Shown here piece by piece: positions 1 to 21,626 of a stretch of DNA of 21,626 bases. This DNA is from a virus. Made by a program: the position numbers and the translations under genes. The stretch is taken from the IMG/VR virus record IMGVR_UViG_3300007735_000474, positions 1 through 21,626 of that record, one strand, 5' to 3'. Numbering within the stretch: position 1 is the stretch's first letter; every line of letters begins with the position of its first letter. The notes under the pieces were generated by a model, which was not told the origin of the DNA, did not search any database, and saw nothing but the letters and a program-made list of their open reading frames with translations.

Positions 1-574
1 CCCCGCCAGCTCCGCCACCACCGCCGCCAGCATAAGTTATAGATGTGCCAGAAATGGATGACGCAGCACCATTACCACCAGCGCCGTTTGTTGTAGAAGC
101 AACTGCATTACCACCAGCGCTTCCAGCTCCGCCACCACCGCCATTTAAAAAGAATGGCGATCCAATACCATTACCACCGTTGTTTCCTTGACCTGCGGTT
201 CCTGATCCACCAGCTGTTCCGTTACCGTTTCCTCCGCCGCCCGAACCTCCTGTATTTCCTGGTAAAGTTGCACTTGCATTACCAGCTCCACCACCAATTG
301 CAGTAAACAATACGCCAAATTGTGAATTTGCACCGTCAGTTCCTGTTGTATCAAGACCTCCGGTTCCTCCAGCACCAACAATGACAGAGTATGATTGTGT
401 TGGACTTAATGATGTTGTTCCAGTTAATAGTCCTCCAGCACCACCACCAGCTCCTTGTCTAGCACTACCACCACCGCCACCAGCGACAACAAGATAACTA
501 GCGTTAACAGTTTGTAATCCTGTCCATCCAAAAGCTGCTAGGGCTGCTGCACCAATCTTAGATAAGCGTGGCAT
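1..574 (-). CDS. Glycine-rich tail adhesin-like protein (3' end cut by window edge)
   Basis: An open frame starts with ATG at 574 and stays open to the window edge, giving at least 191 residues. AAGGAT lies 7 bases before the start. After an N-terminal stretch of about 30 residues containing a hydrophobic AAALAAFGW segment, the protein becomes extremely Gly-rich (YLVVAGGGGG near residue 27, then many GGxGG runs separated by short Ser/Thr/Asn spacers). The pattern 'YLVVAGGGGG ... YSVIVGAGG' is the hallmark of the glycine-rich domain found in many phage tail tip and fibre proteins. In T-even type adhesins, comparable polyglycine segments form the receptor-binding sandwich. It is the last visible gene of the structural operon, 10 bases after the fibre-like gene, which fits a distal tail or receptor-binding role. 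The C-terminus is not visible, so the function is inference. Confidence 0.8.
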   Translation of the reverse strand, partial: MPRLSKIGAAALAAFGWTGLQTVNASYLVVAGGGGGSARQGAGGGAGGLLTGTTSLSPTQSYSVIVGAGGTGGLDTTGTDGANSQFGVLFTAIGGGAGNASATLPGNTGGSGGGGNGNGTAGGSGTAGQGNNGGNGIGSPFFLNGGGGGAGSAGGNAVASTTNGAGGNGAASSISGTSITYAGGGGGGAGG

Positions 575-584
575 CTATAAATCC

Positions 585-1583
585 TTAAGCGAATCTGGTT
601 TGACTTGCAAGTACAGTAAATGTAGCACTGCCTGTTTTAATAATTACATAAGTGTAGCTGTCTATTGAACTAGCATTACCACTAGTGGGGGCTGTGCCGC
701 CTTGCCATCTTGTTGTAACACCAGAAGTTGTGCCATCTACTTGAACGGTTGTATTGTAATAGGCTGTAGAACCATTGGTTACTAAGAAAGTAACAGACAT
801 AGACTCACCAGTAGCCATGATGGTATTTAAAGATGTGCCACTAGAACCACGGAAGTTAACTGTAAAGTTACCTGATGCGTTAGTTGTGTAATATAAAACT
901 GACTGTGTAGTTGTATCGTAGTTAATTGTGCCTGTTGCTGCTGTAGCGGAGACTGTAGCTACTTCTAGGATATTAGAAGTCTTTAAGTCTGCGTTAGAAG
1001 ATGTACCAGCGAAGGTCTGTAGAGCGGTAAATGTCGTGGCTGTGCCAGGTGCTACGTAGTCTGTTCCAGCTGTAGCTGCTGTAAATGCAGAAGTTCCGTT
1101 ACCTTTTAAGACACCTGTGAGTGTAGCTGCTCCCGAACCGCCTGAAGCAACAGGCAAAGCAGAGCCTAAGGTTAAAGAACTAAGATATGTGACTGCATCA
1201 ACTACATTTGATCCAGTATTAAATACAAACATTGACTTACCAGCAGGGACTGCAATCCCAGTGCCTGTAGCATTTTTAACTGTGACAGCATCCGCACATC
1301 CGTTATTAACGAGGTAAAGTTTCTCAATTCCTGGGACGATTAAGTCTCTAGCACCGCCAGTAGTACCTGTTAAGTTAAGTCGTAGATTACGGGCTGTTTG
1401 GGTAGCGTTAGTGTCTGTTAGGGTTAAAGTAACGTTTCCACTGGCAAAGGTTACATCGGCAGAACCAGTAATGGCTTCTTCTAGTGCAGTTCCTAAGTTG
1501 GTGTTAGTTGTTGTACCCCAAGTTCCAGACTGATCGCCTGTCCCGATAAGCTCGATTTTTAGTGGTGAATAAGTCGATGCCAT
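585..1583 (-). CDS. Tail fibre-like structural protein
   Basis: A 332-residue protein rich in Thr, Gly, Ala and Ser, with almost no Cys and little charge, typical of beta-structured phage fibres. The N-terminal segment (LIGTGDQSGTWGTTTNTNLG, residues about 13-32) is a motif I recognise from many uncultured-phage fibre proteins. Near the middle (residues about 144-180) lies the common fibre linker block VASGGSGAATLTGVLKGNG followed by AFTAATAGTDYVAPG. The C-terminal third has alternating hydrophobic/Thr strands and ends in TVLASQTRFA. It sits between the 22-residue-repeat protein and the glycine-rich protein, so it is probably part of the tail fibre or its anchoring. No enzymatic motif is seen. 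The structural role is well supported by composition and context; receptor binding is inferred. Confidence 0.85.
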   Translation of the reverse strand: MASTYSPLKIELIGTGDQSGTWGTTTNTNLGTALEEAITGSADVTFASGNVTLTLTDTNATQTARNLRLNLTGTTGGARDLIVPGIEKLYLVNNGCADAVTVKNATGTGIAVPAGKSMFVFNTGSNVVDAVTYLSSLTLGSALPVASGGSGAATLTGVLKGNGTSAFTAATAGTDYVAPGTATTFTALQTFAGTSSNADLKTSNILEVATVSATAATGTINYDTTTQSVLYYTTNASGNFTVNFRGSSGTSLNTIMATGESMSVTFLVTNGSTAYYNTTVQVDGTTSGVTTRWQGGTAPTSGNASSIDSYTYVIIKTGSATFTVLASQTRFA

Positions 1584-1593
1584 AATTTATCCT

Positions 1594-2622
1594 TTATGCC
1601 GCTATTTCAACCCAATTGGGCGATTGTGTGTCAATAATATCATTCCAAGTGCCTGTTTGCGAGTCATTTATGTCTATCCAGTTCGGTGTTTGACCATCAT
1701 CAATTACCTGCCAAATTAGTACGCTTCCTACCTCTCCGACTGCTTGTACGCCTGTGACGCTTACTGCCGCATTAATGACTACTGCAATACTTCCAACACT
1801 ACCTGTTGCCTGTAACCCTGTGACATCAACATTTTGTCCAGTAATTACGCTTACTTGAGGAGTAGGTATTGAGCCTACTACACCCGTTAAATTTACACTT
1901 GCCGCACCCGTAACGGCTACATTGCCTACAGCAGCCGTTCCAGAAACCCCAGTTACGCCAACATCCGTACCTTCTTGTACGGTTACGCTGCCAACGCTTC
2001 CTGTAGCCTGAAGTCCTGAAACTGGAGCATTTGCTGCGCCCTCAACAGTTACCGACCCTTGTATTACGGTTCCTAAAACGCCTACTACATTAACTACCGC
2101 AGCCCCAGTAACCGCTACGCTACCAACACTGCCTGTTCCTGCCACTCCAGTAACATTTACGTCTACCGTACTTGATACTGTTACCGTGCCTAAAAATACC
2201 GTTCCTGCTACGCCTGTGACATTTATATTTGCCCCAGCCGTTATAGTGACTGAACCTACCTGCCCTGTACCATTTACACTGGTTACACCAACATCTGATC
2301 CAGCATCAACAGCTACGCCTTCTATCTGTCCTGTACCACTTACCCCAATTACATCGACAACTGCCGATCCTGTAACTGTTGCGCTGCCTAACTGCCCTGT
2401 ACCAGATACTCCTGTTACATTTACTATCGCATCTTGGGTGGTCTGTACAGTAACCGAGCCTACTTGCCCTGCTGCTACTACACCACCGCTATTCTCACTC
2501 CAAGGGTTTTCACCCCATCCACCATAGCCCCAACCTCCAAGAGGGACTTCTACATCAGTGTAGTCCTCGCCCCATGGTCCAGCACTCCAAGCACCTCTGC
2601 TCCAGCCAGAATAGGTTGCCAC
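1594..2622 (-). CDS. Repeat-containing virion surface or tail protein with Trp-Gly head and 22-residue repeats
   Basis: A 342-residue protein in three parts. Residues 1-45 are Trp/Gly/Glu-rich (GWSRGAWSAGPWGE, then GGWGYGGWGENPW). Residues about 57-300 contain eleven imperfect repeats of about 22 residues with the consensus VGSVTV-x5-VNVTGVxGTG, predicted to form beta strands and probably a beta-solenoid or fibrous shaft. Residues 307-339 contain three exact 11-residue units with Trp at 315, 326 and 337 (DGQTPNW, DSQTGTW, DTQSPNW). It is a beta-rich structural protein with no catalytic motif. It lies among fibre-type genes, 7 bases after the preceding gene, so a tail or decoration role is likely. 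The repeats could expand or contract by recombination. The precise function is unknown. Confidence 0.85.
   Translation of the reverse strand: MATYSGWSRGAWSAGPWGEDYTDVEVPLGGWGYGGWGENPWSENSGGVVAAGQVGSVTVQTTQDAIVNVTGVSGTGQLGSATVTGSAVVDVIGVSGTGQIEGVAVDAGSDVGVTSVNGTGQVGSVTITAGANINVTGVAGTVFLGTVTVSSTVDVNVTGVAGTGSVGSVAVTGAAVVNVVGVLGTVIQGSVTVEGAANAPVSGLQATGSVGSVTVQEGTDVGVTGVSGTAAVGNVAVTGAASVNLTGVVGSIPTPQVSVITGQNVDVTGLQATGSVGSIAVVINAAVSVTGVQAVGEVGSVLIWQVIDDGQTPNWIDINDSQTGTWNDIIDTQSPNWVEIAA
1606..1704 (-). repeat. Three 11-residue Trp repeats (33-base period) inside the repeat protein
   Basis: Residues 307-339 of the repeat protein consist of three consecutive 11-residue units. Each carries a D-x-Q-[TS]-x-x-W core, and the Trp residues are spaced exactly 11 apart (315, 326, 337). 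This corresponds to a degenerate 33-base tandem repeat and forms the C-terminal cap of the protein. Confidence 0.8.
1723..2454 (-). repeat. Eleven degenerate 66-base tandem repeats encoding 22-residue units
   Basis: The central part of the repeat protein is a tandem array with a period of 66 bases (one unit is 72). Each unit ends in a sequence such as GTGQVGS, ATGSVGS or GTVIQGS and restarts with VTV or VAV. The units are conserved in protein and diverged in DNA, which points to old duplications held by selection rather than a recent expansion. Confidence 0.85.
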
Positions 2623-2629
2623 TGATAAA

Positions 2630-3067
2630 TCACGCTATGCGGATAATGGCGTTACTTGCGTCTGCTGTTGGGAAGACGATGGTAAACGTACCACTAGTAG
2701 AGGTCTTAGCACCACCAAAGTCTAAAATACATACAGAAGGATTACCCGCTGCGGTATCGTTATAAATCATGGCGCCATATGCAGTAATGGTCGCAGAGGT
2801 AAACGACAAGTCTGCAAAGTCAGTAAATGCTGTAGTACCCGAAGAAGTTGGGGTTACGTTAGTTAATGTACCGCCACCAGCCGTATAAGTACCAGAGTTA
2901 GCCACCTCATTGGTTGACGTATAAGCAGTCGTAGCAGCCGTGAAGGATGCACTGTTGTCATACATAGCCAATTTGAAGGTATTACCAGTACCAGTCGTAA
3001 AGTTATGCGTTGCTGTCATTAACTGTACCTTGAAGCTGGTACACATTGCATTGCCCGTAAAAGCCAT
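2630..3067 (-). CDS. Small beta-rich structural protein, function unknown
   Basis: A 145-residue protein starting MAFTGNAMCTSFKVQLM and rich in Thr, Ala, Ser and Gly, with alternating hydrophobic residues suggesting an all-beta fold. AGGAG lies 8 bases before the ATG. I recognise the N-terminus and the closing FTIVFPTADASNAIIRIA segment as a recurrent type in uncultured tailed-phage structural modules, but no function is established to my knowledge. It lies just before the repeat and fibre genes and directly after the HNH gene, with a 10-base gap. A tail or virion-surface role is likely from its composition and place. It could also be a baseplate or decoration component. Confidence 0.8.
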   Translation of the reverse strand: MAFTGNAMCTSFKVQLMTATHNFTTGTGNTFKLAMYDNSASFTAATTAYTSTNEVANSGTYTAGGGTLTNVTPTSSGTTAFTDFADLSFTSATITAYGAMIYNDTAAGNPSVCILDFGGAKTSTSGTFTIVFPTADASNAIIRIA

Positions 3068-3077
3068 AATATTTCTC

Positions 3078-3689
3078 CTAATAAATAGATTGAAAATCAG
3101 CCAACAAAGGCTGTATTTTTTTAACAGACCGCATAAAACGACTTTTTGCTTTCTGTTCTTCTGTCATTCTTGCACCTTTTCTGGATGGAGGAATGTTGCC
3201 ACAAGCCTTCTGAGCAGTACTCATTTTTAACCTAGTTACTTCTGTTCTTTTGCTACCAAAAGCGTGATGCTCTTTGCCAAATTTTCCTGCGTTCCAAGGA
3301 ATAAATCCAGCTTTAAATTGTGTTTCTGGAGAATTAGATACTTTGCCTTTTTTAGCCAAAGACATTTTTTTCTTTGACTCTTCTGAATATTTAAACCCTT
3401 TACGCATAGCGTATGCTTTTTGTCTTTCATTTTCAAAAATACGGGATTTAAATTGAGAAAGCCTGCCCATAGCAATTAACGCATACCAAACACCTTTTAC
3501 ATTAGGGTAAATACGTACAAGTAACTTATGGGCTATAAAATGTTCTTTAGCAGATAAATAAACTATATTATTTTTAGCGTTACTGCCCCCCATACATTTA
3601 GGAACAATATGGTGCTGTTCCCCGTAACCGTTTAACTCACGGCTTTGGGCTTTTTGAACCAGATGGCTGTAAATATTTTTGTAGTTCAT
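3078..3689 (-). CDS. HNH homing endonuclease (Mob-like, with NUMOD3-type DNA-binding motifs)
   Basis: A 203-residue basic protein. The N-terminus has an HNH core: EQHHIVPKCMGG (His26-His27), then N41, H50 and H54 in AKEHFIAHKLL. This arrangement is typical of T4 Mob-type free-standing endonucleases. Downstream are two or three short helical DNA-binding repeats of the NUMOD3 kind: SEESKKKMSLAKKGK (about 102-116), KFGKEHHAFGSKRTEVTRLKMS (about 136-157) and a similar segment near 166-185. It is expected to nick or cut DNA in a related phage lacking the gene and so spread itself. The ATG overlaps the stop of the previous gene by 4 bases (ATGA), so translation is probably coupled to the virion operon. 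No independent promoter is evident. Confidence 0.88.
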   Translation of the reverse strand: MNYKNIYSHLVQKAQSRELNGYGEQHHIVPKCMGGSNAKNNIVYLSAKEHFIAHKLLVRIYPNVKGVWYALIAMGRLSQFKSRIFENERQKAYAMRKGFKYSEESKKKMSLAKKGKVSNSPETQFKAGFIPWNAGKFGKEHHAFGSKRTEVTRLKMSTAQKACGNIPPSRKGARMTEEQKAKSRFMRSVKKIQPLLADFQSIY

Positions 3690-3973
3690 TCGTCTAAAAG
3701 TTTAATTAATTCAGGATGACCAGCTTCCCGTAGCTTATGAGCTAGTGTTACACGATCAAATTTTACCGCTTCATTCATATAAAAGACTAGAACTTCCCGA
3801 ATATGATTCCTAAAAGCAATGGCTTGCTCCCGAACCAAGGGATGAGACTGATCCCCTACCTGAATAATCTTATCTAATGCCCGTTCAGCGACTTCCTCTG
3901 GGGTAAAGCCACCGTGGTCTTTTGTAAATACTTGGATACCGCTAGACTCGCCTAGCCCTTGTACGCTAATCAT
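3686..3973 (-). CDS. Conserved small phage protein, function unknown
   Basis: A 95-residue, mostly helical protein beginning MISVQGLGESSGIQVFTKDHGGFTPEEVAERALDKII. From memory, the N-terminal MISVQGLGESSGIQVFT segment and the downstream E-x-A-x-x-A-x-D-K-I-I helix recur in aquatic phage structural modules, but I know of no assigned role. It overlaps the preceding adaptor-like gene by 4 bases and the following HNH gene by 4 bases, so it is translated as part of a coupled chain. Its position beside the connector or adaptor gene suggests a minor virion or assembly protein. This is inference only. Confidence 0.8.
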   Translation of the reverse strand: MISVQGLGESSGIQVFTKDHGGFTPEEVAERALDKIIQVGDQSHPLVREQAIAFRNHIREVLVFYMNEAVKFDRVTLAHKLREAGHPELIKLLDE

Positions 3974-4629
3974 CTTACTGGATACCTCACTTGTCCACTT
4001 CTGTAGGCGTCTTGACGCTCTTTTGCATCGCCTAATTGTTTCAAATCTGCCATGGCTGCGTCATAACGACCTTTGTACATCGTCATGGTGTCAGCGTCTG
4101 TTTTCATAAAATTGGCTGCCTCTAGAAGGGCGCCATATAGAAGTACAGAATCAAAATTGTCGCCAAGCCAAGATGTATTGGCAGTAACAATAGATTGTGG
4201 GTAGTAAAAATAATGCAACTCCACAGCGTAATTGGCATCTGGGGTAGGTCCTAGAATAAAGGTGTTGTTGTCAAAAACAGCGTAATACTCAGGCTTTGCA
4301 TAGAACGCAGCATCCGTGTCTGGGTAGGATTCACGGATAAAGTTAACATCTTTGTTAAGTAGGTAGTGGTACTCATTTGCCGCATTAATCACCGCAAGGC
4401 TAAAAGTAGCCAGCCAGTCAACAGGAGTAGCTAGGTACTTATTAGCAGTGGTCACATTCCCCGTAACATTCTTACGGAAAGCTGGCAGTTGAACGGTGTT
4501 ATAGATCCGCTGCTCTGCAAGCTGGACAAAGCGGGCAATCTGCTCGGCAGACGTAAACGACCCGACTGTCGCTGGAAAATCGTTCTCAGCAAACCCTTTA
4601 ATAGCAGAAGTTAACTGCGTGTAATTCAT
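3970..4629 (-). CDS. Probable head-tail adaptor protein (SU10 adaptor-like)
   Basis: A 219-residue protein with an N-terminal helical part (LTSAIKGFAENDFP, then FVQLAEQRIYNTVQLPAFRKN), a central beta region with GPTPDANYAVELHYFYYP, and a C-terminal helical part (DSVLLYGALLEAANFMKTDAD). This helix - WPxPD-like strand pair - helix pattern is what I recall for phage adaptor proteins that sit under the portal in podovirus and SU10-like virions. It follows the basic Met/Gly protein with a 4-base overlap and precedes the small MISVQG protein with a 4-base overlap. Identity with the adaptor family is from memory of pattern, not from a search. It might instead be another tail-completion protein. Confidence 0.75.
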   Translation of the reverse strand: MNYTQLTSAIKGFAENDFPATVGSFTSAEQIARFVQLAEQRIYNTVQLPAFRKNVTGNVTTANKYLATPVDWLATFSLAVINAANEYHYLLNKDVNFIRESYPDTDAAFYAKPEYYAVFDNNTFILGPTPDANYAVELHYFYYPQSIVTANTSWLGDNFDSVLLYGALLEAANFMKTDADTMTMYKGRYDAAMADLKQLGDAKERQDAYRSGQVRYPVR

Positions 4630-4895
4630 CCCATTTTCCCGCTAGACATTCTGCCTTTGGTTGCTGCACCAGCACCACGCATCTCAATCTTGCCGTATTT
4701 ATTAACGCCTTTACCGCCAGTCTTATTGATGCCGTCCACAGAAATATTCATCTGTGCCATATCTTGAGCGCCAGTCATGCCCTTAGAAGTCAGTCCTTTA
4801 GCAGAGATTGCTTTGCCTTTCATAGTATGCGGTTCAGCATAGATTCCAGCATTACCAACCTCTTTGCCCATCATTTTTGCACTAAATTTAGCCAT
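4626..4895 (-). CDS. Small basic Gly/Lys/Met-rich protein
   Basis: An 89-residue protein of low complexity, dominated by Gly, Lys, Met and Ala (for example AKGLTSKGMTGAQDMAQMN and a closing ATKGRMSSGKMG). It has no predicted membrane segment and no catalytic motif. It belongs to a set of small basic proteins that fill the middle of this virion operon and sits 2 bases after the 69-residue basic protein. A DNA- or capsid-contacting virion role is plausible from the charge, but no function is known. Confidence 0.75.
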   Translation of the reverse strand: MAKFSAKMMGKEVGNAGIYAEPHTMKGKAISAKGLTSKGMTGAQDMAQMNISVDGINKTGGKGVNKYGKIEMRGAGAATKGRMSSGKMG

Positions 4896-4897
4896 GA

Positions 4898-5107
4898 TTA
4901 TCGACCTCTTCCTGCTGTTTTCCGCATTCCTTGATTAGCAACACGAGCTAGGTTACGACCCATTTTCTTCATAGCCATAGAGCTAACGCCATGTTTAGCG
5001 GTTTTAGCCTTCATGCCTAGAACTTTAGGACCACTATCGCCTAGATTTTTACCTTCGGTCTTGCCTTTTTTGGCAACTCCATCTGCATCTTTTTTAAACA
5101 TTTTCAA
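4898..5107 (-). CDS. Small Lys-rich basic protein with ADG-A-KGKT motif
   Basis: A 69-residue, strongly basic protein (many Lys, Arg, Gly, Met). Residues about 7-19 read DADGVAKKGKTEG, a version of the ADGxAxRGKT motif found at the C-termini of several neighbours (7.5-9.5 kb). The C-terminal half (MKKMGRNLARVANQGMRKTAGRGR region) is Arg-rich and could bind nucleic acid. It lies 4 bases after the zinc-finger protein gene. Function unknown; probably a minor virion component. Confidence 0.75.
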   Translation of the reverse strand: MKMFKKDADGVAKKGKTEGKNLGDSGPKVLGMKAKTAKHGVSSMAMKKMGRNLARVANQGMRKTAGRGR

Positions 5108-5111
5108 CTCC

Positions 5112-5534
5112 TTATGTTGTTGTTACCGTTACACTTCCTACCAAACAGCTTGGGGCTAAGTTATTGGGGGTAAGCCCATCATCCCTAGCGCCTCCAACAG
5201 GGTTCCACGACCACTGAAATACCCTACTACCGCCTTCTGGAAACCCAACACCTTCTTCAGTATTGTCGTTAGTTCCGTTAATTTGCAAGCCACTTGTTCC
5301 AGATACTTGATAGCTTACATCAGGGCGTGGTTCCCGTACAGCCTGTGGATCATCAACTGGGTATAAACCTAACGACAACTGCGGTTGATCTGGATTCCAA
5401 CACTCTGGACAAGCCTTAATGTTCTTTATTTGCTGCTTTACAACTAATTTTCTTAACTGTTTTAATTTATACCTTTGTCCACAAACATCACATTCAGCAA
5501 TAGCATATTTACCAGAAGAATATTTATTGGGCAT
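5112..5534 (-). CDS. Zinc-ribbon-containing phage protein, probably structural
   Basis: A 140-residue protein with an N-terminal four-cysteine zinc ribbon: CDVC at residues 15-18 and CPEC at about 42-45, with a basic linker KLKQLRKLVVKQQIKN. The rest is Pro/Gly/Asn-rich with no clear enzyme motif (LGLYPVDDPQAVREPRPDVSYQVSG, then a Gly-rich stretch ending in SVTVTTT). From memory this N-terminal type occurs in the structural modules of uncultured phages. The start is supported by GAGG 6 bases upstream, and the 5' end overlaps the HNH gene by 11 bases. A structural zinc site is likely; the role is unknown. Confidence 0.8.
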   Translation of the reverse strand: MPNKYSSGKYAIAECDVCGQRYKLKQLRKLVVKQQIKNIKACPECWNPDQPQLSLGLYPVDDPQAVREPRPDVSYQVSGTSGLQINGTNDNTEEGVGFPEGGSRVFQWSWNPVGGARDDGLTPNNLAPSCLVGSVTVTTT

Positions 5535-6033
5535 AATTTACCTCAAATTTATTCTTTTTTGATATATTTTCAACTCCCCTCATAGCTCTTAAATTACTAG
5601 GAGTGTGCAACCCACTAACGTTTTCTCCTTGTAAAGGGATGATGTGGTCAACATGCCATGGTTCATTTGTAACTTTAGATAACAATGTAGCTAGTTGATA
5701 CTCATTTTTAATTCTGTCCATATCTGTTTTAGACAGCCATTTAGGGGTTCTTTGCTTGATTACGGCTTTTCTAGCTGCTACCAAAGCGTTTATTTTGCCC
5801 TTATTGAGTTGTCTATATGCCCTCTTAACCTCAAGATTTTTCTGTCTATTTTTTACATAATCAGCTTTTTTTGAAGTTTTTAATTTTTCTTTATTTAATA
5901 AACGATACGCTTTTTTCTTTATAGAATCACATTCTTTACATGTACCCCGAACACCAAAAAGACCACGAGTAGTCTGTTTATAAAAAGCAGAAATTGCTTT
6001 TTCTTTAAGGCATGTAGCACAAATCTTAAGCAT
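5524..6033 (-). CDS. HNH endonuclease with N-terminal zinc finger
   Basis: A 169-residue basic protein. Residues 5-35 hold two Cys pairs (C5/C8 and C32/C35) that probably bind zinc. The middle is a Lys/Arg-rich helix (about 39-95). The C-terminus is a classic HNH module: WHVDHIIPL (H127, D129, H130), GLHTPSNLR (N147) and ENISKKNKF (N156). This architecture differs from the HNH gene at 3078-3689, so the two are separate acquisitions. Expected activity is metal-dependent DNA cleavage. It overlaps the upstream gene by 8 bases and the downstream gene by 11 bases, so it sits in register in the late operon. It may be a homing endonuclease; a packaging-associated HNH is less likely because TerL is far away. 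Confidence 0.9.
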   Translation of the reverse strand: MLKICATCLKEKAISAFYKQTTRGLFGVRGTCKECDSIKKKAYRLLNKEKLKTSKKADYVKNRQKNLEVKRAYRQLNKGKINALVAARKAVIKQRTPKWLSKTDMDRIKNEYQLATLLSKVTNEPWHVDHIIPLQGENVSGLHTPSNLRAMRGVENISKKNKFEVNYAQ

Positions 6034-6958
6034 AGAATGTCGTCCTAGGAACGAACCTAGAAGCGGCTTTCTCTCTGTCCTCCGTAGAAGCCATGAGCCA
6101 CTGCTCCTCGTATTCTTGCTTTAAAAATTGCACTCGTGCCTGTCCGTCTGGTAGCTTTTGAGCCATATAGAAAGCCAATCCAGCCACCATACAAGGTAAT
6201 AGGCGAAAGGGAATATCAGGCTCTACCGTTCCATTAGATCCAGCATCTTGAATCCTACGCAACCTCCAATACACAAAGGTATAAGGACCACCGCCCGCAT
6301 CGGGCGTGGGCCAGACATTAATAGAAGGAAGGTTCTGTACTGTCAAAAGGTTAGTAGGGCTGGCGGTATGACTAGCAGCAGTTGTGCCATTTTGACCACG
6401 ATAGCAGTTTGTTAGTACATTCCCAATGACATTTGCATAGCTGATTGTTTCATTGTCAATCTTCACAAACCCGCCAATAGGCAAGTTGCTGGCATCACTT
6501 ACAGTGATTGAGGTATCTGTTGCATTGATTGACTGTGCTAAATACACAGCGGTTGAATTAGACTGCCCTGACTGGCGGTTAAACCAGACCTGAATAGGAC
6601 GCCCAGTAGTCAACTTATTAGGAATCGTAGAGTAGGTAGACTCTGAAATACGAGTAATGTTGATATCTATCTGGTTGCTGGTAACACCGTTATTCTGGCG
6701 AACTACATGGTCTAGAAGGTCAATTGTATTGACTGGAATAGGATAAATCCCTTGCCCAGTAACCATTGCAACCTGTCCCTGCTCAATAGTCCACAGGTTA
6801 ATACCACGGTTAGCCCATTCAACCGTCAATAGGTTCAAAGACCTGCGGGCAGTCCGCATATCGTAACCCGTGCGAAGCTCAGCACCACAACGCTCAAACG
6901 CCTCTTCAATGAGGTTGTTGAGGTCTAGATTAAAAGCGGTTGTGCCTGAAGTACTCAT
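6026..6958 (-). CDS. Probable connector or tail-completion structural protein with an inserted beta domain
   Basis: A 310-residue protein. The N-terminal half is helical (LIEEAFERCGAE, then RTARRSLNLLTVEWANRGINLWTIE) and carries a beta region. Residues about 136-207 look like a separate inserted domain (TSITVSDASNLP, GGFVKIDNETISYANV, CYRGQNGT), a small beta fold seen in other phage structural proteins. After it the main chain resumes with INVWPTPDAGGGPYTFVYWRLRRIQDAG and a helical C-terminus with FRLLPCMVAGLAFYMAQ. The WPxPD and YTFVY strands recall adaptor or tail-terminator type proteins of aquatic phages. It overlaps both neighbours (4 and 8 bases). A head-tail joining role is likely but not proven. 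Confidence 0.78.
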   Translation of the reverse strand: MSTSGTTAFNLDLNNLIEEAFERCGAELRTGYDMRTARRSLNLLTVEWANRGINLWTIEQGQVAMVTGQGIYPIPVNTIDLLDHVVRQNNGVTSNQIDINITRISESTYSTIPNKLTTGRPIQVWFNRQSGQSNSTAVYLAQSINATDTSITVSDASNLPIGGFVKIDNETISYANVIGNVLTNCYRGQNGTTAASHTASPTNLLTVQNLPSINVWPTPDAGGGPYTFVYWRLRRIQDAGSNGTVEPDIPFRLLPCMVAGLAFYMAQKLPDGQARVQFLKQEYEEQWLMASTEDREKAASRFVPRTTFYA

Positions 6959-7203
6959 ATTTTCCTATATGGTTTTACTTTTGCTTTTACTTTTTTTGGC
7001 TGCGGGACGAACTGCTTTCCCTGTGCTTTTCCTGCTCGTTTTGCCCGTGTTGTTGCTGCGTACTCTTGTGGGCTTAACGCTTCGATTGCTTTCTTTGGCA
7101 GGTATCTTTCGCCTGTCTCGGACGACTTCTTCCCTGACTTGGTTGTCCACTTCTGGTCTCCCCAAGCCTTTAAAGAACGCTGAGATTTTGCCAATCCACT
7201 CAT
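6955..7203 (-). CDS. Small basic protein, DUF5872-like
   Basis: An 82-residue basic protein with the pattern AKSQRSLKAWGDQKWTTKSG (from residue 5), GERYLPKKAIEALSPQEYAATTRAKR and a Lys-rich end (PKKVKAKVKPYRKI). From memory this matches a conserved small phage/bacterial family labelled DUF5872; I could not verify this. This frame was chosen over an overlapping same-length frame because of the conserved motif and because its start overlaps the upstream stop by 4 bases (ATGA). It is probably a nucleic-acid-interacting or virion protein. No enzymatic signature is seen. Confidence 0.8.
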   Translation of the reverse strand: MSGLAKSQRSLKAWGDQKWTTKSGKKSSETGERYLPKKAIEALSPQEYAATTRAKRAGKAQGKQFVPQPKKVKAKVKPYRKI

Positions 7204-7472
7204 TTATAGCCACCGCCAGCCGCCTTATATTTTTTAGCTACCAACTGCGCTTTTCTAGCTGACCATTGACCTGCGCCAGTACCATGTGTTGCAGCTGCTT
7301 TTACCTGAGAAACAATCCGCTTACGCAAGCTGGGTTTGGTGTAATTACCCGCAGCATTGACCTTACCGCCTTCTTTGTACTGAGTAAAGTCAGTGTCATC
7401 CCTACGAGCCTTGCGCTTAGGTTTACCCATTTTAGTAGGCATTATGGCGCCCATGCCACGACTTGGTCTCAT
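7200..7472 (-). CDS. Small basic phage protein ending in WSARKAQLVAKKYKAAGGGYK
   Basis: A 90-residue protein starting MRPSRGMGAIMPTKMGKPK. I chose this ATG at 7472 rather than one 27 bases upstream because it forms an ATGA overlap with the upstream stop and because the MRPSRGMGA start is the recurrent one in relatives I recall. Order of parts: an Arg/Lys-rich head, DDTDFTQYKEGGKVNAAGNYTKPSLRKR, then a basic helix WSARKAQLVAKKYKAAGGG. The family is widespread in aquatic phages without an assigned function. It belongs to the basic-protein cluster at 7.0-9.5 kb. A DNA-binding or virion-internal role is only inferred from charge. Confidence 0.82.
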   Translation of the reverse strand: MRPSRGMGAIMPTKMGKPKRKARRDDTDFTQYKEGGKVNAAGNYTKPSLRKRIVSQVKAAATHGTGAGQWSARKAQLVAKKYKAAGGGYK

Positions 7473-7837
7473 ATCTTTGTCTTTCCACGAATAGCACAAC
7501 CATCTGCTCTGGATGACGCTGATTTAACTTTGCCACCAGCTTTGTAATTCTTAGTAATGTCACGGTTTGACTTAGGCATTGCACCGCCACCGCCTGTAGT
7601 CAACCTTCCCATGTCTTGCAGTCTTTCCGCATAGGTACGTGGACGCTCAGCTTCAGCCTTTGCCCTTTGAGCTTCTGCCATCTTATGTGCCTCAGCCTTA
7701 GCCCTTTCGTTATCCTGCTTCACTTTTTCTGCTGCCTTGTCGTACTCGCTAGGTCCGAACTTTTCCTTGGAAGGAGTATATTTCTCGCTCCCACCATCGC
7801 CAACCTTTTTAGAAGGGTCTACAGGCTCAATCGGCAT
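7469..7837 (-). CDS. Basic coiled-coil protein with C-terminal RADGCAIRGKT motif
   Basis: A 122-residue protein. The N-terminus is charged and Pro/Ser-containing. Residues about 33-70 form a Lys/Glu/Ala-rich probable coiled coil (AAEKVKQDNERAKAEAHKMA). The C-terminus reads GGKVKSASSRADGCAIRGKT followed by KI. The same terminal block closes the upstream neighbour (7840-8508), and variants occur in at least three more genes of this operon. Its gene lies 2 bases after that neighbour. It is likely a minor virion protein or an assembly factor carrying a shared interaction tag. Function unknown. Confidence 0.78.
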   Translation of the reverse strand: MPIEPVDPSKKVGDGGSEKYTPSKEKFGPSEYDKAAEKVKQDNERAKAEAHKMAEAQRAKAEAERPRTYAERLQDMGRLTTGGGGAMPKSNRDITKNYKAGGKVKSASSRADGCAIRGKTKI

Positions 7838-7839
7838 AG

Positions 7840-8508
7840 TTAAGCTCTAGTTTTCCCACGAATAGCACAGCCATCAGCCCGTTTTGATGCTGAAGATACT
7901 TTTCCACCAGATTTAAACTCACGCTTAAACTGTGTACCTTTACCAAATGCATCTTCCATAGGACCTGTAGAAAGGTAACGCTCCTTGCGGGCGTCTTGTT
8001 CTTTTTTAGACAGTTTAGAGATTGTGTCAGCTTCTTTAGCGGATCTTTCTCCAGCCTCTTTTTTAGCACGGCTAGATAGAATCTTTTTACCAATCATACG
8101 AGCAGCGCCATAACCAGCACCTAAAGCTGCAGCGGCTTTACCAATAGGTAGAAAGTCTTCAATCCCTACACGCTCTAAACCTTTTTCTTCAGGAGGTCTG
8201 TAAGAAGTTGTCTTTGAAGACTCTTTTGCCGCAGCTTTTTGAACTGATTTAGTTTTGGCAACAGGAGGTTCTTTTACTAGCTCACTGCTAGGCTCGTTTT
8301 GTTTACGAACGTATTCCATCGCACGGGCGCGAATGTCGTCACTAATCCCAGGATTTTCTCCTTGTTTGGACTCAAACTCGGTCTCGCCACCGTCTTGAAA
8401 TTTACGTACTTTTTTCACTTTACCACCTCGTTTAAAAACGCCACGTCCTTTAAGAACGTCTGCACGGGTTATTTTGCCGTCATCGTTAAGGTCTGGAAAA
8501 TTAGCCAT
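7840..8508 (-). CDS. Protein with N-terminal EF-hand/dockerin-like loop and C-terminal RADGCAIRGKT motif
   Basis: A 222-residue protein. Residues 6-17 (DLNDDGKITRAD) match a calcium-binding EF-hand loop at positions 1, 3, 5, 6, 8 and 12 (D6, N8, D10, G11, I13, D17), as in dockerin repeats; only one loop is present. Then come a basic stretch with GGK spacers, an acidic/Ser-rich linker, a hydrophobic segment near residues 120-145 (FLPIGKAAAALGAGYGAARM) that is short for a membrane helix, and a charged helical part. The protein ends GGKVSSASKRADGCAIRGKT plus RA. It is a probable minor virion protein. The EF-hand type start is, from memory, seen in other phage proteins of this kind. Function unknown. 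Confidence 0.78.
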   Translation of the reverse strand: MANFPDLNDDGKITRADVLKGRGVFKRGGKVKKVRKFQDGGETEFESKQGENPGISDDIRARAMEYVRKQNEPSSELVKEPPVAKTKSVQKAAAKESSKTTSYRPPEEKGLERVGIEDFLPIGKAAAALGAGYGAARMIGKKILSSRAKKEAGERSAKEADTISKLSKKEQDARKERYLSTGPMEDAFGKGTQFKREFKSGGKVSSASKRADGCAIRGKTRA

Positions 8509-8509
8509 A

Positions 8510-8944
8510 TTAGCAAGCTCCGCCGTACTTCATTTTGACCATAGTGCCTTTAGATTTACCCTTAGTAGCAACACCGTCAGCTTTAGATAATTGACCAACT
8601 TTGCCACCACCAGCCATCTTGTGCATACGTTTTTCATGCGACTTGACTTCTTTCTTAGCCACAGTTTTGCACTCAGCCATACCGCCTTTTTTCATGCCTT
8701 TGGCTTCAGCTTTTTCATGTTTAATCATGGAAGCGGGAGCGCCTTTTTTCTTCATAAACTCAACTTCTTTTTTAACCATCATCTTAGATTCTTTCATTTC
8801 GCCACCCTTTCCAAATTTTTTGCCTTTATCGGCTTTCATAAACTCTTCCCCTACAGACTGAGGAATCTTTAATCGTTTAGCAGCCTTGGGGTTATTAGCC
8901 ACCAACGCCATTAAATTATGCTGTTTTTTGCTGACGCTAGGCAT
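8510..8944 (-). CDS. Lys/Met-rich basic protein with MPSVSKKQHN start and ADGVATKGK motif
   Basis: A 144-residue, very basic protein. The N-terminal 40 residues (MPSVSKKQHNLMALVANNPKAAKRLKIPQSVGEEFMKADKG) form a small helical domain I recognise as recurrent in phages. The rest is Lys/Met/Glu-rich with GGM and GGK spacers, one Cys-containing segment (GGMAECKTVAKKEVKSHEKR) and a terminal KADGVATKGKSKGTMVKM motif, followed by KYGGAC. The gene overlaps the membrane/coiled-coil gene by 8 bases. Its composition suggests nucleic acid or capsid interaction. The biological role is not known. Confidence 0.8.
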   Translation of the reverse strand: MPSVSKKQHNLMALVANNPKAAKRLKIPQSVGEEFMKADKGKKFGKGGEMKESKMMVKKEVEFMKKKGAPASMIKHEKAEAKGMKKGGMAECKTVAKKEVKSHEKRMHKMAGGGKVGQLSKADGVATKGKSKGTMVKMKYGGAC

Positions 8945-9188
8945 TTATTTTCCCCTGAATAAGCTGGTCAATTTTGCTTTCAAGTTTGTTAAACCTTGCA
9001 TCAATGTGCTGCATAATTCGGTCAATTTCTGCTTGAGTAACGTTTTCACGAGCTACCTCCTCACGAGTCTTGTTTAATAAAATGCCTATACGAGCAAGTT
9101 CAGCAGATTTTTCTTTTGCCCATAAGCCCACGAGAACCCCCGCTAATGATAGGATTGCGTTCCATAAAAGTAACATTTCTTGGCTCAT
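8937..9188 (-). CDS. Small membrane-anchored coiled-coil protein
   Basis: An 83-residue protein. Residues about 5-24 (MLLLWNAILSLAGVLVGLWA) form one predicted transmembrane helix or uncleaved signal anchor. Residues about 25-80 are heptad-like helical (SAELARIGILLNKTREEVAREN, then IDARFNKLESKIDQLIQ). This layout (short N-terminus, one membrane helix, coiled coil) resembles small holin-like, spanin-like or lysis-accessory proteins, but no diagnostic motif supports a specific one. It overlaps both neighbours (4 and 8 bases). It might alternatively be a virion protein that reaches the membrane at DNA ejection. Confidence 0.8.
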   Translation of the reverse strand: MSQEMLLLWNAILSLAGVLVGLWAKEKSAELARIGILLNKTREEVARENVTQAEIDRIMQHIDARFNKLESKIDQLIQGKINA

Positions 9189-9505
9189 ACCATCTTGCCT
9201 TTAGTTTTGCCACGAATCTCACATCCACCACCACGAACAGATCCGCCTTCTTTGCAGTTCCAAGCCCGTAAAGACTTGTTGATGCGGCTATCTGGGTCAT
9301 TAGCGGTTTTGGCTGAAGTTAACTTACGTTTCATACCCTTCATGCGGGCGCAGAACGAATCACGCCTTGAACCACCCTCTGGCTGTGGACGCTTGAGTCC
9401 AGGCTTGCCAGGATTAGCTGCGTTGTAAGATGCACGACCTTTAGCGTTTAGACCGCCACTAGGGTTCTTGCCTTCTTTACGAGTCCATGCAGGAGTTTTA
9501 GCCAT
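9185..9505 (-). CDS. Small basic conserved phage protein with GCEIRGKTKGKMV tail (DUF6321-like)
   Basis: A 106-residue protein. The sequence KNPSGGLNAKGRASYNAANPGKPGLKRP followed by GGSRRDSFCARMKGMKRKLTSAK is a conserved phage/bacterial small-protein signature I recall as DUF6321-like (number not verified). It then has NDPDSRINKSLRAWNC and ends in GGGCEIRGKTKGKMV, a variant of the motif closing other genes of this cluster. The start overlaps the upstream glycosyltransferase stop by one base (TAATG), so translation is probably coupled. Function unknown; likely virion-associated or a nucleic-acid binder. Confidence 0.82.
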   Translation of the reverse strand: MAKTPAWTRKEGKNPSGGLNAKGRASYNAANPGKPGLKRPQPEGGSRRDSFCARMKGMKRKLTSAKTANDPDSRINKSLRAWNCKEGGSVRGGGCEIRGKTKGKMV

Positions 9506-10275
9506 TATGCGACATCCTTTTTAGAATCTACTGGTCTAAGTAGTGGGTAGAGATACTCTTCCCCAAATGAACCTGCAAACTCTTCCATTCCTAAATGACC
9601 TAGCTTAATGGTGGGGTCAATCCATACTTCGTAGCCATGAGCTGTAGCACGGTCACAGAAAAGATAATCCTCGCCTACATAGCCTTCTGGGGTGGATTTA
9701 AAGTCGAAGAATGAATAGCAGAACTTGTCTGGATGCCCATCTACTACTCGGTCATCGTGGTATTTCCACTCAGGGTGGTTATCTCTAAGGGTCTCAAATA
9801 CGTCTTTACGAATCAACATAAAGGCTGTAGCGATGCGTTTAGCCTTAACTAAACCATACGAGTTCATATAGATCCCGCCATCAGCATCTTGCTCTAAAGT
9901 TGAGATATAGACACTACCCTTTTTACGAGCTACTGGAACGCCACCTACGATGCCCTTCTTAGGATCCATATTCCAAGCCATCAATCGGAAAATGTCTTGC
10001 GGATTAAAAGTAATATCCGAATCAATAAACATCAAGTCCGTGCAGTCTGAGGCTAAGAAGTCCTTAGCGATCAGGTTTCTAACACGAGAAACAACGGAGC
10101 ATCCAGAGATATTACAAATCTGAATATCAACCCCGTGTTTAGGTGCTTCTACGGCAAACTGAGCCATCGCAATAGCCAGTTTGACAGATACTTTAAAGTC
10201 GTAAGCAGGAAGACCAAGCATGACCTTCCTACCCGCTAAGTTAAATGAGCCTTGAGCTTGTACTGTTTCAGACAT
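9505..10275 (-). CDS. Phage glycosyltransferase (GT-A fold)
   Basis: A 256-residue protein predicted to transfer a sugar from a nucleotide-sugar donor. Motifs in order: VMLGLPAYD near residue 18 (start of the nucleotide-binding fold), SRVRNLIAKDFL (about 63-74), the metal-binding DxD in MFIDSD (D85-S86-D87), IVGGVPVARK (about 109-118), the acceptor-site GED (201-203) and a late LGH (His227) that could complete the metal site. The length is normal for a small single-domain GT-A enzyme, and no membrane segment is seen, so it acts in the host cytoplasm. It lies between a capsid-side beta protein and the basic-protein cluster. It could glycosylate a virion protein, the phage DNA or a host surface glycan. 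The substrate cannot be read from sequence. Confidence 0.88.
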   Translation of the reverse strand: MSETVQAQGSFNLAGRKVMLGLPAYDFKVSVKLAIAMAQFAVEAPKHGVDIQICNISGCSVVSRVRNLIAKDFLASDCTDLMFIDSDITFNPQDIFRLMAWNMDPKKGIVGGVPVARKKGSVYISTLEQDADGGIYMNSYGLVKAKRIATAFMLIRKDVFETLRDNHPEWKYHDDRVVDGHPDKFCYSFFDFKSTPEGYVGEDYLFCDRATAHGYEVWIDPTIKLGHLGMEEFAGSFGEEYLYPLLRPVDSKKDVA

Positions 10276-10278
10276 TTT

Positions 10279-10593
10279 TTATCCGTAAAAAACAACTACA
10301 GACGCTGTATTGCTTACAGTGCCATGCAAATTGGTTTCAACCAAAATACCTTCACCAGGAATAATGACGCTATAAGCACCAGCGTTTGCTACGGCTGGAG
10401 TATTTAAGGTCAAAAGAATGTCTCCACTTGCACCGTTATCCCTAAAGACAACAGAACCAGCAAGAGATCCTGGAACTACATAAAGGCTTTTAATACGAAT
10501 ACGACCTAAGTTTGCTGGAGTACCAGCATTGTTAGTGACTTGCCCAGTCGCAATTAGCGGTGCTGAGGCTTGTACATCTGATTGCATTGCCAT
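10279..10593 (-). CDS. Small beta-rich structural protein, function unknown
   Basis: A 104-residue protein starting MAMQSDVQASAPLIATG, with alternating strands (RIRIKSLYVVPGSLAGSVVF, SVIIPGEGILVETNLHGTV, ASVVVFYG). From memory this type occurs in cyanophages and other aquatic phages beside capsid or tail genes and is usually called hypothetical. AGGAG lies 7-8 bases before the ATG. It is probably a virion decoration or tail-associated protein given the compact all-beta pattern and its place after the capsid block. Confidence 0.8.
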   Translation of the reverse strand: MAMQSDVQASAPLIATGQVTNNAGTPANLGRIRIKSLYVVPGSLAGSVVFRDNGASGDILLTLNTPAVANAGAYSVIIPGEGILVETNLHGTVSNTASVVVFYG

Positions 10594-10617
10594 AATTAAT
10601 CTCCTAAGATGTTAAGT

Positions 10618-10639
10618 GGGCTAGGGAAAACCCTAACCC
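10618..10639 (-). other. Intergenic hairpin
   Basis: In the 52-base gap between two beta-rich structural genes there is an inverted repeat. The arms GGGCTAGGG and CCCTAACCC flank an AAAA loop, with one mismatch. No U-run follows on either strand, so it is not a standard terminator. It may stabilise or mark a processed mRNA end. Confidence 0.45.
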
Positions 10640-10645
10640 GCCAGA

Positions 10646-11134
10646 TTAATTATTAAAGGTCGTTTGGAACTGACCGCCATCAGAGTTGCGAACAACGTAT
10701 TCACAAATAACAGTTGCTGCACCGCCTGAAGCTACACCAGCACACGCATAAGTAGCGGTGATGAGTACGTCAGAAGTGCCTACATTGTTAAATGTAGCAA
10801 TATTAGCGTCTGTAATGGTAAATGTTGCACGACCTACCGATAGAGGGGTAGTAGTAGCTCCACCAACAGTACCTAAAATGGTACTTCCAGCACGGATGGT
10901 GATGGTGTTACCAGTCGTACCAGCATAAGCGGTCGTAATGTTGACGGTAATATTGAGAATCTGTGATCCAGCAGGAATAGCGTACAGGGTTTTTGCAGTC
11001 GTGTCGGCTACGGTAGTAGCTCCAGATTGAACAACAGCTGTACAGCCTGTGTTGCGGATAGTACCAGCAGTAGTGCCAGTGGTGTTTTTAATAGTCCCTA
11101 ATAACCAAGGACCTAGGTGTGTAGCGAAACCCAT
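10646..11134 (-). CDS. Beta-rich structural protein after the capsid terminator
   Basis: A 162-residue protein. I place the start at 11134 (MGFATHLGPWLLGTIKNT) rather than an ATG 30 bases upstream because AAGGAG lies 7 bases before it. The sequence is Thr/Ala/Gly-rich with many short strands and three Cys (CTAVV, YACAG, ICEYVV). The opening GFATHLGPWLLGT is a motif I recall from hypothetical proteins in uncultured-phage structural modules. It is the first gene after the terminator behind the capsid gene, so it may be transcribed at a lower level by read-through or from its own weak promoter. A decoration or minor capsid role is possible; function unproven. Confidence 0.8.
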   Translation of the reverse strand: MGFATHLGPWLLGTIKNTTGTTAGTIRNTGCTAVVQSGATTVADTTAKTLYAIPAGSQILNITVNITTAYAGTTGNTITIRAGSTILGTVGGATTTPLSVGRATFTITDANIATFNNVGTSDVLITATYACAGVASGGAATVICEYVVRNSDGGQFQTTFNN

Positions 11135-11160
11135 GAGGTTCTCCTTATATGCACATAACC

Positions 11161-11201
11161 CCATATCATCGGTGCATCGTCCCCTAGGCGGGCTGATATG
11201 G
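11161..11201 (-). other. Structured leader: 8-bp inverted repeat with 25-base interior
   Basis: Between the capsid terminator and the next gene, CCATATCA (11161-11168) and TGATATGG (11194-11201) form a perfect inverted repeat around a 25-base GC-rich interior that itself has CCTAGG. It would lie in the 5' untranslated part of any transcript of the next gene. No sigma70-like promoter was recognised here. It could be an RNA structure or a protein-binding site. Confidence 0.4.
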
Positions 11202-11240
11202 ACAAATTAGTCCTAGACTTAAAAGCATCTTACTACAAAT

Positions 11241-11275
11241 AAAACAAAAAGGGGAGTTTTTGGCTCCCCTTTTTT
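11241..11275 (-). terminator. Rho-independent terminator after the major capsid gene
   Basis: The arms GGGGAG (11251-11256) and CTCCCC (11264-11269) are extended by A5/T5 pairs, giving an 11-bp stem with a 7-base loop. On the minus strand it is followed by a U-rich run and starts within 10 bases of the capsid stop codon. The A/T flanks make it potentially bidirectional. It should raise the capsid-proximal transcript over downstream genes. Confidence 0.85.
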
Positions 11276-11282
11276 CAGCACA

Positions 11283-12197
11283 TTAAGCGCCTTGTGAACC
11301 CCACATACCGAGAGGATCAGACCAGCCGAAGCTGTAACGCTCACGAGACTTGTAACGGACGTTACCAGTGTCGAAGTCACCATCCATGCTGTTGCTCAAA
11401 GGAGTACGAACGAAATGCTTCATACCATTTGGAACATCAGTACAGAGGAAGTAAGCATTTGGATCGGTCAGGTAGTTATTAACTGTATAACCTTCTGGGA
11501 TCGAACCATTGTTTACCAAAGCGTTGATGTCGTTGTCAGTTGTACCAACACGCAATTGAGTTTCGAGCAAACGGGTTGCAACGAACTGTAATGCAGGTGG
11601 AACAATTAACTTACGTGGTTTTGCAGCGATCAGCAAGCTACGCTCGTCTGTCCAAGCAGCGATCTGAATAACGGCAGCTTCCAAGGAAGTTTCGTTCAAA
11701 TCAGCAGCGGTAGACTGAGTGTTGCTGTTAGTGCCACCAGAAACCAATGGGTGGTTTGTCGCAAACAAAGGTACACCGTCACCACCGTAATAAGCAGCGG
11801 AGTTAGTGAAACCGTTATTTAACACAGCAGCAGCTTTAACCTGTTTGGTATAAGCCATCGCACGAGCCAAAGCCTTGGTATAACGAGCGGATAAGCTGTC
11901 ATACAAGTTGTCCTCGATTGCCTCTTCCGTTAGGGAGAAGCCGAGAGCAATGGTTTCGTGGTTGTAACGTGCTGTGAATGCCTCTTGTGCATTGTCATAA
12001 GCGATGGCAGAACCTTCGTTTTTGACTGGTGCAGCTGAGAAGCCAGACAGTTTTGTTTCTTCTTCGAACGAACGCTCAGAGGTCTCAGTTTCATAGATCT
12101 CTTTGTGTTGTTCACCGTAAGTCGCATACTCAAGACCGAACAAAGCGTTCAAGCCAGGGAGCAACTCTTTCAGTAGTTGTGCGCGTGAAATAGCCAT
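11283..12197 (-). CDS. Major capsid protein
   Basis: A 304-residue protein forming the icosahedral shell, most likely with the HK97 fold. The opening MAISRAQLLKELLPGLNALF and the segment FTARYNHETIALGFSLTEEAIEDN are characteristic of a capsid family common in uncultured aquatic phages and distantly like Mu gpT-type heads. Later motifs include PLFATNHPL and RKLIVPPALQFVATRLLET (the P-domain-like region) and a C-terminal RYSFGWSDPLGMWGSQGA. The strong AAGGAG site 7 bases before the start and the terminator right after the stop fit very high expression. The scaffold, decoration-like and virion-associated genes lie immediately upstream, as expected. Assignment is by motif memory and gene order. 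Confidence 0.92.
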   Translation of the reverse strand: MAISRAQLLKELLPGLNALFGLEYATYGEQHKEIYETETSERSFEEETKLSGFSAAPVKNEGSAIAYDNAQEAFTARYNHETIALGFSLTEEAIEDNLYDSLSARYTKALARAMAYTKQVKAAAVLNNGFTNSAAYYGGDGVPLFATNHPLVSGGTNSNTQSTAADLNETSLEAAVIQIAAWTDERSLLIAAKPRKLIVPPALQFVATRLLETQLRVGTTDNDINALVNNGSIPEGYTVNNYLTDPNAYFLCTDVPNGMKHFVRTPLSNSMDGDFDTGNVRYKSRERYSFGWSDPLGMWGSQGA

Positions 12198-12208
12198 TTA
12201 TATGCTCC

Positions 12209-12823
12209 TTAAGCTGCAACTGATACAGGGGTTGCACTGTAATAGGTATGTACGCCAAAGTTAAACTTGACGATTACCTCAGTGAAAGATCCAGCAGCAT
12301 TAACAGTCTCTGGTACACCCGCAATAATACGGAATGGCAGAGTAGTTGTTGCATCGCTGGTGCTGTTCAAAACACCTTCGTTTGAGTCACCAGAAGTTGT
12401 TGAACCAGCAGTAGTCAGAATTGATACGTTGTTGCCAACGTCAGTCTGAGTTAAGCCACCAATGGTGGTGCTGTTCGACAACACTGCTACCTTGAAAAGG
12501 GCATCAGGATCATCAGCAACGAATGCAGTAATATCCGAAGCGGTAATACCACCTGGATAGTATTGCTGTTGTAACAACTGTTTGGTAGTTGGGTTTGTGA
12601 ACTGACAGCCCATAAAAATACCAACAGCATCGGTTGCAGTAGTTGTGGTGGAAACACGGCTCAAAGTACCACCTGTGTTCAGACGTACAACGTCACCAAA
12701 GAAAATGGCGGTTGTAGAACCTGAAGCGATGGGAATTTGACGAGTTGCACCAGCAAATACCTGACCACCGATCAAATTGATCGGTCTGAACCCATAGGGT
12801 CCGTCTACGGTAGGATAAGCCAT
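12209..12823 (-). CDS. Probable capsid decoration protein
   Basis: A 204-residue, Thr/Ser/Gly/Ala-rich, probably all-beta protein starting MAYPTVDGPYGFRPINLIGGQ. The conserved start, the FFGDVVRLNTGG segment and FMGCQFTNP are, from memory, features of a protein regularly encoded directly upstream of this capsid family. Its place between the virion-associated protein and the capsid gene, with its own AGGAG site, suggests a head decoration or head-fibre role. It contains no catalytic motif. It could also be a minor capsid protein. Confidence 0.8.
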   Translation of the reverse strand: MAYPTVDGPYGFRPINLIGGQVFAGATRQIPIASGSTTAIFFGDVVRLNTGGTLSRVSTTTTATDAVGIFMGCQFTNPTTKQLLQQQYYPGGITASDITAFVADDPDALFKVAVLSNSTTIGGLTQTDVGNNVSILTTAGSTTSGDSNEGVLNSTSDATTTLPFRIIAGVPETVNAAGSFTEVIVKFNFGVHTYYSATPVSVAA

Positions 12824-12842
12824 TTATAACTCCTAATTAAGT

Positions 12843-13292
12843 TTAGTTACCTTTTCCAAAAGTCACCGTGGATTTCTTCTCATTAAAGAGCGGCATCCTT
12901 GGGTCATTCTGGCGCATTAAGTTATTGTCTACAGCATCCATCTGATTTTCGGCTTGAATTCGGTAATGTGCATTACGTTGTTCAACAAACTCTTCTGGAG
13001 TTTTGCAAAGCAATAACCCGCCAATCTCAATGTTGTCTTTAAAACGACTATTGGGATCAACTAGCAGTTGGAATTTGGGTTGTTCTTCTAACGCCACAGG
13101 CTCCCATCCTTCTCTGAGTTTTCCAGAGAGATTACGAGGATCAGCCTGATTTAACGTTGAAGTACGAATCCAACGATACGCATACCCAGCCTGTTTATCT
13201 GGCTCAGGGAGTAATTCTGCTGGCGCCCACTGCTTAGGACGTTCACTTGTTACACGGGTATCTACTTCACGGGTCAATCTGTTGTTAGCCAT
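12843..13292 (-). CDS. Virion-associated protein of the capsid block, function unknown
   Basis: A 149-residue charged protein. Recurrent motifs: RPKQWAPAELLPEPDKQAGY, YRWIRTSTLNQADPRNLSGK, REGWEPV, then DNIEIGGLLLCKTPEEFVEQRN and a C-terminal NDPRMPLFNEKKSTVTFGKGN. I recall the same order in many aquatic phages between scaffold and capsid genes. It starts one base after the scaffold stop, with GGAGG upstream. It may help capsid assembly or be a minor head protein. There is no enzymatic signature. Confidence 0.82.
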   Translation of the reverse strand: MANNRLTREVDTRVTSERPKQWAPAELLPEPDKQAGYAYRWIRTSTLNQADPRNLSGKLREGWEPVALEEQPKFQLLVDPNSRFKDNIEIGGLLLCKTPEEFVEQRNAHYRIQAENQMDAVDNNLMRQNDPRMPLFNEKKSTVTFGKGN

Positions 13293-13293
13293 A

Positions 13294-14280
13294 TTAGGCC
13301 TCCATTTTTATAAGTTCACGGGCATATTGCTCTGGGGTCAAACCTAACTTCTTAGCTATCGCAAGCTGGGACGTATTTAGCTTGATCTTCTTAGAAGATG
13401 TACTTCGACTCGCAGGTGCAACTACCGTACTCGGTTTTACACGAGGTGCACTTTTTTCATCGTCAACTTTTTCATCCTGAAAATTCTCAGGAAATCGCCT
13501 ACGCATAGTTTCGTCTATGCGCTTGTAGTACTCGTCAGTGGTTGCATAAGCTAGTCCGTTTTCTTTAACAAGCTTCTCGTGTAGCCCTAAGGCTAGGCTT
13601 GTCATCTCGTCATCTTGACCAAACCAAGAGTTACGCTCTTGCCAAGCCGAAGCTTTTTGGTCACGGACAGGCGCTGCTTCCGTCTGTTGAGGTATTTTTA
13701 CTTCATTTTCTTGCTCTTGTAAAGCCTTTCGCTGATTTATATTTTCAGCGTAGCTAGAAGCCTTCTCAATTTTCATCTTAGCAGTGGTTAATTTATCCTG
13801 TGCTTCGACTAGTTTTTCGGAATCTCCAGCGTCATAGGCTTCTTTATATTCCTTCTTAGCCATCATCAATTCCTGCTCGGCACTCGTTTTAAAGGAGTTA
13901 ACTGCCGCTTCGTCACTGGAATTGACTCTGCCTTTTAGCTGTTTTATCTCTTCGTAGAGTTTTTTAGCTACGTCAATAGCCTCTTGTTGCTCTCGTAAGG
14001 CTTTTTCTTTTTCCCTACGCTCATCGTGATAAAACTTCCTAAAAGCATCAATTTTGCTTCGTGCTTCTTGGGAGTATTGGTCTAGTTCGTCTTTTTCGAC
14101 TTTTTCGACAAACTCAGGTTTTGAAGCTCTACGACCTCTATCTTCAACAGGAGTGTCGTCTTCGATCTCAATTTCGATCTTATCTTCTTCGGGTTTACCC
14201 TTAGCTTCTACTTCCTCTTCTACGGGTTTACCCTCATCTTTTACTTCGTCTAATTCATCGGGAAACTTATAGTTTTCCAT
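13294..14280 (-). CDS. Capsid scaffolding protein
   Basis: A 328-residue, highly charged helical protein expected to organise capsid subunits during procapsid assembly and then leave. Parts: an acidic N-terminus (KIEIEIEDDTPVEDRGR, about 34-50), a long coiled coil rich in Lys/Glu/Gln (about 66-200), a conserved WQERNSWFGQDDEMTSLALG segment (about 213-232), YYKRIDETMRRRFPENF (about 251-267), and a basic C-terminal tail with helix-forming KKIKLNTSQLAIAKKLGLTPEQYARE (about 297-322). The tail probably binds the capsid protein, as in other scaffolds. Location immediately upstream of the head genes and low sequence complexity support the call. No protease domain is present, so it is not a fused protease-scaffold. 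Confidence 0.88.
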   Translation of the reverse strand: MENYKFPDELDEVKDEGKPVEEEVEAKGKPEEDKIEIEIEDDTPVEDRGRRASKPEFVEKVEKDELDQYSQEARSKIDAFRKFYHDERREKEKALREQQEAIDVAKKLYEEIKQLKGRVNSSDEAAVNSFKTSAEQELMMAKKEYKEAYDAGDSEKLVEAQDKLTTAKMKIEKASSYAENINQRKALQEQENEVKIPQQTEAAPVRDQKASAWQERNSWFGQDDEMTSLALGLHEKLVKENGLAYATTDEYYKRIDETMRRRFPENFQDEKVDDEKSAPRVKPSTVVAPASRSTSSKKIKLNTSQLAIAKKLGLTPEQYARELIKMEA

Positions 14281-14292
14281 ATCGTTTGCTCC

Positions 14293-14697
14293 TTATTTAC
14301 GTTTAATGCCACGTGGATCGTCAACTACACCTTCTACGGAATCATCATTGATGATGCGAAACTCTCGTCCATGAATCACTAGTCGAGTGCCAGCATTTGG
14401 TCTTACAAGGACAAAATCACCCTTCTTACACCAAGCTCCAGTTGGGAACCTTGCTGGGTCTTTATAGCAATCTGGACCTAGATCTACTACAAACAACACT
14501 GTTGTTAGAAGTTCGTCAAACCTAAGCGTCTCATCAGCTTTCAGAATTCCACCATCGTGTTCCTTCTCCACTTCAGGAATAGCACATAAAATGCGGTATC
14601 CAGAGGGTTTAGGTAGTTGTGTTGCCTTTTGCTCGTTTGACTTATCAAGCAGCTGCGCCAAATCCACCGCCTTATTTAAGTCGATTGTTTCACTCAT
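14293..14697 (-). CDS. GroES-like phage co-chaperonin
   Basis: A 134-residue protein with the GroES beta-barrel pattern: PKPSGYRILCAIPEV (about 30-44), a mobile-loop-like stretch with GGIL (49-52) resembling the GGIVL binding triad of GroES, then LFVVDLGPDCYKDPARFPTG, CKKGDFVLVRPNAGTRLVIHG and FRIINDDSVEGVVDDP. It would cap host GroEL to help fold phage proteins, probably the capsid protein, as T4 gp31 does. No GroEL is encoded in the window. The first 30 residues are a helical extension. It lies between the small helical protein (8-base overlap) and the scaffold. It is the co-chaperonin type described in marine viral metagenomes; the identity rests on pattern recognition. Confidence 0.85.
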   Translation of the reverse strand: MSETIDLNKAVDLAQLLDKSNEQKATQLPKPSGYRILCAIPEVEKEHDGGILKADETLRFDELLTTVLFVVDLGPDCYKDPARFPTGAWCKKGDFVLVRPNAGTRLVIHGREFRIINDDSVEGVVDDPRGIKRK

Positions 14698-14875
14698 CCG
14701 TATTCTCCAGTTTGTCTTTGAGGTCTAATACGTAACCCTTTGCAATGAGCAGACCTCTAATCTCACCACAAACTCTTTGGTACTGAATGTGGTCCATATT
14801 GCCGACCACCACAGCACTCTTTAATTGCTCCGCTTTCTCGTCTAACTGTTTACCAAGTAGGTCTAGCCCTGTCAT
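14690..14875 (-). CDS. Small helical protein between portal and co-chaperonin
   Basis: A 61-residue, mostly helical protein (GLDLLGKQLDEKAEQLKSAVV, then QYQRVCGEIRGLLIAKGYVLDLKDK). The Q-Y-x-R-x-x-G-x-I-x-G-L pattern is shared with small proteins found beside portal genes in T7-like and cyanophages, where it is still unassigned. It overlaps the portal stop by 4 bases and the co-chaperonin start by 8, so it is tightly coupled. It may bind the portal or help head assembly. Function unknown. Confidence 0.78.
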   Translation of the reverse strand: MTGLDLLGKQLDEKAEQLKSAVVVGNMDHIQYQRVCGEIRGLLIAKGYVLDLKDKLENTDE

Positions 14876-17358
14876 TCTTTACCTTTCTTATTCATCATTT
14901 GTGCAAGAACCTGCGCCTTTTGAACATTGGTTTGGTCTTTCTTATGAGCCATATCAATACCCATCCGTGTACCTTCCATCTGCTCTTTGCGATTAAGTTC
15001 ATCTCTTTCTTTAGCCATCTTAGCTCCAAGCTTCGTACCTTCTAACTCGCCTTGGATCTCAACTCTCTCACGCTCAATATCTAACTGCTCTTGCCGCAAC
15101 GCAACATCAGCCTGATCCTTTTGAATCTTGCGGTCAATCTCTTTAGATTTCAGTTCAAGTTCTTGCATCTGCATCTGAATGATTGGATCTTGCATTTGCT
15201 GTTGAGCTTGTTGCTGTGCAACTTGGGCTTGGTTTTGCTGTAACAACTGCTGAGAAGCCTGAGCTACCAACCTAGACAACTGGATCTCATACTCTTGCGG
15301 CATGGTCTCTTCGTCATCGTTGAGGTATGGTATTGGTCCACCAACCTGTTGTTCAATCTGTTGACGGTACTTAAAGCCAAAATGCTCTGCAATATGAGCC
15401 TGTAAAGACCCCATAATCTGCTGCCCCATCGGATTTTGAGCAATCATTTGTTGAGTCATTGGGTCTTGCAAGAAGCTATTGTGAGCCATTAAATGCGCAT
15501 CTTGGTCTTGGTACGCAAAGGCTTTTAAAGGCTTGCCAGTCAACGCTCCCATATTCTCTGATATCGGATCACGTGGTTTCTGGTCTTCCTGTAGCGGGAT
15601 AAGCTTCTGGGCATTCCTGATCCCAAGGACATCGAGCATCTGGCGGTGTAACTGCGGTAAGTTGTAAATCTGCGGCGCCCCTTGTGCCAACTGGAGAACT
15701 GCTTGATACTGTACGATCTTCTGCGCCATCGTAGCTGCATTAGGATCACTGACTGGAATAACGTCCACCATGTCGTAATCCGCTTTTTTGGCTCTAGGTG
15801 TACCCTCTTCTGGAACATAGCTGTACTCATCAGGTGTGTAGTCACGGATTATTTCCTTCAATAACCGCAACTCTTGTTTCATCGAATAGTGGATTCTTGA
15901 CTGAACCGCACTCATCACCTTCAGGGTTCTCTCTAAAATTGCCAGAGTCGTCCCCACAGGAGCCTGTGCGCTCATATCACTGATCTTCATATCCCCTGCC
16001 GATGCAAAGCGTCTGCCTTCTTCAACAATGGTGCCTAAAAGAGAGTAGAGGACTTGTGATGGTTCCTTGTATGGCAAGGTCATTAAGTTGTCTTTGATTG
16101 CTCCGCTTGGTACATCTACATCACGAAACTCTCCTGGACTTATCGGGGTGTCGTCACCTTTGACCCGCAAGCCACGGGTCTTAAAGCCACCTGGCAGATT
16201 TGATAATGTCCCTGCGTCAACGAGTTGTCTGATAAGAGAAGTGCCCGACTTAGCAAAGGCGCCAACCAAATGAATAAGCCCGAAGCAGTAAAAACCAAAA
16301 CCAGGCACATAGCCGTAATGTACAAAGTGCTGCCTTTTTTGTTTAGTCTCATCTTCTGGTCTCCAATTTCTACGGATAGATAAGACCTTCTGTGTGCCTT
16401 TCTCGATCGTTACAACGTAAGGAAGAGCAATACCTGTCTTTTCTCCATCTTCTTCATCTTCATAACCAGGCAAGTCAAGGTCTACGTGCATCTCTAAAAG
16501 CTTATAGCGGTCGTCCGAAGTAGCTCTAAAGCCCATCTTCTCCGCAATTTTCTTTTCTACTTCATCTAAAGCCCCACTGGGGGTCTCTAGGTCAATATCT
16601 CTATAAAACCCTGCAAACTGCAACCGTTTGACTTCATTCTCTGTCTTACGCATAACATGGGTCACGCGTGGGGAACTTTGTAGATTAGAAGCACCGTAAG
16701 GAACTACGATATCTTCTGCTGGGATAAACATGGAAACCTGACGTTCCATGTGTGGGTCGTAATACACTTTCTTAAATGCGTTACCCGCTAGACCCAAGCC
16801 CCATATCATTCTTTCATGTTCAGGTCGGAATTCCTGCATCACATCTGTTAGCTGATAGTTCATGTCGTCTTGGACACGCTGCGCCGCATCTTTAATCTGT
16901 GGGGTCTCTTTACCAATAATTACAGTCTTAACTGGACCAGCGGCTGGGAATGTCTCCATAATGGTCTCAGACTGAAACTTGACAAGTGCCTCAGAAAGTA
17001 GTGGATGGTATACACCACAAGCACCTTCCCAAGGTTCTGTTCGTTCTTCAATCTTCATACCTAGTAGTTCAAGTCCGTCTACATAGGTCTGAATCCAATC
17101 TTTACGAGCAGAGATGTCATCGTCAAAATCACCTAATAAATCACCTGCAATCTCTGTTAAATCTCCCTCACTCATGTATTCTGCAAGGTTGGCATCAAAG
17201 TCTTCATCTGTCGGCTCGGCGGGTTCAATTTCAATCTCCATACCACCGATACCAATTTTTACGGACTCTGGGTCTTCAATCTCAATCTCAATCGGCTCCT
17301 CTTCAACAATAGAGTCAAGTCCGACAGGGGCTGCATATAAGCTTTTTTCAATTGACAT
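14872..17358 (-). CDS. Portal protein
   Basis: An 828-residue protein forming the dodecameric DNA channel at one capsid vertex. Residues 1-60 form an acidic extension with two IEIEIE runs. DISARKDWIQTYVDGLELLG (81-100) and EPWEGACGVYHPLLSEALVKFQSE (about 108-131) are typical of large podovirus-like portals (SU10/P22-like size class). The clip/stem region includes GYVPGFGFYCFGLIHLVGAFAKSGTSLIRQLVD (349-381). APVGTTLAILERTLKVMSAV (466-485) corresponds to the helical wing/crown side. Residues about 690-828 are Gln-rich coiled coil, perhaps an internal barrel, and contain the near-repeats LEGTKLGAKMAKERD and MEGTRMGIDMAHKKD. AAGGAT precedes the start, 9 bases after TerL. The function is well supported by size, motifs and position. 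Confidence 0.9.
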   Translation of the reverse strand: MSIEKSLYAAPVGLDSIVEEEPIEIEIEDPESVKIGIGGMEIEIEPAEPTDEDFDANLAEYMSEGDLTEIAGDLLGDFDDDISARKDWIQTYVDGLELLGMKIEERTEPWEGACGVYHPLLSEALVKFQSETIMETFPAAGPVKTVIIGKETPQIKDAAQRVQDDMNYQLTDVMQEFRPEHERMIWGLGLAGNAFKKVYYDPHMERQVSMFIPAEDIVVPYGASNLQSSPRVTHVMRKTENEVKRLQFAGFYRDIDLETPSGALDEVEKKIAEKMGFRATSDDRYKLLEMHVDLDLPGYEDEEDGEKTGIALPYVVTIEKGTQKVLSIRRNWRPEDETKQKRQHFVHYGYVPGFGFYCFGLIHLVGAFAKSGTSLIRQLVDAGTLSNLPGGFKTRGLRVKGDDTPISPGEFRDVDVPSGAIKDNLMTLPYKEPSQVLYSLLGTIVEEGRRFASAGDMKISDMSAQAPVGTTLAILERTLKVMSAVQSRIHYSMKQELRLLKEIIRDYTPDEYSYVPEEGTPRAKKADYDMVDVIPVSDPNAATMAQKIVQYQAVLQLAQGAPQIYNLPQLHRQMLDVLGIRNAQKLIPLQEDQKPRDPISENMGALTGKPLKAFAYQDQDAHLMAHNSFLQDPMTQQMIAQNPMGQQIMGSLQAHIAEHFGFKYRQQIEQQVGGPIPYLNDDEETMPQEYEIQLSRLVAQASQQLLQQNQAQVAQQQAQQQMQDPIIQMQMQELELKSKEIDRKIQKDQADVALRQEQLDIERERVEIQGELEGTKLGAKMAKERDELNRKEQMEGTRMGIDMAHKKDQTNVQKAQVLAQMMNKKGKE

Positions 17359-17367
17359 AATCTATCC

Positions 17368-18894
17368 TTAGTAATACGCAGCTTTTCTTCTGCCGTATTT
17401 ATATAAAAAATCATCTTCTGGTTCGTCACTGGGCAGACGAATAAATCCACCTTGCCTAAATCGTAATAAGGCTAATGTTGTTGAGTCTACCAAATCGTCA
17501 TTCGCTCCGCTAGGAAAATCGTTACACTCCTCAATCACTTCCTTCGCCCACCGATGCTCTGGCGCCCAAACAATGCCTGCCGAGAACAAGTCTGATACAG
17601 CATTAACGCGAGAGATTTTATCTTGACCTTTGCCAGGTGTGAACTCCCCGATTGGTACGCCCATGCGCCGTAGTTCTTGGTAGAGAGCCGCCCCATTGGA
17701 CTTCTTTTCAACCATAAACGAATCTGGCTCCCATTCTTTGTACTCTTCAAGTACAAGCTTTTTGAGGTCTGGGAACTCCATCCGTTTTTTAATGGAATTG
17801 AGAAGGATAATGTTGTAGTTGTTCGTTTCTTCGTTGAAGAACACCCCCCACGTTGTGAGCGCATTGTAATCCGCACGATTATTCGCCTCCTGAGCTGCGT
17901 CCAAAGACATAATGACAAATTCGCACATGGGTGGGTCATCTTTTTCCCAAATCTGCCACCATTCCCGCTTAATTAAAGCCCCTTCTTCTGAGGTCGGTTG
18001 TTGTAAATACTGGGCATTCCAGTACCGCACATCCAAAGAAGCCTTCTTTGCTAATAGCTCTTCAAGAGACCAGAATTCGGGCCAAAGCGGTTTACCTGAA
18101 GGCATAATCGCAGGAAAATCTACTATTTCCCAGTCTTCTGCATCCTCATTTTTGACCATATGATTGACAATTTGTCCTGTCAAATCAAGCTTTGACCAAC
18201 GGGTCATCACGACAATAATTGCCCCGCCAGGCATAAGACGCTGAATAGGACCAGATTGAAACCACTCCCAAGCTGGTAGAAAAACGTCAGCTCTGCCCTG
18301 CTTAGCGTCTTGCTCTGAGTGAGGGTCATCAATGATAAATAAATCTGCGCCACGACCAGCCAAAGCACCGCCAACACCAATAGCAAAATACTCTCCATTA
18401 AAGTTTGTCCCCCATCTAGACGCCGATTTACTGTCGGCTTGTAGCTCTACCGCTGGAAATATTTCTTTATAAGAGTCTGAACCCACGAGATTCCTAACTC
18501 TACGACCGAAATTGACAGCAAGATCAGCTGTGTGTGATGCCATGATGACCTTTTTCTGAGGAAACTTACCCAAAAACCAGGCAGGAGCGAGATAGGATAT
18601 AAGTTCCGACTTACCATGACGCGGAGCAATGTTAACAACCACTCGCTTCTTCTTACCCGCAGCAATATCTTCAAAAATTTTAGCCAATTTTGCATGGTGT
18701 TCACCTACTTTATAGCCTGGATATACATGGTCAATAAACTCAAGGAAGTTTTCCTTACCGTCTTTCTTAACGGTTTCAGATTTATAGGTCTTAATGAGTT
18801 TTAGAGTGTGCCTTTTCTTGTCTGGCGGCATGCCAGGGATGGCTTTTTCAAGCTCTTCAATGTCTTTTTTAGTTAATTTACGCTGGGCAGTCAT
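17368..18894 (-). CDS. terL: Terminase large subunit
   Basis: A 508-residue DNA-packaging motor. ATPase part: adenine/Q-type region near VGEHHAKLAKIFEDIA (63-78), Walker A APRHGKS (90-96), Walker B LFIIDD (185-190) and the coupling motif MTRW (230-233). Nuclease part (RNase H fold): SLDAA with D332, FMVEKKSNG with E396, and ANDDLVDS with D466, D467 and D470, giving the expected acidic cluster. The length is normal for TerL and all key residues are present, so it should be active. It packages DNA through the portal encoded next and cuts concatemers. The start overlaps the putative TerS stop by 4 bases (ATGA). Confidence 0.96.
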   Translation of the reverse strand: MTAQRKLTKKDIEELEKAIPGMPPDKKRHTLKLIKTYKSETVKKDGKENFLEFIDHVYPGYKVGEHHAKLAKIFEDIAAGKKKRVVVNIAPRHGKSELISYLAPAWFLGKFPQKKVIMASHTADLAVNFGRRVRNLVGSDSYKEIFPAVELQADSKSASRWGTNFNGEYFAIGVGGALAGRGADLFIIDDPHSEQDAKQGRADVFLPAWEWFQSGPIQRLMPGGAIIVVMTRWSKLDLTGQIVNHMVKNEDAEDWEIVDFPAIMPSGKPLWPEFWSLEELLAKKASLDVRYWNAQYLQQPTSEEGALIKREWWQIWEKDDPPMCEFVIMSLDAAQEANNRADYNALTTWGVFFNEETNNYNIILLNSIKKRMEFPDLKKLVLEEYKEWEPDSFMVEKKSNGAALYQELRRMGVPIGEFTPGKGQDKISRVNAVSDLFSAGIVWAPEHRWAKEVIEECNDFPSGANDDLVDSTTLALLRFRQGGFIRLPSDEPEDDFLYKYGRRKAAYY

Positions 18895-19451
18895 TTTTTA
18901 GACTTAATTTCCCTAGCTTCTACGTCAATTGCCTTACTTTTTAGGCTAGAAAGCGTCTCAAATAGCTCTTTTTCGACCTCTTCAATGCTCTGCACCTTCA
19001 TTGTGACCTCAGAACGCTTCTTAAATGCGTCAATTCCGTCTACTTCACCCAAATCCCGTAAGGCTCTGAGCCTATCTTTGGCATTTGAAGCATGTTCTAC
19101 CTCATAAAGCAGCTTATTGACCACATACATCTTCATTTCAGCTAGGTCGTCCACAAGTTGCACGTTCATTTGGGACACCATACCTGCCAAATAAGCCAAT
19201 GTCTCATTGGGATAGTTCTTAAACTCAGGTCTAGACTTTGGGTCGTTCATCATCTGCGTGGCAATCTCTTTAGCCTGTGACATATGCTCAGCAGTGGGAT
19301 AAAGTGGGGTTTTGTTTAGCTCAGCGATGAGCGTAATTGTCCTAGCTCGTGCGTCTAGCTCTTCTTTTGGAGACAGTTCTGGGAAGGCTTCGGTAGCGTT
19401 GGCTGGAAGCGGTACGTCCTCTTCTATATGAGGAATGATTATATTTTCCAT
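18891..19451 (-). CDS. Putative terminase small subunit
   Basis: A 186-residue, mainly helical protein directly upstream of TerL and overlapping it by 4 bases, the usual place of TerS. The N-terminus is acidic and Pro-containing. The middle is helical (ELDARARTITLIAELNKTPL, then HMSQAKEIATQMMNDPK). The C-terminal half is a coiled-coil-like region (YVVNKLLYEVEHASNAKDRLRALRDLG, then SIEEVEKELFETLSSLKSKA). It would recognise the packaging start site and regulate TerL. No clear helix-turn-helix is seen, so the assignment leans on position and helical content. It is the first gene of the leftward operon; the ribosome site (GAGAG) is weak. Confidence 0.65.
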   Translation of the reverse strand: MENIIIPHIEEDVPLPANATEAFPELSPKEELDARARTITLIAELNKTPLYPTAEHMSQAKEIATQMMNDPKSRPEFKNYPNETLAYLAGMVSQMNVQLVDDLAEMKMYVVNKLLYEVEHASNAKDRLRALRDLGEVDGIDAFKKRSEVTMKVQSIEEVEKELFETLSSLKSKAIDVEAREIKSKK

Positions 19452-19534
19452 CTACTCTCGGTCATCGTAAAACCCTAGATGTTCGCAGTGTACAACAAAA
19501 ATAATATTAGAGGAAACAAGTACCTTTAAATAAA

Positions 19535-19551
19535 AGTGACGGGGGGTGTTT
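19535..19551 (+). repeat. 17-base G-rich direct repeat, copy 1
   Basis: The sequence AGTGACGGGGGGTGTTT occurs here and again, identically, at 19888-19904. A partial copy (ACGGGGTGTTT) sits at 19873-19883, just before copy 2. Confidence 0.85.
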
Positions 19552-19560
19552 CTATAAATT

Positions 19561-19572
19561 GATTTGTAAAGT
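19561..19572 (-). repeat. 12-base inverted repeat, left copy
   Basis: Read on the minus strand this is ACTTTACAAATC, identical to 20001-20012 on the plus strand, where it contains the -35 box of the rightward promoter. No matching -10 box was seen on the minus strand at the usual spacing. Confidence 0.7.
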
Positions 19573-19590
19573 CTTTTAAGGTTAATTAAC

Positions 19591-19623
19591 GGGGGTAGGG
19601 GTAGTGAATATGTGGGGGGAGGG
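19591..19623 (+). other. Possible G-quadruplex tract
   Basis: Four G-runs of 5, 4, 6 and 3 are separated by 2, 12 and 1 bases. The long middle loop weakens the prediction. The tract lies about 150 bases upstream of the late operon start codon, with the C-rich strand being the coding strand for that operon. Confidence 0.4.
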
Positions 19624-19887
19624 TGTTATAGATGACGAGTAAGACTAATTTGCGATAGCCAGCTAACGAAAATGGCAGTTATAGAAATATGGGTAAAGGG
19701 TTGTTTAGATAATAGAAAGACTAAGGTACTTCCTGATGCCAATTCTTAGAGGAAATTCACCACTTATGACGCAGAAAATGTGGTTAGAGATAGTTACTAG
19801 GGAAAAAATCTTAAGTACTTATTGCCGAGTGTATTTGGACATTTTGGATTTTTTGCAAAATATATTTTTTGAACGGGGTGTTTATTT

Positions 19888-19904
19888 AGTGACGGGGGGT
19901 GTTT
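19888..19904 (+). repeat. 17-base G-rich direct repeat, copy 2
   Basis: Identical to 19535-19551, with 336 bases between the copies. It lies about 100 bases upstream of the rightward promoter. Confidence 0.85.
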
Positions 19905-20002
19905 GGAAAAACGTGGAGTTATTTGTAAGGATTATGGGGTATGGGGGCGCGGATGGAACCACTTTGTAATTTGGGGGGTCGGGGTGTGGTGGGGTCAAAT
20001 AC

Positions 20003-20031
20003 TTTACAAATCCTATCAGCTAAGGCATAAT
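20003..20031 (+). promoter_or_regulatory. Sigma70-type promoter P1
   Basis: TTTACA (20003-20008) and CATAAT (20026-20031) are spaced by exactly 17 bases. The transcript should start about 7 bases on, at or near the A of ATGGATTGA (20038). It drives the 161-residue protein gene and shares its layout with P2. Confidence 0.85.
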
Positions 20032-20037
20032 TTAACC

Positions 20038-20046
20038 ATGGATTGA
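20038..20046 (+). other. Mini-ORF ATG-GAT-TGA at predicted transcript start
   Basis: A start codon, one sense codon and a stop lie 7 bases after the -10 box. The second cassette has ATG-CCT-TGA at exactly the same offset. It may be translated leaderless, or may only reflect a conserved initially transcribed sequence. Confidence 0.4.
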
Positions 20047-20078
20047 GATTGGCTCGATTCATTAACAGGGAGATTCAA

Positions 20079-20564
20079 ATGAGTAAGAAATCAACAGCAG
20101 TACAGTTGTTAGACGAAGCCAAGGCTGACATCAACCGCAGTCGTAACAGTCTGAGCAAATACGCAAAGCAGTTACAAGCTGTGCGTAAGCAGTTAACCCA
20201 TATCATCAAGATGGTTTGCCCAGAGCCAATTGGTGAGGCTTTTACTAACGCTGAGTATTCTCTAGTGTGCAGAGTAGATGCTACCTACTGTCAGCCTTCT
20301 GTTACTTTTTATACAGCGGGTCTAGATAGTTTTAAGGATGAACGCTTAGCTAGTATGCTCTGGTATTTCAGCACACTAGACGGTAGCAGAGATGTTAGCT
20401 CTACCGACTATGCTCTATCTCTGAACCGTGTTTATCGGTTTCAGTTTGAAGGATTCATGGTTCGGATTGATGCGACTGTGAAGTCCGACAGTCCTACTTG
20501 CCGTAAGGTTGTAGTAGGTAGTAAGACAGAAGTCGTAAACGAATACAAAATCGTTTGTGATTAA
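20079..20564 (+). CDS. Unknown phage protein with N-terminal coiled coil (cassette 1)
   Basis: A 161-residue protein, MSKKSTAVQLLDEAKADIN onward. I place the start at ATG 20079, with AGGGAG (20067-20072) 6 bases upstream, rather than at a TTG further 5'. Residues about 8-45 are a charged helix or coiled coil (EAKADINRSRNSLSKYAKQL). The rest looks beta-rich (YSLVCRVDATY, SVTFYTAG, VYRFQFEGFMVRIDATV, VVNEYKIVCD) and has four Cys. I do not recognise a family, and no enzyme, membrane or DNA-binding motif is evident. It is transcribed rightward from its own promoter P1 and closed by its own terminator, unlike the leftward virion genes, so an early, host-takeover or regulatory role is the likeliest reading. 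Confidence 0.82.
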   Translation: MSKKSTAVQLLDEAKADINRSRNSLSKYAKQLQAVRKQLTHIIKMVCPEPIGEAFTNAEYSLVCRVDATYCQPSVTFYTAGLDSFKDERLASMLWYFSTLDGSRDVSSTDYALSLNRVYRFQFEGFMVRIDATVKSDSPTCRKVVVGSKTEVVNEYKIVCD

Positions 20565-20586
20565 GCTTTCCCTGTAGTACCTTCAG

Positions 20587-20611
20587 CCCTCTCGCTTCGG
20601 CGGGAGGGTTT
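20587..20611 (+). terminator. UUCG hairpin terminator of cassette 1
   Basis: The 9-base arms CCCTCTCGC and GCGGGAGGG pair with one G-U wobble around a TTCG tetraloop, followed by only three T's. The stem is strong and the U-tract short, so termination may be partial. Confidence 0.75.
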
Positions 20612-20614
20612 GAT

Positions 20615-20639
20615 ACCAGTTATTTGTCCTCGAGCGTGC
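20615..20639 (+). repeat. Post-terminator conserved element, copy 1
   Basis: A 25-base element starting ACCAGTTATTTGTCCTCG recurs at 21543-21567 with 22 of 25 bases identical. In both places it begins a few to about 16 bases after a UUCG terminator, and it is followed or overlapped by an alternating purine-pyrimidine tract. Confidence 0.75.
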
Positions 20640-20672
20640 TTCGTGTGCGTGCGTGCGTTTCCTTAAATAAGG

Positions 20673-20690
20673 GTTCAATGCCCATTGAAC
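20673..20690 (+). promoter_or_regulatory. Perfect palindrome (candidate operator) touching the P2 -35 box
   Basis: GTTCAATG and CATTGAAC flank a CC centre, giving an 18-base perfect dyad ending directly before TTGACA. This position would let a bound dimer block or contact RNA polymerase. It is absent from P1. The regulator is unknown. Confidence 0.6.
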
Positions 20691-20719
20691 TTGACAAATA
20701 GCGTGATTAAAGAGATAAT
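20691..20719 (+). promoter_or_regulatory. Sigma70-type promoter P2
   Basis: TTGACA (20691-20696, full consensus) and GATAAT (20714-20719) are spaced by exactly 17 bases, followed by TTAGCCATG. It is one of the best promoters in the window and drives the 228-residue protein gene. Confidence 0.9.
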
Positions 20720-20725
20720 TTAGCC

Positions 20726-20734
20726 ATGCCTTGA
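20726..20734 (+). other. Mini-ORF ATG-CCT-TGA at predicted transcript start
   Basis: It occupies the same distance from the -10 box as ATG-GAT-TGA in cassette 1. The shared bases are TTTA-CCATG, then TTGAG. The main start codon follows at 20791 with AGGGAGA 8 bases upstream. Confidence 0.4.
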
Positions 20735-20790
20735 GTGATGCCGATTACTTTCAATCTGCCACTTATTGCATAAATAGGGAGATTTGTCAT

Positions 20791-21477
20791 ATGACAAAAA
20801 CCAAGCTTGTAAATGCCCTTGAGCAAGGTGCTGTAATTAACTCTAATAATCCTACTAGTTTGCCTGACTTAGGTTATAGGCATGGTGGGGCGTTGCATAC
20901 TGTTAAGCAATTAGCGGTATGGGCGTTAGATGGTGGGGTTAAGGGTTTTCCTGACAATGTTAGCGACGAAGATACTTTGAGCATACGCCAAGGTTATAAG
21001 CGTAAACACTCAGAATTAAACCCAGCAACTCAGTATTGCATTGTCGAGGGAAAATATCTCAAGGTTAGCGATATGCAATTACAAGGGATTGAACTACCTA
21101 AAAATCCTGAGTTAGTTAATATTGGCGTGGATTATGCGTTTAGCTTTACTCAGCAACAAGCGGGTAAGCTTAAAGAAACTCATAACCCCGTATTGCATAA
21201 GATTGTTGCGGATATTAGAACCCGTTGCAATAAGTACGAAACTACTACTTTTGCAAAATTGCAAGCCGAGGGTAATAAAATCCTGAAAGAGCGTAAGGGT
21301 GAAACTACTCAACGCAAGGGCAATCTGGCTTTCATGGAATGGCTCTATAACGATAAGGGCGTTTTCGATACCATGAAAACCCGTTGCAAAAACGCCAAGG
21401 CAAAAGGTGATGAATTCGCTGATATCGCTAAGTTAGATAAGGCAATATCCGCTTTCAACGCTGTATTTAAGAAGTAA
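20791..21477 (+). CDS. Unknown phage protein (cassette 2)
   Basis: A 228-residue protein starting MTKTKLVNALEQGAVINSN. I chose ATG 20791 because AGGGAGA lies 8 bases before it; a TTG 60 bases upstream would overlap the mini-ORF. The protein is mixed helical: residues about 35-50 (TVKQLAVWALDGGVKGFP), a middle segment YCIVEGKYLKVSDMQLQGIELP, and a Lys-rich C-terminal half (TRCNKYETTTFAKLQAEGNKILKERKG, then MKTRCKNAKAKGDEFADIAKLDKAISAFNAVFKK) that could be helical and basic. No family, catalytic site or membrane segment is recognised. It has its own promoter, a candidate operator and a terminator, pointing to regulated early expression. It may act on nucleic acid; this is only inferred from charge. 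Confidence 0.85.
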   Translation: MTKTKLVNALEQGAVINSNNPTSLPDLGYRHGGALHTVKQLAVWALDGGVKGFPDNVSDEDTLSIRQGYKRKHSELNPATQYCIVEGKYLKVSDMQLQGIELPKNPELVNIGVDYAFSFTQQQAGKLKETHNPVLHKIVADIRTRCNKYETTTFAKLQAEGNKILKERKGETTQRKGNLAFMEWLYNDKGVFDTMKTRCKNAKAKGDEFADIAKLDKAISAFNAVFKK

Positions 21478-21493
21478 TCTAGATTGTTTTTGA

Positions 21494-21526
21494 GGGGGGA
21501 GGGCTTCGGCTCTCTCCCCTTTTTTT
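21494..21526 (+). terminator. Strong UUCG hairpin terminator of cassette 2
   Basis: The 11-base arms GGGGGGAGGGC and GCTCTCTCCCC pair with two G-U wobbles around a TTCG tetraloop, followed by seven T's. It starts 16 bases after the stop codon. This is a textbook intrinsic terminator. Confidence 0.92.
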
Positions 21527-21542
21527 GTGCCCTGAAAAAGAG

Positions 21543-21567
21543 ACCAGTTATCTGTCCTCGCGCGCGC
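21543..21567 (+). repeat. Post-terminator conserved element, copy 2
   Basis: Matches 20615-20639 at 22 of 25 positions (starts ACCAGTTATCTGTCCTCG). It probably precedes a third cassette that lies beyond the window edge; nothing else is recognised in the last 59 bases. Confidence 0.75.
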
Positions 21568-21626
21568 AATCAAGCGTGGCATCCAATATACATACCTTTG
21601 CTGACGCAACGCAAAACGCCAAGCCC

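Follow-up and report, generated by a model that had tools for sequence, protein, structure and literature searches.

A conserved non-coding frame around two rightward gene cassettes in an uncultured phage clade

Two unrelated genes at the right end of the window, the 21.6-kb virus record analysed here over its whole length, are enclosed by the same series of non-coding parts, and this frame recurs in dozens of relatives around genes of the same two families, F2 and F0. Each cassette combines a promoter, a stem-loop in the 5′ leader, a terminator and, just past the terminator, an asymmetric element that we call EL. On balance we favour the interpretation that these cassettes would give rise to insulated, stabilised and co-regulated early transcripts beside an origin, under a control system shared by the clade. 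The right end of the window would most likely represent the first part of a rightward control region on the early and replication side of the genome, in an uncultured phage clade (about 65 kb). We infer the early timing of the cassettes, and likewise the host. The region yields a readable regulatory grammar made of a terminator-coupled element, a putative operator at the −35 box, a 5′ hairpin and origin-side repeats, and this grammar covers a widespread clade of uncultured aquatic phages whose putative early genes were previously unannotated.

The two cassettes and their surroundings

The late genes of the window, which include those for TerL (17371-18894), portal and capsid, are oriented leftward. 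The two rightward genes come after a 550-bp G-rich gap to the right of these late genes. The parts of their cassettes are listed in Table 1.

Table 1. Features of the two rightward cassettes (window coordinates)
Feature	Position	Strand	Description
Promoter 1	20003..20031	+	TTTACA-17-CATAAT, 10/12; same promoter type in relatives
Leader hairpin, mRNA 1	20036..20069	+	stem GGATTGAG 20040-20047 / CTCGATTC 20053-20060, fold −10.3 kcal/mol
Ribosome site, cassette 1	20067..20072	+	AGGGAG
Gene 1	20079..20564	+	family F2, 161 aa, function not assigned
Terminator hairpin 1	20587..20608	+	cUUCGg loop, short U-tract (UUUG), −19.1 kcal/mol
EL copy 1	20609..20639	+	TTTGATACCAGTTATTTGTCCTCGAGCGTGC
AT-centred box	20661..20672	+	CCTTAAATAAGG, precedes dyad
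Operator-like dyad	20673..20690	+	GTTCAATG-CC-CATTGAAC, ends at −35 box
Promoter 2	20691..20719	+	TTGACA-17-GATAAT, 11/12
Leader hairpin, mRNA 2	20726..20771	+	−14.0 kcal/mol, z −4.3
Ribosome site, cassette 2	20776..20781	+	AGGGAG
Gene 2	20791..21477	+	family F0 (SLKD family), 228 aa, basic, pI 9.3, function not assigned
Terminator 2	21492..21521	+	cUUCGg loop, seven U
EL copy 2	21538..21567	+	terminal promoterless copy beside origin-like region, by homology to L012 and L035

A preliminary description of this DNA had presented the cassettes as matching sets of ordered parts. The individual parts were located as it claimed: both cassettes carry a sigma70 promoter with a 17-bp spacer, the string ATAATTTA-CCATG accompanied by TTGAG, the AGGGAG ribosome site and the cUUCGg terminator. 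A generic promoter scan of the whole window did not rise above shuffled sequences (23 found against 30 expected), and the promoters were therefore accepted on their recurrence at the same place in relatives. The element of about 25 bp said to follow each terminator was likewise found, as a 28-bp repeat at 20612 and 21540 with 86% identity; ACCAGTTATNTGTCCTCGNGCGNGC occurs twice in the window at no more than 3 mismatches, where 0.00 occurrences are expected by chance. The word matching holds for the shared ordered parts but not for the cassettes as a whole. No element precedes the promoter of cassette 1, the dyad abutting the −35 box belongs to cassette 2 only, and the U-tracts are unequal. This dyad and the leader hairpin are parts of the cassette that the preliminary description had missed.

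Several other features were noted in and around the late genes of the window. Between 19520 and 20000 the gap contains many G-runs on the + strand, with AGTGACGGGGGGTGTTT repeated at 19535 and 19888. Leftward RNA made from this stretch would be C-rich and thereby a possible target for Rho. L005 likewise has a G-rich stretch at the gap position. The −35 region of promoter 1 (TTTACAAATC, 19997-20012) has an inverted copy (94%) at 19561-19576, across the gap and on the opposite strand. One strong terminator-like hairpin lies on the minus strand at 11246-11274, right after the capsid gene and within the late operon.

In relatives, the leftward TerS and TerL genes are followed by the gap and promoter 1, then by a unit with between one and six small genes that vary, and by a terminator with EL. 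Further rightward come an optional F2 cassette with its terminator and EL, then one or more F0 cassettes ending in the same way. About 600 bp of non-coding DNA past the last EL lead to the replication operon, so that the cassettes sit where the late genes and this operon diverge. The operon gives weak Pfam matches to DUF3150 and AAA and a clear match to DUF2201, and by reading of the sequences it appears to encode PolA-like, SNF2-like and primase-like proteins. The last 84 bases of the window are identical to L012 at 78 of 84 positions. Beyond the point corresponding to the window end, relatives of the L012 type carry a dyad, a region of repeated 7-mers with an AT-rich stretch, a sigma70-type promoter and the replication operon. 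By this homology the outcome that the preliminary description had named as refuting its reading, genes further right that lack these parts, would apply: the window would be continued by repeat-rich non-coding DNA and then a replication operon, which in relatives contains no EL. Past the last EL, 7-mers are repeated 5-11 times, compared to 2.3-2.5 times in shuffled sequences, and this repeat-rich region may be the origin. The GC-skew minimum falls at the divergence point in all five long records (5/5), a signal that is confounded by gene orientation.

The origin-like region, repeat-rich and AT-rich, lies about 140-620 bp past the last EL in L015, L018, L089 and others. Its repeated word differs by phage (TGGAACA, TAGAACA, AAATTCC, CAGAACA). 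Several contigs stop near it, perhaps owing to the repeats.

An oriented element past the terminators

The consensus of EL is TTTGAT-ACCAGTTAT-NTGTCCTCG-CGCGCG; the element is about 29 bp long, asymmetric and always oriented with transcription. Scanning viral contigs with a pattern yielded 43 DNA stretches. As the EL sets were collected partly by patterns, the columns fixed in this way (CCAGT) overstate conservation. The EL letters in L010, L019 and L029 were attributed to chance, their context being different. A sample not selected on EL was obtained by fetching 80 loci by TerL, 41 of which extend 2.5 kb or more rightward of this gene. With a weight matrix, EL was found after early terminators in 30 of these 41 loci and on the opposite strand in none of them, and no copy was detected in 881,674 bp of late-gene sequence with both strands counted. 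Twenty-nine loci had both EL and F0, three F0 only, one EL only and eight neither (Fisher p 1.4e-5), counts that are not fully independent because elements from these loci contributed to the matrix and some of the loci form near-identical pairs. The locus with EL only, L083, stops just past the element. When three variants read by eye (L096, L097 and L099), which are altered and apparently one base shorter, are added to the matrix result, EL is present in 32/32 F0-bearing loci. In the five long records the element is nearly confined to the early region, with two to three copies each.

The flanks might be alike simply by descent, as functionless remains of recent tandem duplication. Tandem F0 paralogs and several independent duplications are consistent with such a history, but the unrelated F2 and F0 share the frame, EL is conserved across genomes whose TerL differ by about 20%, and the hairpins are retained despite sequence change. 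We therefore regard this explanation as extremely improbable. Nor does EL behave as a structured RNA: the transcript strand gave no folding signal (mean z −0.04), which led us to reject that reading, and an Rfam search returned no match. The EL pattern was not found in GTDB genomes, and its letters were not found in the searched literature. Searches of cultured phages with the region (blastn) and with gene 2 (tblastn) gave no match.

The distance from the terminator stem to EL falls mostly into two classes, about 6 nt or 19-25 nt. Most members of the former are first junctions, where the U-tracts are also weaker. By contrast, the distance from EL to the following −35 box varies from 54 to 116 nt. 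The narrow classes on one side and the variable distance on the other indicate that EL belongs with the terminator. The opposite assignment, in which EL would activate the next promoter from an upstream site, draws on the presence of EL ahead of every later-unit promoter and on its 3′ half, which differs between phages and is similar among the copies within one phage. However, in addition to the spacing, the terminal EL follows a terminator without any clear promoter beyond it, and in the window no EL precedes promoter 1; an activator site is thus unlikely.

We propose the following mechanism. Host sigma70 RNA polymerase would transcribe a few short units, each from a near-consensus promoter, with a stem-loop right at the 5′ terminus of the mRNA and an intrinsic terminator at its 3′ end. 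Placed at a preferred spacing just past the terminator, EL would be bound by a protein that halts read-through into the next unit, a role that may be likened to that of a stoperator or an insulator. With the usual polymerase footprint, a protein bound to EL in the 19-25 nt class would sit about at the front edge of the polymerase at the release point. A simple roadblock is less easily reconciled with the 6-nt class, to which many first junctions belong, than with the 19-25 nt class.

Leader hairpins and operator-like dyads

From the estimated start sites, CCATG would correspond to the start of the transcript and TTGAG to the left arm of a stem-loop. A hairpin at the leader position of mRNA 1 is also found in relatives. 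Among 50 nonredundant leaders the mean folding z score was −2.86, with 46 values below −1, and pairing begins 0-8 nt from the start as estimated from the −10 box. The hairpins are kept while their sequences change, and in the close lineage of the window unlike hairpins substitute for each other at the same place in the leader. The stem-loop would most likely protect the mRNA from decay.

The dyad is an inverted repeat of 18-20 bp at F0 promoters, preceded by an AT-centred box and ending at the −35 box. Dyads with at least 6/7 pairs occur at 20/55 F0 promoters (4.8% in shuffled sequences) and at none of the five F2 promoters; perfect dyads are restricted to a minority of F0 promoters. In relatives, the box and dyad are found again past the terminal EL, next to the origin-like region, and in the leader of the replication operon ahead of its ribosome site; the window contains the F0 copy only. 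The half-sites vary by phage (TTCAAC, TTCCAC, TCCCAC, TTTCAC, ATCGGG and others) and tend to be common within a genome, being shared in 45 of 52 context pairs compared to 31% between genomes. The difference persists among 14 lineage representatives (17/24 compared to 20%), and none of 5000 permutations reached so high a value. Gene conversion, as opposed to a common regulator, could account for part of the sharing within a genome. The dyad is most likely the operator of a putative phage-coded dimeric regulator that would tie F0 expression to replication. The concerted change of operators within a phage points to this putative regulator and offers a route to finding it.

EL and the dyads could instead be replication or partition sites bound by an origin-side initiator, their intergenic place being incidental. 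The region does end, next to the replication operon, in a segment rich in repeats and in AT, with the GC-skew minimum nearby. However, EL keeps a single orientation and follows terminators, the dyads abut −35 boxes and ribosome sites, and the origin-like repeats differ in sequence from EL, all of which makes this proposal quite unlikely.

Slot contents and comparison with known systems

F0 and F2 are two core, presumably early, protein families, now named and placed, for which neither PHROG nor significant Pfam matches were found. As the preliminary description had stated, the two cassette proteins are unrelated, with no sign of a common origin (hhalign probability 0.1%). All 89 F0 proteins are basic (pI 8.3-9.5), a property that permits DNA binding and does not establish it. 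The fold model of F0 (pLDDT 84) retrieved nothing better than E 0.17 from PDB and BFVD. A resemblance to retroviral capsid domains (VIA Z at most 5.3 over 72-82 residues) was dropped, as it lies below the stated noise level. The F2 model (pLDDT 63) was too weak to use. The F0 proteins themselves may bind EL or the dyad, each cassette then encoding the protein responsible for insulating and tuning the early array as a whole; this is a speculative proposal, to which we assign a low probability. If true, it would amount to a self-reinforcing system of terminator-coupled roadblocks with phage-specific recognition.

F0 is present in 32/41 TerL-anchored loci, and every EL-bearing one that reaches far enough has it. 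The EL-flanked slots nearly always hold F0, in one or two copies, or F2, in the order F2-F0-F0. The window has F2 in its first unit and F0 in its second, while in the close relative L011 three other small genes take the leading place and F2 is preceded by an EL. The freely variable genes sit before the first EL, in a polycistronic unit without EL upstream. Extra EL-flanked units exist in L011, L022 and L096, the last two with groups of small genes. The F0 tree contains well-supported branches that require no fewer than seven switches of the A/B position label, and several lineages have A and B as sister copies. Both point to cassettes that were duplicated or converted repeatedly and independently. 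Seven TerL relatives (L093, L094, L101, L106, L119, L132 and L136) have neither F0 nor EL in the stretch covered and carry other early genes there.

These data lend partial support to the suggestion that the frame marks a modular slot for accessory genes. The frame itself is real and, as examined in relatives, retained around non-homologous genes (F2, F0 and the small-gene groups of L022 and L096). Free exchange of cargo between constant flanks is not supported by the relatives. A docking slot whose accessory genes are swapped by recombination could account for the extra EL-flanked units with other small genes, the changing genes of the polycistronic first slot and the several independent F0 duplications. 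The near-constant F2 or F0 content in fixed order, the F0 gene in every sufficiently long EL-bearing locus and the position of the variable genes ahead of the first EL argue against it, and we give this model little credence. F2 and F0 read as conserved early genes, not accessory cargo. The comparison with morons is likewise not supported, the genes being core to the clade. Morons of lambdoid phages are accessory genes, inserted in operons, with their own promoter and terminator. Predicted promoters and terminators of their own are found here too, but F0 is far from absent in close relatives, and the cassettes, instead of interrupting a contiguous operon, start the early region at the divergence of late and replication genes.

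The leader hairpins recall the 5′-terminal stem-loops of the ompA type, which stabilise bacterial mRNAs. As in that type, the hairpins lie within a few nt of the 5′ end, taking the starts estimated from the −10 box. They differ in being found on nearly every cassette and in being replaced by unlike hairpins, and a stabilising effect is putative.

The SAS and ESAS of cluster K mycobacteriophages are short and asymmetric repeats that share one orientation within the non-structural half of the genome (PMC3203893). SAS is a 13-bp sequence, GGGATAGGAGCCC, at the ribosome site a few bases before start codons, and in ESAS it is combined with inverted repeats that have a different consensus in different subclusters (PMC3203893). 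EL is likewise asymmetric and in one orientation but differs in sequence, and is located past terminators, with about 140-190 bp separating it from the next start. Inverted repeats with a group-specific consensus are also found here; the dyad, however, is 18-20 bp in all, instead of having 17-bp arms, and touches the −35 box, unlike the SAS-associated arrangement.

The stoperators of cluster A mycobacteriophages (L5, TipsytheTRex) are 13-bp sites, more than twenty of them spread over the genome, with a known repressor (PMC9283540). Like EL, they are asymmetric, oriented with transcription and located in short intergenic spaces. EL is longer, about 29 bp, and occurs in one to four copies in one region rather than genome-wide, and its counterpart of the repressor that halts elongation is putative. 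While it fails a defining feature of each, the cassette system appears to work in parts like stoperators and ESAS.
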